Shown: positions 1-64,000 of the stretch, one piece after another
Layout of the letters: each line of letters starts with the position of its first letter
How positions within the stretch are numbered: the stretch's first letter is position 1
Source of the DNA: Solirubrobacterales bacterium
GTDB lineage: Bacteria; Actinomycetota; Thermoleophilia; Solirubrobacterales; Solirubrobacteraceae
Reading direction: 5' to 3'
Assembly: GCA_027449125.1 (NCBI GenBank)
Contig: DAIDME010000035.1
Coordinates: 1-64,000 of the forward strand
Length of the DNA stretch: 64,000 nucleotides
Made by a program: the position numbers and the translations under genes
Notes under the pieces: model-generated
Database searches by the model: none
What the model saw: only the letters and a program-made list of their open reading frames with translations
What the model was told of the DNA's origin: nothing

Positions 1-158
1 CGTCAAGTAGTGAGCACTCGCTTGGGCGGCGGCGATCGCAGCCGCTGTGCGCGCGTCCGCCGGGCGACGACTCGTGCCTCTGGCTGCTCGTCTAACCCGC
101 GCACCCGTTATTTTCAGTACGCCGGTTCGCGGTCCGATAACTGTCAAAGGGCGGATTC

Positions 159-1916
159 ATGTCTTCTGCGAGGCAAAATGCAAGCCGTGACGAGCTCGGT
201 TGGGGGCACCAGACCCACAGCCCGGAGCTGCGCGCCGCTCCGCCACTGCCGTCTCCGCGGGCCGGAGAGCTGGAGCTCGAGGCGGACCTGGGGCGCTCGC
301 CGGCGGAGCTCGCCGCCCGGATCGATGCGGCGCGAGCGAGCTTCCGCGAAGATCCACACGGATCGCTGGTGGTCGCGATCGAGACCTGTGAATGCGCCGA
401 GCGCGACGGTGACGCGACCCTGATGGCGCGGGCCCGGGCGCTGGAGGGGCACGTACATCTGCATCGGGGAGACATCCGCAGAGCGATGGCACGCTCGCTC
501 GACGCGGAGCGGCTGCTGGGTCGGCCGGATCGCGGGAGCAGCGCGGCGGCGGCGTCGGAGCTCGCCGCGCTGCAGGCGCACGTCGCCTTCTTCACCGGCG
601 CCTATGCGCAGGCGCTCGCCTGCGCCGAGCGAGCGGTTGCGTTGGCTGATACGACCGCTGAGCAGGACCTGCGGCTGTTCGCGCGTCGCTGTGCAGCGCT
701 TGTGCTGGGCAACGTGGCGGTGCCGGGTTTCGACCGGCGCCTCGATGAGACGCTGGAGCTGGCACTCGCCGCCGGCGATCTCTGGGAGCTGGCGCTCACC
801 CACAACGACATCGCCGTCCATCACGAGAGCAACGGGCGCGTCGACGAGGCGCGGCGAGCTATCGACCTGGCCTTCGACCTGGCGCAGCAGACGCATCCGA
901 ACGCCTTTGCGCTCGCGGTCGTCCATTCGACGTGGGCCGACATCGATCTGCGCGCAGGTAACCCGGCCGCCGCGCTCGAGCACGCCAGCCGCTCGCTGGC
1001 GCTGATCGCCGCGGCCGACCAACCCAACCCCTACCTGCTCGGCGCAAGCGTTCGCGCCGAGGTCGTCGCCCGCATGTACCTGGGGGAGTACGAGCACGCC
1101 CAGCGGGCGGGTGAGAGCGCGCTGGAACTGCTCGGCGACCGCATGCCCCACACTCGCAGCATGATCCTCTCCGCGGTCGCGGCGGCGCTGCGTGAGGCCG
1201 GTCGCCCGGAGCAGGCGTATGACATGCTGCTGCGCTCCGCGGAGCTCGAGCGTGAGGCGTTCGCCGAGATCACGGAGCTGAGGCTGAGCCTGGATCGCGC
1301 CGTCGCCCAGGCTCGCCTGGCGCACAGCGAAAGTCACGCCCTGGCGGCGAAGAATCGCGAGCTGGCCAGGGCTCACGCCGAGCTCGAGCGCCGCGCGGGC
1401 CAGCTGGAGCAGCTGCAGGCGCAGCTGCTGGATCAGGCCGATCGCGACTGGTTGACGGGCCTGCACAACAGGCGCTACCTCGCGCGGGAGCTGGCCAAGC
1501 CCGCCGGCGCGGGCGCCGCCACGCTGCTCAGCGTGGCGGTCGTCGACCTCGACCACTTCAAGGAGGTCAACGACCGCCATGGTCACAGCATCGGCGACCG
1601 CGTGCTGGTCCGTGCGGCCGACCTCCTCTGCGGCGTGCTGCGCACGACGGACGTCGTCGTGCGCAGCGGCGGCGAGGAGTTTCTGGTGTTGATGCCGCTG
1701 ACCGATGCTGAGGCGGCGCTCCACTGCGCGGAGCGCATACGCGATGCGATCGGCCGCGAAGAGTGGGGCCAGATCGCCACGGGACTGACGCTGACAGCAA
1801 GCATCGGGGTGGCGACGACGGCCTGCACACAGGACCTGGAGCAGCTGATCAGGGTCGCCGATACGCGCTTGTACGCGGCCAAGCACGGTGGCCGCGACCA
1901 GGTCGTGGCCGCCTGA
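159..1916 (+). CDS. TPR-repeat diguanylate cyclase (GGDEF domain)
   Basis: Predicted cytosolic diguanylate cyclase making cyclic di-GMP from two GTP. Residues about 60-370 are Ala/Leu-rich helical pairs of TPR type, followed by a coiled coil (about 380-425) and a C-terminal GGDEF domain (about 430-585). The active-site signature is GGEEF at 504-508, with the metal-binding stretch VVDLDHFKEVND near 461-472. An RTTD at 495-498, five residues before GGEEF, fits the inhibitory I-site, so the enzyme is probably active and product-inhibited. There is no transmembrane segment; the TPR part probably senses a protein partner. The ATG at 159 lies just after GATAAC (136-141), a weak -10 candidate. Confidence 0.9.
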   Translation: MSSARQNASRDELGWGHQTHSPELRAAPPLPSPRAGELELEADLGRSPAELAARIDAARASFREDPHGSLVVAIETCECAERDGDATLMARARALEGHVHLHRGDIRRAMARSLDAERLLGRPDRGSSAAAASELAALQAHVAFFTGAYAQALACAERAVALADTTAEQDLRLFARRCAALVLGNVAVPGFDRRLDETLELALAAGDLWELALTHNDIAVHHESNGRVDEARRAIDLAFDLAQQTHPNAFALAVVHSTWADIDLRAGNPAAALEHASRSLALIAAADQPNPYLLGASVRAEVVARMYLGEYEHAQRAGESALELLGDRMPHTRSMILSAVAAALREAGRPEQAYDMLLRSAELEREAFAEITELRLSLDRAVAQARLAHSESHALAAKNRELARAHAELERRAGQLEQLQAQLLDQADRDWLTGLHNRRYLARELAKPAGAGAATLLSVAVVDLDHFKEVNDRHGHSIGDRVLVRAADLLCGVLRTTDVVVRSGGEEFLVLMPLTDAEAALHCAERIRDAIGREEWGQIATGLTLTASIGVATTACTQDLEQLIRVADTRLYAAKHGGRDQVVAA

Positions 1917-1969
1917 GCCATGCGGGCCGCGCGGGCGGCCGGAACGCTCAGCGCCGCAGCGGCCGGCTG

Positions 1970-3292
1970 TCAGGCAGCAGGCCGCGGCACCTTCTTGCCC
2001 GGGTTGAAGAGGCCCTTGGGGTCCAGTGCACGCTTGACCTGCTCGTGTGCCGAAACGGCCGCCACCGACCACTGTCCCAGCAACTGGCCCGCCTTCAGCA
2101 GGCCCAGCCCGTGCTCGCCGCTGACGCTGCCGCCCAGCTCACGCGCGAGCTCGAACAGCTCCAGCGCCGCAGCCTGGACGCGCTCGCTGGCCGCCCCGTC
2201 GGCGGGGTCGTACATGAACGTCGCGTGCAGGTTGCCATCACCGGCGTGGCCCCATGATGTCGTCTCCAGGCGGTGTCTGGCGCCGATCTCGAGGACAGCT
2301 TCGATCGCCTCGCCCAGCCGGTCCAGCGGCACGACGATGTCCTCCGAGAGCTTCTCGCCGAGCGCGGCCCGTGCTGCCAGCGATACGCCGCCGCGCCAGC
2401 GCCACAGCTCGCCCGGCTCACAGCTGAAAGCGCCCTCCCCGAGCGCCTCGAGCAGCGCGCCGCGCTCTGTGTCGGACTCCGCCTCGCAGATCACCAGAAA
2501 CCGTGGCACCACGGCGAGGAAAGGGGGTGGCGCGAGCTGCAGGCAGCGCCCCTCTAGGTACTCGAGCGTCGCCGGGACGACGCCGCTGGCGAGCGCCGCC
2601 TCGACCGCCTCGACGCCGGCGGCAATGGAGCCGTAGCCGGCGAGCACCGGAATCGTCCGCGGTGGCGCGGGCGTGAGCGCCAACCACGCGGCCGTGATGA
2701 TGCCGAGCGTGCCCTCACTGCCGATCAGCAGCCCGCGCAGGTCGTAGCCGGCCACGTCCTTGCGCAGCGGGCCACCGAAGCGCACCAGCTCGCCGGGGGC
2801 GATGACCGCCTCCACCCCCGTGACCCAGCGCGAGGTCACACCGTACTTGAACGTGTGCGGCCCGCCCGCGTTGGTCGCCAGGTTGCCACCGATCTGCGAC
2901 TGCTCGGGCGCGCCGGGGTCCGGCGGGAAGTAGAGCCCGTTCTCGCGCGCGAGCCGCTGCACGGTGGCGGTCCTGACGCCGGCTTCGACCTCCATACGCC
3001 AGAGCAGCGGCTCGAGTGACCGCACACGGTTCAGGCGCTCGAGTGAGATCGCGAGCCCCGGCCCGTCGAAGGCCGGCACCACGCCGCCGCTGTAGCCGCT
3101 GCACCCTCCCACCGGCAGGATCGCCACGTCGTGCGCGTAGGCCCAGGCGACCAGCTCGCTCACCTCTCGGGCGCTCGCCGGTCGCGCGAGCACCGGCGCC
3201 ACCCCCAGCAGGCCGCTCGTGTCGCCGATCCGCACATCGCGCTCGACATGCGCGCCGCCCACGATCCCCACAGCCGCGCCGATCAGATCCAT
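1970..3292 (-). CDS. FAD-binding oxidase, GlcD/D-lactate dehydrogenase-like
   Basis: Flavoprotein of the FAD-binding type 4 / FAD-oxidase C family, which oxidises 2-hydroxy acids such as glycolate or D-lactate. The N-terminal half has the PCMH-type FAD site (PVGGCSGYSGG near residue 60, then GGNLATNAGGPHTFKYG near 135). The C-terminal half has the HAGDGNLHATF motif of this family. At 440 aa it is a normal full-length subunit. No GlcE/GlcF partners or Fe-S domain are adjacent, so the acceptor and exact substrate are unknown. The start is supported by a TATAAC hexamer six bases upstream, with no Shine-Dalgarno sequence. It is convergent with the GGDEF gene. Confidence 0.88.
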   Translation of the reverse strand: MDLIGAAVGIVGGAHVERDVRIGDTSGLLGVAPVLARPASAREVSELVAWAYAHDVAILPVGGCSGYSGGVVPAFDGPGLAISLERLNRVRSLEPLLWRMEVEAGVRTATVQRLARENGLYFPPDPGAPEQSQIGGNLATNAGGPHTFKYGVTSRWVTGVEAVIAPGELVRFGGPLRKDVAGYDLRGLLIGSEGTLGIITAAWLALTPAPPRTIPVLAGYGSIAAGVEAVEAALASGVVPATLEYLEGRCLQLAPPPFLAVVPRFLVICEAESDTERGALLEALGEGAFSCEPGELWRWRGGVSLAARAALGEKLSEDIVVPLDRLGEAIEAVLEIGARHRLETTSWGHAGDGNLHATFMYDPADGAASERVQAAALELFELARELGGSVSGEHGLGLLKAGQLLGQWSVAAVSAHEQVKRALDPKGLFNPGKKVPRPAA

Positions 3293-3298
3293 CGGCGG

Positions 3299-3304
3299 GT
3301 TATA
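3299..3304 (-). promoter_or_regulatory. -10 hexamer TATAAC for leaderless FAD oxidase transcript
   Basis: On the minus strand TATAAC ends six bases before the ATG at 3292. A transcript would start at or next to the start codon. No good -35 is visible. Confidence 0.5.
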
Positions 3305-3325
3305 GCGCCCGGGCCGCGCCCCTGT

Positions 3326-3351
3326 CGCCGCTGGCCCGCTGGCCAGCGGCG
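3326..3351 (-). terminator. Perfect 11-bp GC hairpin after nucleotide-sugar dehydrogenase gene
   Basis: An 11-bp perfect inverted repeat (3326-3336 with 3341-3351) with a four-base loop that reads AGCG on the minus strand. It lies 24 bases beyond the stop of the minus-strand gene ending at 3375 and has no T tract, so it is a hairpin of terminator type rather than a proven terminator. Confidence 0.45.
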
Positions 3352-3374
3352 CCGCTCGAGCGCTCCCCGGACCC

Positions 3375-4628
3375 CTACAGCCGCACGAGGTTAGGCGCTG
3401 GGCCCAGCCCGCGGGTGACGCCCCGCAGGTCCACGAAGAGCGCCGCCTCTCGCGCGATGCGCTCGTGGTCGATGCCGGGGTGCGCGGTAACGAGGACGAC
3501 CGCGTCAGCGTCGTTCAGCGCCTCCGCCAGCGGCTGGCTGCGCAACCCGCAGTTCGCCAGCTCCGGCACGAACGGGTCGTGGTAGACGAGCGCCGCCCCG
3601 CGCCGGTCCAGCGCTTCGATGATCCGCAGCGCCGGCGATTCGCGCATGTCACCGATCCCGCCTTTGTAGGCGACGCCGAGCAGCGCGACCTTCGAGCCCT
3701 TGATCGGCTTGGACACGTCGTTGAGCGCCAGTTCGATCCGCTCCACGCAGTAGTGCGGCATCTGCTGGTTGATCTTGCCGGCGAGCTCGATGAACTCGGT
3801 TGACATCTGGAATTCGCGCGCGCGCCAGGTCAGGTAGAAGGGATCCACCGGCAGGCAGTGGCCGCCCATTCCGGGGCCGGGCTCGAAACGCATGAAGCCG
3901 TAGGGCTTGGTGGCCGCCGCGTCCACCACCTCCCAGATGTCGATGCCCATCCGCTCGGCGACCATCGCCAGCTCGTTGACCAGCGCGATGTTGACCGAGC
4001 GGAAGATGTTCTCCAGCAGCTTCGTCAGCTCCGCGGCCTCCGGTGTCGAGACGCGCTGGATGCGCTGGCAGACGCGGCCGTAGAGCTCGGCGGCCCGCTC
4101 CGTGCAGGCGGCGGTGATCCCGCCCACGACCTTTGGCGTGTTCTCGAGCGTGAAGTCGGTGCGCCCGGGGTCGACGCGCTCCGGCGAGAAGGCGACGTTC
4201 AGGTTCTCACCCACGCGCAGGCTGCCGTCGCGCTCGAGTGCGGGCACGAGCAGCTCGCGCGTCGTGCCGGGGTAGGTGGTCGACTCGAGCACGACCAGCT
4301 GCCCCTCGCCGATCACGCCGGCGAGCGACTCCGCCGAGCGCTGCAGCGGTCCGAGGTCGGGCTCGCGGTTTGCGTTGAGCGGTGTCGGCACGCAGATGAT
4401 GATCGCCTCGGCCTGCGCGAGCGGCCCGTAGTCACAGGTCGGCTGCAGCTTGTGAAGGACGGACCGCAAGAGCTCCGAAGGGATGTCCTCGACGTATGAC
4501 TCACCCCTGGCGACCGACTCGACCTTGCTGCTGTCGGTGTCGACAGCGATCACCTGCTCGCCCGCCTGCGCGAAGGCGACCACCAGCGGCAGACCGACGT
4601 ATCCGAGACCCACTACTCCGATTGACAT
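3375..4628 (-). CDS. UDP-glucose/UDP-GlcNAc 6-dehydrogenase family protein
   Basis: NAD-dependent nucleotide-sugar dehydrogenase of the Ugd/WbpA/WecC superfamily, which oxidises the C6 hydroxyl of a UDP-sugar to the uronic acid for cell-surface polysaccharides. The Rossmann motif GVVGLGYVGLP starts at residue 4. The catalytic cysteine is Cys258 in GMGGHCLPVDP. KGGIGDMRESPALRI near the C terminus fits the UDP-binding domain. The start at 4628 is chosen because the glycine-rich motif follows immediately and TACTCT lies seven bases upstream (4636-4641, minus strand); a longer frame reaches 4706 but adds unconserved residues. Whether the substrate is UDP-glucose, UDP-GlcNAc or UDP-ManNAc cannot be read from the sequence. 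Confidence 0.9.
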   Translation of the reverse strand: MSIGVVGLGYVGLPLVVAFAQAGEQVIAVDTDSSKVESVARGESYVEDIPSELLRSVLHKLQPTCDYGPLAQAEAIIICVPTPLNANREPDLGPLQRSAESLAGVIGEGQLVVLESTTYPGTTRELLVPALERDGSLRVGENLNVAFSPERVDPGRTDFTLENTPKVVGGITAACTERAAELYGRVCQRIQRVSTPEAAELTKLLENIFRSVNIALVNELAMVAERMGIDIWEVVDAAATKPYGFMRFEPGPGMGGHCLPVDPFYLTWRAREFQMSTEFIELAGKINQQMPHYCVERIELALNDVSKPIKGSKVALLGVAYKGGIGDMRESPALRIIEALDRRGAALVYHDPFVPELANCGLRSQPLAEALNDADAVVLVTAHPGIDHERIAREAALFVDLRGVTRGLGPAPNLVRL

Positions 4629-4713
4629 TCCTGGCAGAGTACCGGCGTTGGTGGCAGGGCGCGTGTAGTAGCTGTGTGCGCACGCGGTCCACCCAGCGTC
4701 TAGCATCAGCTGT

Positions 4714-4985
4714 GGATCGTGCTAGGCGGGGCGCTAGCGGTGCCCTGTAACCCGCAAGCCGCTAAAGCGGGGCTGAATTCCCTCCCGAGGGGTGGACGTC
4801 CACGGATAGCATCCCGCCTCTGGCGGTGATGGTCCGGTCCCAAAGCGATGCAGGCCCGTGAACCAGGTCAGGTCCGGAAGGAAGCAGCCTTAAGCGGTCA
4901 CCTGCAGGCGCATAGGGGGAGCCGGGCCGGAGCCAGGCGCAGGACCGCCCCGGGGGCCGACGCCACAGATGAGGGTGCACGATCC
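4714..4985 (+). ncRNA. ffs: Long (Bacillus-type) signal recognition particle RNA
   Basis: SRP RNA that binds Ffh and directs nascent membrane proteins to the translocon. The S domain is unmistakable: GGTCAGGTCCGGAAGGAAGC from about 4866 with its GGAA tetraloop and asymmetric internal loop. The flanking helix pairs GGTCCGG (4831-4837) with CCGGGCC (4922-4928). Upstream, GGTGCCCTGTAACCCGC and GGGCTGAATTCCC match the Alu-domain core of the long scRNA class. The ends pair perfectly, GGATCGTGC (4714-4722) with GCACGATCC (4977-4985). The resulting 272 nt agrees with about 270 nt for the Bacillus RNA and is far longer than the roughly 100-nt 4.5S type. Confidence 0.93.
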
Positions 4986-5013
4986 GTCCCGGCGCGGGCG
5001 TGACGGCGCTCGC

Positions 5014-5460
5014 TCAGCGCGGCGGCTCGAGCACGAACACCGGGATCAGGCGCTCGGTGCGCTCCTGATACTCGGCGTAAGGTGGGTAGGCCGCGACCGC
5101 CCGGGCCCACCAAGACTCCCGCTCCGCACCGCTGATCTCCCGGGCGACGCGGTCGCTGCGGCTGGGCCCGTCCCAGACCTCCACGTGCGGATCGCCGCGC
5201 AGGTTGGCTACCCAGGCGGGGTTCTTCGGCGCCCCGCCCTTGGAGCCGACTGCCAGGTAGGTGCCCTCGTGCTCGACCCGCATCAGCGGCGTGCGGTGCA
5301 GCTGCCCGCTGCGCGCCCCGCGGTTGACGACGATCACGACCGGCAGACCGCTGTCGCGCAGGGTTGTGCCCGCGGTGCCACCCGAGCGCTCCCAGGTCTC
5401 GATCTGCTCGCGAACCCAGTCGGCGGGATCGGGCGGAGCGTAGGGGCCCTCGAGCGGCAT
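5014..5460 (-). CDS. Deazaflavin-dependent nitroreductase family protein (DDN-like)
   Basis: Small split-barrel oxidoreductase of 148 aa, the actinobacterial F420/deazaflavin-dependent nitroreductase family. Diagnostic stretches are NRGARSGQLHRTPLM near residue 46 and VGSKGGAPKNPAWVANLRGDP near residue 72, then PYAEYQERTERLIPVFVLEP at the C terminus. Family members transfer hydride from F420H2 to quinones or nitro compounds; the natural substrate here is unknown. The start is fixed by TAGGAT six bases upstream of the ATG and no Shine-Dalgarno. It sits alone between ffs and the sugar module. Confidence 0.88.
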   Translation of the reverse strand: MPLEGPYAPPDPADWVREQIETWERSGGTAGTTLRDSGLPVVIVVNRGARSGQLHRTPLMRVEHEGTYLAVGSKGGAPKNPAWVANLRGDPHVEVWDGPSRSDRVAREISGAERESWWARAVAAYPPYAEYQERTERLIPVFVLEPPR

Positions 5461-5466
5461 GCCCTG

Positions 5467-5472
5467 ATCCTA
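5467..5472 (-). promoter_or_regulatory. -10 hexamer TAGGAT for leaderless nitroreductase transcript
   Basis: TAGGAT on the minus strand is separated by six bases from the ATG at 5460. No Shine-Dalgarno sequence lies between them. Confidence 0.45.
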
Positions 5473-5486
5473 CCGGGCCGAGCCGG

Positions 5487-6569
5487 CTACCGGGTCGAGC
5501 CGGCGGACCGATCCGGCGGCGGCGCGGTGGATGCGCGCACCACCAGGCTGGTGGCGAGGTCGAAGCGCTGGTTGAGCGGCGCCTCGGGGTCCTCGCTCAT
5601 GCGGATCAGCATGCGCGCGGCGGTCGCGGCCATTTCGGCCAGGGGCTGGCGGATCGTGGTCAGCGGCGGCCCGACCCAGCGTGCGAATCGCAGGTCGTCG
5701 TAGCCGACGACCGACAGATCCTCCGGCACGCGCACGCCGCGCGGCCGGGCCGCCTCGTAGACCCCCAGTGCTTGAAGGTCGCTGCCCGCGAAGATCGCCG
5801 TCGGCGGGTTGGGCAGGTCGAGCAGCGCTGAGGCGCCGCGCCGCCCACCGGCGACGTGGAAGTCGCCGGTGCGCACGAGCTCTGGGTCGAAGCCGATGCC
5901 CGCGCGCTCGAGCGCGGAGCGGTAGCCGTCGACCCGCGCGGCCGAGCAGAGCATGTCGTCCGGGCCGGTGATCATCCCGATGCGGCGGTGGCCGAGCGAG
6001 AGCAGGTGCTGGGCGGCTGCGAACCCGCCCGCCCAATTGGCGGAGCCGATCGAGGCGACGTCCGGCTCCGGCTCGTCGGCCGGGTCCACGACCACGAAGT
6101 TCACGCCGCGGCTGCGCAGCTTGTGCTTGGTCTGCGCGTCCAGGTCTGAGAACACGAGGATCACGCCGATCGGCCGCCGGCTCAGCACGCCGTCGATCCA
6201 GGCATGGCCAGGGCTGTGGCGGTCACCGCTCTCGGTGACGATCAGGCTGATGCCCGCCTGCCGGGTGACGCGCTCGACGCCGCGGATGATCTCGATCGCC
6301 CACTCGCTCTCGAGCTCGTGGAAGAGCAGCTCGACCATCCTTGCGCTGCCGCTGGGAACAGCGGCGGCGCGCCTCAGGTAGCCGTGGCTGTGCAGCAGCT
6401 TCTCGACTCGTGCGCGGGTCAGCTCCGAGACGTCGGAGCGGCCGTTCAAGACTTTCGAAACGGTTGCGAGAGACAGGCCCGACTCCGTGGCGATATCCGC
6501 CAGCGTCACGCGCCGCTGCGCGGCGCCGATCGGGTCCGCCTGGTCGGCTATGTCGGTGGTGTCGGACAC
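5487..6569 (-). CDS. LacI-family transcriptional regulator
   Basis: DNA-binding repressor with an N-terminal LacI helix-turn-helix (TLADIATESGLSLATVSKVLN, about residues 21-41) and a periplasmic-binding-protein-like sugar-sensing domain to residue 360. It is divergent from the sugar-transport operon starting at 6701 and very probably controls it. The GTG at 6569 is chosen because the HTH sits at the usual distance and GAGGAGA lies about ten bases upstream; a frame extension to 6695 would run through the divergent promoter. The effector is unknown, but the neighbouring beta-glucosidase suggests a beta-glucoside or its product. Confidence 0.9.
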   Translation of the reverse strand: MSDTTDIADQADPIGAAQRRVTLADIATESGLSLATVSKVLNGRSDVSELTRARVEKLLHSHGYLRRAAAVPSGSARMVELLFHELESEWAIEIIRGVERVTRQAGISLIVTESGDRHSPGHAWIDGVLSRRPIGVILVFSDLDAQTKHKLRSRGVNFVVVDPADEPEPDVASIGSANWAGGFAAAQHLLSLGHRRIGMITGPDDMLCSAARVDGYRSALERAGIGFDPELVRTGDFHVAGGRRGASALLDLPNPPTAIFAGSDLQALGVYEAARPRGVRVPEDLSVVGYDDLRFARWVGPPLTTIRQPLAEMAATAARMLIRMSEDPEAPLNQRFDLATSLVVRASTAPPPDRSAGSTR

Positions 6570-6610
6570 GTCTTCCAGCTCTCCTCGGCCAGATCTTTGC
6601 ACGCCGCAGC

Positions 6611-6640
6611 TTGACATACCGCACCGTTGCTCGCTAGCCT
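6611..6640 (+). promoter_or_regulatory. Sigma-70-type promoter of the glucoside operon
   Basis: TTGACA (6611-6616), an 18-base spacer, then TAGCCT (6635-6640). A transcript would start near 6647, just before the inverted repeats at 6656-6682. Confidence 0.55.
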
Positions 6641-6655
6641 CGCCGCGGCGACGTA

Positions 6656-6682
6656 CTTTCGTGAAAGGCGTCGAAACTTTCG
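6656..6682 (+). promoter_or_regulatory. Tandem inverted repeats, putative LacI-family operator
   Basis: CTTTCGTGAAAG (6656-6667) is followed by CGAAACTTTCG (6672-6682). The half-site CTTTCG recurs exactly 21 bases apart, two helical turns. Placement just downstream of the predicted transcription start and next to a divergent LacI gene fits a repressor-binding site. Confidence 0.5.
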
Positions 6683-6700
6683 GAGAGGGGAGCATCTAGA

Positions 6701-8095
6701 ATGGCAATTTTCCGTCAACGGCTGCGGCACGGCGCCGCTGCGAGTGGTGCGGCGCTGCTGGCTGGCGTGGCCGTGGCCGCCTGTGGCGCGAGCGCCAGCG
6801 CCAAGACGACGATCAAGGCCAAGGCCGCCTCGGCACGCCCCGCCGGCAAGATCACCGTGCTGGTCTACGGTGACGCCCAGAACTCGGTCGAGAAGTGGGA
6901 GGTCGCGCAGTACAACAAGACCCCCGAGGGCCACAAGGTCAAGGCGGTCTTCGAGTCGATCCCCGGGGCTGACTACCAGACCAAGCTGCAGACGATCATG
7001 AGCACGAGCAGCGCTCCCGACATCTTCTTCAACTGGGGTGGCGGCTCGATCGAGCAGTTCCAGAAGGCGGGCCTGCTGATGCCGCTGAACGGCATGATGA
7101 AGGCCAACCCCAAGCTCAGGACGAGCTTCCTGCCGTCGATCCTCAACGCGGCGAAGATCGGCAAGAACTACTACGGCATCCCGATGCGTGGAACCCAGCC
7201 GGTCGTCCTCTTCTACGACAAGGCGCTGCTGCACAAGGACGGTGTGCCGGTGCCGAAGACCTGGGCGCAGCTGCTCGCAGACGCCAAGACCCTCAAGCGC
7301 AAGGGTGTGTCGGTGCCGATCGCCGATGGTGGTGGCGACCAATGGCCGACGCAGATGTGGTTCGAGTACGTGTATGACCGGATCGCAGGTCCGAGCCTGG
7401 TCACAGACGGTCTGGCCGGCAACCGCAAGGTCTGGGCCTCGGCCGCCAGCAGGAAGGCGCTCGCCTACATCAAGCAGCTCGTACAGTCAGGCGCTTTTGG
7501 ACCCGCCAAGAGCTGGGATTCGGTCAAGTTCACCTCCGGCCAGACCGCCCAGATGATGGTCAACGGCATCTCCGCCTTCGAACTCATGGGCTCGTGGGAT
7601 TACTCGACGATCCAGAGCCAGGGCTCGACGGCGACGGGCACCAACCCGCCCAACGGCCCGGGCGCCGCGTTCGTGAAGGCCGGGAAGCTCGGCTGGACCG
7701 CGTTCCCGTCGATCCCCGGCGGCAAGGGCAACAACGCCGACCTGGCCGGGAACACCGAGAACTACTACTCGGTGCTGGCCAAGACGCGTTACCCGCAGGC
7801 GGTTGCCGATTTCCTGAAGATCATGTACACGCCGGCGTTCGTCAAGAACGAGCTCGCGCTCGGCAACCTGACCACCACCAAGAACACCCCGACGCTGATC
7901 AGCGGCCCGTCCGCCGGCTGGCTGAGGTGGCAGTACGAGCTCGTCAACCACGCGCCGCACTTCCAGCTCTCCTGGGATCAGGCCTACCCGCAGACCGACA
8001 CCAACACGATCCACACGGCCGTCGCCAACTACTTCGACGACCTGAACGCAAACCAGTTCATCAAGGCGATGGAGGGCCTGCGGCCAGCCGCCTAG
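6701..8095 (+). CDS. Carbohydrate ABC transporter substrate-binding lipoprotein
   Basis: Extracellular solute-binding protein family 1. The N terminus is a lipoprotein signal with lipobox ending at Cys28 (GVAVAAC), then a Lys/Ala-rich linker and a mature two-lobed domain beginning ITVLVYGDAQNSVEKWEVAQ. It should deliver an oligosaccharide or glucoside to the two permeases that follow. The length of 464 aa is typical. The ATG at 6701 follows GGAGAGGGGAG at suitable spacing. It is the first gene of an apparent operon 6701-13479 driven by the promoter and operator at 6611-6682. Confidence 0.92.
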   Translation: MAIFRQRLRHGAAASGAALLAGVAVAACGASASAKTTIKAKAASARPAGKITVLVYGDAQNSVEKWEVAQYNKTPEGHKVKAVFESIPGADYQTKLQTIMSTSSAPDIFFNWGGGSIEQFQKAGLLMPLNGMMKANPKLRTSFLPSILNAAKIGKNYYGIPMRGTQPVVLFYDKALLHKDGVPVPKTWAQLLADAKTLKRKGVSVPIADGGGDQWPTQMWFEYVYDRIAGPSLVTDGLAGNRKVWASAASRKALAYIKQLVQSGAFGPAKSWDSVKFTSGQTAQMMVNGISAFELMGSWDYSTIQSQGSTATGTNPPNGPGAAFVKAGKLGWTAFPSIPGGKGNNADLAGNTENYYSVLAKTRYPQAVADFLKIMYTPAFVKNELALGNLTTTKNTPTLISGPSAGWLRWQYELVNHAPHFQLSWDQAYPQTDTNTIHTAVANYFDDLNANQFIKAMEGLRPAA

Positions 8096-8138
8096 CGGAC
8101 CCGCAGGAACCTCACGGCAGGGCTTGAAAGCCACGAGC

Positions 8139-9074
8139 ATGACCACGCTCACGCCACGTGGGCGGACCGGCAGGAACTCGGGCGGCGCGCGCATCGGCCG
8201 CCCGAGCTTCCTCTGGTCGATGCCCGCGATCACTTTCTTCGCGCTGTTCGCGATCGTGCCGCTCGGCGTGGTCGCCTGGCTGTCCTTCAACTCCTGGGAC
8301 GCGATCGGCTCGCCGCACTGGGTCGGCACGGCGAACTGGTCGGCGATGTTCTCCGACCCCGTCTTCCTGAAGAGCTTTCGCATCACGGCGCTGCTGACGG
8401 CGCTGGGGATCGTCACCCAGACGCCCGTGAGCCTGTTGATCGGCGTCTGGGCGGCGGGCCCGCAGCGCAACCGCGCGGTCCTCTCGGCGCTCTATTTCAT
8501 TCCGCTGCTGATGTCTTCGCTGGCCATCTCCGTGGTCTGGGTGTCGCTGCTGAATCCCTACTTCGGGCTTCCGCACGAGTTGCACGCGGTATTCGGTGCC
8601 GGCCTCTTCAACGACGGATTCCTGTTCTCGAGCCCGACAACGGCGATCGGCGTGCTCACCTTCGTCGGCATGTGGCAGTGGACCCCGTTCCACACGCTCA
8701 TCTACCAGGGCGGCGCCCGAGCGATCCCCGACGTCCTCTACCAGGCGGCCGCGATCGACGGCGCCGGCCGCGTGCGCCAGTTCTTCCACATCACGCTTCC
8801 GCAACTGCGCAACACGATGATGACCTCGGTGGTCCTGATGCTGGTCGGCGGCCTGACGACCTTCGACACGATCCTCGTGCTCACTCAGGGCCAGCCCGGA
8901 ACATCCACCACCTCAGCCGCGTATTACATGTACACCAAGGCATTCCAGAGCTTCCAGTTCGGCAACGCCAGCGTGATCGCGGTGGTGCTCGCCGTATTCA
9001 CGACGCTGCTTTCCTTGATCGTCGTGCGCGTCTCCGGCTGGGACCGGATGCGCAGCACGCAGGAGGGGATCTAG
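8139..9074 (+). CDS. Sugar ABC transporter permease (MalF/UgpA type)
   Basis: Integral membrane subunit with about six transmembrane helices; the first runs near MPAITFFALFAIVPLGVVAW. The cytoplasmic EAA loop YQAAAIDGAGRVRQFFHITL, which docks on the ATPase, lies about 100 residues from the C terminus. It pairs with the permease at 9075. The ATG at 8139 is preferred; a TTG at 8124 in the same frame would add five residues. Neither has a strong Shine-Dalgarno, which suggests coupling to the upstream gene. Confidence 0.92.
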   Translation: MTTLTPRGRTGRNSGGARIGRPSFLWSMPAITFFALFAIVPLGVVAWLSFNSWDAIGSPHWVGTANWSAMFSDPVFLKSFRITALLTALGIVTQTPVSLLIGVWAAGPQRNRAVLSALYFIPLLMSSLAISVVWVSLLNPYFGLPHELHAVFGAGLFNDGFLFSSPTTAIGVLTFVGMWQWTPFHTLIYQGGARAIPDVLYQAAAIDGAGRVRQFFHITLPQLRNTMMTSVVLMLVGGLTTFDTILVLTQGQPGTSTTSAAYYMYTKAFQSFQFGNASVIAVVLAVFTTLLSLIVVRVSGWDRMRSTQEGI

Positions 9075-9986
9075 GTGGCTGTCGTGACCAGCGCCGGCGG
9101 CCCCGACGAGGTTGGCGGCGCACTCATCTCCGCGCCGCAACCGGGCGGGCATCGGCGCCGGCCTCACACCGTGGCCAGGCCGAACTACCTGGCGGGGGCC
9201 TTCGCCCTGATCTGGCTGGCGATCGTGTTGGCTCCGGTCTACGTGCTCGTCAAGGGGTCGCTTCAGAACCAGGCGCAGTACACCGCGTCGGGGCCGCTGT
9301 CGGTCCCCGGTCGGCTGACCACGGCCAACTTCGCGCTCGTCTTCCAGCAGGGCTTCCTGCACTTCTTCCTCAACACGGCGATCATCACGGTCGCCGTGGT
9401 GGCGATCGTCGTGGCGCTGGTGCCGCCGCTCGCCTTCGCGATCGTGCGCAACCGCAGCGCGCTCGTGACCGTCGCCTTCAGGGTGATCCTGCTCGGCCTC
9501 GCGGTGCCGATCGTCGCGGTGATCGTCCCGATCTTCTACCTGATCTCCAAGGCCGGCTTCTACGACACGCTGCCCGCGGTGATCCTGCCGACCGCAGCCT
9601 TCAGCATCCCGCTCTCGACCGTCGTGATGACCGGCAGCATGCGCGACATCACCACCGACATGTACGAGGCGATGGCGATCGACGGCGCCTCTAGCTGGCG
9701 CATCTTCCGCAGCCTCGTGCTGCCGCTCTCACGTGGCGGGCTGGCGACCGTGATCATCTTCTCGGCGCTGAATGCCTGGAACGGCTTTCTGTTCCCGTTG
9801 ATCCTGACCCAGTCGGCCGGCGTGCGCGTCTTCACCCTGGGGCTCTACGACTTCACCACCGCCAACGCCGTGGACGCGCCGGCGGTGTGCGCCGCGGTCG
9901 TGCTCTCCGTGGTGCCGATCCTCGTCGTCTACCTGCTCGCTCGCCGCGCCCTGATCCGCGGGCTGATGGGCGTCGGAGGCAAGTGA
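9075..9986 (+). CDS. Sugar ABC transporter permease (MalG/UgpE type)
   Basis: Second membrane subunit, 303 aa, with six predicted helices and the EAA loop YEAMAIDGASSWRIFRSLVL about 80 residues from the end. The GTG at 9075 directly follows the stop of the first permease and uses the GGAGGGG at the end of that gene as ribosome-binding site. The residues before the first helix (about 40) are polar and probably cytoplasmic. The stop codon overlaps the ATG of the glucosidase gene (TGATG), so translation is coupled. Confidence 0.92.
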   Translation: MAVVTSAGGPDEVGGALISAPQPGGHRRRPHTVARPNYLAGAFALIWLAIVLAPVYVLVKGSLQNQAQYTASGPLSVPGRLTTANFALVFQQGFLHFFLNTAIITVAVVAIVVALVPPLAFAIVRNRSALVTVAFRVILLGLAVPIVAVIVPIFYLISKAGFYDTLPAVILPTAAFSIPLSTVVMTGSMRDITTDMYEAMAIDGASSWRIFRSLVLPLSRGGLATVIIFSALNAWNGFLFPLILTQSAGVRVFTLGLYDFTTANAVDAPAVCAAVVLSVVPILVVYLLARRALIRGLMGVGGK

Positions 9987-12370
9987 TGTCAGCCGGTTTC
10001 AAGGCGCGCGAAGCGCTCGAGCCGTGGCAGGACACGAGGCTTGCGCCGGCCGACCGCGTGCAGGCGCTGGTCGACGCCATGACGCCACGCGAGAAGCTCG
10101 CCCAGCTATACGGCATCTGGGTCGGCGCCTCGCCGGTGGGAGGCGACGTGGCCCCTTTTCAGCACGAGCTGACAGACGGCGTCGACTTTGACGCGGCGAT
10201 CCGCTACGGGCTCGGTCAGCTCACCCGTCCGTTCGGCTCGGCGCCCGTGGACCCGGCGGTCGGCGCCCTTTCGCTGGCGCGGACTCAGCGTCGCATAGTG
10301 GCCTCCGGCCGCCACGGCGTTCCGGCGCTCGCGCACGAGGAGTGCCTGGCGGGATTCACGGCCTGGGGCGCCACCGCCTACCCGGTGCCGCTCGCCTGGG
10401 GCGCCACCTTCAACCCGGGGCTGATCGAAGAGATGGCGGGACGGATCGGGGCCAGCATGCGCGCCGTCGGCATCCATCAGGGGCTCGCGCCGGTGCTGGA
10501 TGTCACCCGCGACCCACGCTGGGGCAGGACCGAGGAGACGATCGGCGAGGACCCCTACCTGGTGGTAACGATCGCCACCGCCTACGTGCGCGGGCTCGAG
10601 GGTGCCGGCGTGATCGCCACGCTCAAGCACTTCATCGGCTACTCGGCCTCGCGCGCCGCCCGCAACCTGGCGCCGGTGTCGATGGGGCCGCGGGAGTTCG
10701 CGGACGTGATGGCGTTGCCGTTTGAGATGGCGGTTCGCGAATCCGGTGTGCGCAGCGTGATGAGCGCCTACACGGACGTTGATGGCGTCCCCGCCGCCGC
10801 CAACCAGGCGTTGCTCACGGGCCTGCTGCGCGACACCTGGGGCTTCACGGGAACGGTGGTCGCCGACTACTTCGGCGTCACCTTCCTGCGCACGCTGCAC
10901 GCGCTCGCCGCGACCGACGGGGAGGCGGCGGTGCAGGCCCTCAGCGCCGGGCTCGACGTGGAGCTGCCGACCGTCAACGCCTACGGCGAGGCGCTGCTCG
11001 AGGAGCTCGAGTCCTGTCGCATCGACGAAGCCGTGGTCGATACGGCGCTGCGGCGGGTGCTCGCGCAGAAGCTCGAGCTCGGGCTGCTGGACCCCGACTG
11101 GGATCCGCTCCCGGAGGGCTTCACCGAGGCCGATCTGGATGCGGTTGAAGCCGCTCGCGGGCGGATCACGCTCGACACCGACGCCGACCGCGCGCTCGCG
11201 CGGCTTGTCGCCGAGCAGTCGCTGGTGCTGCTGCACAACGACGGCACGCTGCCGCTCACGGCCGCAGAGGGCGCTCGGATCCTGCTCGTCGGCCCGGCCG
11301 CGGAGGACTCGAGCACGATGCTCGGCTGCTACTCGTTCCCGGGGCACGTCGGCGCGCTGCACCCGGACGTGCCGCTCGGCATCGCGATCCCGACGCTGCT
11401 CGCCGCGATCCGCCAAGAGTTCCCGCAAGCCGAGGTCACGCACCTGCAGGGCGTCAGCATCGACGGCGGGGAAGACAGCGGGATCGCCTCCGCGGCGGCG
11501 GCCGCACGCGGTACCGACCTCGTGATCGCGGCGCTCGGCGACCGCGCCGGCCTGTTCGGCCGGGGCACCTCGGGCGAGGGCTGTGACGTCGGCTCGATGC
11601 GCCTGCCCGGCCGCCAGCAGGAGCTGCTCGAGGCGCTGCTCGACAGCGGCACGCCCGTCGTCACGGTGCTCGTCGAGGGGCGGCCCTACGCGCTTGGCAG
11701 CGCTCCGCTCCGGGCCGCCGCGATCCTCGCCGGCTTCTTTCCCGGCGAGGAGGGCGCGAGCGCCATCGCGGGCGTGCTGAGCGGCCGTGTCGAGCCGACC
11801 GGGCGTCTGCCGGTCAGCGTGCCCGCCACGCCCGACGGGCAGCCCTACACCTACCTGGGCGCCGCGCTCGCGCAGCGCAGCGGCACCTCCAGCCTCGACC
11901 CGACCCCGCGCTATCCCTTCGGCCACGGGCTCTCCTACGCCGAGTACGAGTGGGCGGAGCTGAGCGTGCCGGTCGCCAGCGCGCCGACCGACGGGTCGCT
12001 GGCTCTGTCGCTGACGGTCCGAAACACCGGCCAGCGGGCCGGTGTTGAGGTGATTCAGCTGTACCTGCACGACCCTGTCGCGTCGGTGGTGCGGCCCGTG
12101 AACAGGCTGATCGGCTACGCCCGCGTCCCGCTGGACGCGGGCGAGAGCGTGCGCGTCCACTTCGCCGTCCCGGCCGATGTGACCGCGTTCACCGGCGTCG
12201 ATGGCCGTAAGGTGGTGGAGCCGGGCGCGCTGGAGCTGCGGCTGGGTGCCTCCAGCACCGATATCCGGCTGGCTGCCGCGGTGCGGCTGACCGGGGAGCG
12301 CAGATTCGTGGACCACACGCGCACGCTGCACTGCGGCGTTGAGGAGGAGAGGACTGTATGGCGACGGTAG
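9986..12370 (+). CDS. Glycoside hydrolase family 3 beta-glucosidase
   Basis: GH3 exo-glycosidase of 794 aa without a signal peptide, so it acts in the cytosol on the imported glucoside. The N-terminal barrel carries ATLKHFIGYS and the nucleophile Asp294 in TVVADYFGVTF. The alpha/beta sandwich follows from about residue 410 (EQSLVLLHNDGTLPL), and a fibronectin-III-like domain with FGHGLSYAEYEW closes the protein. The start at 9986 overlaps the permease stop; a longer frame from 9887 lies inside the permease gene. Family members cleave beta-glucosides, beta-xylosides or related bonds, so the substrate stays open. Confidence 0.93.
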   Translation: MSAGFKAREALEPWQDTRLAPADRVQALVDAMTPREKLAQLYGIWVGASPVGGDVAPFQHELTDGVDFDAAIRYGLGQLTRPFGSAPVDPAVGALSLARTQRRIVASGRHGVPALAHEECLAGFTAWGATAYPVPLAWGATFNPGLIEEMAGRIGASMRAVGIHQGLAPVLDVTRDPRWGRTEETIGEDPYLVVTIATAYVRGLEGAGVIATLKHFIGYSASRAARNLAPVSMGPREFADVMALPFEMAVRESGVRSVMSAYTDVDGVPAAANQALLTGLLRDTWGFTGTVVADYFGVTFLRTLHALAATDGEAAVQALSAGLDVELPTVNAYGEALLEELESCRIDEAVVDTALRRVLAQKLELGLLDPDWDPLPEGFTEADLDAVEAARGRITLDTDADRALARLVAEQSLVLLHNDGTLPLTAAEGARILLVGPAAEDSSTMLGCYSFPGHVGALHPDVPLGIAIPTLLAAIRQEFPQAEVTHLQGVSIDGGEDSGIASAAAAARGTDLVIAALGDRAGLFGRGTSGEGCDVGSMRLPGRQQELLEALLDSGTPVVTVLVEGRPYALGSAPLRAAAILAGFFPGEEGASAIAGVLSGRVEPTGRLPVSVPATPDGQPYTYLGAALAQRSGTSSLDPTPRYPFGHGLSYAEYEWAELSVPVASAPTDGSLALSLTVRNTGQRAGVEVIQLYLHDPVASVVRPVNRLIGYARVPLDAGESVRVHFAVPADVTAFTGVDGRKVVEPGALELRLGASSTDIRLAAAVRLTGERRFVDHTRTLHCGVEEERTVWRR

Positions 12371-13479
12371 TTTTCGACCACGCGACGCGCGTCTACCCGG
12401 GGGCGGCCGAACCGGCCGTGAGCGAGCTCGACCTGCGGATCTCAGACGGCGAGTTCCTGGTGCTCGTGGGGCCCTCCGGGTGCGGCAAGTCCACCTCGCT
12501 GAGGATGCTCGCCGGGCTCGAGGATGTGAGTTCGGGGCGGATCGCGATCGGCGAGCGCGATGTCACCTACATGGCCCCGAAGGATCGTGATATCGCCATG
12601 GTGTTTCAGAACTACGCGCTCTACCCGCACATGTCGGTTGCCGAGAACATGGGGTTCGCGCTGAGGATCGCGGGGGTCGGCAAGCAGGAGCGCGCAGCCC
12701 GCGTGGCCGAGGCGGCCAGGCTGCTGGACCTGGAGCCGCTGCTGGATCGCAAGCCCAAGGCGCTGTCGGGCGGTCAGCGTCAGCGCGTGGCGATGGGCCG
12801 CGCGATCGTGCGCAACCCACAGGTGTTCCTGATGGATGAGCCGCTCTCGAACCTGGACGCCAAGCTCAGGGTGCAGACCCGCTCGCAGATCAGCTCGCTG
12901 ACGCGGCGGCTGGGTGTGACGACCGTCTATGTCACCCACGACCAGGTGGAAGCTTTGACGATGGGTGACCGGATCGCCGTCATGCGCGCCGGTGTCCTGC
13001 AGCAGCTCGGCACCCCGCGCGAGCTCTACAACGCCCCACGCAACGTCTTCGTGGCCGGATTCATCGGCAGCCCCGCGATGAACGTCTTCCCGGCCCGGGT
13101 TGTGGAGGGCGGCGTCCAGATCGGCACGACCGTGGTGGCAGTGGAGCGTTCCGCGCTGGCCGACGCCGGGGCCGAAGTGACGGTCGGCGTCCGGCCGGAG
13201 GACCTCGTGGCCGGTGGTGATGGCCTCACCGTGACGGTCGACCTGGTGGAGGAGCTCGGCGCCGACGGCTACCTGTACGCGCACGGCGATATGGAAGGGC
13301 GCCGCCTGGATCTCGTCGCTCGCGTCGCGGGTGGCGAGTACCCGCAGCTGGGAGAGCTGGTCACGCTGGCCGCCAGACCGGGCCGGCTGCACGTCTTCCA
13401 TGCGCAGACGGGCGAGCGGCTGAGTGGCCCGGTGGGCCCGTCAGCCGCCTCCCGCCAGGCCGCGGTTGCGGCCGGCTGA
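12358..13479 (+). CDS. Carbohydrate ABC transporter ATPase (MsmK/UgpC/MalK family)
   Basis: ATPase subunit energising the permeases upstream. Walker A GPSGCGKST at residues 38-46, signature LSGGQ at 136-140, Walker B VFLMDEP ending at 162, and the H-loop VTHDQ are all intact. The C-terminal TOBE/OB region (from about 240) is the regulatory domain typical of CUT1 sugar ATPases. The gene overlaps the glucosidase gene by 13 bases. Many actinobacteria share one MsmK among several importers; here it is encoded inside the operon, making the module self-contained. Confidence 0.93.
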   Translation: MATVVFDHATRVYPGAAEPAVSELDLRISDGEFLVLVGPSGCGKSTSLRMLAGLEDVSSGRIAIGERDVTYMAPKDRDIAMVFQNYALYPHMSVAENMGFALRIAGVGKQERAARVAEAARLLDLEPLLDRKPKALSGGQRQRVAMGRAIVRNPQVFLMDEPLSNLDAKLRVQTRSQISSLTRRLGVTTVYVTHDQVEALTMGDRIAVMRAGVLQQLGTPRELYNAPRNVFVAGFIGSPAMNVFPARVVEGGVQIGTTVVAVERSALADAGAEVTVGVRPEDLVAGGDGLTVTVDLVEELGADGYLYAHGDMEGRRLDLVARVAGGEYPQLGELVTLAARPGRLHVFHAQTGERLSGPVGPSAASRQAAVAAG

Positions 13480-13507
13480 GCTTATTGCCCGGGCGGTGGC
13501 GCCTCGG

Positions 13508-14119
13508 TCAGCTCTGGGTCAGCAGGCGCGCCACGTCGAGCGCCGTGTGCTGTGCCTTGAGGTGCTCGCGTGGTTGCAGCCAGGCTTCGGGATCCGCGCA
13601 GCCGCCGTCGCTGGTGTAGACGTGCTGGTAGTCGAGCCTGCGCAGCCGCTCGAGGACCGCGTCGTCGTAGGCGCCGTAGGCGATCGCAAGCGTCTGTACC
13701 GCCGCTCCCGTGAGGTCCTCGAGCAGCCTGCGGCCCTGCGTGACCTCGTGCTCGAACTTCGCGGGATCGAGCCTCGTGAGGTCCAGGTGGGACAGGCCGT
13801 GGTTACCGATCGGCATGCCGGCACCGGCCAGCTCGCGCAGGTCGTGGCGGTCGATGAACCCGGGACTGCCGAGCCGGCCGACGTTGACGAAGAAGGTCGC
13901 CGTCAGGTTGCGCTCACGCAGCGCCGGCATGACCACGGCGACGTCTGACCAGTTGCCGTCGTCGAAGCTCAGGCTCACGTCGCTGCGGTGCGCGCAGGCG
14001 TCGAGCGTGGCGCGCAGCAGCTCGGGGCTGACCCAGTAATCACGTTCGCCCGGCCCGAAGTCACGCCCGATCGGGTGCCCGATCCCGTGGAAGCCGAGGT
14101 TGATGATCTGCCGCTCCAT
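13508..14119 (-). CDS. Polysaccharide deacetylase (NodB-homology, carbohydrate esterase 4)
   Basis: Short CE4-type domain, 203 aa. The metal/base motif is SLSFDDGNWSD with Asp53 and Asp54, and the metal ligands are His107 and His111 in GNHGLSHLDL. ALAYGAYDDAVLERL near the C terminus matches the later NodB motifs; it is closer to the minimal NodB core than to secreted peptidoglycan deacetylases. No signal peptide is visible, so a cytosolic or sugar-nucleotide-linked substrate is possible. It faces dnaX on the other strand and is convergent with the sugar ATPase gene. Confidence 0.85.
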   Translation of the reverse strand: MERQIINLGFHGIGHPIGRDFGPGERDYWVSPELLRATLDACAHRSDVSLSFDDGNWSDVAVVMPALRERNLTATFFVNVGRLGSPGFIDRHDLRELAGAGMPIGNHGLSHLDLTRLDPAKFEHEVTQGRRLLEDLTGAAVQTLAIAYGAYDDAVLERLRRLDYQHVYTSDGGCADPEAWLQPREHLKAQHTALDVARLLTQS

Positions 14120-14229
14120 CGAGCATGGATGATCGCACTCGGCGGTTGCTCGGGCGATGCGGCTGCGTGCGGTCGCGGCGGGCGGGCGGCGTTGGCCGCG
14201 CTGGCCGCCCGGGGACGAGCGCGACCACC

Positions 14230-14235
14230 TAGACT
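14230..14235 (+). promoter_or_regulatory. -10 hexamer TAGACT for leaderless dnaX transcript
   Basis: TAGACT ends seven bases before the GTG at 14243, with no Shine-Dalgarno in between. This decides the GTG over longer in-frame starts. Confidence 0.5.
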
Positions 14236-14242
14236 CGGCCGC

Positions 14243-15910
14243 GTGTCAGCCGCACCCTCGCTCTACCGCCGTCACCGGCCACGCACCTTCGCCGAGGTGG
14301 TCGGCCAGGAGCACGTCGTGCGCACGCTCTCACACGCCGTGGAGCGCGATCAGGTCCATCACGCCTACCTGTTCGTCGGCTCCCGGGGCACCGGCAAGAC
14401 GAGCATGGCCAAGATCCTCGCCGCCTGCCTGAACTGCGACCAGGGCCCCACGGTGGCGCCGTGCGGCCGCTGCGAAGCCTGCGCGTCGATCGCGGCCGCC
14501 AGCTCGCTGGATGTCGTGGAGATGGACGCCGCGTCCAACAACTCGGTTGACGACATCCGCGACCTGCGTGACACGGTCGCCTACGCACCGGTCTCCGGCC
14601 GCTACAAGGTCTACATCCTGGACGAGGCGCACATGCTCTCCACGCAGGCGTGGAACGCGTTCCTGAAGACGCTCGAGGAGCCGCCGCCCCGCACCGTGTT
14701 CGTGCTCGCCACGACCGAGGCGCAGAAGGTGCTGCCGACCGTCGTGGACCGTTGCCACCGCTTCGACTTCGGGCGGCCGACCGCGGCGCAGGTGGCGACC
14801 GTTGTACGCCGGGTGGCGGATGCCGAGGCGATCGTGGTCGGCGAGCGAGCCGTGGGCCTGATCGCACGCCACGCGAGCGGATCCTTCCGCGACGCGCTGG
14901 GGACGCTCGAGCAGCTGGTGACCTACGCGGGCGACGCCGAGATCACCGCCGAGGACGTGCTCGCCGTGCTCGGGGTGGCCGACGCTGAGCAGCTCTTCGC
15001 GGCGGTGGACGCGATCGGCGCGCGTGACCCCGCCGCGGCGCTGCGCGCAGCGGCCGCGATGGCGGCCACTGGTCGAGACCCCGGACAGATGCTGCGCGAT
15101 CTGGAGTCACATGCGCGCGAGCTCCTGACCGCTCAGGTGCTGGGGGAGGTCGCAGCCGAGCTGCGGCTGACGCCCGAGCACGACCGGCGGCTGCTGGAGC
15201 AGGCTGGCGCGCTCGCGCCGTCAGACGCCGTGCGGCTGCTCGACCTGATCGCGGCTGCGCTGCAGGCCAGTGCCGGTGGCGCCCAGCCGCGCGTGCAGCT
15301 CGAGCTGGCGCTCGTGCGGGCGGCGGCGCCCGAGATGGACCCGTCGATGCGTGCTCTGCTCTCGCGCATCGAGGATCTGGAGCGCGGCCGGCCCGCGAGG
15401 CCGCGTGCGGATGCCGTCCAGCCGGCCGTGGCCGCCGTGCCCGAGCCGGCTGGCCCGGTCGCGGTGACCGCCTTACCGACCGTGCCCGAGCCGGCCAGCC
15501 CGGTCGCTGTGGCCGCCGCCGTCACGCTCGCCGACATGCGGCGCCTCTGGCCGGCGGTTGTCGAGCTCGTCAAGGCCGCCAACGCGATGCTGGGCGTGCT
15601 GCTTGCCTCCGCCAGCCCGGCGGCGCTGAGCGAGCGGGAGCTGGTCCTGAGCTTTCCAGCCGAGGCTGCCTTCTACAAGCGCAAGGCCGAGCAGGATGAT
15701 TACCGGCGCAGCACCGCGGAGGCGGTCCGCGACGTCACCGGGCTCACCCTGAGCCTGCGCTTCGAGCTCGCGGAGGGCCCTGCGGAAGCGCCCGCCACCG
15801 CGTCACCAGCGCCGGTACAGGCGCTCACCGGAGACGAGCTGGTAGCGCGGCTGGTCGCGGACTTCGACGCTGAGGAGATAGTTGATCACGACCAAGAGCG
15901 GGAGGACTGA
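14243..15910 (+). CDS. dnaX: DNA polymerase III subunit gamma/tau
   Basis: Clamp-loader ATPase of the replisome. Residue 1 begins just before SLYRRHRPRTFAEVVGQEHV, the conserved DnaX N terminus. Walker A is GSRGTGKT (46-53); the zinc module uses Cys65, Cys74, Cys77 and Cys80; Walker B is YILDEAHMLS. A Pro/Ala/Val-rich linker with a duplicated EPAGPVAVTA / EPASPVAVAA segment (about 400-430) separates it from a tau-like C-terminal domain. At 555 aa no frameshift site is apparent. It overlaps ybaB by one base and heads dnaX-ybaB-recR, a classic recombination/replication cluster. Confidence 0.95.
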   Translation: MSAAPSLYRRHRPRTFAEVVGQEHVVRTLSHAVERDQVHHAYLFVGSRGTGKTSMAKILAACLNCDQGPTVAPCGRCEACASIAAASSLDVVEMDAASNNSVDDIRDLRDTVAYAPVSGRYKVYILDEAHMLSTQAWNAFLKTLEEPPPRTVFVLATTEAQKVLPTVVDRCHRFDFGRPTAAQVATVVRRVADAEAIVVGERAVGLIARHASGSFRDALGTLEQLVTYAGDAEITAEDVLAVLGVADAEQLFAAVDAIGARDPAAALRAAAAMAATGRDPGQMLRDLESHARELLTAQVLGEVAAELRLTPEHDRRLLEQAGALAPSDAVRLLDLIAAALQASAGGAQPRVQLELALVRAAAPEMDPSMRALLSRIEDLERGRPARPRADAVQPAVAAVPEPAGPVAVTALPTVPEPASPVAVAAAVTLADMRRLWPAVVELVKAANAMLGVLLASASPAALSERELVLSFPAEAAFYKRKAEQDDYRRSTAEAVRDVTGLTLSLRFELAEGPAEAPATASPAPVQALTGDELVARLVADFDAEEIVDHDQERED

Positions 15911-16260
15911 TGCCCCAGCCGGGGATGCCCAACATGCAGCAGATGATGAAGCAGGTCCAGAAGATGCAGGCCGACATGGCCAAGGCTCAGGAGGAGCTCA
16001 AGTCCGAGACCGTCGAGGCGACCGCGGGCGGCGGCGCGGTGAAGGTCGAGGTCAGCGGCGAGCTGGTCTTCCGCTCGATCACGATCGCGCCGGAGGCGAT
16101 CGACCCCGACGACCCGGAGCTGCTCGCTGATCTCGTCCTGGCCGCCGTCAACCAGGGCCTTCAGGCGGCACAGGAGCTCGCCGCCCAGAAGCTCGGCGCC
16201 GCCACCGGCGGCCTGGCCGGTCCGGGCGGGCTCGGCGGTCTGGGGATCCCGGGGTTCTGA
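15910..16260 (+). CDS. YbaB/EbfC nucleoid-associated protein
   Basis: Small DNA-binding protein of the YbaB/EbfC family (116 aa), which forms tweezer-shaped dimers on DNA and is commonly placed between dnaX and recR. The Met/Gln/Lys-rich helix MQQMMKQVQKMQADMAKAQE and the central GGGAVKVEVSGELVFRSITI are diagnostic. The C terminus is Gly-rich. Start and dnaX stop overlap as TGATG, implying coupled translation. Confidence 0.94.
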   Translation: MPQPGMPNMQQMMKQVQKMQADMAKAQEELKSETVEATAGGGAVKVEVSGELVFRSITIAPEAIDPDDPELLADLVLAAVNQGLQAAQELAAQKLGAATGGLAGPGGLGGLGIPGF

Positions 16261-16293
16261 CCAAGAGCCCCCGAAACCCGGCCCGCGACCACC

Positions 16294-16899
16294 TTGAACA
16301 CCTACGCGCCCGCCCTTCAGCGGCTGATCGCAGAGCTCTCGAAGCTGCCCGGTGTCGGCGGGCGTACCGCCCAGCGGCTCGCCTTCCACCTGTTGCGCGC
16401 CAGCGAACAGGATGCCTTCGCGCTCGCCGACGCGATCCGTGAGGTCAAGGAGCGGATCGGCTTCTGCGAGGTCTGCTTCAACCTCGCGGAGGGCCCGCGC
16501 TGCCGGATCTGCGCCGACGAGCGCCGTGACGGCGATGTGATATGCGTGGTCGAGGAGCCGGTCGACGTGATCTCGATCGAGCGCACGCACGAGTTCCGTG
16601 GTCGCTACCACGTACTTGGTGGCGCGCTCTCCCCGATCGACGGGATCGATCCGGAGGACCTGCGCATCGACCAGCTCTACGCCCGTCTGCGCGGCGGCAC
16701 GGTACGCGAGGTGGTGATCGCCACCAACCCGACCACGACCGGTGAGGCGACGGCGTTGCACATCGCTGCCGGGATCCGTCAGATCGCGCCCGACACGGCC
16801 GTGACGCGCCTGGCGTCGGGTCTGCCGGTCGGCTCCGACCTCGAGTACGCCGACGAGCTCACGCTCGGGCGCGCCTTCTCCGGCCGGCGCGCGCTCTGA
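16294..16899 (+). CDS. recR: Recombination mediator protein RecR
   Basis: RecFOR-pathway protein, 201 aa, that loads RecA at gaps. The helix-hairpin-helix region (LSKLPGVGGRTAQRLAFHLL) is at residues 15-34, the zinc finger uses Cys58, Cys61, Cys70 and Cys73, and a Toprim domain follows (VCVVEEPVDVISIE to GEATALHIA). Only a TTG at 16294 gives the correct N terminus. It is followed by a perfect hairpin. Confidence 0.95.
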   Translation: MNTYAPALQRLIAELSKLPGVGGRTAQRLAFHLLRASEQDAFALADAIREVKERIGFCEVCFNLAEGPRCRICADERRDGDVICVVEEPVDVISIERTHEFRGRYHVLGGALSPIDGIDPEDLRIDQLYARLRGGTVREVVIATNPTTTGEATALHIAAGIRQIAPDTAVTRLASGLPVGSDLEYADELTLGRAFSGRRAL

Positions 16900-16906
16900 C
16901 GGCCGA

Positions 16907-16932
16907 GGTGCGCGGCCAGCGGGCCGCGCACC
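16907..16932 (+). terminator. Perfect 11-bp GC hairpin after recR
   Basis: GGTGCGCGGCC (16907-16917), loop AGCG, GGCCGCGCACC (16922-16932). It lies eight bases after the recR stop and just before the lysC -10. There is no U tract. Confidence 0.5.
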
Positions 16933-16950
16933 CCCTAAGCTCCTCAGGCG

Positions 16951-18222
16951 ATGATCTCGCAGCCCACGATCGTGATGAAGTTCGGCGGCACGTCGGTAGC
17001 CGATGCGGAACGGATCAAGCGCGCCGCGCGGCGGATCGTCTCCCAGCGCGAGGCCGGAAAGCGCGTGGTCGCCGTGCTCTCGGCCCGTGGTCACACGACC
17101 GACGAGCTGATCCGGTCCGCGGAGGAGGTGTCGCCCAACCCGGACCCGCGGGAGATGGACATGCTGCTATCCACAGGCGAGCGCATCTCGTGCGCGCTCT
17201 GCGCGATGGCGATAAACGACCTGGGCCACCGGGCGATCAGCCTGACCGGCTCGCAGGCGGGGATCGTCACCGACACCTCGCACACCAAGGCGCGGATCCT
17301 CGACGTGCGCGCCGAGCGCATCGTGCAGGCCCTGGATGAGGACATGATCGTGCTGGTCGCAGGCTTTCAGGGCGTCTCGACCAGCCGTGATGTGACCACG
17401 CTCGGGCGCGGAGGGTCCGACACGACAGCGGTCGCCGTGGCGGCCGCGCTCGGGGCGGAGGTGTGCGAGATCTACACCGATGTCAGCGGCGTGTTCAGCG
17501 CCGACCCGCGGCTCGTGCCCAACGCCCGCAAGCTGCCGCTCGTCAGCTTCGAGGAGATGCTCGAGATGGCCGCCTCGGGTGCCAAGGTCCTGCAGCTGCG
17601 CTCGGTCGAGTACGCGCGCACGCACGGCGTCAGGATCCACTGCCGCTCGAGCTTTGAGGATGGTCCCGGTACCGTTGTGATTGGAGAAGAAGAGACGATG
17701 GAGCACCCGCTGATCACCGCTGTGACCCACTCCACCGAGGAGGCACGGATCACCGTCGTGGGCGTGCCCGACCGGCCCGGCGCGGCCGCCGAGATCTTCG
17801 AGGCGCTCGCCGGCGCGAACGTCAACGTCGACACGATCGTGCAGAACGAGCCGCGCACGGACGGGTTCGACGCGGAAGTGTCGTTCACGTGCGCCAGCGA
17901 GGATCTGCGCAGCGCCGAGGGAGCCCTGGCGGGTGTCATCCAGAGCTTCCCGGGCGCACGGCTGGAGACCGACCCGGAGGTGGGCAAGGTCTCGATCATC
18001 GGCGCCGGCATGCGATCGCACCCGGGAGTGGCCGCCAAGGTCTTCCGGGTGCTGGCCGACGAGGAGATCAACATCGAGCTGATCAACACCTCGCCGATCA
18101 AGATCACGTGCCTGATCCGCTCGGGCTCGGTGGCCTCCGCCGTGCGTGCCCTGCACGGTGCGTTCGGTCTGGGCGAGGGTGACATCCAGGCCGAAGACGG
18201 GCTGGGCGGGCAGCCGCGGTGA
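16951..18222 (+). CDS. lysC: Aspartate kinase (with probable internal start for a beta subunit)
   Basis: First enzyme of the aspartate family: phosphorylates aspartate toward lysine, threonine, methionine and diaminopimelate. The kinase domain begins IVMKFGGTSVADAERIK; two ACT domains occupy about residues 260-423 and bind feedback inhibitors. TAAGCT (16936-16941) lies nine bases before the ATG. A purine-rich GGAGAAGAAGAGACG stretch directly precedes Met250 (17698), exactly where the beta subunit of corynebacterial aspartate kinase starts, so a 174-aa regulatory subunit is probably made from the same gene. The stop overlaps the GTG of asd. Confidence 0.95.
   Translation: MISQPTIVMKFGGTSVADAERIKRAARRIVSQREAGKRVVAVLSARGHTTDELIRSAEEVSPNPDPREMDMLLSTGERISCALCAMAINDLGHRAISLTGSQAGIVTDTSHTKARILDVRAERIVQALDEDMIVLVAGFQGVSTSRDVTTLGRGGSDTTAVAVAAALGAEVCEIYTDVSGVFSADPRLVPNARKLPLVSFEEMLEMAASGAKVLQLRSVEYARTHGVRIHCRSSFEDGPGTVVIGEEETMEHPLITAVTHSTEEARITVVGVPDRPGAAAEIFEALAGANVNVDTIVQNEPRTDGFDAEVSFTCASEDLRSAEGALAGVIQSFPGARLETDPEVGKVSIIGAGMRSHPGVAAKVFRVLADEEINIELINTSPIKITCLIRSGSVASAVRALHGAFGLGEGDIQAEDGLGGQPR
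17683..17700 (+). promoter_or_regulatory. Internal ribosome-binding site and start for aspartate kinase beta
   Basis: A purine run at 17683-17697 abuts an in-frame ATG at 17698-17700 (Met250). It would give a 174-aa product containing only the ACT domains. Confidence 0.5.
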
Positions 18223-19256
18223 GCGGCCGCAGACGCATCGCCGTGGTGGGTGCCACCGGCGCCGTCGGCACCGTGATGCTGCAGTGCCTGACCGAGCGCG
18301 GGCTCGACAGGGAGCATGAGATCCTGCTGTTCGCCAGCGAGCGCTCGGCGGGGCGCGTGATCAACGGGCGCACGGTGCGCGCGCTCGACGAGCGCGCCGA
18401 CCTGTCCGGCATCGACATCGCGCTCTTCTCAGCCGGCGCCGGGACCTCGCGGATCTGGGCGCCACGCTTCGTCGAGGCGGGGGCGACGGTGGTCGACAAC
18501 TCATCGGCGTTCCGCCGCGACCCGGAGGTGCCGCTGGTGGTCTCCGAGGTCAACCCGCACGCGCTGCGCGTCGGCGAGCCCGGGGCGGCGAAGCTGATCG
18601 CCAACCCCAACTGCTCGACCATGCAGATGATGGTTGCGCTCGCCCCGATCCATCGCGAGGCCGGGATCGCGCGGCTCGTGGTCTCCACCTATCAGTCCGT
18701 GTCCGGTACCGGTCAGCGCGCGCTGGCGGAGCTGGACGCGCAGGCACGGGCATCGCTGGCCGGCGAGCCCGCGCCGGCGCCGCAGGTCTATCCAGACCTG
18801 ATCGCGTTCAACGTGATCGGTGCCGCCGGCAGCTTTGCCGACGGTGACGACCACACCGATGAGGAGCGCAAGATGATGTTCGAGACCTGCAAGATCCTCG
18901 AGGATGAGGAGATCGCGGTGGCCGTCACGTGCGTGCGGGTGCCCGTGCGCGTCGGCCACTCCGAGGCCGTCAACATTGAGACGCGCGCGCATCTGCCGCT
19001 CGAGCGCGCACGGGAGCTGTTGGCCGCGGCGCCCGGTGTGATCCTGGACGAGGTGCCTTCGCCGTTGCGCAGCGAGGGGCGCGACGAGGTCTTCGTCGGG
19101 CGCCTGCGCCGCGATCCGACTCACCCCAACGGGCTGGCGATGTTCGTGGTCGCCGACAACCTGCGAAAGGGCGCGGCGACCAACGCGGTGCAGATCGCCG
19201 AGCTGCTGCTCGCCGGTGCCGGTCATGGCCTGAGTGCGCCCGCCGCGGCGCTTTAG
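18219..19256 (+). CDS. asd: Aspartate-semialdehyde dehydrogenase
   Basis: Reduces aspartyl phosphate to the semialdehyde, the step after LysC. The NADP Rossmann motif VVGATGAVGTVML is at residues 9-21, the catalytic cysteine is Cys132 in NPNCSTMQ, and RVPVRVGHSEAVNIE holds the later active-site residues. At 345 aa it is full length. The GTG start overlaps the lysC stop (GTGA), consistent with a two-gene operon. Confidence 0.95.
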   Translation: MSGRRRIAVVGATGAVGTVMLQCLTERGLDREHEILLFASERSAGRVINGRTVRALDERADLSGIDIALFSAGAGTSRIWAPRFVEAGATVVDNSSAFRRDPEVPLVVSEVNPHALRVGEPGAAKLIANPNCSTMQMMVALAPIHREAGIARLVVSTYQSVSGTGQRALAELDAQARASLAGEPAPAPQVYPDLIAFNVIGAAGSFADGDDHTDEERKMMFETCKILEDEEIAVAVTCVRVPVRVGHSEAVNIETRAHLPLERARELLAAAPGVILDEVPSPLRSEGRDEVFVGRLRRDPTHPNGLAMFVVADNLRKGAATNAVQIAELLLAGAGHGLSAPAAAL

Positions 19257-19257
19257 G

Positions 19258-20433
19258 CTAGCGCGTGGCGGGGTTGGGCGTGAGCGTCTGCAGCGCTCGC
19301 CGCACCTGCTCCAGCGTGAGTATGCCGGTGAGGGTGTCGTCGGCGTCGGTTGCGATCACGGCCCCCAGTCGCCCGAGCGAATCGAGTGCGAGCACCTCCG
19401 TCAGCGGCCGGTCCTGACCGATCGCCAGCCGCTCGCTGCCAGGCTCGAGGATCGAGCCGACCGTCGCCGCCCCCTCGCCGGCGCGCACGAGCTCGTCGGC
19501 GCGGATACGACGGGCGATCCCGATGAAGCGCCCGTCACCGTCGACCACGGGCAGCCAGTCGCTCTGGTAGCGCAGGAAATACTCGTCGTAGGCGCGCTCG
19601 ACGGTTGTCGTGCCCCGTAGCACAACGGGCTCGTGGTCCATCACGTCTGCCACGCGCACGCCGCTCACACGGCTGACAGTGGCCGTGCCGGCCAGGGCCG
19701 CGCGGGCGGATTGCCACAGCATGAAAGCCAGGAACATCAGCCAGATGCCCACGAAGCCGCCGGTGCGCAGCGTCAGGAAGAGTCCCAGGCCGCCGATCAG
19801 CACGCCGAATCCCTCGCCCATGCGTGCCGCGACCCTGGTGCCGCGGAGCTTGTCGCCAGTCGCACGCCACACCGCGGCGCGGGCGATCCGGCCGCCGTCC
19901 AGCGGGTAGGCGGGGACCATGTTGAAGATCAGGATGAGGACGTTCATGGCCAACAGCCAGCTCAGCGCGAGCAGCGCCGGCGTGATCGCGACGGCGCCGT
20001 TCAAGACGATCGCATCAAGCAGGCGGTGGGGGCCGACCAGCGCCAGATCCACCGCGAGGCAGACCAGCACGAACGAGAGGGTGCCCAGGGGGCCGGCGGC
20101 GGCGATGCGGAACTCCTCGCCCGGGCTCTGCGAATCACGGCTCATGAAAGTGGTGCCACCGAACAGGAAGAGCTCGATCCGCTGAACTGTGATGCCCTCG
20201 CGACGGGCGGCCAGGGCGTGACCCAGCTCGTGCACGATGAGCGAGCCGTAGAACAGCAGCACAGTCGCCACAGTGGTCATGTAGGCGACCGTGCTCGAGG
20301 ACCGCAGGGCGCTCTGAAAGGAGCCAGATAGCAGGAAGATCAGCAGGAACAGCATCACGAACCAGGTCATGTCTACGCCGATCCTGATGCCCGAGACGGT
20401 CATCAGCCGAAGCGATCGTGAGCTGCGGAACAT
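19258..20433 (-). CDS. Site-2-type M50 metalloprotease with CBS domains
   Basis: Intramembrane zinc protease of 391 aa. Several hydrophobic helices carry HELGH at residues 68-72 and the second zinc motif NMVPAYPLDGGRI near 170; a CBS pair occupies about 265-391. This resembles the Rip3/SpoIVFB-CBS architecture, where CBS domains sense adenine nucleotides and gate proteolysis of membrane-bound regulators. The start is uncertain: ATG at 20433 or 20403, the frame remaining open further upstream. No obvious substrate such as an anti-sigma factor is adjacent. Confidence 0.88.
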   Translation of the reverse strand: MFRSSRSLRLMTVSGIRIGVDMTWFVMLFLLIFLLSGSFQSALRSSSTVAYMTTVATVLLFYGSLIVHELGHALAARREGITVQRIELFLFGGTTFMSRDSQSPGEEFRIAAAGPLGTLSFVLVCLAVDLALVGPHRLLDAIVLNGAVAITPALLALSWLLAMNVLILIFNMVPAYPLDGGRIARAAVWRATGDKLRGTRVAARMGEGFGVLIGGLGLFLTLRTGGFVGIWLMFLAFMLWQSARAALAGTATVSRVSGVRVADVMDHEPVVLRGTTTVERAYDEYFLRYQSDWLPVVDGDGRFIGIARRIRADELVRAGEGAATVGSILEPGSERLAIGQDRPLTEVLALDSLGRLGAVIATDADDTLTGILTLEQVRRALQTLTPNPATR

Positions 20434-20479
20434 GCTGCAATGGTGGCATAGGCTGTTCCCCTCTACAGAAAGGTTTGTG

Positions 20480-21988
20480 ATGCAGGACGCGACAGAGGAG
20501 CTGCGGGAGCTCTTGGCCGGGATCGCGGACCTCGAGCGCGCACGCCGCGTGCTGAGCTGGGACCAGAGCACCAAGATGCCGCCACGCGGAGCCGACGCCC
20601 GTGCCAGGCAGATCGCGACGCTCGCCGACGTCACCCACGAGCGCTTTGTCGCGCCGCGTACCGGGGAGCTCATCGCGGCGGCCGAACGGGAGGTCGCGCA
20701 GCTCCCCGGCGAGTCGGTGACGGCACGCGTGGTGGCCAAGGCTCGCTGGCTATACGACAAGGATGTTCGTGTGCCGACGGCGCTCGTCAGCGAGCGGGCA
20801 CGGGCCGCTTCCGACGGCTACCGGGTTTGGCTCGCCGCCAGGGCCGCGGACGACTTCTCCGCGTTCGCGCCGGTGCTCGAGCGGAACTTTGCGCTGGCAC
20901 GGCAGTACGCCGCCTGCTTCGACGAGTACGCAGATCCCTACGACGCCGTGCTCGACGACTACATGCCGGGCATGACCGACGCGACGCTCAGCGCGCTGTT
21001 CGGTGAGCTCCGGGGCGAGCTGGTGCCGCTGGTCGACGCGCTCGCCGGCCGGCCGATCGACACCGCTCCCCTCACTGCCGCCTTCAGCGTCGAGGCGCAA
21101 CGCGGACTCGTTGCCGAGGTGCTCGGCTGGCTAGGTTTCGATCCCTCAGGCTGGCGACTCGACGACACCGCGCATCCCTTTCAGTCGAGCTTCTCAGGTG
21201 GCGATGTGCGGCTCACGACCCGCTTCGAGCCCGACTACTTTCCGACGTCGCTCTACGGTGCGATGCACGAATGCGGCCACGGGCTCTACGAAGCGGGCAT
21301 TGCGCCCGAGCTCGAGCGCACACCGCTCGGGAGCATCTACTCGCTCGCGATGCACGAGTCGCAGAGTCGCATGTGGGAGAACATGGTGGGCCGCAGCCGC
21401 GCGTTCTGCGATGCGCTCGCGCCGGTGCTCGCGGCCCGGTCCGATGGTGCGTTGCGCGGACTCGACGGCGCGGCGCTCTTCCGTGCGGTCAACGCGGTGC
21501 GGCCATCGCTGATCCGCATCGAGGCGGACGAGACCACCTACAGTCTGCACGTGATCCTGCGGCACGAGCTCGAGCGGTCGCTGATGCGTGGCGAGCTGGC
21601 GGTGGCCGATCTACCGGAAGCCTGGAACAGCGGGATGCGAGACTACCTCGGCGTCGTTGTGCCTTCGGATGCCGACGGCGTCATGCAGGACGTCCACTGG
21701 GGCCAAGGGCTGATCGGCTACTTCCCGTCCTATGCGGTCGGCAACCTGATCGGCGGCCAGATCTGGGAACGCGTGCGCGGGGCGCTGCCCGGCCTCGACG
21801 AGCAGCTGCGCCAGCACGACCTGCGCGCGCTGCGCGAGTGGCTCAGCGACCAGATCTACCGGCACGGCTCGGCCTTCAGCGATGCGGAGCTGCTCGCGCG
21901 CATCGCCGGCGCGCCGCTTCGGGTCGCGCCGTTCGTTCGCTACCTGCGCGGCAAGCTCGGCGAGGTGTACGGCGTCGAGTTGGCGTAG
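20480..21988 (+). CDS. M32 family metallocarboxypeptidase (Taq carboxypeptidase type)
   Basis: Cytosolic zinc carboxypeptidase of 502 aa with broad C-terminal specificity. The catalytic HECGH is at residues 263-267 in [12 protein letters not shown]; the third zinc ligand lies in the following [14 protein letters not shown]. The [21 protein letters not shown] stretch is characteristic of M32. The ATG at 20480 follows AGAAAGG; a longer open frame to 20369 overlaps the divergent protease gene. Confidence 0.93.
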
Positions 21989-22031
21989 GCTGGGAAGCAG
22001 CCTCTCGGCCACCACGACACTTGGAGAGAAC

Positions 22032-23021
22032 ATGAGTAAGACACCAGTCAGGGTCGCTGTCAGCGGAGCCGCCGGACAGATCGGTTACGCCCTGTTGTTC
22101 CGGATCGCCAGCGGAGCGCTGCTGGGTGCGGACACGCCCGTCGTTCTGTCACTGCTAGAGGTGCCGGTGGCCGTGAAGGCGGCCGAGGGTACGGCCATGG
22201 AGCTGGATGACTGTGCCTTCCCGCTGCTCGCCGGGATCGAGATCAGCGATGATCCGAATCGCGCGTTTGACGCTGCCAACGTGGCGTTGCTGGTCGGCGC
22301 CCGCCCGCGCAGTGCCGGTATGGAGCGCAGTGACCTGCTCGAGGCCAACGGCGGCATCTTCGGTCCCCAGGGGCAGGCACTGAACGCCCACGCGGCGTCC
22401 GATATCAGAGTCCTCGTGGTCGGCAACCCGGCCAACACCAACGCACTGATCGCCCAACGACACGCTCCCGACATCCCGGCGCAGCGCTTCACTGCGATGA
22501 CCAGACTCGATCACAACCGTGCCGTGGCCCAGCTCGCCAGGCGCGTGGGGGCAGCCGTCTCCGATGTGACGAATGTGACGATCTGGGGCAACCACTCAGT
22601 GACCCAGTATCCGGACATCTACCACGCAAAGATCGCCGGCGCGAGTGCCGTCGAGCGGGTTGCCGACCAGGGATGGATCGAGCGTGACTTCATCCCGACG
22701 GTGCAGAAGCGCGGCGCCGCGATCATCGAGGCGCGCGGCGCGTCGAGTGCGGCCTCGGCGGCGAACGCCGCGATTGACCAGGTTCACGATTGGCTGCTGG
22801 GCACGGCCGCGGGAGACTGGGTGTCCATGTCGGTGCCCTCGGACGGCTCCTACGGCGTCGACGAAGGACTGATCTCCAGCTTCCCTGTGACCTGTGAGGA
22901 CGGCGAGTATGAGATCGTTCAAGGGCTCGAGATCAGTGACTTCTCGCGTGAGCGGATCACGGCGACCGTGAACGAGCTGGCGGCCGAGCGTGACGCGGTG
23001 CGCGAGCTCGGCCTGATCTGA
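22032..23021 (+). CDS. mdh: Malate dehydrogenase
   Basis: NAD-dependent malate dehydrogenase of the TCA cycle, 329 aa, cytosolic-type family. The dinucleotide motif [19 protein letters not shown] is at residues 7-25; [15 protein letters not shown] and [12 protein letters not shown] carry the substrate arginine and catalytic histidine. The ATG at 22032 has GGAGAG at good spacing. It is monocistronic, followed by a 211-bp gap with hairpins. Confidence 0.95.
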
Positions 23022-23119
23022 GCCGTTCCGGCGCGGGCTGAGCGCGAGCCCAGCCAAACCCTGGACGGCGGCGCGCGTGAGTGGCTGCCGCCGCTCTGTC
23101 CTGGAGGTCAGGGGCGCTT

Positions 23120-23167
23120 GCGCGTTGGCCGTGAGCCGGCAGCAGTGCCGGTCACGGCCAACTGCGC
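23120..23167. repeat. Long near-perfect hairpin between mdh and winged-helix gene
   Basis: Arms 23120-23141 and 23146-23167 pair over about 21 bp with a single bulged base on each side (G135, T163 in local numbering) and a GCAG loop. It is about 100 bases after the mdh stop. It could terminate mdh, terminate the convergent minus-strand gene ending at 23233, or be a structured RNA; a second shorter inverted repeat lies at 23063-23101. Confidence 0.55.
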
Positions 23168-23232
23168 GTAGGCCCTCGCAGCGAGTTGGGGCGTCTGCTC
23201 ACGCGGTGCGGCAGAGCCGGTGGCGCCGCGCT

Positions 23233-23634
23233 CTACTCTTGGCCGCCGCCCTGCGGCGCCGGATGCCACCCCTGGCCCTCACGCGTGATGAGGCCCTCCG
23301 CGATCAGCTTGGGCATCACTCTGTAGAGGTAGTTGGGCTCGATCCCCATTGTCGTTGCGATCTCCGGAATGGTGACGCCGGGCTGCTTGCGCACGAGCTC
23401 GAGCGCCTGCGCGGCGCGCGTGTTGCCGGCGCGCCGGCCACGCGGCCTGCCCGCACGCCTTCGTGGACTGCCGGACGCGGCGCGTGTACGCGTGGGTGCG
23501 GGCCTGGCGGGGGCGACGCGCGCAGATCCGCCCGTCAGGGCTGCACGTGCGGCCAGGAGGCGGCTCTCCTCGTCCTTGAGTTCCTGCAGGCGGTTGTCAA
23601 TGTCTTGGACAGCCGAGTCGATGAAGCCGGCCAT
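23233..23634 (-). CDS. Coiled coil / AT-hook-like / winged-helix DNA-binding protein
   Basis: 133-aa protein with three parts. Residues 1-38 form a charged helix (DIDNRLQELKDEESRLLAAR). Residues about 45-72 are a basic Arg/Gly/Pro linker containing RRRAGRPRGRRAG, like an AT-hook. Residues 75-125 resemble a winged helix-turn-helix (VTIPEIATTMGIEPNYLYRVMPKLIAEGLI). The layout is reminiscent of nucleoid proteins such as Lsr2 but is not that family. It has a clear AAGGAG ribosome-binding site and an AT-richer promoter region (23640-23695). Function unknown; DNA binding is inferred. Confidence 0.8.
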   Translation of the reverse strand: MAGFIDSAVQDIDNRLQELKDEESRLLAARAALTGGSARVAPARPAPTRTRAASGSPRRRAGRPRGRRAGNTRAAQALELVRKQPGVTIPEIATTMGIEPNYLYRVMPKLIAEGLITREGQGWHPAPQGGGQE

Positions 23635-23695
23635 ATGATCTCCTTGAAGTCATGTCACGACGCGGTTGCGTCAGCACTGTAACCATAACGGATAG

Positions 23696-24145
23696 TCACG
23701 AACTTTCGATGACACCCTTCAGCCGCAGCAGTGACTCCTGTGCCTCGCGCTCAGGCACCTGCCCGATCAGCACGCGCGAGGCGACGCCGCCGAGCTGGCC
23801 TCCCGGAGGATGGAACTCGTTGACGTATTCAAACCGCGTGCCGCCATCTGAGGTGGCGGTGAGTGCATAGGAGATGAGTGCTCGGGACAGCGCCGGCCCG
23901 CGACCGTGCCACTCCGCATGCCGCGGCGCTTCCACGGTCTCAAGCGTCCAGTGAACTTTGAACGGCACTCCGAGGATCTGGAGAACCTGGTCCATCCGCG
24001 CGCCGCGCCTGGCTGGATCATCCGACTTGACCTTCACCGAGCGATGGATCGTGACCCAGTCACGGAGCCTGGTTGGATCCATCACCGTCTGCCAGACGCG
24101 CTCTGGGGGTGCAGCTATATCGATCTCGACGTGAACGGTGGTCAT
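23696..24145 (-). CDS. SRPBCC (START-like) family protein
   Basis: 149-aa helix-grip protein of the polyketide cyclase/CoxG-like SRPBCC superfamily, which binds hydrophobic ligands. It opens with VHVEIDIAAPPERVWQTVMDPTRLRDWV, the classic family N terminus, and contains RFEYVNEFHPPGG in the later strands. Ligand and partners are unknown. It lies between the winged-helix gene and an SDR gene, all on the minus strand. Confidence 0.82.
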   Translation of the reverse strand: MTTVHVEIDIAAPPERVWQTVMDPTRLRDWVTIHRSVKVKSDDPARRGARMDQVLQILGVPFKVHWTLETVEAPRHAEWHGRGPALSRALISYALTATSDGGTRFEYVNEFHPPGGQLGGVASRVLIGQVPEREAQESLLRLKGVIESS

Positions 24146-24172
24146 CTGCGGCGGGCGCTGGTTGCCATGACA

Positions 24173-25114
24173 CTAGCGCCCGCTGAGCGGCTCGGTCAGC
24201 TCCCAGTCGCGCAGGGCTCGCTCGATCGCCGAGTCGAGTGTGTGAGACCGCAGCCCGAGGGCCCTCGTGGCGAGCTCCTGGGTCGGCAGCAGGTCGGTCG
24301 TGAGCCCCTGCATGAGCGCATCGATCAGGGTTGCGTCTTCGGCGGCGATGGCCGCCGACAGGCGGCTGGCGAGCGGTGTCAGGTTGAGCCCGGGCAGGCT
24401 CACAGCGGGCCTCGCCAGCAGCAGCCGATCGCGGATGCGCTCGATCAGTTCACGGTAGGTGACCTGCTCGGGTCCCACCAGGTCCAGTGACCGGCCGGCG
24501 ATGCCGGCGGCGTCGACACATGCGCTCAGCGCGCGCACGACGTCTCTCTGGTCAACCGGCATCGTTCGGTGGCGCCCCCAGTCGGGAATCAGCAGGATCG
24601 GCATCCGCTCCACGAGGCGAACCAGGAGCCGAAACGAGCGCGAGCGGGCTCCGATGACGATCGACGCCCGCACCGCGGTCGATTGCGGCAACGCCTCCAG
24701 CAGCAGCCGTTCGACGCTCAGACGGCTCGCGAGGTGAGTGGACAGCGGCCCTTCGGGCACGATCCCACCGAGGTAGATGACCCGTTTCACGCCGGCGCGG
24801 ACGGCGGCGGCCGCGAAGTTCTCGGCACCGCGGCGCTCACGGGCGGCGAAGCCCTCGTCCGGGCCGGCTGCGGCGGGCACGCTCTCCATCGAGTGGATCA
24901 GGTAGTAAGCGATCTCGGCCCCTTTCAGCGCTTCGTCCAGGCCGGCGCCGGAGACGGCGTCGCCAGCGTGGACGCGGACGCGGCCGGGCAGTCGGGCGAG
25001 CGCGGGACTGCTCGCGTCCCTCGTCAGGGCGTGCAGCTCGTGCCCGCCACGCAGGAGCTCTGGAGCGAGGGTGCCACCGATCGCGCCCGTGATGCCGGTG
25101 ATGAGGATGCGCAT
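24173..25114 (-). CDS. NAD(P)-dependent epimerase/dehydratase-like (SDR) protein
   Basis: Atypical SDR of about 313 aa with ILITGITGAIGGTLAPELLRGG as nucleotide-binding motif. AYYLIHSMES near residue 90 is typical of the DUF2867/NmrA-like group of NAD(P)-binding proteins related to YesF and ubiquinone-complex SDRs. The C-terminal half (from about 200) holds helical DUF-type sequence. Catalytic function is not predictable. The ATG at 25114 is chosen because TAGCTT lies ten bases upstream (25125-25130, minus strand); a GTG at 25120 would leave only four bases. Confidence 0.82.
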   Translation of the reverse strand: MRILITGITGAIGGTLAPELLRGGHELHALTRDASSPALARLPGRVRVHAGDAVSGAGLDEALKGAEIAYYLIHSMESVPAAAGPDEGFAARERRGAENFAAAAVRAGVKRVIYLGGIVPEGPLSTHLASRLSVERLLLEALPQSTAVRASIVIGARSRSFRLLVRLVERMPILLIPDWGRHRTMPVDQRDVVRALSACVDAAGIAGRSLDLVGPEQVTYRELIERIRDRLLLARPAVSLPGLNLTPLASRLSAAIAAEDATLIDALMQGLTTDLLPTQELATRALGLRSHTLDSAIERALRDWELTEPLSGR

Positions 25115-25131
25115 CGCCACCTGAAAGCTAC

Positions 25132-25219
25132 GGAAAGTGCGGCCCTTTCCGCCTCCTTGGCTGAAAAGTAACGCTAATAGCAGGGAAAACGCTGCAGATG
25201 AAAAGTGTTTGCGTTTTCC
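25132..25219. repeat. Two inverted repeats in an AT-richer intergenic island
   Basis: GGAAAG (25132-25137) pairs with CTTTCC (25145-25150) across seven bases, and GGAAAACGC (25184-25192) pairs with GCGTTTTCC (25211-25219) across 18 bases. The region separates the minus-strand SDR gene from the plus-strand 76-aa gene. These could be operators or leader hairpins. Confidence 0.45.
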
Positions 25220-25324
25220 GGGAATCGCGCTGGCGCGTGGCTCGCCGACACGCTTTCATGGCGTCTGTCGATGCGCCGGGGGGCGCACGGCGGGCGTTCA
25301 CGATAGAAGGGGTGTCTGGTTCTC

Positions 25325-25555
25325 ATGGCTGCAAGTCGTACCCGTCCCGGCAGAGTCTCCTGCGAGGGCTGTTTCTTCGGGCAGAACATGCTCTGTGCGG
25401 TCAGCGACTCCGGACCGTGTGCGACCTTCCGGCCGAACCGGCCAGAGGGTCTGAGGCCACCAAGCCAGATGCGCCTGAACTTCCGCAGGGAGCGGCGGCT
25501 GCAGGTCGCCTGGTCCTTTCCGCCGCCCAGCGAGCAGCTTGTGCTGCACGCCTGA
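25325..25555 (+). CDS. Small Cys-containing hypothetical protein
   Basis: 76-aa ORF with cysteines in CEGCFFGQNMLCAVSDSGPC (about residues 13-32), which could bind metal, then a basic RRERRLQ region. No signal peptide or membrane segment. GAAGGGG lies about 12 bases before the ATG, slightly far. I do not recognise the family. It ends 64 bases before the MBL hydrolase gene. Confidence 0.5.
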   Translation: MAASRTRPGRVSCEGCFFGQNMLCAVSDSGPCATFRPNRPEGLRPPSQMRLNFRRERRLQVAWSFPPPSEQLVLHA

Positions 25556-25619
25556 GGTCCGTGTGGCACGAGCTCGCCAGGCGCGCGGGTGCCGGGCGAT
25601 CGACTAGGCTGCGCCTGCG

Positions 25620-26384
25620 ATGGAACTGACCGTGGTCGGTAAGGCGCCGGCGATGCCGGACGCCGGTGGGGCACAGAGCGGTTATGTGATCGAGGCGGAC
25701 GGCTTCAAGCTGCTCTTGGAGTGCGGCGGCGGCGTGGTCTCGAAGCTCCGCCAGTTGATGGACGTGGCCTCGATCGACGCCGTGCTCATAAGCCATCCCC
25801 ACGCAGATCACGTCGTGGACCTCCTGCCGCTGGGCTTCGCGCTGACGCGCGGGCTGGGGCTGCCCGACGCCGTGCGTCCGCCGTTGTGCGTACCGCCGGG
25901 GGCTGCGACGGCGCTCGAGGACTTTGCCCGAGTGCTCGGAATGGACTCGCAGATCGCCGAGGCGTTTGAGGTGCACGAGTATGACCCCCGCCTACCGCTC
26001 AGGATCGGTCCGCTCGTCGTGACCTTCGCGGAGGTCCCGCATTACGTGCGCGCCTGGGCATGCGACATCCGTGCCGCTGACGGCGGACGGCTCACCTTCG
26101 GCGCTGATTGCGGCCCCAACGACGCGATCGTCCAGCTCGCCCGCGCTACGCCGCTCTTGATGCTCGAGGCGACCGAGGGGCCGGGCGAACATATCGGGCA
26201 GGGCGTGCGCGGCCACCTGACTGCGAGGGAGGCCGGCGAGCTCGCGCACGCGGCCGGCGCACAGACGCTGCTTCTGACCCACTATTCGGATGTGCACGAC
26301 CCAGGCGCGCTGCGTGGCGCCGCCGGCCGAGGCTTTGGAGGTCGGCTCGAGCTTGCGGGCGAACGGCAGCGCCACCGCCTTTGA
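25620..26384 (+). CDS. MBL-fold metallohydrolase
   Basis: 254-aa metallo-beta-lactamase-fold enzyme. The zinc motif HxHxDH is present as SHPHADH (His59, His61, Asp63, His64). LTFGADCGPNDAIVQLA and LLMLEATEG supply the later ligands, and LLTHYSDVHDPGAL the final histidine. It resembles the RNase Z/CPSF-like or cyclic-phosphodiesterase branch, but the substrate is unknown. TAGGCT (25605-25610) precedes the ATG by nine bases. Confidence 0.88.
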   Translation: MELTVVGKAPAMPDAGGAQSGYVIEADGFKLLLECGGGVVSKLRQLMDVASIDAVLISHPHADHVVDLLPLGFALTRGLGLPDAVRPPLCVPPGAATALEDFARVLGMDSQIAEAFEVHEYDPRLPLRIGPLVVTFAEVPHYVRAWACDIRAADGGRLTFGADCGPNDAIVQLARATPLLMLEATEGPGEHIGQGVRGHLTAREAGELAHAAGAQTLLLTHYSDVHDPGALRGAAGRGFGGRLELAGERQRHRL

Positions 26385-26444
26385 GCGCGGCCCGGCGTCT
26401 ATGCTCGCAAGCTCGAGTCCAGACCTGTATCGAGGGGAGAACCA

Positions 26445-26690
26445 ATGCTCAGACGACGGTCACGCTCAGCGCAGGCGGAATCCCGGCCGGAGCGCGCGGC
26501 CGGGCGGAAGCCCAGGCGCGGGAGGCGGCGCGTCTCGAAGCTGTTCGCGCTGGCGACCATCGGCACGGCAGCGACGCTCGCGCTCTCGGAGAGAGCGCGC
26601 GGGAAGGCGCTCGACGCGCTGTTCGGATCCGAAGAGGAGTTCACCTATACGCCACCGTCCAGCGCAGACGGCGACGGTTCCGCGTCCTGA
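26445..26690 (+). CDS. Small basic protein with one hydrophobic segment
   Basis: 81-aa protein: a very basic N terminus (RKPRRGRRR), a short hydrophobic stretch LFALATIGTAATLALS (about 33-48), then an acidic C terminus (FGSEEEF). GGGGAG sits seven bases before the ATG. Probably a small membrane-associated protein; family not recognised. It precedes the ECF-type promoter at 26701. Confidence 0.68.
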   Translation: MLRRRSRSAQAESRPERAAGRKPRRGRRRVSKLFALATIGTAATLALSERARGKALDALFGSEEEFTYTPPSSADGDGSAS

Positions 26691-26700
26691 GGGGCCACCG

Positions 26701-26727
26701 GGAAGGATCCTCGCAGCGCGGGCGTCC
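26701..26727 (+). promoter_or_regulatory. ECF-sigma-type promoter upstream of putative anti-sigma gene
   Basis: GGAAG (26701-26705), 17 bases, CGTCC (26723-26727). Its 3-prime part GCGCGGGCGTCCTTG is identical to that of the promoter at 28044-28070. This is the GGAAC-N16/17-CGTC architecture of ECF promoters. Confidence 0.65.
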
Positions 26728-26799
26728 TTGCTCAGTGAGGACTGCAACCTGCGATCGAAGCGGACCGCCTGAGTGAAGCCAGGTCCAGACGAGCCGACA

Positions 26800-27462
26800 A
26801 TGCCCGACGACAACAAACCCACAGACCGGTCGACGGCGCGGACCGAGCGGGTGAGGGACCTGCTGCGGGCGGCTGCCGTCGATGAGCGAGCCCCACACCG
26901 GCTCCGCGAGCGCATCGGCGGGCTCTCGGGCGGCGGCGCAGCCGTGCCCCGTCGCCGGCGCCCGTTGCTGGGCGCGTGGGGACTGGGGGCGGCCGCGATC
27001 GTGGCGCTGGCCGCCTTCGTCGCCGTCACGGGAGCTGGCCCCGGCGTGCCTTCACTGGCTCAAGCGGCAACGCTGGGGCGCCAGCGCCCGGACGCTCCCG
27101 CCCCGGGCCCGGCGCCTGGGTCCGCCTACTGGCTTTCAGCGCGCGTGGGCAATCTGAGCTTCCCGAACTGGGGTGCCTACGGCGGCTGGCGCAGCGACGG
27201 TGAGCGCCGCGGGCAGCTCGGTGACCGCAGCGCCCTCACCGTTTATTACGCGGCCGGTGCACGCCAGATCGCCTACACGATCGTCGCCGCCCCCGCGCTC
27301 GCTGCGGCCGGCGCTGCACGCGGGGGGCATCACATCACGCTCTGGCAGCACGGTCGTGCGACCGTGGTCTGGGATGAGGACGGTCACACCTGCCTGCTGT
27401 CGGGCGCCGGCGTTTCGCCCCGGCGCCTGTGGCGACTCGCCTCGGAAGCGCTGCGGAGGTAG
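26800..27462 (+). CDS. Single-pass membrane protein, putative anti-sigma factor
   Basis: About 220 aa: a charged cytosolic N terminus (about 1-65), one transmembrane helix (GLGAAAIVALAAFVAVTGAG), and an extracytoplasmic domain with LSFPNWGAYGGWRSDGERRG and VVWDEDGHTCLLSG. No HxxxCxxC zinc anti-sigma motif is seen. The anti-sigma role is inferred from its convergent neighbour, an ECF sigma gene, and from the ECF-type promoter at 26701. A GTG at 26773 is an alternative start adding nine residues; neither start has a convincing ribosome-binding site. Confidence 0.75.
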   Translation: MPDDNKPTDRSTARTERVRDLLRAAAVDERAPHRLRERIGGLSGGGAAVPRRRRPLLGAWGLGAAAIVALAAFVAVTGAGPGVPSLAQAATLGRQRPDAPAPGPAPGSAYWLSARVGNLSFPNWGAYGGWRSDGERRGQLGDRSALTVYYAAGARQIAYTIVAAPALAAAGAARGGHHITLWQHGRATVVWDEDGHTCLLSGAGVSPRRLWRLASEALRR

Positions 27463-27509
27463 CGACGCGCGGCAGCGTCGGCCACGGCGGCGCGCCTTCC
27501 GTGCGCGGC

Positions 27510-28004
27510 TCAGAGCCCGATCGCGTCGGCGACTCGCTGCCGGGCCCGGTGCACGCGGGTGGTGAGCGTCGCCTCCCGCACCCGCAGTGCCCGCGCCGCC
27601 TCGCGGTAGCTGAGGCCCATCACGTCGACGGCGACGAGCGCATCGCGGAAGCCGTCCGGCAGGGCGGCGATCGCCGCGTAGAGCTCGCTGGTCTCGATCC
27701 GTCGCTCCGGTGAAGCGGCCGAGCGATCCTCGATGGCCGTGAGATCGTCCGGCAGGGGCGTCGTGAGCGGGCGGCGCGCAGCTGCGCGCCGCCCGCTCAC
27801 AAAGGTGTTGCGCAGCACGCGCAACAGGTAGCCGAGGTCATCGGAGCTGCGCACCAGCCGGGGCTTCGCCAGCACTCTGGCGAACGTCTCCTGCACCAGG
27901 TCCTCAGCTTCCTCGCGTGAGCCGCACATGCTCCAGGCGGCGCGGTACAGCCGGTCGATGTGGTCGCCGAGCGACTCCGGGTCCAATTGGTGCTCATCCG
28001 GCAT
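27510..28004 (-). CDS. ECF-type RNA polymerase sigma factor
   Basis: 164-aa sigma-70 family factor with only regions 2 and 4. Region 2 is HIDRLYRAAWSMCGSREEAEDLVQETFARVL; region 4 is ALPDGFRDALVAVDVMGLSYREAARALRVREATLTTRVHRARQRV with its recognition helix. Start at 28004, chosen because TATGCT (28013-28018, minus strand) lies eight bases upstream and the frame before it has no family similarity. It is convergent with its likely anti-sigma partner and divergent from the secreted protein at 28109; both have matching ECF promoters, so they are the likely regulon. Confidence 0.93.
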   Translation of the reverse strand: MPDEHQLDPESLGDHIDRLYRAAWSMCGSREEAEDLVQETFARVLAKPRLVRSSDDLGYLLRVLRNTFVSGRRAAARRPLTTPLPDDLTAIEDRSAASPERRIETSELYAAIAALPDGFRDALVAVDVMGLSYREAARALRVREATLTTRVHRARQRVADAIGL

Positions 28005-28043
28005 CTCGCGCCAGCATAAGCTCCCGGCGGTGAGGCCGGCGCG

Positions 28044-28070
28044 GGAAGAAATGTCTGCGCGCGGGCGTCC
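28044..28070 (+). promoter_or_regulatory. ECF-sigma-type promoter of the secreted repeat protein
   Basis: GGAAG (28044-28048), 17 bases, CGTCC (28066-28070), then TTGG. Same spacing and same 15-base 3-prime sequence as the promoter at 26701. It lies 39 bases upstream of the GTG at 28109. Confidence 0.7.
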
Positions 28071-28108
28071 TTGGTAGCGACCGGCAATCAACCGAGGAGG
28101 AATCGAAA

Positions 28109-28672
28109 GTGTTGAAGTCAAGGCTTGCGGTCGCTGCTGTCGCGGTGGCGGCGCTGGGTGGCGGCGTGGCCGCGGTCGCGGTGCCAAGCGCCGGCGCCGC
28201 CACCGCGCATCGCGGGAAGGCCAAGCACGGCAAGGCCGTCAGGGCGCAGGTCGTCGTCAGGATGGCCAAGGTCCACGTCGTCGCAGGGTCGAGCAACAAG
28301 CTGCGCGAGGTGCTGGTCGACGCCGCCGGCAAGGCGGTGTACACGCTGAGCGGCAACACGCCGACGCACCCGAAGTGCATCGATGTCACGTGCCTGACGG
28401 CCTGGCCGGCTGTGACGACCACCGCAAAGCGGCTGGTGCTCGGCAAGGGTGTCAAGGGCAAGCTCGCGATCTGGCACCACGGCAAGCTGAGCCAGGTGAC
28501 GCTTGACGGTCGCCCGCTCTACACGTTCGCGGCCGACACCGTCGGCACGGCGTCCGGCGAGGGGATCAACAACTTCGGCGGCGTCTGGGAGCTCGTCAAG
28601 GCCAATGGCGCCCCGATGCCGAAGAACGCCGGCAAGACGACCTCCACCAGCAAGAGCGGCAGCGGCTGGTGA
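28109..28672 (+). CDS. Secreted protein with PF03640-type repeats
   Basis: 187-aa exported protein. The signal peptide (about residues 1-32) ends near AGAAT, followed by a Lys/His-rich linker. Two repeats of the COG4315 secreted-repeat family follow: LREVLVDAAGKAVYTLSGNT with a cysteine pair in HPKCIDVTCLTAWP, then LSQVTLDGRPLYTFAAD to NNFGGVWELVKANG. A perfect GAGGAGG Shine-Dalgarno (28094-28100) precedes the GTG. Family role is unknown; it is probably the effector output of the adjacent ECF sigma factor. Confidence 0.9.
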   Translation: MLKSRLAVAAVAVAALGGGVAAVAVPSAGAATAHRGKAKHGKAVRAQVVVRMAKVHVVAGSSNKLREVLVDAAGKAVYTLSGNTPTHPKCIDVTCLTAWPAVTTTAKRLVLGKGVKGKLAIWHHGKLSQVTLDGRPLYTFAADTVGTASGEGINNFGGVWELVKANGAPMPKNAGKTTSTSKSGSGW

Positions 28673-28679
28673 GCTCCGC

Positions 28680-28722
28680 GCGTACCGCCGGCGTGATGCC
28701 TCCCGCTCCGCCGGCGGTACGC
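28680..28722. terminator. Perfect 14-bp hairpin between convergent genes
   Basis: GCGTACCGCCGGCG (28680-28693) and CGCCGGCGGTACGC (28709-28722) are perfect complements around a 15-base loop. Placed between the ends of the secreted-repeat gene and glyS, it can act as a bidirectional terminator. Confidence 0.6.
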
Positions 28723-28723
28723 C

Positions 28724-30082
28724 TCAGGCGAGCTTCGGCGAGCGCCAGGGCGCGTACAGGCGTGCTTCCAGCTCGGCCGCCAGGGTGTCGATCGCGACGC
28801 GGCTCTGGGCGAGGCTGTCGCGATCGCGCACGGTGACCGTCGCGTCCTCCAGCGACTGGTGGTCGACGGTGACCGACCAGGGTGTGCCGATCTCATCCTG
28901 GCGCCGGTAGCGCCGCCCGATCGCGCCGCCCTCGTCGTATTCGACCTGCATGCGGTCGCGCAGGAGGGTGGTGACCTCGCGCGCGAGCTCCGGCTGGCCA
29001 TCCCTCTTGACCAGTGGCAGCACCGCCGCCTTGACCGGCGCGAGCAGGGGATGCAGGCGCAGGACGGTCCGCGTCTCGCCTTCGATCTGATCCTCGTCGT
29101 AGGCGTCGCAGAGGAACGCGAGCGTCGCGCGGTCCGCCCCGGCAGCGGGCTCGATCACGTACGGCAGATAGCGCTCGCCGCTCGCGCTGTCGACGTACTC
29201 GAGGTTCTGGTGCGAATGCTCAGTGTGTTGGGTGAGGTCGAAGTTGCCACGGTTGGCGATCCCCTCGAGCTCCTGCCAGCCGATCGGGTAGAGGTACTCG
29301 ACGTCACTGGTGGCGCTCGAATAGTGCGACAGCTCCGAGGCTTCGTGGGCGCGTAGGCGCAGGTGGTCGGGACGGATGCCGAGCCTGACATACCAGTCGT
29401 AGCGAGCCTGCCTCCAGAATTCGTACCAGTGGCCAGCCTGGTCCGGCGGCACGAAGAACTCCATCTCCATCTGCTCGAACTCGCGCATGCGGAAGACGAA
29501 GTTTCCCGGGGTGATCTCGTTGCGGAAGCTCTTGCCCACCTGGGCGATCCCGAACGGCGGCCTCTTGCGCGCGAACTGCAGGTAGTGGCGGAAGTTCAGA
29601 AAGATCCCCTGCGCGGTCTCCGGCCGCAGGTAGACGGTCGCCCCCTCGTCCTGCACGGGGCCGACGGTCGTCTTGAACATCAGGTTGAAGTTCCGCGACT
29701 CCGTCAGGTCGCAGTCGGGGCCCTGCCCCGGATGCAGCGACGGCTTGCGGCCGCACGCGGCATCCTCCAGCCTGTCTGCGCGGAAGCGCAGCTTGCAGGT
29801 GCGGCAGTCCACCAGTGGGTCGGTGAAGCCGGCGATGTGGCCGCTGGCCTCCCAGGTCCGCGGGTGCTGGATGATCGCCGAATCGAGCGCGACGACGTCA
29901 TCGCGCTCGCGCAGCAACGCGTGCCACCAGCGCTCCTTGACGTTGTTCTTGAGCAGCACTCCGTAGTGCCCGTAGTCGTAGCTCGAGCCGATGCCGCCGT
30001 ATATCTCGCTGGAGGGGAAGATGAAGCCGCGGCGCTTGCACAGCGCCACGATCTTCTCCATCGTGACCGCTTCGTCCTTCAT
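28724..30082 (-). CDS. glyS: Glycyl-tRNA synthetase (single-chain alpha2 type)
   Basis: Class II synthetase of 452 aa, the homodimeric type. N terminus KIVALCKRRGFIFPSSEIYGG, motif 2 region GKSFRNEITPGNFVFRMREFEQMEMEFF (read as two adjoining motifs), and a C-terminal anticodon-binding domain from about residue 355 (HPLLAPVKAAVLPLVKRD). The ATG at 30082 is supported by TAGGAT eight bases upstream on the minus strand. The CIRCE-like element at 30156-30182 lies in the shared upstream region. Confidence 0.95.
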   Translation of the reverse strand: MKDEAVTMEKIVALCKRRGFIFPSSEIYGGIGSSYDYGHYGVLLKNNVKERWWHALLRERDDVVALDSAIIQHPRTWEASGHIAGFTDPLVDCRTCKLRFRADRLEDAACGRKPSLHPGQGPDCDLTESRNFNLMFKTTVGPVQDEGATVYLRPETAQGIFLNFRHYLQFARKRPPFGIAQVGKSFRNEITPGNFVFRMREFEQMEMEFFVPPDQAGHWYEFWRQARYDWYVRLGIRPDHLRLRAHEASELSHYSSATSDVEYLYPIGWQELEGIANRGNFDLTQHTEHSHQNLEYVDSASGERYLPYVIEPAAGADRATLAFLCDAYDEDQIEGETRTVLRLHPLLAPVKAAVLPLVKRDGQPELAREVTTLLRDRMQVEYDEGGAIGRRYRRQDEIGTPWSVTVDHQSLEDATVTVRDRDSLAQSRVAIDTLAAELEARLYAPWRSPKLA

Positions 30083-30090
30083 CGCGCCGG

Positions 30091-30096
30091 ATCCTA
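30091..30096 (-). promoter_or_regulatory. -10 hexamer TAGGAT for leaderless glyS transcript
   Basis: TAGGAT on the minus strand ends eight bases before the ATG at 30082; no Shine-Dalgarno intervenes. Confidence 0.5.
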
Positions 30097-30155
30097 GCGG
30101 CGGAGGGCGCCATGTCTGCCTCCTGACCATGCGTGCGCCCGCGCTGGTCACCAGT

Positions 30156-30182
30156 TTGGCACTCTTGGCGCCAGAGTGCCAA
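30156..30182 (+). promoter_or_regulatory. CIRCE-type inverted repeat (HrcA operator)
   Basis: TTGGCACTC (30156-30164), nine bases, GAGTGCCAA (30174-30182). This is the HrcA operator consensus TTAGCACTC-N9-GAGTGCTAA with one symmetric, compensated change in each arm. The nine-base spacer is itself nearly palindromic. It lies 36 bases before the FmdB-family start and 73 bases before the glyS start. Confidence 0.75.
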
Positions 30183-30203
30183 AATGCCGCCGTACCGGAA
30201 AGC

Positions 30204-30209
30204 TATAGT
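30204..30209 (+). promoter_or_regulatory. -10 hexamer TATAGT for leaderless FmdB-family transcript
   Basis: TATAGT ends nine bases before the ATG at 30219. The adjacent -35 window directly abuts the CIRCE-like repeat. Confidence 0.55.
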
Positions 30210-30218
30210 TTGAGAGCG

Positions 30219-30527
30219 ATGCCGATCTACGAATACAAGTGCGACAAGGGCCACGTCTTCGACGTGATGCAGAGCTTCAGCGACGAGCCGCTCAGCGCCT
30301 GCCAGGTCTGTGGCGCGCCGGTCAGGAAGGTGCTCCACCCGGTGGCGGTGCACTTCAAGGGCTCCGGCTTCCACAACACCGACTACGGCACGCGTCGCCG
30401 CGCCCGGGAGGCCAAGGAGGGCGGCGAGGCTGGGCCCGCGAGCAGCGACGGCGCCAAGCCGGACACCGCCGCAAAGCCCGATTCTGCGAAGACATCCTCC
30501 ACAGAGGGCAAGGCCGCGGCCGCCTGA
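30219..30527 (+). CDS. FmdB-family zinc-ribbon protein
   Basis: 102-aa protein starting MPIYEYKCDKGHVFDVMQSF with a second cysteine pair in CQVCGAP, the conserved FmdB regulatory zinc ribbon (Cys8, then C-x2-C near residue 28). The KVLHPVAVHFKGSGFHNTDY stretch matches many actinobacterial members. The C-terminal 40 residues are Ala/Lys/Ser-rich and disordered. Function in this family is not established beyond presumed nucleic-acid or protein binding. The CIRCE-like operator suggests heat-shock control. Confidence 0.9.
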   Translation: MPIYEYKCDKGHVFDVMQSFSDEPLSACQVCGAPVRKVLHPVAVHFKGSGFHNTDYGTRRRAREAKEGGEAGPASSDGAKPDTAAKPDSAKTSSTEGKAAAA

Positions 30528-30589
30528 GCGAGCCCGGCCGGTCACCGCGGCGATCCTCGCCGAGGCGCTGCTGGCGCCGGTAGAAGCGC

Positions 30590-30635
30590 GTCAACGAGAC
30601 GCGACGGCGGCCGCTGCCAGCAGGTGCTCGTTGAC
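30590..30635. repeat. 9-bp inverted repeat upstream of large exported protein gene
   Basis: GTCAACGAG (30590-30598) and CTCGTTGAC (30627-30635), 28 bases apart, precede the start at 30674. It may be an operator or the stem of a leader hairpin. Confidence 0.4.
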
Positions 30636-30673
30636 TCCGTCCGCGCTACGTGGTATCCCATGATGCGGCGTAG

Positions 30674-33600
30674 ATGGCGGAGGAAAGTCACAGAGCGGAC
30701 GGCGGCGCGCATGGGCCGCGTTGGCCAGGCGGTCGACTGGGGCGCCTAGTCGCGGGTTGGGTAGCCGCCCTCGTAGCGTTCGCGGTGCTCGCGTTGCCGG
30801 CTCAGGCGCAGGCGCAAACGCTGAGCACGAGCGCGGCGACCAACGTGGCGATCACCTCGGCGACGCTCAACGGTTACACGAGCGGTCTTCCGGCAGGCGC
30901 CTACTGCACCTTCGAGATAGAGGACAGGAATACCGGGAGCCTGCCCCAGAACGTAATCGGCGTGCCAGCCTACCCGTGCGGAGCCCATCCGGGTAGCTAC
31001 TCGATCCAGTTGCCTCTTGGCCTTGGCTACCTCTACGCCGGCACCGGCTACACCTACTTCGCGGTCGAGTGCGCGTCGGTGACGGCAGGGTCCGGGTCCA
31101 CAGCTGGCGAGGAGTTCTGCGGCACCACCAACCTGCTGGTCGACCAATGCTCCAAAGCCCCCCAGCCGGATTGCCCCACCTTCACGACCTCCGAGCCGAC
31201 CGCGACCACCGACGCGCAAACCAACGTGCTGGGCTCGAGCGCGACGCTCAACGGCACGCTCGGCATCCAGGACCTGACCGGCGATCCGACCGCGGTTGGC
31301 TACTACTTTCAGTATTCGACGGACGCGACGCTGGCTGCCTCCACGCAGACAACCGACGTCCAGCTGCAGTCTGCGAGCAGCTCGAACGTTCCGGTCAGCG
31401 CGAACATCACCGGGCTCACGCCGGGCACGACCTACTACTACCGGGTTGTGGTCGTGCTCTCCGAGGAGCTCACCGGCGGTGCTGGGACCTACCTTGCGTA
31501 TGGCACGACGATGTCGTTTACGACCGGCGGCCGCGTGCTGACGGACGCCGCCACGCAGCTTGGCAACACGACCGCGACGCTGAACGGTGAGGTTGCCGCC
31601 GGCAACGACCCGCTCTCCTATCACTTCGTCTACTCGGAGTCGGACGCCACGCAGAGCGGGGTCCTCCAGGGCACCAGCGCCGGCTCGGGGACCGTCGGGG
31701 CCGGTCAGGACCAGCTGGTCAACACCAATCTGAGCGGCCTGCTGTCCGGCTTCAGCTACTACGTGCAGCTGGTCGCCACCGACCAGACCACGGGTGCCAC
31801 GCTGACGGGCGCCGTGATCAGCTTCACGACCGCCGGCGGCTCCTGTCCAGCCGGCGCCACGCAGCAGACAGACACCCAGATCCCCGGCACGGGCTTCGTC
31901 GTCTCCGGCTGCTTCAACACCACCACGGGCCCGCCGTCCAGCTCCGCACCGTGGGTCGGCCACGGCTCGATCACGATCAACGGCCTGCCGTTCGGCGGCC
32001 CGTCCAGCCGCACGGCGGCCTTCACGGGGTCGCACCTGACGCTGGCCCAGGGGTATTCGCTCACGCTCGGCTCAACGCCCGTGTCGGTGGCCGGCTCGGC
32101 CGGGCTGAGCTTCTCCTACACGAGCACCGGCGCGTGCGCGACCAGGGGCGCGAGTGGCTGTGACTCGACCCTGAACATCGCGCCCGACCCGACGGCGGCC
32201 TTCTTCGGCTTCCCGCTGATCGGCACCATCACGATCACCGCCCACGCGTCGAGCGACAACAGCAACGCCGGCGGCGCAGACGTGTCGCTGGCGGCGCTGG
32301 GCGTGCCGGCGCTGTTCGGCGGCGTCACCGCCAGCGGCAGCGCGAGCGTCAGTGAGAGCGGCACCTTGAGCTCGATCAGCGCACAGCTGGGCGACTCGCA
32401 GATCGGGCCGCTGTCGCTGCCCGAGGTCTCGTTCGCCTACGACGGCCCAACCAACACGTGGAACGCGAACGTGGACCTCAACTTCCCGTTGTCTCCGGTC
32501 GGCATCGCCGGCTCCGTCGCCATCACCAACGGACAGCTGAGCGCGCTCTCAGCCGCCTACAGCGGCCCGGGGATCCCGCTCGGCGAGACCGGCCTCGAGC
32601 TCAACGCCATCAACTTCGAGGCGACGTTCAATCCGTTCTCGCTCGGTGGCGGGGTGGGCGTGGGCTTCGGTCCCCAGGTGCACGGCACGGACCTGTTCGA
32701 GGGCAACGTCAACCTGCTGGTCGCCTACGACGCATCGCAGACCCTGACCGGCCTGCCAGGCATCCCCAACGGCTACACATTGCCGAACGTGCCGGTGACG
32801 ATTCAGCTCTCCGGCAACCTGCAGCTGCTCGGCTTCATCACGCTCGCACAGGCGCAGACCTCGCTGTATGACCTCGCCAGCGGCCCGCCGCTGATCACCG
32901 CCAGCGTCCAGATCGGACAGCCGCTGACCATCAACTGCGGCAAGTACGGCCTCGGTTTCGACAACCAGTTCACGATCGCAGGCGACGCCCTGGGCACGGA
33001 CTTCAACCTGGTCGGCTCCGGTCAGGCACAGATCGATCTGTGCACCTACCAGCCGACGCTCACGGCTGAGGCCGCGATCTCGAGCACGGGCTTCTACATG
33101 TGCGCGGCGATCAGGTATGTGGGGGCCCTCGGCTACGGCATCGACTGGAGCCAGTTCAGCTCTGTGCCGAGCAACCCGGCGACGCTGCTGAGCGGCCTTC
33201 AGATCGACAGCAACGGCATCTGCAACATCAGCCCTTACCTGACGAACATCCCGCTTCCTCCCGGTGTAGCGCGGGCCGCGGCCGCAGGCCATGCCGCCAG
33301 CCTCTCCGCCCTGCGACTGAAGGCGGGGCTGCCTTTTGAGGTGCTGCGTTTCCGCGGTCGCGGTGGGCCACCGCTGATCGCGGTGAGCGGCCCGCGCGGC
33401 CTGCACTTCGCACTGGGGCCCGGGCGCAACGCGCTGCTTTCGCGGCGCGGTTACATGGAGATCGCAGACCCCGGCAACGACACGACCTACGTCGAGCTCG
33501 ATCACCCGGTGGCCGGCCGCTACGCGCTCGGCATGGAAGCCGGTTCACCCCCCGTGGTGCACGTGACCGCCTCCGCCGGGCTGCCAGCCCCGCGGGTGAG

Positions 33601-34159
33601 GGCTCACCTGACCGGTCACGGTGTCGAGCGGGAGCTGCGCTGGGTCGCGCGCGCCCGCCCGGGCCAGCGGCTGGTGTTCCGCGAGGTCGGCGCCGCCGGC
33701 GACCGGCTTCTACTGTCCACCAAGCGTGACCGCGGAGTTCTGAGATACCGTCTGCGCCTCGGTGCCCGCGGTCGCCGCGAGCTGCTCGTCCAGGTCTTCG
33801 ACGCCGGACGGCTTCAGAAGGTGATCCCGCTGGCCAGCTACTACGGCCCCACATACCGGCGTCCGCTGCGCCCGCTGCGCACCGCCGCCCTGCGCCGCCG
33901 CGGCCGGGTGTTCATCACCTGGAAGCAGCCCGGCCAGCGCCCCGCCCACTGGCTGGTGCTCATCTACGAGCGCGACGGTGCGCGCGTCCTGCACCGGACG
34001 CTCAGGCCGCTCGTGGTGCTGAGCGGAGCTGCCGCCCGCGGCGCGCTGCGCGCGACCGTGACGGCTCAGAACTTCGTTGGCCAGAGGAGCCCGACGGTCG
34101 CCGCCCGCGTCCGCGCCTTCAAGCCCAAGCCAAAGCCGAAGCACAAGCGCAGGCCGTAG
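30674..34159 (+). CDS. Large exported protein with FN3-like repeats
   Basis: 1161-aa predicted secreted or wall-associated protein. Residues about 24-47 form a signal peptide ending APAQAQA-like (ALPAQAQAQ). Three units start TNVAITSATLNG (57), TNVLGSSATLNG (183) and TQLGNTTATLNG (296), each ending in a TYYYRVVVV- or SYYVQLVAT-type strand, resembling fibronectin-III folds. Residues about 390-860 are Gly/Ser/Thr-rich beta sequence with few cysteines, then a more basic C-terminal region (about 870-1161) ending in a Lys/Pro/Arg tail (KPKPKPKHKRRP). No sorting signal LPxTG is seen. Family not recognised; adhesion or wall binding would be a guess. Confidence 0.88.
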   Translation: MAEESHRADGGAHGPRWPGGRLGRLVAGWVAALVAFAVLALPAQAQAQTLSTSAATNVAITSATLNGYTSGLPAGAYCTFEIEDRNTGSLPQNVIGVPAYPCGAHPGSYSIQLPLGLGYLYAGTGYTYFAVECASVTAGSGSTAGEEFCGTTNLLVDQCSKAPQPDCPTFTTSEPTATTDAQTNVLGSSATLNGTLGIQDLTGDPTAVGYYFQYSTDATLAASTQTTDVQLQSASSSNVPVSANITGLTPGTTYYYRVVVVLSEELTGGAGTYLAYGTTMSFTTGGRVLTDAATQLGNTTATLNGEVAAGNDPLSYHFVYSESDATQSGVLQGTSAGSGTVGAGQDQLVNTNLSGLLSGFSYYVQLVATDQTTGATLTGAVISFTTAGGSCPAGATQQTDTQIPGTGFVVSGCFNTTTGPPSSSAPWVGHGSITINGLPFGGPSSRTAAFTGSHLTLAQGYSLTLGSTPVSVAGSAGLSFSYTSTGACATRGASGCDSTLNIAPDPTAAFFGFPLIGTITITAHASSDNSNAGGADVSLAALGVPALFGGVTASGSASVSESGTLSSISAQLGDSQIGPLSLPEVSFAYDGPTNTWNANVDLNFPLSPVGIAGSVAITNGQLSALSAAYSGPGIPLGETGLELNAINFEATFNPFSLGGGVGVGFGPQVHGTDLFEGNVNLLVAYDASQTLTGLPGIPNGYTLPNVPVTIQLSGNLQLLGFITLAQAQTSLYDLASGPPLITASVQIGQPLTINCGKYGLGFDNQFTIAGDALGTDFNLVGSGQAQIDLCTYQPTLTAEAAISSTGFYMCAAIRYVGALGYGIDWSQFSSVPSNPATLLSGLQIDSNGICNISPYLTNIPLPPGVARAAAAGHAASLSALRLKAGLPFEVLRFRGRGGPPLIAVSGPRGLHFALGPGRNALLSRRGYMEIADPGNDTTYVELDHPVAGRYALGMEAGSPPVVHVTASAGLPAPRVRAHLTGHGVERELRWVARARPGQRLVFREVGAAGDRLLLSTKRDRGVLRYRLRLGARGRRELLVQVFDAGRLQKVIPLASYYGPTYRRPLRPLRTAALRRRGRVFITWKQPGQRPAHWLVLIYERDGARVLHRTLRPLVVLSGAAARGALRATVTAQNFVGQRSPTVAARVRAFKPKPKPKHKRRP

Positions 34160-34161
34160 GC

Positions 34162-34196
34162 CCGCCTGCGCCGGCCCCGTGGTCGATGCCAGGCGG
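34162..34196. terminator. Hairpin between convergent exported-protein and LCP genes
   Basis: CCGCCTG (34162-34168) pairs with CAGGCGG (34190-34196) in the 45-base gap between convergent stops. No U tract. Confidence 0.4.
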
Positions 34197-34204
34197 CAGG
34201 GCGC

Positions 34205-35428
34205 TCAACGCCCCGTCAGCAGCTGACGGACCTTGGCTGCGTCCACGGCGCGATTGGTGATCACGACGTCAGCGCCGTTATAGGTGCCAAACGACCCCCC
34301 GAGGATCTGCGGCTTGGAGGAGCCGCCCATCTCCGTGGCAGCCGCCAGCTGGATCAGCGCGAGCGGGCCCATGTCCGTCTGCAGCGCCTTGGGCGCGTCC
34401 CAGGCGGCCCACGGCAGGTGGATCAGGGTGTGCAGCGAGAGCACCTGGTGCTTGATCGCGTTCATGATCTCCTGCTGGATCTCCTCGCGGTTGAAGTCGG
34501 TGTAGGCGAGGTCACATGGCATGTGGCGCACGCGCGCGAGCGTCATCGCCTCCACGGCCGTCAGATGGTGCACGCCGGCGCTCAGGTCCAGCGTGTAGCC
34601 GCCGTTGGCGGTGCCGCCTGAGATCGTGGCGCACATGTGCGGCGTGCGCACCGTCACCCCACCGATGTCGGAGACGAACTTCACGAAGTTGCCGAAGTCG
34701 ATCACGATCATGTGGTTGATCCTGACCTTGGTGAGCTGCTCCACGATCCTGATCGTCTCCTGTGGCCCGCCGCAGGACCAGGCCGCGTTGATCTTCTGCA
34801 TGCCGCAGCCGGGGATGCTCACGAGCGTGTCGCGGGGTACCGAGAGCTTGCGCGAAACACCGCCTCCGACGCGCCAGATCATCAGCGTGTCGGTGTTGGC
34901 GTAGCGCTCGTTGTAGTTCGAGCCGGGCTCGCGCGAGCTGTAACCCGTCCGCGGGCGGACGTCCAGCCCGACGACGAGGATGTTGTTGGGGGTCAGCAGC
35001 ATCGGCCCGGCGCTGGTCAGCGCCGCCCTGGTCGCCCGCCCGCCCGGCAGGCTGCCGGGATCCCCGGCGGCGCTGACGAGGAACAGGACCGCCGACAGCG
35101 CCACCCAGAGCACGCAGAAGCCGATCGCGTAGCGCAGCAGCCGCAGCGGGTGAAGCCGCGGGCGCCTCGGGCGACGCGCTCGCGGTAGCCGCCGGCGGGC
35201 GCGGGGGTCCTCGGCCGAGCCCTCCAGCCCGCGCTGCGGCCGGCGCCGGGACTCGCGTGGCACGGTTTGACCAGGGGGTTGCCGGCGCCCGCGCTCGGCC
35301 TCGCGAGCGCTGAGCTCTGCGTCCGTCTGACCACGCAGGCGCGCCAGCAGGCTGCGCCCGCGGGAGCGGTACAGGGTGTAGCTGAGCCGTGGGTCACGCG
35401 GCTGGCGTGAGTCGGGCGGGATGGTCAT
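34205..35428 (-). CDS. LytR-CpsA-Psr (LCP) family protein
   Basis: Membrane-anchored phosphotransferase that attaches polymers such as arabinogalactan, teichoic acid or capsule to peptidoglycan. It has a long basic cytosolic N terminus (about 110 residues, rich in Arg/Pro), one helix (FCVLWVALSAVLFLVSAAG) and an extracytoplasmic LCP domain with TDTLMIWRVGGGVSRKLSVPRD and the Arg-rich AMTLARVRHMPCDLAYTDFN motif that binds the pyrophosphate. Length 407 aa. Start at 35428; the open frame extends to 35572 but overlaps the ROK kinase gene. Confidence 0.9.
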   Translation of the reverse strand: MTIPPDSRQPRDPRLSYTLYRSRGRSLLARLRGQTDAELSAREAERGRRQPPGQTVPRESRRRPQRGLEGSAEDPRARRRLPRARRPRRPRLHPLRLLRYAIGFCVLWVALSAVLFLVSAAGDPGSLPGGRATRAALTSAGPMLLTPNNILVVGLDVRPRTGYSSREPGSNYNERYANTDTLMIWRVGGGVSRKLSVPRDTLVSIPGCGMQKINAAWSCGGPQETIRIVEQLTKVRINHMIVIDFGNFVKFVSDIGGVTVRTPHMCATISGGTANGGYTLDLSAGVHHLTAVEAMTLARVRHMPCDLAYTDFNREEIQQEIMNAIKHQVLSLHTLIHLPWAAWDAPKALQTDMGPLALIQLAAATEMGGSSKPQILGGSFGTYNGADVVITNRAVDAAKVRQLLTGR

Positions 35429-35464
35429 GGTGGGCTTGGCGTCGGCTTCCGGTGGGACGCTGCT

Positions 35465-35470
35465 TATAGT
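35465..35470 (+). promoter_or_regulatory. -10 hexamer TATAGT for leaderless ROK kinase transcript
   Basis: TATAGT ends six bases before the GTG at 35477. The overlapping minus-strand TATAAG could serve the divergent LCP gene. Confidence 0.5.
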
Positions 35471-35476
35471 GGCGGA

Positions 35477-36451
35477 GTGGCGACTGAACTGGTGATCGGT
35501 GTCGATATCGGCGGCAGCAAGCTGGCCGCCGGTCTGGTGGATGATCGCCTGAGGATCATGCAGCGGCTGCAACGCTCGATGCGGGGTCAGGACACGGCCG
35601 AGCTGCTGGATACCGTCGCCGGCGCGGTGGCGGAGCTGGCCAGCATGGCGCCGCGTGAGGTCGCCGCGGTCGGGTTCGGTATCCCGTCGCTGATCGACAG
35701 GCGCAACGCCACCTCGCTGATGGCCGTCAACCTGCCGCTGGCGGACATCCGCTTTGGCGCGCTCATGTCAGAGCGCGTGGGTCTGCCGGTCTTCGTCGAC
35801 AACGACGGCAACCTCGCGGCGCTGGCCGAGCACCGTGCCGGAGCCGGGGCCGGGGCCGAGCACATGGTCCTGGTCGGCCTCGGGACCGGGATCTCCAGCG
35901 GATTGATCCTGGGCGGCGAGCTGTACCGCGGCGCGATCGGCGCCGGCGCCGAGCTGGGGCACATGGTGATAGACCTGAACGGCCCGCCCTGCCAGGGAAA
36001 CTGCCCCAACCACGGCTGCTTCGAGTCGCTCGCCTCCGGCACCGCGCTCGCGCGCGAGGCGTGCGCGCTGGCCGCCGACCGGCCGGACTCGGCGCTTGCG
36101 CGCGCGCTGCACGAGGGGCGGGAGCTGGACGGCTCGTTGGTGACGGAGCTGGCTCACGACGGCGACAGCGCCGCACGTGACGTGATCGAGCTGATCGGGA
36201 CACGCGTCGGGGTGGCGATCGCGAACATCGTCAACATCTTCAACCCGCAGCTCGTGGTCGTCGGCGGCGGTGTCATGGGGGCCGGTGAGATGCTGCTCGA
36301 GCCTGCACGCGCCGAGCTCGCCAGGCGGGCACTGCCACCGCTGCGCGAGACGGTCCGCGTCGAGGCGGCGACCTTCGCGCACGAGGCGGGCATGGTCGGG
36401 GCTGCCGTGCTCGCCCTGGACGGGCTTGCGGCCAGGCAGGGCCGGCTGTGA
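35477..36451 (+). CDS. ROK-family glucokinase
   Basis: Sugar kinase of 324 aa, probably phosphorylating glucose. The ATP motif IGVDIGGSKLAAGLV is at residues 7-21; the substrate motif ELGHMVIDLNG and the ROK zinc signature CQGNCPNHGCFESLASG are intact. It would trap glucose released by the cytosolic beta-glucosidase near 10-12 kb, though the two are 23 kb apart. The GTG start is set by the TATAGT just upstream. Its stop overlaps the GTG of rsmI. Confidence 0.9.
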   Translation: MATELVIGVDIGGSKLAAGLVDDRLRIMQRLQRSMRGQDTAELLDTVAGAVAELASMAPREVAAVGFGIPSLIDRRNATSLMAVNLPLADIRFGALMSERVGLPVFVDNDGNLAALAEHRAGAGAGAEHMVLVGLGTGISSGLILGGELYRGAIGAGAELGHMVIDLNGPPCQGNCPNHGCFESLASGTALAREACALAADRPDSALARALHEGRELDGSLVTELAHDGDSAARDVIELIGTRVGVAIANIVNIFNPQLVVVGGGVMGAGEMLLEPARAELARRALPPLRETVRVEAATFAHEAGMVGAAVLALDGLAARQGRL

Positions 36452-37260
36452 GATCCGTGGGGCGGCTGGTCGTGTGCCCGACCCCGATCGGCAACGTCGA
36501 AGACATCACCCTGCGCGTGCTGGCGGCGCTGCGTGAGGCTGACATCATCGCCTGCGAGGACACGCGCCGGACGGGGGTGCTGCTGAAGAGCTACGGCGTC
36601 TCGGCGAAGCTCGTCAGCTACCACGAGCAGAACGAGCGCGCGAGGACCGCCGAGCTGGTCAAGCGGATGCACGCCGGCGAGGTGGTGGCGCTCGTCTCCG
36701 ACGCGGGCATGCCGGTGGTATCGGACCCGGGCTTCGTGCTCGTGCGGGGCTGCGTCGCAGCCGGCCTGGCGGTTGAGGTGCTGCCGGGACCTTCCGCCGC
36801 GCTGGCGGCGCTGGTCGCCAGCGCCCTGCCCGCCGATCACTGGCGTTTTGCCGGCTTCCTGCCGCGCAGGCGCGCGGAGCTCACCGCGGAGTTCGCCGGC
36901 ACCGAGACGCTGGTCGCCTTCGAGTCGCCTCGCCGCGTCGCGGCGACCCTGGCGGTGCTGGCCGAGGCCGACGCCCAGCGGCCGGTGGCCGTCTGCCGCG
37001 AGCTGACCAAGGTCCACGAGGAGGTGGTGCGAGGCAGCGCCGCCGAGCTGGCCGCCCGTTACGCAGAGCAGGCGCCGCGCGGGGAGGTGGTGCTGGTCAT
37101 CGGCCCTGCCCAAGCGGCCAGCGGGGCGGACAGCGAGCGGGCGCTGGCCGCCGTGCGCAGGCTGGTCACGGCCGGGGCCAAGCCGCGCGTCGCCGCCGCC
37201 GTGGTGGCCGAGCTCACCGGTACGAGCGCCAACGCGCTGTACCGGGCGCTGACCGCCTAG
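36448..37260 (+). CDS. rsmI: 16S rRNA (cytidine-1402 2'-O)-methyltransferase
   Basis: SAM-dependent methyltransferase of the tetrapyrrole-methylase fold, modifying C1402 in the ribosomal P site. RLVVCPTPIGNVEDITLRVL, the ACEDTRRTGVLL segment and VVALVSDAGMPVVSDPGFVLV are diagnostic; LPGPSAALAALVASALP follows. 270 aa, standard. GTG overlaps the ROK stop; the rsmI stop TAG doubles as the start of the metG -10. Confidence 0.94.
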   Translation: MRSVGRLVVCPTPIGNVEDITLRVLAALREADIIACEDTRRTGVLLKSYGVSAKLVSYHEQNERARTAELVKRMHAGEVVALVSDAGMPVVSDPGFVLVRGCVAAGLAVEVLPGPSAALAALVASALPADHWRFAGFLPRRRAELTAEFAGTETLVAFESPRRVAATLAVLAEADAQRPVAVCRELTKVHEEVVRGSAAELAARYAEQAPRGEVVLVIGPAQAASGADSERALAAVRRLVTAGAKPRVAAAVVAELTGTSANALYRALTA

Positions 37261-37263
37261 AGT
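37258..37263 (+). promoter_or_regulatory. -10 hexamer TAGAGT for leaderless metG transcript
   Basis: TAGAGT begins with the rsmI stop codon and ends seven bases before the metG ATG. It would give metG its own promoter inside the operon. Confidence 0.4.
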
Positions 37264-37270
37264 CCGGGCC

Positions 37271-38731
37271 ATGACGTTCTACGTCACAACGCCGATCTAC
37301 TACGTCAACGCCCAGCCTCACCTGGGCCACGCCTACACCTCGATCGCCGCCGACGTGATCGCCCGGCACCACCGTCGACGCGGCGAAGACACGTTCTTTC
37401 TGACCGGAACCGACGAGCACGGCGAACCGGTCGCCGACGCCGCCCGGGCCCAGGGGATCGAGCCGCGCGAGTGGGCCGACATCAACGCCGCCAAGTTCAA
37501 GGCACTGCTGCCGGCGATCGGCGTGGAGCCGGACTTCTTCATCCGCACAACCGACGCCGAACACAAGCGGCGCGTCCAGGACGTGCTGCAGCGCGTGCAC
37601 GACAACGGCCACGTCTACAAGGGCATCTACGAAGGCTGGTACTGCCCGCGCTGCGCGGACTTCAAGACCGAGGCCGAGATCGCCGATGGCAACCGCTGCC
37701 CGATCCACGAGATCGAGCTCACACGCGAACGCGAGGAGAACTGGTTCTTCCGCCTCTCCGCCTTCCAGGAGCGGATCGAGCGGCTGTTCGCCGACCGGGC
37801 GGACTTCGTGCGGCCGGCGCGGGCTCGCAACGAAGCCCAGGCGTTCATCGCCCAGGGGCTGCAGGACATCTCGCTCTCACGCGGAAGGCTCGAGTGGGGG
37901 GTCCAGGTCCCGTGGGATGAGGGTCACGTCTTCTACGTCTGGTTCGACGCGCTGCTGAACTACTACACGGCGCTCGGCTACGCCCGTCCGGGTGAGGATC
38001 TGACGGCTCGCTACTGGCCCGCGCAGCTGCACCTGGTGGGCAAGGAGATCTTGAAGTTCCACACGATCTACTGGCCGGCCATGCTCTGGGCCGCCGGCCT
38101 GGAGATCCCCGAGCACGTCTTCGTCCACGGGTTTCTGCAGGGATCTGATGGCCGCAAGATGTCAAAGTCCCTGGGCAACGGGCTCGACCCGTTCGAGGTG
38201 CTCGAACGCTTCGGTGTGGACGCCCTGCGCTTCTACCTGTTTCGCGACGTCAGCTTCGGCGCCGACGGCAACGTCGGCATGGACTCGGTGGCCGCCCGTT
38301 ATGAGTCGGAGCTGGCCAACGAGTACGGAAACCTGGTCTCACGTACGCTCGCGATGATCGCCCGCTACCGCGACGGCCTCCTGCCCGACGCCAGCCCCGA
38401 GCCGGAGCTGGAGCGATGGCTCTCAGGCCTCGCGGGCGAGGTGGCAGGCGCCTTTGACGCCGTCGACCTGAGCGGCGCGCTGGAGCTCATCTGGCAGCGC
38501 GTGCGGCGCCTGAACCGCTATGTCGAAGAGAGCAAGCCGTGGGAGCTCGCGCGCGAGCCGGCGCACAGCGCCGCGCTGGAGACGGCGCTCGCGACGCTGC
38601 ACCTCGGGCTGTCGGCCGTCACGGTGGAGCTCGCGCCCTACATGCCGGGCACGTGCGCGCTGGTCAGCGCCGCGCTGCAGGCGACGCCGATCGAACCGAT
38701 CCCGCCGCTGTTCCCGAAGCGTGATCGATAG
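37271..38731 (+). CDS. metG: Methionyl-tRNA synthetase
   Basis: Class I synthetase of 486 aa. The HIGH motif is HLGH in PIYYVNAQPHLGHAYTS; KMSKS is in DGRKMSKSLGNG; WYCPRCADFKTEAEI begins the connective zinc-knuckle region, which seems to retain only a Cys pair plus later Cys. The C-terminal helical anticodon domain is present; there is no tRNA-binding OB extension, so it is the short form. Its 3-prime end overlaps tatD by 11 bases. Confidence 0.95.
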   Translation: MTFYVTTPIYYVNAQPHLGHAYTSIAADVIARHHRRRGEDTFFLTGTDEHGEPVADAARAQGIEPREWADINAAKFKALLPAIGVEPDFFIRTTDAEHKRRVQDVLQRVHDNGHVYKGIYEGWYCPRCADFKTEAEIADGNRCPIHEIELTREREENWFFRLSAFQERIERLFADRADFVRPARARNEAQAFIAQGLQDISLSRGRLEWGVQVPWDEGHVFYVWFDALLNYYTALGYARPGEDLTARYWPAQLHLVGKEILKFHTIYWPAMLWAAGLEIPEHVFVHGFLQGSDGRKMSKSLGNGLDPFEVLERFGVDALRFYLFRDVSFGADGNVGMDSVAARYESELANEYGNLVSRTLAMIARYRDGLLPDASPEPELERWLSGLAGEVAGAFDAVDLSGALELIWQRVRRLNRYVEESKPWELAREPAHSAALETALATLHLGLSAVTVELAPYMPGTCALVSAALQATPIEPIPPLFPKRDR

Positions 38732-39473
38732 CCACACACACCTGGCCAGCTGCGCGCAGCCCGACGAGGAGCTGGTCGCGGCTGCGGTCGCCGCCGGCGT
38801 GCAGCGGATCGTCACGGTCGGGACCGACGCCGAGAGCTGCAGGCTCGCGCTGGCCGCGGCGGAGCGCTTCCCGGAGGTCTACGCCGCCTGCGGCCTGCAC
38901 CCCAACGAGGCCGCCGGGTGTGAGGATGCCGACCTCGAGCCGATCGCGGAGCTGGCCGCGCACCCGCGCTGCGTGGCGATCGGCGAGACCGGGCTTGACT
39001 ACTACCGCCAGCATGCGCCGCGCGAGGATCAGGCGCGCGCCTTCCGCGCGCAGATCGAGCTCGCCCGGACGGTGGGCAAGCCGCTCGTGATCCACACCCG
39101 GGAGGCGGCCGAGGATACGCTCGCGATGCTCAGCGAGCACGCCGGCGGGCTGAAGGTGATCCTGCACTGCTTCTCCATGCCGGAGCGGATCGAGGAGTGC
39201 CTCGCGCACCCTGGCTGGTTTCTCTCGTTCGCCGGCAACCTCACGTATCCCGCAAACGCCGATCTGCGCACCGCGATGCTGCGGGTCCCGGCCGGCAGGC
39301 TGCTGGTGGAGACCGACGCGCCCTACCTGACGCCCGTGCCGCTGCGTGGCAGGGGCAACGTGCCGGCCAACGTGGTGCACACCGCCCGGGCGGTGGCGCT
39401 CGAGCGGCGCGTCAGCTACCGGCAGCTGGAGCAGGAGGTGGAGGCCGCGGCCGCGGCCGCTTTCTCTTGGTGA
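38721..39473 (+). CDS. TatD-family metal-dependent deoxyribonuclease
   Basis: Amidohydrolase-fold nuclease, 250 aa. Metal ligands lie in VIDSHTHLA (HxH), GETGLDYYRQHAP (Glu), VIHTREA, LHCFSMP and ETDAPYL, all present. Family members are 3-prime to 5-prime DNases or exonucleases. The GTG at 38721 lies inside the end of metG; the stop overlaps the GTG of rsmA. The metG-tatD-rsmA-ispE order is widespread in Gram-positive bacteria. Confidence 0.92.
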   Translation: MIDSHTHLASCAQPDEELVAAAVAAGVQRIVTVGTDAESCRLALAAAERFPEVYAACGLHPNEAAGCEDADLEPIAELAAHPRCVAIGETGLDYYRQHAPREDQARAFRAQIELARTVGKPLVIHTREAAEDTLAMLSEHAGGLKVILHCFSMPERIEECLAHPGWFLSFAGNLTYPANADLRTAMLRVPAGRLLVETDAPYLTPVPLRGRGNVPANVVHTARAVALERRVSYRQLEQEVEAAAAAAFSW

Positions 39474-40231
39474 GGCTCGGGCAGAACTTCCTGGTCGATC
39501 GCAACCTGCTTGACGTGATCGAACGGCTCGCGGCGCTGACGGACGCCGACGTGGTGCTGGAGGTCGGGGGAGGCGCCGGCCTGCTCTCGCAGCGGCTCGC
39601 GCAGCGCGCCGGCCACCTGCACGTGGTGGAGCTCGACGTCAGTCTCGAAAGCAACCTGCGCGGCGTGCTCAGCGAGTATGCGAACGTATCGGTACACATT
39701 GCGGACGCGCTGGAGCTCGATCTTGCGCGGCTGACGCCGGCCCCGACCAAGATGGTCGCCAACCTGCCCTACGGCGTGGCGGCGACCGTGATCCTGCGCA
39801 CGGTCGCCGAGCTCACCAGCGTCGCCAGCTGGGTCGTCATGGTGCAGCGCGAGGTAGGGGAGAGGTTTGCCGCCCCGGCGGGCAGCCAGGCCTACGGCGT
39901 GCCGTCTGTCCTGGCTCAGCTCGATTGCGAGGTCAAGGTGCTGCGGCCCGTCTCGCGGCAGGTCTTCCGGCCGGTTCCGAACGTCGACTCGGTGCTGCTC
40001 GGGCTGGTCCGCCGGGGTGGCCAGCGGGCCACCCCGGCGGTGCGCAGGCTCGTCCATGACGCCTTCCGCCACCGCCGCAAGGCGCTGGCGCGGTCGCTTG
40101 AGATCGCGCGGCCCGGAACCCGCGAGCGGGTTCGCGCAGAGCTCCGGGAGATGGGGCTCGCGGCGGACGTGCGCGCCGAGCGGCTCACGCCGGAGCAGTT
40201 CGTGGAGCTCGCCGGGAGACTGGAGGGATGA
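39470..40231 (+). CDS. rsmA: 16S rRNA dimethyladenosine transferase
   Basis: KsgA/RsmA dimethylates A1518 and A1519 in 16S rRNA. VRLGQNFLVDRNLLDVIERL begins the protein; the SAM motif is VLEVGGGAGLLSQRLA (Gly at the usual first Glu-x-Gly position), and the catalytic motif NLPYGVAA is present. 253 aa. The GTG overlaps the tatD stop (GTGA); a TTG one codon earlier is possible. The stop overlaps ispE. Confidence 0.94.
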   Translation: MRLGQNFLVDRNLLDVIERLAALTDADVVLEVGGGAGLLSQRLAQRAGHLHVVELDVSLESNLRGVLSEYANVSVHIADALELDLARLTPAPTKMVANLPYGVAATVILRTVAELTSVASWVVMVQREVGERFAAPAGSQAYGVPSVLAQLDCEVKVLRPVSRQVFRPVPNVDSVLLGLVRRGGQRATPAVRRLVHDAFRHRRKALARSLEIARPGTRERVRAELREMGLAADVRAERLTPEQFVELAGRLEG

Positions 40232-41112
40232 GGCTGCGCGCGCAGGCGCCGGCGAAGATCAACCTCGGCCTGGCGCTGGGGGGCGTGCGGGCCGACGGCC
40301 GCCACAACCTGGTGACCGTGTTCGAGTCGCTGTCGCTGGCAGACACGCTGGAGCTGGAGGTGCTGGCCGACGGGGGGGATGTGGTCGTGTGCCCGGGCGT
40401 GGACGGAGAGAACCTCGCGGCGCGCGCGCTCGCCGCGCTGCGAGCGCACGGTTGGGACGGCCCGCCGGTGCGGCTCGAGATCACCAAGCGCATCCCGGTC
40501 GCGGCCGGGATGGCGGGCGGCTCGGCGGACGCGGCCGCGGCCCTGCGCTTGGCGGTCGCGCTGGCGCCCGGACGAGCAGAGGAGCTGGAGCAGATCGCGG
40601 CCGAGCTCGGCGCCGACGTGCCCGCGCAGCTGCTGCCGGGGGTCGCGCTCGGCGGCGGTGCCGGCGAGCTGGTGGAGCGCTTCGGCCCGCTGCCCGAGCA
40701 CGCCTGCGTGGTCGTCCCGGCGCCGTTTCAGCTGGCGACGCCCGAGGTCTTCCGTGAGGCCGACCGGCTCGGCCTGCAACGACCGGCGTCCGAGCTAGAG
40801 GCCCGTTACGACGCGCTTGTGGCGGTCCTCACCGCACGGTCGCGGATTCCCGAGGAGCTGATGGAGAACGATCTGCAGGCCGCCGCCGTGTCACTCTGCG
40901 GCTGGTGTGGGGAGGCGCTCGCGGCCGTCCGGCGAGCCGGCGCCGAGCAGGCGCTCGTGTCCGGGTCCGGGCCCACCGTGGTGGGGCTCTGGTGGGGGCC
41001 ACGGGCAGCCGACCGGGCCGCCGCCGCGGCGCGGCGGCTGCGACCCCACCACCCCGCCGCGACCGTGGCGGTGCCTGTGGATGCCGGGTTCGCCGCCGCA
41101 TCGTTAACCTGA
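40228..41112 (+). CDS. ispE: 4-diphosphocytidyl-2-C-methyl-D-erythritol kinase
   Basis: GHMP kinase of the MEP isoprenoid pathway, 294 aa. N terminus RLRAQAPAKINLGLALGGVR is typical; the ATP motif PVAAGMAGGSADAAAALR and the C-terminal SGSGPTVVGLWW motif are intact. The ATG at 40228 overlaps the rsmA stop (ATGA). It ends the tight run from ROK kinase. Confidence 0.94.
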   Translation: MRLRAQAPAKINLGLALGGVRADGRHNLVTVFESLSLADTLELEVLADGGDVVVCPGVDGENLAARALAALRAHGWDGPPVRLEITKRIPVAAGMAGGSADAAAALRLAVALAPGRAEELEQIAAELGADVPAQLLPGVALGGGAGELVERFGPLPEHACVVVPAPFQLATPEVFREADRLGLQRPASELEARYDALVAVLTARSRIPEELMENDLQAAAVSLCGWCGEALAAVRRAGAEQALVSGSGPTVVGLWWGPRAADRAAAAARRLRPHHPAATVAVPVDAGFAAASLT

Positions 41113-41138
41113 TCAGCTGAAGTCGAGGCGAGTGTCGA

Positions 41139-41360
41139 TTGAGCACCACCAACATCACATACCTAGTGGGCGGCGGCTGCGGGCTGATCGCGCTGATCGC
41201 GTTCATCATGCTGTTCGTGACGCCGGCCCTGCAGAGCCACAGACGCGCCTGGGAACGGGTTGCGGTCGTGGTGCTATCCGGGTATGTGCTGGCCGCGTTC
41301 GTCGGGATCGGGGTGCTGGTCGGCGCGCTGCTGGTCCTCGAGTGGCCGAGCGTCTTCTGA
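41139..41360 (+). CDS. Small two-helix membrane protein
   Basis: 73-aa protein with two hydrophobic helices, about residues 8-28 (LVGGGCGLIALIAFIMLFVT) and 46-67, separated by a basic loop HRRAWER. A TTG at 41139 gives this N terminus; GAGGCGAG lies about eight bases upstream. Family unknown. It sits 26 bases after ispE and 7 bases before the PucR gene, so it is probably co-transcribed. Confidence 0.72.
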   Translation: MSTTNITYLVGGGCGLIALIAFIMLFVTPALQSHRRAWERVAVVVLSGYVLAAFVGIGVLVGALLVLEWPSVF

Positions 41361-41367
41361 AGCGCTC

Positions 41368-42606
41368 ATGGACGCGGCGCAGACGGCTGACGGCGACGCG
41401 GTGAGTTCCGGCGCCGGGCGTGGCCCCAACCTGTCGGCGCTGGCGGCGATCACGGAGGCCGTCCAGGCCGGTGCCGGGCTCCCCGAGATCCTGCGTGCGG
41501 CCGGCAGGGCGCTGGAGGCGAGCCTCATCCTGATCGACCGCTCCGGTTCGATCCTGGCCGTGGCCGCGCGCTCCCCGGCGGATGAGCGCTCGTTGATGCG
41601 AGACGCCGACGATGTCCAGATGCTCGACCTGAAGGTCGCCGACACGATCGTCGGTCAGCTGCGGATGCGGGCGCGCGAGCCTGACGTGGACCCCGCGATG
41701 CTCAGCCTGGTGAGGACGCTGATCGCCTCGGAGGTTGAGCGCGTCAGGGCGCCCGAGCGCGCCGGTGAGCAGGCGGCGACGGACTTCGTGCGCGCGATCT
41801 TCGAGGGGTGGACGGGCGACCGGGAGAGCCTCCTGGCCGCCGGCAAGGAGGTCGGCGCCGACCTCTCCGCGGGCGCCGTTGTACTCGTCGCGCGCGGGCG
41901 GCCACGCCAGGCGACCGAGGGCGACTGGCGCCGGCGGCTGCTGGCCGTGGCCACACGGGGCGCCCGGTCGGTGGCCCCCGGGGCTCTGGCGGCGCCGCTG
42001 GCGGGCGACGGCGCGACCGTGATGGTGGTGGTGCCCGACGCGGACGGTGAGAGCGGCCGGCGCGTCTCCGCCGCGATGCTGCGAGAGCTCGAGTCGGGGC
42101 TCGTGGGCTTTCAGTTCGCGATCGGCCGGTCGCGTCGCGTCGAGGACCCGCTGGAGCTGCAGCGGGCCGGCAACGAGGCGCTGCTCTCCGCCAACGTCGC
42201 CGAGGAGGAGCCGGAGGTGGAGCTCGCCTTCGAGGCGACCGGGACATATCAGCTGCTGCTGCCGCACATGAGCGATCCGGCGGAGCTGCGGCGCTTCTAC
42301 GACGAGACGGTGCGGCCGCTGGTCGCATACGACGAGCAGTACGAGACAGATCTGCTCGGCACCCTGGCGACCTTCCTGGAGTGCGATGCCAGCGTCAACG
42401 CCACCGCGGCGCGGCTGATCACCCACCGGCACACGGTGCGCTACCGGTTCGAGCGCGTGCGCGAGCTGACCGGTCTCGACGTGCAGTCAACCGACGGTCG
42501 CGAGAAGCTCTCGATGGGGCTCAAGGCGATGCGCGTGCTCGGGATTGCCGCTCCGCGCGGGCCGGCGACCGAGCCGGGTGCCGAGGGCGGACGGGTGCCG
42601 CGCTGA
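41368..42606 (+). CDS. PucR/CdaR-family transcriptional regulator
   Basis: 412-aa regulator. The N-terminal 100-150 residues look like a GAF/sensor domain (ALEASLILIDRSGSILAVAARS); the centre resembles the GGDEF-like CdaR domain; the C terminus is the PucR helix-turn-helix (FLECDASVNATAARLITHRHTVRYRFERV). PucR relatives often control purine catabolism, and the next gene is a purine-nucleoside-type phosphorylase whose ATG overlaps this stop (TGATG), so regulation of or by that pathway is plausible but inferred. Confidence 0.88.
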   Translation: MDAAQTADGDAVSSGAGRGPNLSALAAITEAVQAGAGLPEILRAAGRALEASLILIDRSGSILAVAARSPADERSLMRDADDVQMLDLKVADTIVGQLRMRAREPDVDPAMLSLVRTLIASEVERVRAPERAGEQAATDFVRAIFEGWTGDRESLLAAGKEVGADLSAGAVVLVARGRPRQATEGDWRRRLLAVATRGARSVAPGALAAPLAGDGATVMVVVPDADGESGRRVSAAMLRELESGLVGFQFAIGRSRRVEDPLELQRAGNEALLSANVAEEEPEVELAFEATGTYQLLLPHMSDPAELRRFYDETVRPLVAYDEQYETDLLGTLATFLECDASVNATAARLITHRHTVRYRFERVRELTGLDVQSTDGREKLSMGLKAMRVLGIAAPRGPATEPGAEGGRVPR

Positions 42607-43427
42607 TGCTCGCCGGCATCATCACCGGTTCGGGCACCTACGCACTGCGCGGGCTCTCCGCGGCGGGGGCCGTGCTCGTACGCACGCCCTACGGCGAAGT
42701 GAGCCTCACCGAGGGCAGGCTGCACGGCGTGGACGTCGTCCACGTCTCGCGACACGGCAGCGGCCACGAGCGGCTCTCGAACCTCGTCAACCACCGCGCC
42801 AACATCTGGGCGCTGCGGGAGCGGGGCGCAGATTGCGTGGTTGCCTTGACCGCCTGCGGCGCCGTTGATCCCGACCTCGAGCTCGGGTCGCTGGTGATCT
42901 TCGACGACCTCCACTTCATCTCGAACCGCCTGGCGGACGGCTCGCTCTGCACGTACTTCGATCAGGTGGGCGATCCGGGGCGCGGCCACTGGGTCCTGCA
43001 CGGCGGGCCGTACTCGGCGCAGCTCGTGGCCGCGCTGACTCGAGCGGCGCTCGACGCCGGGATCGCGTTTCAGGCCGGCGGGACCTACGGTCATGTCGAC
43101 GGCCCGCGCTTCAACACCCCGTCCGAGATCGCCCAGCTGTCGGCCTGCGGAGTCTGTGCCGTCAGCCAGACCGGCGGCCCCGAGACGGTTCTCAGCGGCG
43201 AGTTGGAGCTGCCGTTCGCGCTGGTCGGCTTCATCACCGATTACGCAAACGACGTGTTCCCGGGCCAGCCGACGCCGATCACGACGCTGTTTGAGCTGGT
43301 CGCGCGCTCCGCCGAGGTCTTCGCCGAGCTGCTCGGCGCAGCGCTGCCGTTGATCGCGGCTGCCGACGGGACGCTCGCGGCTGCGGGCAGCGTCGTCCGC
43401 TTCGCCCGCGCGGACCCCGAGCGATGA
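42606..43427 (+). CDS. MTAP/purine nucleoside phosphorylase family protein
   Basis: 273-aa phosphorylase of the PNP/MTAP superfamily, which cleaves methylthioadenosine or purine nucleosides with phosphate. IITGSGTYALRGL, VVHVSRHGSGHERLSNLVNHRANIWAL and TYGHVDGPRFNTPSEI are family signatures; NYADYANDV-type ending appears as FITDYANDVFPG. The start is the ATG overlapping the PucR stop; the gene overlaps the next by four bases. Confidence 0.88.
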   Translation: MLAGIITGSGTYALRGLSAAGAVLVRTPYGEVSLTEGRLHGVDVVHVSRHGSGHERLSNLVNHRANIWALRERGADCVVALTACGAVDPDLELGSLVIFDDLHFISNRLADGSLCTYFDQVGDPGRGHWVLHGGPYSAQLVAALTRAALDAGIAFQAGGTYGHVDGPRFNTPSEIAQLSACGVCAVSQTGGPETVLSGELELPFALVGFITDYANDVFPGQPTPITTLFELVARSAEVFAELLGAALPLIAAADGTLAAAGSVVRFARADPER

Positions 43428-44116
43428 GCTTCGTGGGACGGCACGGCCCCGCGCTGAGCAGCGCCGCGGACCTCGCTGTGCTGCTGATGGTCCGCGCGCC
43501 CCGGCGCGGCGAGGTCCGTCAGGCGCTCGAGCCGCTGATCGGACAGGACGGCTGTCTGGCCCTGCAGACGGCGCTTCTGGCGCAGGCGCTCGCGTGGGCA
43601 CGGGAGCTCGCCCCGCGGCTGCTCTGTCTGGCACACGAGCCGGCCGACGCCGGGCGAGAGCTTCAGCGTCTCACCGGACGCGAGGCGCTGCTGATCCCGC
43701 AGAACGGCGAGGGGATCGCGGCACGCGTGGCCGACGCCGTGGCGCGCGTGCACGCCCACAGCCCCGGCCCGGTCCTGGTGTTGTGGCCCGACCTGCCACG
43801 ACTGCTCCCGTATCACGCGCAGGCGGTCTGCAGCGACCTGCGGGCGGGGGTTGACATCGTGCTCGGCCCGGTGTTCGACGGCGGCTTCTATCTGATCGCC
43901 CTGGCACGCCCGCTGCCAGGACTCTTCGCCCTGCCCGAGCGTGCCTGGCGGGGCCGTGATGCGCTGCACGAGGTGCTCGAAGGGGCGGCGCGCGCGCACC
44001 TGCAGGCTGGCGTGCTGCGCGGTGAGCGCGCACTGCACCGGCCATCCGATGCACGCGCCGCGCTCGCCGACCCGCTGCTGCCCGAGCCGGTGGCTCGCGC
44101 CCTGAGGCACCAATGA
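43424..44116 (+). CDS. DUF2064 / glycosyltransferase-A-like protein
   Basis: 230-aa protein of the TIGR04282/DUF2064 group, a nucleotide-diphospho-sugar-transferase-like fold. Matching features are LAVLLMVRAPRRGEVRQAL near the N terminus (in place of the usual K-R motif), PVLVLWPDLPRLLPYHA, and ADIVLGPVFDGGFYLIAL as DIVLGPVFDGGFYLIAL. It also resembles CofC guanylyltransferase, so a role in nucleotidyl transfer is possible. The SD/GPV motif suggests an intact nucleotide site. Coupled to the phosphorylase gene. Confidence 0.78.
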   Translation: MSFVGRHGPALSSAADLAVLLMVRAPRRGEVRQALEPLIGQDGCLALQTALLAQALAWARELAPRLLCLAHEPADAGRELQRLTGREALLIPQNGEGIAARVADAVARVHAHSPGPVLVLWPDLPRLLPYHAQAVCSDLRAGVDIVLGPVFDGGFYLIALARPLPGLFALPERAWRGRDALHEVLEGAARAHLQAGVLRGERALHRPSDARAALADPLLPEPVARALRHQ

Positions 44117-44162
44117 CGGCCGCCGCCGGGTCGGCGAGTTGCAGTAACGTCTTGGCGGCCCA

Positions 44163-44234
44163 TGGGGAGTGGTCTAACGGCAAGACACAGGTTTTTGGTG
44201 CCTTGAGATTCCGGTTCGAATCCGGACTCCCCAG
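44163..44234 (+). tRNA. tRNA-Gln (anticodon TTG)
   Basis: 72 nt. Acceptor TGGGGAG pairs with CTCCCCA, discriminator G; T-loop GGTTCGAATCC is canonical; the anticodon loop TTTTGGT gives TTG. The U1-A72 pair and G73 are typical of tRNA-Gln. The 3-prime CCA is not encoded. A 27-43 mismatch is present in the anticodon stem. Confidence 0.93.
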
Positions 44235-44359
44235 CTGGTCGGCGGCGACCGCCCACGCGGCGCCTGTGGTGCGGGTCGGGTGACCGCGGCGGGCGCGCAC
44301 ACGGACGGGCACGCCGCCGCGGGACCTGCGTCGTGGCTGCTGCTCTAGCATCACCGGCC

Positions 44360-45772
44360 GTGAACGCCCCCGTCGTCGTCATCCTCGCCGCGGGCCACGG
44401 TACGCGGATGCGCTCACGCACGCCGAAGCTGCTGCACACGATCTGCGGGCGCACGATGATCGGCTGGATCGTGGGCGCTGCGCGGGCCGCCGGCGCCGGT
44501 GGCGTCATCGTCGTCGACGCGCCCGGCGAGCCGCTGCGCTCACATCTGGACGCGGACGTGCGGGTGACGGTCCAGCCCGAGCCCGATGGGACCGGAGGCG
44601 CGCTGCGCGCGGCGCTGCCCGCGCTGCCCGACCAGGGCACGGTGATCGTCATCAACGCCGACGTGCCGCTGCTGAGCGCCGGCACGATCCGCGCGCTGGG
44701 CGAGAGCCACGCGCGGTCGGGCGCCGCCGCCACGGTCGCCACGAGCTGCGTCGATGATGCGGCTGGCTGGGGGCGCATCGTGCGCGCGGCCGACGGCGGC
44801 ATCGAGCGGATCGTGGAGACGCGCGCGCCCGGCGACGCCACCCCGGCGGAGCTCGAGATCACCGAGGTCAACACGGGAATCTACGGCTTCAGCGCCGCTG
44901 CGCTGAAGCCTGCACTGGCGCAGCTGCGCAACGACAACGTGCAGCGCGAGTATTACCTGACGGACGTTGCCGCGATCATCTGCGCGGCCGGGCAGCGGGT
45001 GGAGGCGTTCGAGCTGCCCGACGCCACCGAGAGCTTCAACGTCAACGACCGAGCACAGCTCGCACGGGCAACCGCCGTGGCGCAGCGCCGGATCCTGGAG
45101 CGTCACATGCTCGCGGGGGTGACCATCGTGAACCCGGAGACGACGGTGATAGACGCCGACGTGAGCCTCGGGCAGGACGTGCGCGTCGAGCCCGGCAGCG
45201 CTCTGCGCGGCTCAACGCGCGTGGGCGCTGGCTCCGTGATCGGCCCGCACAGCACGCTCATCGACGCGGTCGTCGGTGCGGACGCCCAGGTGCTCCACAG
45301 CTATGTTGTGGGTGCCGTCGTCGGAGACCGTGCCAGCGTTGGCCCCTTTGCCTCCCTGCGGCCGGGAACGGTGCTGCACGCGGACGCCAAGGCGGGGACC
45401 TTCGTCGAGATCAAGAACTCCGAGGTCGGCGAGCGCAGCAAGGTCCCACACCTGAGCTACATCGGCGATGCCACGATCGGCGAGGCGACCAACATCGGCG
45501 CCAGCACGATCACCGCCAACTACGACGGCGCTGCCAAGCACCGCACGACCATCGGCTCGCGGGTGCGAACCGGCGTGGACACGACCCTGATGGCGCCGGT
45601 GACGCTCGCCGACGACGCCTACACCGGCGCCGGCTCGGTCATCACCAGGGACATCCCTCCGGGGGCGCTCGGGGTCGCCCGTGAGCGCCAGCGCAACATC
45701 GAGGGCTACGCGGAGCGCGTGCGCGAGCGCCGCCAGCGGGAGGCGCCCGGGACGCCGGGGGCCGAGGCCTGA
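44360..45772 (+). CDS. glmU: Bifunctional GlcNAc-1-phosphate uridyltransferase/acetyltransferase
   Basis: Makes UDP-GlcNAc for peptidoglycan. The N-terminal uridyltransferase has VVVILAAGHGTRMRSRTPKLL; the C-terminal left-handed beta-helix acetyltransferase has hexapeptide repeats (about 250-440) including the GASTITANYDGAAKHRTTIG signature. 470 aa. TAGCAT (44346-44351) lies eight bases before the GTG at 44360, which is preferred over an ATG at 44333. Confidence 0.95.
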   Translation: MNAPVVVILAAGHGTRMRSRTPKLLHTICGRTMIGWIVGAARAAGAGGVIVVDAPGEPLRSHLDADVRVTVQPEPDGTGGALRAALPALPDQGTVIVINADVPLLSAGTIRALGESHARSGAAATVATSCVDDAAGWGRIVRAADGGIERIVETRAPGDATPAELEITEVNTGIYGFSAAALKPALAQLRNDNVQREYYLTDVAAIICAAGQRVEAFELPDATESFNVNDRAQLARATAVAQRRILERHMLAGVTIVNPETTVIDADVSLGQDVRVEPGSALRGSTRVGAGSVIGPHSTLIDAVVGADAQVLHSYVVGAVVGDRASVGPFASLRPGTVLHADAKAGTFVEIKNSEVGERSKVPHLSYIGDATIGEATNIGASTITANYDGAAKHRTTIGSRVRTGVDTTLMAPVTLADDAYTGAGSVITRDIPPGALGVARERQRNIEGYAERVRERRQREAPGTPGAEA

Positions 45773-45824
45773 GTCGCCGTGTCGTCGCACGGCATCCACC
45801 TCTGCGCGTAGCATGCGGTAAGCG

Positions 45825-46844
<1,020 letters not shown>

Positions 46845-46906
46845 CCGCCGGCGCGCGTCCGCGGTAGGGTTGGCGCTGAAGCGCAACCACCGGAGGAAGG
46901 GCAAAG

Positions 46907-47071
46907 ATGGCAAGACGCAGGTCGTTCACGAGCCAGCTCTACAGAGCCGCCCGCATGTCCAACAACCTCAGCTCGCTCGGCAACCCGAGGCGCGCCGCCA
47001 GGAGGGCCAAGAACGTCGCCGTCGGCCGCGCGCTGGGGCGCGCGGGGGTGTGGCGCAAGCTCTGGAAGTGA
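46907..47071 (+). CDS. Conserved-looking small basic protein (54 aa)
   Basis: 54-codon ORF with an excellent GGAGGAAGG ribosome-binding site six bases before the ATG. It begins RRRSFTSQLYRAARMSNNLS and ends GVWRKLWK, a pattern I recall from short hypothetical proteins in actinobacteria. Very basic (about 15 Arg/Lys), so nucleic-acid or ribosome association is possible. A TAGGGT and a small hairpin (GGTTGGCGC to GCGCAACC, 46868-46888) precede it. Its last 104 bases overlap the 3-prime end of the minus-strand DUF4235 gene. Confidence 0.75.
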   Translation: MARRRSFTSQLYRAARMSNNLSSLGNPRRAARRAKNVAVGRALGRAGVWRKLWK

Positions 47072-47351
47072 AGCTGCCGGCGCGGTCGGCGTTCACCGGC
47101 CAGGCGCCGAACAGGCGGTGAAACGCTCGCGCCGAGAGCTGCCGGGCGACCGCGGCAGCGGCCGCCAGCGTCGCCGCCTCCAGCGCCGACGCCAGTGCCA
47201 CCCGTGCGAGACCTAGCTCTGGGGAGCTCGGGGAGGGCGGGCTGGGCTGGCCCGAGACGCGCGCCCAGGCTGTGCGGAACAGCCTGCGCCCCACGAACGA
47301 GCCGATCGCCCCGGAGAGGATCGAGAAGGGCAGGTAGACGACGCGCTTCAT
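46968..47351 (-). CDS. DUF4235-like membrane protein
   Basis: 127-aa protein beginning VVYLPFSILSGAIGSFVGRRLFRTAW, with a hydrophobic Ala-rich helix (VALASALEAATLAAAAAVARQL) and then AFHRLFGAWPV, the hallmark of DUF4235 (actinobacterial small membrane proteins). After GAWP the natural family end is near; the last 40 residues here are basic low-complexity and overlap the 54-aa gene on the other strand. TAGCCT (47360-47365, minus strand) is eight bases before the ATG. Function unknown. Confidence 0.75.
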   Translation of the reverse strand: MKRVVYLPFSILSGAIGSFVGRRLFRTAWARVSGQPSPPSPSSPELGLARVALASALEAATLAAAAAVARQLSARAFHRLFGAWPVNADRAGSFTSRACATPPRAPARGRRRRSWPSWRRASGCRAS

Positions 47352-47436
47352 GAAGCATCAGGCTAGCCCAAGCGGCGGTCTCAACCAGCCGCCAACGCGA
47401 GCCGATACATGACCTGACCACAGCCGCCACGAAATG

Positions 47437-47454
47437 TGCATAAATGGTTACGCA
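47437..47454 (+). promoter_or_regulatory. Inverted repeat TGCATAA-N4-TTACGCA
   Basis: Arms differ by one base. It sits in a short AT-rich patch 31 bases before the ATG at 47486, overlapping the likely promoter of that gene, so it is an operator candidate. Confidence 0.4.
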
Positions 47455-47485
47455 TATCCCACCGTTGGCGGCTTGGAGGTGAGAC

Positions 47486-48193
47486 ATGCAGGGAGAGTCG
47501 AACGAGTACCGAGATGGTGACGCCGAGGAGCTGCTCAGGCGGGCTCTGCTCGACGCGGGCTCGGCGGTCAGCGTTTCGCTGCGGATCGACGGCCTGCCCG
47601 TCAGTGACGCGGTCACGGTGATCTTCTATGCGCGCCGAGACCTCGGGACCCTGCAGACCTACCTGACGCCCGGGAGCCGCGGCGCCGGCGCCACCGTCTC
47701 ACCCGGTGAGCTGCTGCGCGTGCCCTGTGACCTCGACCTGGCGGATGCGGCCGACCGCGAGGACGCTGAGCGCCTCTACGCCCAGCAGGCACGCACCCTG
47801 CGCGACGCGGTGCTGGCAGCCGACCTGATGCTCGAGCTCTGGCGTGAAGCGCTGGCTGCGCTGCTCGGCAAGGTCGTGGTCAGCATCTCTGCGAACGTGC
47901 CGGCCCGAGCGCCGCTGCCGCGGCTGCTGCCCACAGCGCTCCTCGCCCCCGAGTCGCACGTGGTCGTAACCCCCGTGTGCAACGCCCGTACGCTCGCGGA
48001 GGGGCAGCCGCCGGTCGGCATCGCCTGCATCCAGCAGGAGCTCGCACGCGTCTATCCGCTGACCGAGGACCCGGAGGGCTGCGTGGTCGACTTCATGGAG
48101 CACGCCGCGCGCCACGCGCACGATCTGGCCGAGCAGATCGCCCATCAGGAAGCCTCGGTGGAGCGCTTCCTGCAGCTGAGCGACGCGGCCTGA
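47486..48193 (+). CDS. Hypothetical protein (235 aa)
   Basis: Soluble acidic protein, no signal peptide or membrane segment. A strong GGAGGTGA ribosome-binding site (47474-47481) precedes the ATG. The first 120 residues contain VSVSLRIDGLPVSDAVTVIFYARRD, beta-rich; the rest is helical and ends HAHDLAEQIAHQEASVERFL. A QPPVGIACIQQELARVYPL segment near 175 is Cys-containing. I do not recognise the family. It is convergent with the small membrane gene at 48203. Confidence 0.72.
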   Translation: MQGESNEYRDGDAEELLRRALLDAGSAVSVSLRIDGLPVSDAVTVIFYARRDLGTLQTYLTPGSRGAGATVSPGELLRVPCDLDLADAADREDAERLYAQQARTLRDAVLAADLMLELWREALAALLGKVVVSISANVPARAPLPRLLPTALLAPESHVVVTPVCNARTLAEGQPPVGIACIQQELARVYPLTEDPEGCVVDFMEHAARHAHDLAEQIAHQEASVERFLQLSDAA

Positions 48194-48202
48194 CGGACGG
48201 CT

Positions 48203-48529
48203 CTAGCCGTCGGAACGAACCGGCTTACGCGGCTCTGGCTGGTGTGAGGGGCGGCGCTCCGGTGTGGTGAGCTTGTCGGCCACGCGGCCCGGCTCGCGCA
48301 GGCGCACGCCGGACTGCTCGGCGTCCGGCAGCGGGATGCCGCCACCCGGCCAGCGGCTCGGGTCGGGCTTGACGTTGGGCCGGTTGCCCCAGCCATCGTC
48401 CGAGCCGTCGCTGCCCTCGTCTTGCCCGGGCGGCTGCTCGCGCAGTGCCGGCAGCAGCAGGATGCCGATCGCGGCGAACCCGAAGATGTGCACGCAGATC
48501 AGGAACAGCATCACCTGGAACGCCGTCAT
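48203..48529 (-). CDS. Small single-pass membrane protein
   Basis: 108 aa: N-terminal helix MLFLICVHIFGFAAIGILLLPA (about 7-28), then a hydrophilic tail rich in Asp/Gly/Pro (DEGSDGSDDGWGNRP) and Arg. Probably N-out anchored with a disordered cytosolic or extracellular tail. TACTCT (48536-48541, minus strand) is six bases before the ATG. Family unknown. Confidence 0.7.
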   Translation of the reverse strand: MTAFQVMLFLICVHIFGFAAIGILLLPALREQPPGQDEGSDGSDDGWGNRPNVKPDPSRWPGGGIPLPDAEQSGVRLREPGRVADKLTTPERRPSHQPEPRKPVRSDG

Positions 48530-48609
48530 TGCTACAGAGTACAGCGCCTGCGTCCCTTTGCCAGCGGGAAGTTCGCGAAATCACAACGCTCGCTACCATC
48601 GCTTGACCT

Positions 48610-49284
48610 ATGCCAGAACAGACCACAAGCCTCTCCGCGACCAGACGCGAGCCGAGCGGTTCGCGCGGGGCGCGACGCCTCCGCCGTGAAGGCCAGGTTC
48701 CCGGCACCGTCTACGGCGGTGGCAAGGACCCGGTCTCATTCCAGATCGAAGCCCGCACCCTGCGCAACGCGCTGGCCAGCGCGGGCGCGGTGATCGACCT
48801 CTCGCTCGACGGCGCAAAGCCCGAGCCGGTTGTGCTCAAGGAGCGCGCCCGCCACCCCGTCAGCGGGGAGACGATGCACGTAGACCTGCTGCGCGTCGAC
48901 CTCGACAAGCCGATCCAGCAGCCCGTCGCGCTGGAGCTGGTCGACATCGACGACTCCGACGTCAAGATCGGCGGCATCCTCGAGAACACCGTGCGCGAGG
49001 TTGTGGTCGAAGCGGTCCCGACCGCGATCCCCGATGTGATCAGACACAGCATCGCGGGGCTGAAGGTCGGCAGCAGCCTGACGCTCGGCGAGCTCGAGGC
49101 TCCGGCGGGCACGACGATCATCGGCGACCCGGAGCTCGTGATCGCCGCGATCCGCACCTCGCGCGGGATGGTGGCCTCTGAGGCCGCGAGCGCGGTCGAG
49201 CTGGAGACCGCGGTGATCGGCGAGGAGGGCCAGTCCGCGGAGGCGGACGCCGAGCCGGCCGGCGGCGCCGACCAAGACCAGTAG
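48610..49284 (+). CDS. rplY: 50S ribosomal protein L25 (general stress protein Ctc type)
   Basis: 5S-rRNA-binding L25 with the TL5/Ctc C-terminal domain, 224 aa. RREPSGSRGARRLRREGQVPGTVYGGG is the rRNA-binding N terminus; the beta-barrel CTC domain occupies about 95-190 and the tail is acidic (EEGQSAEADAEPAGG). The usual partner pth follows 19 bases later. TACCAT (48594-48599) precedes the ATG by ten bases. Confidence 0.94.
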   Translation: MPEQTTSLSATRREPSGSRGARRLRREGQVPGTVYGGGKDPVSFQIEARTLRNALASAGAVIDLSLDGAKPEPVVLKERARHPVSGETMHVDLLRVDLDKPIQQPVALELVDIDDSDVKIGGILENTVREVVVEAVPTAIPDVIRHSIAGLKVGSSLTLGELEAPAGTTIIGDPELVIAAIRTSRGMVASEAASAVELETAVIGEEGQSAEADAEPAGGADQDQ

Positions 49285-49303
49285 CCAGGGCCGTCCGCCG
49301 CGG

Positions 49304-49908
49304 ATGCCGCCGGCGCCAAGCCGCAGCGCTCCTGCCGACTGGCTGCTGGTCGGCCTCGGGAACCCCGGGCCGGCTTACGCCTGGAGTCCGCACAACATCG
49401 GCTTCATGGTGGTCTCGGCCCTCGGTGACCGCTGGGGCTTCAGCCGGCCGGCCGCCAGGTATCGCGGCCTGATGAGCAGGGGCTCGGCGGTGGTGGGCCA
49501 GCAGCCGGAGAGCGGCGCGCCGCTCAGGGCCGACGTTGCACTCCTCGAACCACAGACCTTCATGAACGACGCCGGCAGCTCTGTCGGGCCGGCCCGTGGC
49601 GAGCTCCGCGTCCCGGTCGAGCATGTGATCGTCGTGCACGATGAGATCGACCTGCCGTTTGGCGAGATCCGGACGAGGCTCGGCGGTGGGCTGGCCGGTC
49701 ACAACGGCCTCAAGTCGGTCCGGGCTGCGCTCGGGAGCGCCGACTTCCAGCGTGTCCGCGTCGGCGTCGGGCGCCCGCCCAGCACCGACCCGGAGCTCGT
49801 CGCCGCCTACGTCCTCGGCCGCTTCAGACAACCCAGGGAAGAGGTGCGGGCGCTGGTTGAAGCGGCCGCCCTCGCCACCGAGCAGCTGCTCGCCGGCCAG
49901 CTGCTTAA

Positions 49909-49912
<4 letters not shown>
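49304..49912 (+). CDS. pth: Peptidyl-tRNA hydrolase
   Basis: Recycles peptidyl-tRNA. WLLVGLGNPGPAYAWSPHNIGFMVV contains the catalytic Asn and His; VIVVHDEIDLPFGEIRTRLGGGLAGHNGLKS carries the Asp and GHNGL motif. 202 aa. Its stop overlaps the GTG of mfd (GTGA). rplY-pth-mfd is a standard bacterial order. Confidence 0.94.
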
Positions 49913-53346
<3,434 letters not shown>

Positions 53347-53451
53347 GCGGCGGCCGCTCGGGCGTGACGCTCAGCCCGTGGCGAAGAAGCTTGTAAGGAA
53401 GATGGCCCGTCGCGCCGCCGCACTTGCGTGCTGTCGCTACCATCGGCGCCG

Positions 53452-54687
53452 ATGCTGATCTCGAGGAAGCTCGCGGCTGGTGCCGCATTTTTTGTGCTGG
53501 CAGGCGCGGTGGCAGGTTGTGGCAGCTCGGTTCCATCGAGCGCGGTGGCCGAGATGGCCGGCAACCCGATCACCCTGGCCGCGTACAAGCACTGGATGTT
53601 CGTCGCCGCCGAGGACCTGGCGTCACAGGAGGCAGCGCAGGGGCTGAGCGCGCCCGTGCTCGTCTCGAGCGACCCGACCAACTACTCGAGCTGCATGAAG
53701 AACCTCAAGGCTGGTGTGGCCTCACTGCACACCGCCAGCCAGAGCACGCTGCTGACCGACTGCAAGCAGGTCTTCACCAGCGACACCTCGCAGGTGCTGC
53801 AGTTCCTGCTGGAGGGCTACTGGTATCAGGCGGAGGCGCACAAGCTCGGCGTGACGGCGCCGAAGCTGCTCACGGACTTCGCCAAATACGTCAAGAAGCA
53901 GTGGCCGACCAAGACGGCATTCGCCGCCTACCTGAAGTCGAGCGGCCAGACGCGCCAGGACCTGCTCTTCCAGTTCACGGTCGAGACCTACTACCTGAAG
54001 CTGCTCAAGCGCGACGAGAAGCCGGTCACCAAGCAACAGATCGCGGCCTACTACGCCGCCCACAAGGCTTCCTTCGGAACGCCGGAGAGCCGCGACGTGC
54101 ACCTGCTGAGGACCAAGAACGCGGCCAGCGCGCAGGCGGCGGTCAAGGCGCTGCAGGCCGGCCAGAGCTGGACGGTGGTGGCCCGCAAGTACTCCGCTGA
54201 CGCCGCCGGCAAGGCAAACGGCGGGCTGCTCACCGGCGTGACCTCGGGTCAGTACGAGGTGGCGGCCAACAACGCCATCTTCGACAATCCGGTCGGCAAG
54301 CTGGTCGGGCCGGTCAAGGGTGTGCTCGGGTACTACGTCACGCAGGTGACCAAGATCATCCCGGCGGTTCAGGAGCCGCTCGCCACGGCCTCGGCGACGA
54401 TCAAGACGACGCTCCAGACGGCCGCACAGACGGCGGCGCAGACGAAGGTCGCCGACGCCGCCAAGAAGTCGTGGTTCAAGCTGACCACTTGCCGCAGCCC
54501 GTATGAGGCCCAGGGCGTCTGCTCCAACTACAAGGCGCCACCGACGACGTCGGTCACGAGCACGACGCCGGCCACCACGAGCACGCCGGCCACCGTCACC
54601 ACCACGCCGGCCACCACGAGCACGACGAGCACCAAGTCGACCACGACCACGACCACGACGGCGACCAAGAAGTCCAAGAAGGGCTAG
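53452..54687 (+). CDS. PpiC/SurA-type foldase lipoprotein with Thr-rich tail
   Basis: 412-aa lipoprotein with lipobox VAGC at about residue 22. Residues about 30-190 resemble the SurA N-terminal domain; the rotamase domain (DVHLLRTKNAASAQAAVKALQ to GPVKGVLGYYVTQVTKI) follows. PrsA-like foldases assist folding of secreted proteins. The last 60 residues are almost only Thr, Ser, Ala, Pro and then Lys (repeat at 54541-54672), a low-complexity, possibly glycosylated wall-spanning tail. TACCAT (53438-53443) is eight bases before the ATG. Confidence 0.88.
   Translation: MLISRKLAAGAAFFVLAGAVAGCGSSVPSSAVAEMAGNPITLAAYKHWMFVAAEDLASQEAAQGLSAPVLVSSDPTNYSSCMKNLKAGVASLHTASQSTLLTDCKQVFTSDTSQVLQFLLEGYWYQAEAHKLGVTAPKLLTDFAKYVKKQWPTKTAFAAYLKSSGQTRQDLLFQFTVETYYLKLLKRDEKPVTKQQIAAYYAAHKASFGTPESRDVHLLRTKNAASAQAAVKALQAGQSWTVVARKYSADAAGKANGGLLTGVTSGQYEVAANNAIFDNPVGKLVGPVKGVLGYYVTQVTKIIPAVQEPLATASATIKTTLQTAAQTAAQTKVADAAKKSWFKLTTCRSPYEAQGVCSNYKAPPTTSVTSTTPATTSTPATVTTTPATTSTTSTKSTTTTTTTATKKSKKG
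54541..54672 (+). repeat. Degenerate Thr/Ser codon repeat in PpiC tail
   Basis: Imperfect tandem copies of ACGCCGGCCACCACGAGCACG (54575, 54611 region) followed by ACCACGACC triplet repeats, encoding TTPATTST-like residues. Slippage-prone low complexity. Confidence 0.6.
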
Positions 54688-55469
54688 TGCGAGGCAACTC
54701 CGGCGACGCGGAGATCGCCGTCGCGCTCGCCGAGCTGGACGCGATCACGAGGCGGCTGCGACGCGATTGTCCCTGGGACCGCGAGCAGGATGCGCGCACC
54801 ATCGTGCCCCACACCGTCGAGGAAGCATACGAGCTGGCCGATGCGGCGCAGCGCGGCGACGACGCGAAGCTGCTCGACGAGCTCGGCGACGTGCTCTTTC
54901 AGGTGCACTTCCTGGCGCTTCTGCTGGAGGAGCGCGGGGCGGGGAGCCTCGCGGCAGTGGCCCGGCACGCCTCCGAGAAGCTGATTCGCCGCCATCCACA
55001 CGTGTTCGGCGAGGTCGAGGCCGATACGGCCGCGGAGGTGCTGCGCAACTGGGATCAGATCAAGGCCACGGAGCCCGGACGCGAGGCGGGCGTCTTTGGC
55101 GAGGTGCCGGAGAACCTGCCGGGGTTGCTCTACGCCCGCAAGGTCCAGCGCCGCGCGGCATCTAGCGGCTTTGACTTCGCTGGTGCCGACGCGGCGCTCG
55201 CAGCGCTGCAGGAGGAGGTCAGCGAGCTCGCGGCCGCGCGCGAGGACGAGCGGGGCTTTGACGAGCTTGGCGACGTGCTGTTCGCCGCGGTCAACCTGGC
55301 GCGCAAGCGCAAGCTCGATCCGGAGCTCGCCGTACGTTCGGCCGCCGGCCGTTTCCGTGCGCGCGTCCAGGCGGCCGTTGACCTGGCCGCATCGCGCGGG
55401 CGAAACTGGAACGATCTCTCCGCGCAGGAACAGCTGACGCTCTACGCACAGGCGCGCATCGAGCGCTAG
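54687..55469 (+). CDS. mazG: Nucleoside triphosphate pyrophosphohydrolase MazG
   Basis: 260 aa with two MazG domains. The first has CPWDREQDARTIVPHTVEEAYEL and DELGDVLFQVHF; the second has LQEEVSELAAAREDERGFDELGDVLFAAVNLAR. The ExxED metal motifs are in both. It hydrolyses non-canonical or excess NTPs. The GTG at 54687 uses the last base of the preceding TAG stop, so it is coupled to the foldase gene. Confidence 0.93.
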   Translation: MRGNSGDAEIAVALAELDAITRRLRRDCPWDREQDARTIVPHTVEEAYELADAAQRGDDAKLLDELGDVLFQVHFLALLLEERGAGSLAAVARHASEKLIRRHPHVFGEVEADTAAEVLRNWDQIKATEPGREAGVFGEVPENLPGLLYARKVQRRAASSGFDFAGADAALAALQEEVSELAAAREDERGFDELGDVLFAAVNLARKRKLDPELAVRSAAGRFRARVQAAVDLAASRGRNWNDLSAQEQLTLYAQARIER

Positions 55470-55503
55470 CAGCCGGCCCGCAGCCGCGGCCGCCGGGCCG
55501 TGA

Positions 55504-56823
<1,320 letters not shown>

Positions 56824-56925
56824 AGGGACACCAGGCGCGGCTGGCTCGAGTGACCACGCGTGCCCGCCCGGACGCGTGAGGCAGGCAGGAAGGAGCGGAT
56901 CGGTGGCGAATGACGAACCTCAGGG

Positions 56926-57300
56926 ATGCCGCCCAAAGCTCAGACAACCGCCAGGCGCGAGGCCCACACCGTGCCGCTGCCGCGCCCCCGGCCACAGCCG
57001 GTCGCGGGGAGACTCGCCAGGTCGAGAATCGGGTGGGATCGCAAGTTCCGGATCGTGATGATGCTCGTGGTCGGGCTGATCGGCTGGATCGGGGCCAGGG
57101 CCGGGCTCGCGCTCGTGGCCGCCCACGCTCAAGCGGCTGCTGAGACGAGATACCTGCTCTCGCTGGAGCACCAGCACAGCTCGCTGCTCGCGCAGGAGCG
57201 CTCGCTCTACCAGAAGGCGACGATCGTCCGAGAGGCGCGCCGCCTGGGAATGGTCTCAGCCGGCGAGCGGCCGTTCGTGGTGGTCAACCTCGGGCGTTGA
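56926..57300 (+). CDS. FtsB/DivIC-like septum formation initiator
   Basis: 124-aa bitopic membrane protein with a basic Pro/Arg cytosolic N terminus (about 1-38), one helix (IVMMLVVGLIGWIGARAGLAL), a coiled coil (ETRYLLSLEHQHSSLLAQERSLYQ) and the short domain VREARRLGMVSAGERPFVV. FtsB links FtsL/FtsQ in the divisome. Location after eno supports the assignment. Confidence 0.88.
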   Translation: MPPKAQTTARREAHTVPLPRPRPQPVAGRLARSRIGWDRKFRIVMMLVVGLIGWIGARAGLALVAAHAQAAAETRYLLSLEHQHSSLLAQERSLYQKATIVREARRLGMVSAGERPFVVVNLGR

Positions 57301-57310
57301 GCGCCAAGCG

Positions 57311-57646
57311 GTGCCGGCTGACTTCGATCTGCTGATGCTGCTCTGGCGCGAAGGCCAGGAGCGGATCGACGCCGCGAAGCCCGCTCAGCGTCGGCAGCTG
57401 GAGCGGGTCGTGGATGCCCTCGTCGCCGACCTGCGCCGGCGTCTGGGGGTCACGGTCACGACCGCCGACATCGCCGCGTACTACCTCTCAGCGGGAACCG
57501 ACTGGTGCTTCCAGCTCGCGTACGCCACGGCACCCGACACTCCTGAAGCATGGGATGTGGCGACGGTCGCCGGGGCCGCCTTTGCCCGCTTTGCCCGCGG
57601 CGCGCTCGACTGGAGCGGCGGCGTCAGGCAACTCTCAGAAGAGTGA
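57311..57646 (+). CDS. Hypothetical protein (111 aa)
   Basis: Soluble helical protein with LMLLWREGQERIDAAKPAQR at the start, VTTADIAAYYLSAGTDWCFQLAY in the middle and ARFARGALDWSGG near the end. A GTG at 57311 is ten bases after the FtsB-like stop; the ribosome-binding site is weak, implying coupling. No family recognised; the context suggests a lineage-specific gene. Confidence 0.6.
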   Translation: MPADFDLLMLLWREGQERIDAAKPAQRRQLERVVDALVADLRRRLGVTVTTADIAAYYLSAGTDWCFQLAYATAPDTPEAWDVATVAGAAFARFARGALDWSGGVRQLSEE

Positions 57647-57690
57647 GGGAAGCCGTGCCCGGGCGCGAGTCCTGGGCACGCGGCCCCCGC

Positions 57691-58293
57691 TCATCCACCG
57701 GCCGACTCGCCGTCTGCTGATCCGGCCCGCCGGATCGTGATGACATCCTCGGATATCGTCACCTCCACGGGACGGTGGCCCGCCCACGCCTCTGCGTAGA
57801 CCGGATCGTCCTGTACGGCCGGATCCAGCCACAGGCCGATCCCCTCATCGCCGTGATCGAAGGTGGCCTCCCACGGTCCGCCAGCGCCGGCCCTGGCCCG
57901 CGTGCGGCTCCCGCCGCGCCGGCTGCGTCGGCGCTTTGGCTTCCCCTCGCCGTCGGGCCCATCGTCTGCCCCGGCCTGCGCCTCGGCCTCGGCGCGGGCG
58001 GCGGCAGCCAGCGCTTCGGCCTCGGCGCGGGCGGCGGCGGCCAGCGCCTCGGCCTCCAGCTCCGCCGCGATCAGCGCGTCGTCGGCGGCGCGCAGATCGA
58101 TCTCATCGTCGAAGTCGGCACTGACTACGCTCGTGTCGGGTGCTGCGTCCGGCTCCAGGCCCTGCTCACGCTTGAAAGCTTGAATCTGTTGAACGGTGAC
58201 CTCGAGCTGGTGGGCGATCCAGGCGTCGGTGCGCCCCTGGCGCACCCAGCCACGGATGCGGTTCAGCTCCGGTCGCAGAGATCTTCTTGGCAT
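57691..58293 (-). CDS. HTH-like Ala/Glu-rich protein with basic linker
   Basis: 200 aa. Residues 1-45 resemble a helix-turn-helix (RGWVRQGRTDAWIAHQLEVTVQQ); residues about 60-115 are an Ala/Glu coiled-coil with two identical EALAAAARAEA units from a 33-bp tandem duplication; then KRRRSRRGGSRTRAR and a C-terminal beta-rich domain (YAEAWAGHRPVEVTISEDVITIRRA). Probable DNA-binding structural protein; family not recognised. TATGCT (58304-58309, minus strand) is ten bases before the ATG. Divergent from csrA. Confidence 0.75.
   Translation of the reverse strand: MPRRSLRPELNRIRGWVRQGRTDAWIAHQLEVTVQQIQAFKREQGLEPDAAPDTSVVSADFDDEIDLRAADDALIAAELEAEALAAAARAEAEALAAAARAEAEAQAGADDGPDGEGKPKRRRSRRGGSRTRARAGAGGPWEATFDHGDEGIGLWLDPAVQDDPVYAEAWAGHRPVEVTISEDVITIRRAGSADGESAGG
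57985..58050. repeat. 33-bp tandem duplication inside the Ala/Glu-rich gene
   Basis: Units 57985-58017 and 58018-58050 differ at two positions. Each encodes 11 residues, so the frame is kept. Confidence 0.75.
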
Positions 58294-58365
58294 AGAGACG
58301 CCCAGCATACAGAGCGCGCTGGACACGGCCACCGTGGCCAGAGCGGCGCCGGCGGACGGATGCAC

Positions 58366-58395
58366 TTGCAAGCTGTCGCGTCGTCTGGATATGCT
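58366..58395 (+). promoter_or_regulatory. csrA promoter
   Basis: TTGCAA (58366-58371), 18 bases, TATGCT (58390-58395). Transcript start near 58403 would leave an approximately 80-nt leader ending in GGGGAGGA. Confidence 0.5.
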
Positions 58396-58485
58396 GGGTC
58401 CTGTGGCCGTCGGGCCCGCCCCGGGTCTGGGGGTCGTGCGTTCGTGGCGGACGTCCACTGCAAGCTTTGAACCGGGGAGGAATGG

Positions 58486-58734
58486 ATGCTGGTACTTACA
58501 CGGAAGTCGAACCAGAGCATCATGATCGGAGACGACATCGAGGTCTCGGTGCTCGCGATCATCGGGGAGAAGGTGCGCGTGGGCATCCAGGCGCCACGCG
58601 ACGTGCCGGTGTTCCGCAAGGAGGTCTACCTCGAGATTCAGGACGAACGCCGTGCCGCGATCGGCACGGAGGAGTCCCAGGGTGAGCTCGACGCAGCGCT
58701 GCGCGAGCTCGGCGAGCCTCCCGCCTCGGCGTAG
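58486..58734 (+). CDS. csrA: Carbon storage regulator CsrA
   Basis: 82-aa RNA-binding protein starting [20 protein letters not shown] with [24 protein letters not shown]; the key Leu4, Arg6 and C-terminal Arg region are present, and the tail is longer than usual and acidic. It binds GGA motifs at ribosome-binding sites. The gene's own Shine-Dalgarno GGGGAGGA overlaps GGA motifs just before ATGGATG, so autoregulation is possible. FliW and flagellin genes, the usual neighbours, are not in this window. Confidence 0.93.
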
Positions 58735-59265
58735 GCGGCTGGCGACCGCGCCGTTGGGCGCCCCGGATGCCCACCGTGCGGCGGCGGCGTGGCTGCCCCG
58801 CTCCGACGGGTCCCGTCTGGGTGCCAGCGGGGCGCGGGCCCGGTCAGACCGTGGCGCTGTGTGAGGCGGCCGGTCGCCCCTGGCGTCCCGGTGAGGCGGG
58901 CCCTTGCGTCCGTCTCCGGTGCCGCCTCGTCACTGACCCTGGGGCTGCTCGACTGACGATATGCTGGCGGCGGTGGCGCAGCGCCCCGTCTCGGCTGGGC
59001 GGGCGGTCCGCTGCCGCGCCGGCCGGACCAAGCGGTGACCGCGGCTGACGCGGGCCGCTGCGGCGTCCAGACGCAGGCAAACCGCGCAGTAATCGAGCCG
59101 TGAGCCCTGAGGGTGTCCACCACCTCGCGGGACTCCAGCAGCGCGCTCTTCACACAGCTGCAGCGCGGCCCGATATGCTGACCGCGGCTGCGACCATTGC
59201 CGACGCTCACGTGGGCCAGTGCCCACGGGGCTGGTAAAGCCTCTGACCGGGTTATAGGGGGACGC
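58735..59265. other. 531-bp noncoding gap after csrA
   Basis: No convincing gene; tiny frames lack ribosome-binding sites. A cruciform-type hairpin (GCCCCGCT 58795-58802 with AGCGGGGC 58826-58833, enclosing GACGGG/CCCGTC) can end csrA. GATATGCTG occurs at 58958 and 59172, copies of the csrA promoter element at 58388. CGTGGGC-CAGT-GCCCACG (59210-59227) forms a hairpin in the regulator leader. Confidence 0.6.
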
Positions 59266-60003
59266 ATGCAGTTCCAGAAGCCAGCAGCTGCCGGCGACGG
59301 CCTGCGACGAGCCGCGAGGCGCTTACCGCGCTCCGGCGCGGCGCGGGCCTCGGCGGCCGCCTCCGCCCCGGAGCCGCCAGAGGCGCGCCACCTCGTGATC
59401 GTGGATCAGCGGCGACTGATCGCTGATGCGCTCGCCGCCTGGCTGGCTTCACGGCGGAACTTCTCGGTCATGACGTGCTCGCTCGAGGACGCATCTGCGA
59501 GCGCGATCACCGCCCTCGGGGCGGATCTCGTGATCGTCGGCGCGGGGGACGCACCGGGCCAAGCCGTGCGGTTCGCAGAAGGGCTTCGTGCGACGGCTCC
59601 GGAACTGCGAATCCTGCTGATCGCCGACGCGCAGGACCCGGAGCTGATCGATTGCGTGCTCAATCTGGGGATCGCCGGACTGGTGCTGACCACCGTGTCC
59701 GCGGATGATCTCGCGGTCACGCTCGACGACGTCCTCCGCGGGAACACGGCGCTGCCGCCCGGCTGGCGCGTGACGCTCAACGATGCGCTGCGAGATCCCG
59801 TAGCCGGGCTATCCGTAAGGCAGCAAGAGGTGCTGAGCCTGCTGGCCCAGGGCTTCAGCTACGACGACATCGCGGCGCGGCTGGTGATCTCGCTGAACAC
59901 CGTGAAGTTCCACGTCCACACCATCTACCTGCGCCTCGGTGTGAGCAACCGCGTCGCGGCGATCAATCGCATGAAGTCAGCCAAGCCTCCATCGCACGGA
60001 TAG
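59266..60003 (+). CDS. LuxR/NarL-type regulator with degenerate receiver
   Basis: 245 aa. Residues about 45-165 have the receiver fold (VIVDQRRLIADALAAWLASR), but where the phosphoacceptor Asp should be, after strand 3, the sequence is ADLVIVGAGDA with Gly. The C terminus is an intact LuxR HTH (LSVRQQEVLSLLAQGFSYDDIAARLVISLNTVKFHVHTIYLRLGV). So it is probably phosphorylation-independent, an atypical response regulator. AGGGGGA lies upstream of the ATG. No histidine kinase is adjacent. Confidence 0.88.
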   Translation: MQFQKPAAAGDGLRRAARRLPRSGAARASAAASAPEPPEARHLVIVDQRRLIADALAAWLASRRNFSVMTCSLEDASASAITALGADLVIVGAGDAPGQAVRFAEGLRATAPELRILLIADAQDPELIDCVLNLGIAGLVLTTVSADDLAVTLDDVLRGNTALPPGWRVTLNDALRDPVAGLSVRQQEVLSLLAQGFSYDDIAARLVISLNTVKFHVHTIYLRLGVSNRVAAINRMKSAKPPSHG

Positions 60004-60013
60004 GACGGACTGT

Positions 60014-60044
60014 CCTCTCGGGCAGGCCAGGGCCACCCGAGAGG
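60014..60044 (+). terminator. Hairpin after LuxR-type regulator
   Basis: CCTCTCGGG (60014-60022) and CCCGAGAGG (60036-60044) pair perfectly around a 13-base loop, starting 11 bases after the stop. Confidence 0.55.
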
Positions 60045-60254
60045 CTATCGTCTGCCCGCGCTCCTCGGGCGAGGGCTCCCGCCCGATGCGCCCGGTGGCG
60101 GCGTACACGGTGGTGGCCGCAAGACCGCCCGTTCGGTCGTTTCGGTGTCACCGGGCCGCGGCTAGGCTGAGCCGAATCCCAACAACGCACGCTCAGGGGG
60201 CCGGTCTGGCCGGATCCGACGACCGCGTGCGTTCACAACACAAAGGAGGGGCAG
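60045..60254 (+). promoter_or_regulatory. Leader and promoter region before the leader ORF
   Basis: A TAGGCT (60163-60168) with weak TTTCGG 17 bases upstream (60140-60145) is the best promoter. CGGGCG...CGCCCG (about 60066-60085) is another hairpin. A perfect AAAGGAGG begins the leader ORF. Confidence 0.35.
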
Positions 60255-60347
60255 ATGAGCCAGTTAACCGGGGCACTGGCAGATCGCGGCTGCAGTCCAT
60301 GTGCATGGGCGCGACCTGCCGGCCCGTTCGAAGGGGCGGCGTCATGA
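60255..60347 (+). CDS. 30-aa leader ORF overlapping the secreted-protein gene
   Basis: ATG at 60255 follows AAAGGAGGGGCAG, the best Shine-Dalgarno in this region. The 30-codon frame encodes MSQLTGALADRGCSPCAWAR and ends GPFEGAAS with its TGA overlapping the next ATG (ATGA). It contains a CxxC and a rare TTA leucine codon at position 4. Its translation would deliver ribosomes to the secreted-protein start, so it may be a regulatory leader peptide. No homology known to me. Confidence 0.5.
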   Translation: MSQLTGALADRGCSPCAWARPAGPFEGAAS

Positions 60348-62221
60348 GACCGCGCTTCAAGGCGACCGCATTCGCGTGCGCGCTCGCAGCGTCGTTCGTC
60401 GCGCTGCCGGCAATGGCATTTGCGTCAGGTGACGGAGGCCAGAGCACGGGTTACATCGAGGTGTGCAAGACGTTCACCTCGGGATCGCCCGCCTACGCAG
60501 GCACATTCAGCTACAAGATCGCCGATGGCAGCTACATGCGGACCGTGTCGCTCCAAGCGGTCCAAGGAGGCCCGCAGGTCTGCACGCAGCCGCTCGAGGT
60601 GCCGGTCGGCAGCGCCAGTGTGACCGAGCAGTCCGGGCCATGGTTCCAGATCGCGAGCATCACCGGCACACAGGGGGATCCCGGAACGGTGGCTACCACC
60701 GGCACTCCTGGCCAGGCGCTGCTGCAGGTCCTCCCGGCGCCGGCGGCCGGCAACACATCGCTGACGACGACCGTCGAGTACACCAACGACCCAGTCACCG
60801 GCGTCGTGGAGGTGTGCAAGCAGTCGGCGGCCAACTCGCCGGCACTCACCGGGACCTACGATTTCACGATCACCAGCATGGACCCGGGCGTCAACAGCTA
60901 CAACCCTGCGACCGGCGCGTATGACCTGCCGTGGAGCACGACCGCGTCGGCCACGATCTCGGCCGGCGGCTTGGGCTGTAGCGGGCCGATCACGGTTCCG
61001 GCCGGATCGGTGCAGACGGTTGAGTCCGGAGACATCTACGTGACCGCGATCTCGGCGACGGCGAACGGCGCGAACATGCTGAGTTCGTCAGACCTCGTCA
61101 TGGGCACGTCCGTTGAACGGGTCATGGCTGGGAACACCACGGATCAGACGATCGTCACCTACACCGACGCGCTGTCGACCGTCAAGCTCTGCAAGGAGTG
61201 GAGCGGTGACTACGCGCCGACGACGGTGTTCCCATTCACGCTGACGTCGAGCGGCCCGGCTGGGCCGACGGGCGTCACACCGACTGTCGGACTGGCCGCC
61301 GGCCAGTGCCAGATCGTCGGAACCGTCCGCTCCGGGACTCAGGTCAACATCACGGAGGGCATCACGCCTGGCACGAAGGTGGCGGCGATCATCGTCAACC
61401 CCCTGACCAACGGTCAGGGTGCCGGTACGGTCGTGCCGGGGACGCTCAGCCTCCCCAACCGAACGGTGAGCGTCTACGCGGGCGCGGGCGAGACGGATAT
61501 CACGTTCGTGGACCAGCCCGCCGATCCTGGCATGCTCAAGATCTGCGTGAACCCGACGGACAACGTGACGCCTGGTACCGTGCCGTTCAGCGTCAACGGC
61601 ACGCAGACGATCGACGTCAACCTGACAAACAGTTCGGTTCAGTGCACGCTCGACCCGACGCCGTTTGCCTTTGACTCACCAGTGACGATCAGCGGTGGCG
61701 CGTTGGTGGCGCCGGACAGCTACTCCGGCGGCCCAAGCGTCGTTCCCACGAGCGTCGAGGTGCTCTACGGTGGCCTGCCGTTCGCGACGAATCAGCCCAG
61801 CTTGACGGCCAGCACGGCGTCGAGCGCCACGGTGCTGATGTCCGAGGGCATGGTGACCGAGGTGACGTTCTCAGTCGATCCGTCCGCACCGAGCAGCGGC
61901 TCGACGGTCGCGGTGTCCACTACGGGGGCTTCGGCGGCGCCCGTTGCGCCGACCACGAGCCCGAGCCTCAGCGAGGCCCCGGCCGCCGCGCCGATCCTCG
62001 AGACCAGTGCCCTGCCAGCTGGCAGGGTGAGCGTCTCGGCGAGGACGCTGCGTCTGGAGCGGTTGCTGGCAAGGGTGAAGGCGAGCATCAGGAGGCTCCG
62101 ACACCGGCTGGCTCCGAGGTACCTGAGGCACCTGAGCTACCGGCTGCGCCGACTCGATCGGCGTGAGCTGAGGGTGCTGAGGAGGCTCGAGGCGAAGCTG
62201 GCCAGGGAGCTGGCCCGTTAG
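60344..62221 (+). CDS. Exported protein with four VCK-type repeats
   Basis: 625 aa. Signal peptide about 1-28 (ACALAASFVALPAMAFA). Four repeats about 120 residues apart start TGYIEVCK (38), TGVVEVCK (152), STVKLCK (278) and GMLKICV (396), each a beta-rich domain ending with a TVEYTN- or TYTD-like strand and containing a second Cys, so each may have a disulfide. A Ser/Pro/Ala linker follows, then a strongly basic helical tail (about 570-625, many Arg/Leu). It ends in a 16-bp hairpin. Likely a surface protein; family not firmly recognised (DUF-type). A longer in-frame start at 60086 adds 86 residues without signal features. Confidence 0.85.
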   Translation: MRPRFKATAFACALAASFVALPAMAFASGDGGQSTGYIEVCKTFTSGSPAYAGTFSYKIADGSYMRTVSLQAVQGGPQVCTQPLEVPVGSASVTEQSGPWFQIASITGTQGDPGTVATTGTPGQALLQVLPAPAAGNTSLTTTVEYTNDPVTGVVEVCKQSAANSPALTGTYDFTITSMDPGVNSYNPATGAYDLPWSTTASATISAGGLGCSGPITVPAGSVQTVESGDIYVTAISATANGANMLSSSDLVMGTSVERVMAGNTTDQTIVTYTDALSTVKLCKEWSGDYAPTTVFPFTLTSSGPAGPTGVTPTVGLAAGQCQIVGTVRSGTQVNITEGITPGTKVAAIIVNPLTNGQGAGTVVPGTLSLPNRTVSVYAGAGETDITFVDQPADPGMLKICVNPTDNVTPGTVPFSVNGTQTIDVNLTNSSVQCTLDPTPFAFDSPVTISGGALVAPDSYSGGPSVVPTSVEVLYGGLPFATNQPSLTASTASSATVLMSEGMVTEVTFSVDPSAPSSGSTVAVSTTGASAAPVAPTTSPSLSEAPAAAPILETSALPAGRVSVSARTLRLERLLARVKASIRRLRHRLAPRYLRHLSYRLRRLDRRELRVLRRLEAKLARELAR

Positions 62222-62252
62222 CCGACCGGCCGCCTGCAGAATCCCGGCAGGA

Positions 62253-62288
62253 GGGCGGGGCGGGGACTGTGCAGTCCCCGCCCCGCCC
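62253..62288 (+). terminator. Perfect 16-bp GC hairpin after the repeat protein gene
   Basis: GGGCGGGGCGGGGACT (62253-62268), loop GTGC, exact complement to 62288. The strongest hairpin in the window; no U tract. Confidence 0.6.
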
Positions 62289-62412
62289 GCGCGGGTCGGG
62301 TCGCGCCCGCCAACGGGTCGGCGGAGCCGCCGGACGAGCAGCCACACGGCTGGGCGCGCCGTCGGGAGCTCAGGCGGCGCGCAGAAGGCGCATGCCGAGG
62401 CCCGGTGACTCG

Positions 62413-62661
62413 TCAGGCGAGCAGCAGGTAGAGCGTGGCGAACATCGCCACCGTGACGATCACCGCCGTCAGCGCCAGCGACGCGGTGAGCAGGTAGAAC
62501 CGCAGCGAGCTGCGCCGGCGCTCGCGTGCGCGCCAGCGCTGCTGCGAGCGGGCCGCGGCCCTGCGCTCGAGCGCCTGGCGCTGCCTGGCCGCCAGCTGCG
62601 TGTGCCGGTGGAACTCCTGCTCCAGCTGATCGAGACTCTGGCGCATCTTCATGGCCGGCAT
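62413..62661 (-). CDS. Small membrane protein with basic N-terminal helix
   Basis: 82 aa: a coiled-coil-like Gln/Arg-rich helix (DQLEQEFHRHTQLAARQRQALERR) and a C-terminal transmembrane helix (LLTASLALTAVIVTVAMFATLYLLL). Orientation suggests N-in. TAGGGT (62671-62676, minus strand) is nine bases before the ATG. Family unknown. Confidence 0.7.
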   Translation of the reverse strand: MPAMKMRQSLDQLEQEFHRHTQLAARQRQALERRAAARSQQRWRARERRRSSLRFYLLTASLALTAVIVTVAMFATLYLLLA

Positions 62662-62753
62662 AGCGCGTAAACCCTAGCGCTAACCACCACCCGTCGCGGC
62701 CTGCCGAAGGCCGGTCTGCGGCCCGTGGCGCCGCGGGCCCGCACGGCTGGCGG

Positions 62754-62781
62754 GTGGGGCGGTCCAGCGGGACCGCCCCAC
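62754..62781 (-). terminator. Perfect 12-bp hairpin after the DUF2090 gene
   Basis: GTGGGGCGGTCC (62754-62765) and GGACCGCCCCAC (62770-62781), four-base loop, 18 bases beyond the minus-strand stop at 62799. Confidence 0.55.
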
Positions 62782-62798
62782 GGTCTGTCAGCGTGCCG

Positions 62799-63719
62799 TC
62801 AGGGAACGAGATTGCGTTCGTAGACCCGCAGGAAGTGCAAGTAGTTCGCGGCGATCTGCGAGGCAGCTTCGGGACGGGGTAGCTCACCTTTGAGGAAGCC
62901 CGTCAGGGCGTCCCACCAGATCGAGCGGCCGATCGCGAAGCCGATGAACCCCTGGACCGGTGCGGCCTGTGCGAGCCAGTGCTCCACCTTCTCGGTCGAT
63001 GCGCCGCGGCCGAGCAGCACGCAGGTGACATCCTGCCGGCCCGGGCCGCTGCGGGCCTGCTCAGCGAGCATCTCCGCGTCGGCCCGCTCGTCCACTCCCT
63101 CGATCTTCCAGATGTCGACCTCGATGCCGAAGCTCTGGATCTCGGCCATGGCGCGGCGCATCAGCTCGGGCCGAAGCTCTGCGTCGTAGCGCTCGGCGCT
63201 GCCGTCGACGGCGAGCAGCTGCTGTTCGGTCGCGGGCACCAGCAGCTCGAACAGGAACTTGCGGTCCTGTCCGTGCAGCCAGTCCGCGAGTCTTTTCAGA
63301 CGCCCGAGCTGCCGCGCGTTCATGGCGCTGTCGGGGTCATCCGGGTTGTAGCGTACGAGCACCTTCGAGAACCCTGGGTCGAAGCGCTCGATGTGCGCGG
63401 CGAAGTCCTCGCCGTACTCGAAGTCGAACTCGTCCTGGCCTGATTTCTCCACGGGCATCGCCAGCGCGAGGTGGTGCTCACGGGCGCGCTCCGGCACGTC
63501 TGAGCCGAACTGCTCGTCCACCAGTACGCCGGTCGCCCCGGCGTGGGCGCCGAGCCTCACAGCTTCGAGCATGCCCTCAAAGATCAGGCGCTTTGCGTCA
63601 GCGATCCGCTCGACCTGCTCGGGGGCCGGCTCTGTGTCGATCCCGAACATCTTCTTCTGGAAGGAGCCGCGATGGTCGAAGGCCAGAATGTAGAGCTTGT
63701 CCTGATATCCAAGTGACAT
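62799..63719 (-). CDS. DUF2090 / IolC-aldolase-like protein
   Basis: 306-aa TIM-barrel-type protein of the DUF2090 family, found fused to IolC in inositol catabolism (2-deoxy-5-keto-gluconate 6-phosphate aldolase-like). YILAFDHRGSFQKKMFG and VLVRYNPDDPD, DIWKIEGVD and FIGFAIGRSIWWDAL are diagnostic; here it is a stand-alone domain. GGGGGA precedes the ATG; TAGACT (63762-63767, minus strand) is a -10 with a 35-nt leader. No iol genes are nearby. Confidence 0.85.
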   Translation of the reverse strand: MSLGYQDKLYILAFDHRGSFQKKMFGIDTEPAPEQVERIADAKRLIFEGMLEAVRLGAHAGATGVLVDEQFGSDVPERAREHHLALAMPVEKSGQDEFDFEYGEDFAAHIERFDPGFSKVLVRYNPDDPDSAMNARQLGRLKRLADWLHGQDRKFLFELLVPATEQQLLAVDGSAERYDAELRPELMRRAMAEIQSFGIEVDIWKIEGVDERADAEMLAEQARSGPGRQDVTCVLLGRGASTEKVEHWLAQAAPVQGFIGFAIGRSIWWDALTGFLKGELPRPEAASQIAANYLHFLRVYERNLVP

Positions 63720-63856
63720 TTGGTCCCCCTTCGGAGGGGTTCGTGGAACGTGTTTCGCGCGAGTCTAGAGCCGGGTCTGGTCGCCGTGCGCACAGGTCCC
63801 AGGCGCTGCCTGCAAGCTTCTCTGAGGTCAGTCGCCGGCGGCTTACACTTGACGTT

Positions 63857-64000
63857 ATGAGTACCGGTGGCCCGCCCCTTTTTGTGGTCTGCAAGAACTG
63901 CGGGTCCGAGGTGAGTCCCTACATCACGGAGTGCCCGTATTGCGGCACGCGGCTGCGCAAGCGGGCGCCGAAGCTCGATCGCCATGGCCAGATCGCTGGT
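63857..64000 (+). CDS. Zinc-ribbon N terminus of a truncated protein (rhomboid-like?)
   Basis: The reading frame runs off the window; 48 codons are present. VCKNCGSEVSPYITECPYCG is a C-x2-C...C-x2-C zinc ribbon, followed by a basic RLRKRAPKL. This N terminus is seen on actinobacterial rhomboid-type membrane proteases, but the membrane part lies outside, so that is inference. TACACT (63844-63849) is seven bases before the ATG. Confidence 0.7.
   Translation, partial: MSTGGPPLFVVCKNCGSEVSPYITECPYCGTRLRKRAPKLDRHGQIAG

What the first reader, a model, noticed from the sequence alone, without database searches (positions are those of the whole stretch)
26701..28672. Three-gene ECF sigma module with two matched promoters
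An ECF sigma gene (27510-28004) is convergent with a single-pass membrane protein and divergent from a PF03640-type secreted protein. Both flanking genes carry GGAAG-N17-CGTCC promoters sharing the 15-mer GCGCGGGCGTCCTTG. The sigma gene itself has a different, housekeeping-like leaderless -10. The membrane protein lacks a zinc anti-sigma motif, so the sensing mechanism may be new.
Basis: partly seen in the sequence, partly recalled or inferred. Interest (0 to 1): 0.72.

Follow-up and report, generated by a model that had tools for sequence, protein, structure and literature searches.

The report
Sigma switch with shortened anti-sigma domain
A soil-bacterium gene switch (an ECF sigma factor) is predicted to turn on its own membrane-bound inhibitor and one secreted protein but not itself, and in this branch the inhibitor lacks part of the domain with which related inhibitors hold the sigma factor.

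Summary
The ECF sigma gene, single-pass membrane protein and PF03640 secreted protein lie as described; GGAAG-N17-CGTCC precedes both flanking genes, and the 15-mer occurs only twice in the assembly. In Solirubrobacterales relatives the promoter (GGAAGGWT-N13-GCGTCnT) recurs before the membrane-protein gene in 12 of 15 readable convergent loci, before the adjacent PF03640 gene in 8 of 9 loci, and before sigma in 0 of 19 convergent loci. It also precedes PF03640 genes elsewhere (23 of 59 in 28 same-genus genomes; reversed control 1 of 59). The membrane protein is most likely the anti-sigma factor: 16 of 32 loci with this family carry a full zinc-free class I anti-sigma domain (nearest solved chain RskA), whereas the window protein and close kin lack helices 1-2 and keep helices 3-4. 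Its ectodomain is predicted RseB/MucB-like by fold only. Lack of zinc is ordinary and does not imply a new sensing mechanism. Unusual are the shortened anti-sigma domain, missing the helix with the conserved sigma4 contact, and feedback that induces the inhibitor but not sigma. Everything is computational; no binding, transcription start or signal was measured. New variant of a known kind.

The parts
26701..26728 (+). Predicted sigma-dependent promoter of the anti-sigma gene, GGAAG-N17-CGTCC
   Evidence: the only strict-motif hit in this genome; the motif precedes the membrane-protein gene in 12 of 15 readable convergent loci
26800..27462 (+). Membrane anti-sigma factor: shortened class I domain (predicted helices 9-28 and 33-42, corresponding to helices 3-4), membrane helix about 63-77, RseB/MucB-like ectodomain about 83-220 (alternative GTG start 26773)
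27510..28004 (-). ECF sigma factor, 164 aa, sigma2 and sigma4 only
28013..28019 (-). Predicted leaderless -10 (TTATGCT) of the sigma gene, 8 nt before ATG
   Evidence: TATGCT in 10 of 19 convergent loci; no start site mapped
28044..28071 (+). Predicted sigma-dependent promoter of the PF03640 gene, GGAAG-N17-CGTCC
   Evidence: the motif precedes the adjacent PF03640 gene in 8 of 9 loci
28109..28672 (+). Secreted PF03640 protein, 187 aa, signal-peptide-like N-terminus, two repeats, CX4C pair (C90, C95); the only PF03640 match of this genome
   Evidence: signal peptide and cysteines read from the sequence

Best explanation
An ECF sigma / anti-sigma switch. Sigma is made at a basal level from a leaderless housekeeping-type promoter. 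The membrane protein holds sigma at the membrane with what is left of a class I anti-sigma domain: helix 4, which in solved complexes binds sigma2, and helix 3. An extracytoplasmic signal felt by the RseB-like ectodomain releases sigma, probably by regulated proteolysis. Free sigma transcribes two promoters at this locus: the anti-sigma gene (negative feedback) and the secreted PF03640 gene (output). Sigma does not induce itself, so the loop resets rather than amplifies. Shown by computation: gene identities, conserved promoters, absence of the motif at the convergent sigma genes, absence of helices 1-2. Inferred: binding through helices 3-4, proteolysis, signal, role of the PF03640 protein.
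For: Motif before the membrane-protein gene in 12 of 15 readable convergent loci, before adjacent PF03640 in 8 of 9, before sigma in 0 of 19 convergent loci, reversed control 0. Strict motif 49 against 0 in 28 genomes; of the 39 matches that are not tRNA-like, 13 precede the membrane-protein family and 8 a PF03640 gene by profile, and one more (L231) reads as a membrane-protein start cut by a contig end. 23 of 59 PF03640 genes carry the motif within 450 nt, control 1 of 59. Full-length relatives have class I anti-sigma N-termini: RskA (4nqw_B) is the best solved chain at E 0.0099; NCBIfam anti-sigma models match 12 of 14 and RsrA 11 of 14 (for the one member shown, scores are below the curated cut-offs), zf-HC2 6 of 14; predicted helices 15-22, 29-41, 43-64, 69-78. 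The window protein matches only positions 42-66 of the 77-position RsrA profile (E 0.1). A31, P32 and L35 at the start of helix 4 are at least 90% conserved over short and full members. In 12 of 32 loci that hold both genes the membrane-protein gene lies downstream of sigma on the same strand. The ten best PDB fold matches are all RseB/MucB.
Against: No experiment. Without helix 1 the protein may bind sigma weakly or not at all. The helices of the shortened domain are modelled with only moderate confidence (block means 57-80). RseB resemblance is by fold only: best E 2.2e-3, none below 0.001, TM about 0.33 over the whole query; profile searches did not find RseB. 3 of 15 readable convergent loci (L065, L096, L113) lack the motif before the membrane-protein gene, and 8 of 12 head-to-tail loci have it before neither gene. 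16 of 48 related sigma loci show no such membrane protein. The -35 GGAAG differs from the AAC usual for ECF factors. In single genomes the motif is near background (43 against 29 controls in this genome; 37 against 35 and 43 against 29 in two others).
Confidence: 0.72

Rival explanations
1. The membrane protein of this branch has stopped being an anti-sigma factor. It is now only a sigma target or an accessory sensor, and another protein, or none, restrains sigma.
For: Helix 1, which carries the conserved sigma4 contact of class I domains (PMC7406223, passages), is missing together with helix 2; no coding trace was found in up to 800 nt upstream in six frames for 8 short loci with upstream sequence (best E 0.31), while two full-length loci, which were also in the model, score about 1e-23.
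Against: The start of helix 4 stays conserved across short and full members; synteny and promoter are kept; the two upstream genes tested have no anti-sigma match in Pfam, though the 81-aa neighbour is uncharacterised.
Confidence: 0.17
2. An ordinary ECF pair in which the shortening has little mechanistic meaning, because helix 3 still reaches sigma4 and helix 4 still binds sigma2.
For: The predicted first helix is 20 residues long (9-28), close to helix 3 of the full protein (43-64). In known complexes helix 3 also contacts sigma4 (PMC7406223, passages and contact table).
Against: The paper finds the conserved, co-evolving sigma4 contact in helix 1, which is absent here, and says helix 2 matters for the fold of the bundle.
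Confidence: 0.32
3. The matched motifs are chance GC-rich matches or sites of another regulator.
For: The loose motif is no more frequent than its reversed control in this genome (27 against 40).
Against: 49 against 0 for the refined motif in 28 genomes and placement before two specific gene families.
Confidence: 0.04

Closest known systems
RskA/SigK and other class I anti-sigma factors without zinc (RskA, RseA)
   Same: Single-pass membrane anti-sigma, zinc-free N-terminal helical domain; full-length relatives match RskA (4nqw_B) best among solved chains
   Different: The window protein lacks helices 1-2; its gene is convergent to sigma and has its own sigma-type promoter
RseB/MucB with RseA/MucA
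   Same: Predicted ectodomain fold matches RseB/MucB (again with the model of a relative from the same alignment)
   Different: Here the RseB-like domain is fused to the anti-sigma factor; no RseB C-terminal-domain match in the genome at E up to 1; no sequence-level match
Streptomyces coelicolor SigU/RsuA with target SCO0930
   Same: An ECF sigma whose regulon is said to include SCO0930 (PMC6295645, one passage); the NCBIfam SCO0930 family also matches the window protein at 2.9e-15 but at 56 bits against a cut-off of 275
   Different: No evidence here of the same sigma subfamily, arrangement or promoter
Typical ECF operons (sigma plus anti-sigma, positively autoregulated)
   Same: Two-domain sigma, CGTC -10
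   Different: Not co-transcribed, no sigma-type promoter at sigma, -35 GGAAG rather than AAC (typical features from PMC8103513, passages)

Membership tests
ECF sigma factor (group IV) | sigma2 and sigma4 domains only, short linker | tested here: met
   Sigma70_r2 residues 14-78, Sigma70_r4_2 residues 107-157, protein 164 aa; the defining feature kept in current classifications (PMC8103513, passages)
ECF sigma factor (group IV) | targets with AAC in -35 and CGT in -10 (early, since relaxed criterion) | tested here: not met
   -10 CGTC met; both window promoters read GGAAG at -35. The comparative set was selected with GGAAG, so it cannot test this
ECF sigma factor (group IV) | co-transcribed with the anti-sigma gene and positively autoregulated (early, since relaxed criterion) | tested here: not met
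   convergent here; motif at sigma in 0 of 19 convergent and 2 of 12 head-to-tail loci
Class I anti-sigma factor (ASDI) | N-terminal four-helix domain | tested here: not met
   the window protein has two predicted helices, corresponding to 3-4; full in 16 of 32 loci. So derived from ASDI and probably works like one, but not a complete ASDI
Class I anti-sigma factor (ASDI) | zinc motif Hx3Cx2C (optional) | tested here: not met
   absent in the window protein and in the 14 aligned full domains; optional in the family
Class I anti-sigma factor (ASDI) | binds and inhibits its sigma factor | not testable with these tools
   needs a binding or transcription assay
RseB/MucB | RseB-like fold | tested here: inconclusive
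   ten best PDB fold matches, best E 2.2e-3, prob 1.00, top nine with a relative's model; no profile match
PF03640 Lipoprotein_15 | Pfam model above gathering score | tested here: met
   50.3 bits against 24.4, two stretches; no lipobox seen, so secreted rather than lipid-anchored (read from sequence)

The most novel reading that the evidence does not exclude
A reduced-grip anti-sigma factor: in Solirubrobacterales, probably more than once, a class I anti-sigma domain lost helices 1-2 with the conserved sigma4 contact and inhibits mainly through helix 4 on sigma2, with an RseB-like sensor fused in cis, in a circuit where sigma induces only its inhibitor and secreted PF03640 proteins.
Probability: 0.33. 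Interest if true: 0.66.

Novelty: new variant of a known kind. Interest (0 to 1): 0.48.

Why it matters
[quoted passage not shown] Natural short versions beside their sigma gene, with full-length sisters in the same genus, make that model directly testable. The conserved promoter gives this Solirubrobacterales ECF family a predicted regulon and suggests a role for PF03640, a family of unknown function, as an ECF output. Inhibitor-only feedback also differs from the usual self-amplifying ECF operon.

Tried and rejected
Zinc absence as novelty: rejected, common. The 15-mer as the functional unit: rejected, relatives share only GGAAGGWT...GGCGTCnT. Loose genome-wide motif as proof: uninformative. 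Occlusion of the sigma promoter by RNA polymerase on the PF03640 promoter: the distance from the motif to the sigma ATG varies from about 24 to about 173 nt among seven loci (my reading), so not a general feature. Hidden helices 1-2 upstream of short genes: none found in 8 loci with upstream sequence. L063, also in that run, begins at a contig end, so it was not really tested there; its start is read from another contig of the same genome (L225). L062 (start off the contig; L231 read instead) and L079 were not in the run. Sigma columns separating short from full partners: several differ, but they may follow the tree, so nothing is claimed. VIA structural alignment: library absent. Literature: no paper held both 'ECF sigma factor' and COG4315, none held COG4315; searches for PF03640, Lipoprotein_15 and SCO0930 listed no study that I recognised as functional, and only two of those papers were opened, for one passage each. 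The ECF re-classification paper was not among the 20 of 24 listed, so no ECF group number was determined. Listings gave no system recognised as this one; they were capped lists and mostly not opened, so I do not claim that short class I domains or inhibitor-only feedback are absent from print. Non-canonical ECF review PMC8999054: one passage, not relevant.

Because of the last point the probability of the novel case went from 0.40 to 0.33, of the ordinary rival from 0.25 to 0.32, and of the best explanation from 0.75 to 0.72.

Full report
The observation. The 15-mer occurs twice in the assembly. The looser promoter pattern is not enriched in this genome (27 against 40 reversed controls; a variant 43 against 29), so the case rests on comparison with relatives.

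Relatives. 25 of 28 same-genus genomes have a sigma match at E 1e-48 or better; the other three reach only about 1e-11. A genome-contig scan placed the close family in Solirubrobacterales and near kin by record titles, with named members in Conexibacter, Svornostia and Solirubrobacter. I compared 48 distinct sigma loci. The membrane-protein family is convergent to sigma in 19, downstream on the same strand within 3 kb in 12, about 4 kb away in one (L116) and not seen in 16, some of them at contig ends.

The promoter. With GGAAG-N15..16-GCGTC sought in 300 nt before the gene, convergent loci show it before the membrane-protein gene in 12 of 15 readable cases (4 of 19 are cut by a contig end; L065, L096 and L113 lack it) and before sigma in 0 of 19. 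The adjacent PF03640 gene has it in 8 of 9 loci over all arrangements. The reversed control has none. In head-to-tail loci it stands before sigma in 2 of 12 (L074, L077) and before the membrane-protein gene in 2 of 12 (L075, L094); the other 8 have it before neither. A stricter form matches 49 times in 28 genomes against 0 reversed controls. Ten of the 49 share a tRNA-like sequence; the six fetched are selenocysteine tRNA genes. Of the other 39, a profile search finds the membrane-protein family downstream of 13 and a PF03640 gene downstream of 8; L231 also reads as a membrane-protein start cut by a contig end. The remaining 17 precede mixed or unclear genes, including a cupredoxin, a DJ-1/PfpI protein and an F420-type oxidoreductase; I do not claim these as targets.

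From the PF03640 side. The 28 genomes hold 59 such genes, merged from 93 matches; this genome has one. 23 of 59 carry the motif within 450 nt upstream of the Pfam match, against 1 of 59 for the reversed control; strict form 8 against 0; two of the 59 have little upstream sequence. The 450-nt limit misses at least L061 and L060, which have the motif further up, so 23 is a lower bound. Five of the 23 (L283, L284, L328, L331, L334) are genes beside the sigma loci compared here. The other 18 are not beside those loci, though one (L303) lies about 1.2 kb from a short partial sigma match. So the link is not only synteny. 36 of 59 do not carry the motif, so not every PF03640 gene is a predicted target.

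The sigma gene's own promoter. TATGCT stands 8-14 nt before the start codon in 10 of 19 convergent loci, and TATCCT in 3 more (read): a leaderless housekeeping-type -10. L074 and L077 have the ECF motif at that place instead. So in the window arrangement sigma is predicted to induce its inhibitor and a secreted protein but not itself, whereas ECF operons are typically co-transcribed with the anti-sigma gene and positively autoregulated (PMC8103513, passages; the same passages say about 55% are predicted to be autoregulated).

The membrane protein. It has no Pfam match. Of 32 loci with this family, 16 have a longer N-terminus (LADGSL..RR..V...ASPEL...ERR..AL...RAP..LR.RI), 11 are short (L062 by inference), 2 diverge (L096, L097) and 3 were not classed (L073, L082, L112). 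A profile of 14 of the 16 finds RskA as best solved chain (E 0.0099; next unrelated hit 0.42). NCBIfam anti-sigma models match 12 of 14 and RsrA 11 of 14; for the one member shown the scores are below the curated cut-offs. zf-HC2 matches 6 of 14. The model of L106 shows three helices plus a fourth before the membrane. This is a class I anti-sigma domain without zinc ligands. In the window protein and in L060, L061, L063, L076, L079, L084, L110, L111 and L114 the first two helices are missing; L062 is added because a fragment of the same genome (L231) reads that way. In the window an in-frame stop lies 30 nt before the ATG and the promoter ends 73 nt before it; no trace of helices 1-2 was found upstream in 8 short loci. 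For L110 and L114 the frame is open far upstream, so their starts are less certain. The window model has helices 9-28 and 33-42, at moderate confidence, and the protein aligns with positions 42-66 of the 77-position RsrA profile (E 0.1). Of the 9 loci with an adjacent PF03640 gene, 8 are short (L062 by inference); L086 is full. The sigma tree needs four changes between full and short, at least two of them forced by starred branches, but only 15 of 48 inner branches are starred and 24 rows carry no label.

Why that matters. Casas-Pastor and colleagues (PMC7406223, passages) report a conserved dual interface, helix 1 on sigma4 and helix 4 on sigma2, and that about 44% of these domains lack zinc ligands. 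They also report helix-3 contacts with sigma4, so a helix 3-4 protein could keep some hold on sigma4. The window protein keeps A31, P32 and L35 at the start of helix 4 (at least 90% conserved). Either the reduced grip is enough, or helix 3 compensates, or the protein no longer inhibits sigma.

The ectodomain. Modelled with high confidence (block means 86-97 except one of 66). Its ten best PDB fold matches are all RseB or MucB (best E 2.2e-3, none below 0.001). The model of L106, made from the same sequences, gives RseB/MucB as the top nine, so it is not an independent test. Sequence profiles do not find RseB; Pfam gives only weak single-member hits, among them DUF4367 and DUF4245, in 15 members; no RseB C-terminal-domain match is in the genome at E up to 1. 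One cysteine, C198, is invariant in both alignments made (18 and 15 rows). M50 proteases are present, as in all 14 control genomes, so proteolytic release is possible but not specifically supported.

The output protein. I found no functional study of PF03640. SCO0930, name-giver of the NCBIfam model that matches this protein below its cut-off, is listed in the SigU regulon of Streptomyces coelicolor (PMC6295645, one passage), a precedent for ECF control of such a protein. A cysteine pair spaced by three to five residues before WP is seen here and in five motif-bearing paralogues; a redox or metal role is a guess.

Verdict. A conserved ECF sigma / anti-sigma module of Solirubrobacterales with a shortened anti-sigma domain and predicted inhibitor-only feedback. 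The parts are of known kinds; the combination is a new variant.

Noticed in passing
window 19258-20760 (-): A membrane M50 (site-2-protease-type) protein with a CBS domain lies about 6 kb from the module; a second M50 match is on another contig. Either could in principle cut the anti-sigma factor.
   Followed up: partly
window 26445-26690 (+): Small basic protein of 81 aa just upstream of the anti-sigma promoter, no Pfam match.
   Followed up: partly
L211, L217, L218, L220, L221, L232: The promoter pattern also matches a conserved selenocysteine tRNA gene, so several same-genus genomes encode tRNA-Sec.
   Followed up: partly
L222, L219, L240, L247: Strict promoter motif before a cupredoxin, a DJ-1/PfpI protein, an F420-type oxidoreductase and a protein with a weak Tat-signal match: possible further targets of this sigma family.
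   Followed up: no
L068, L072, L080, L083, L085, L087-L093, L095, L098, L099, L117: 16 of 48 sigma loci of the same clade show no membrane-protein family member; some end at contig edges, and their regulators were not identified.
   Followed up: no
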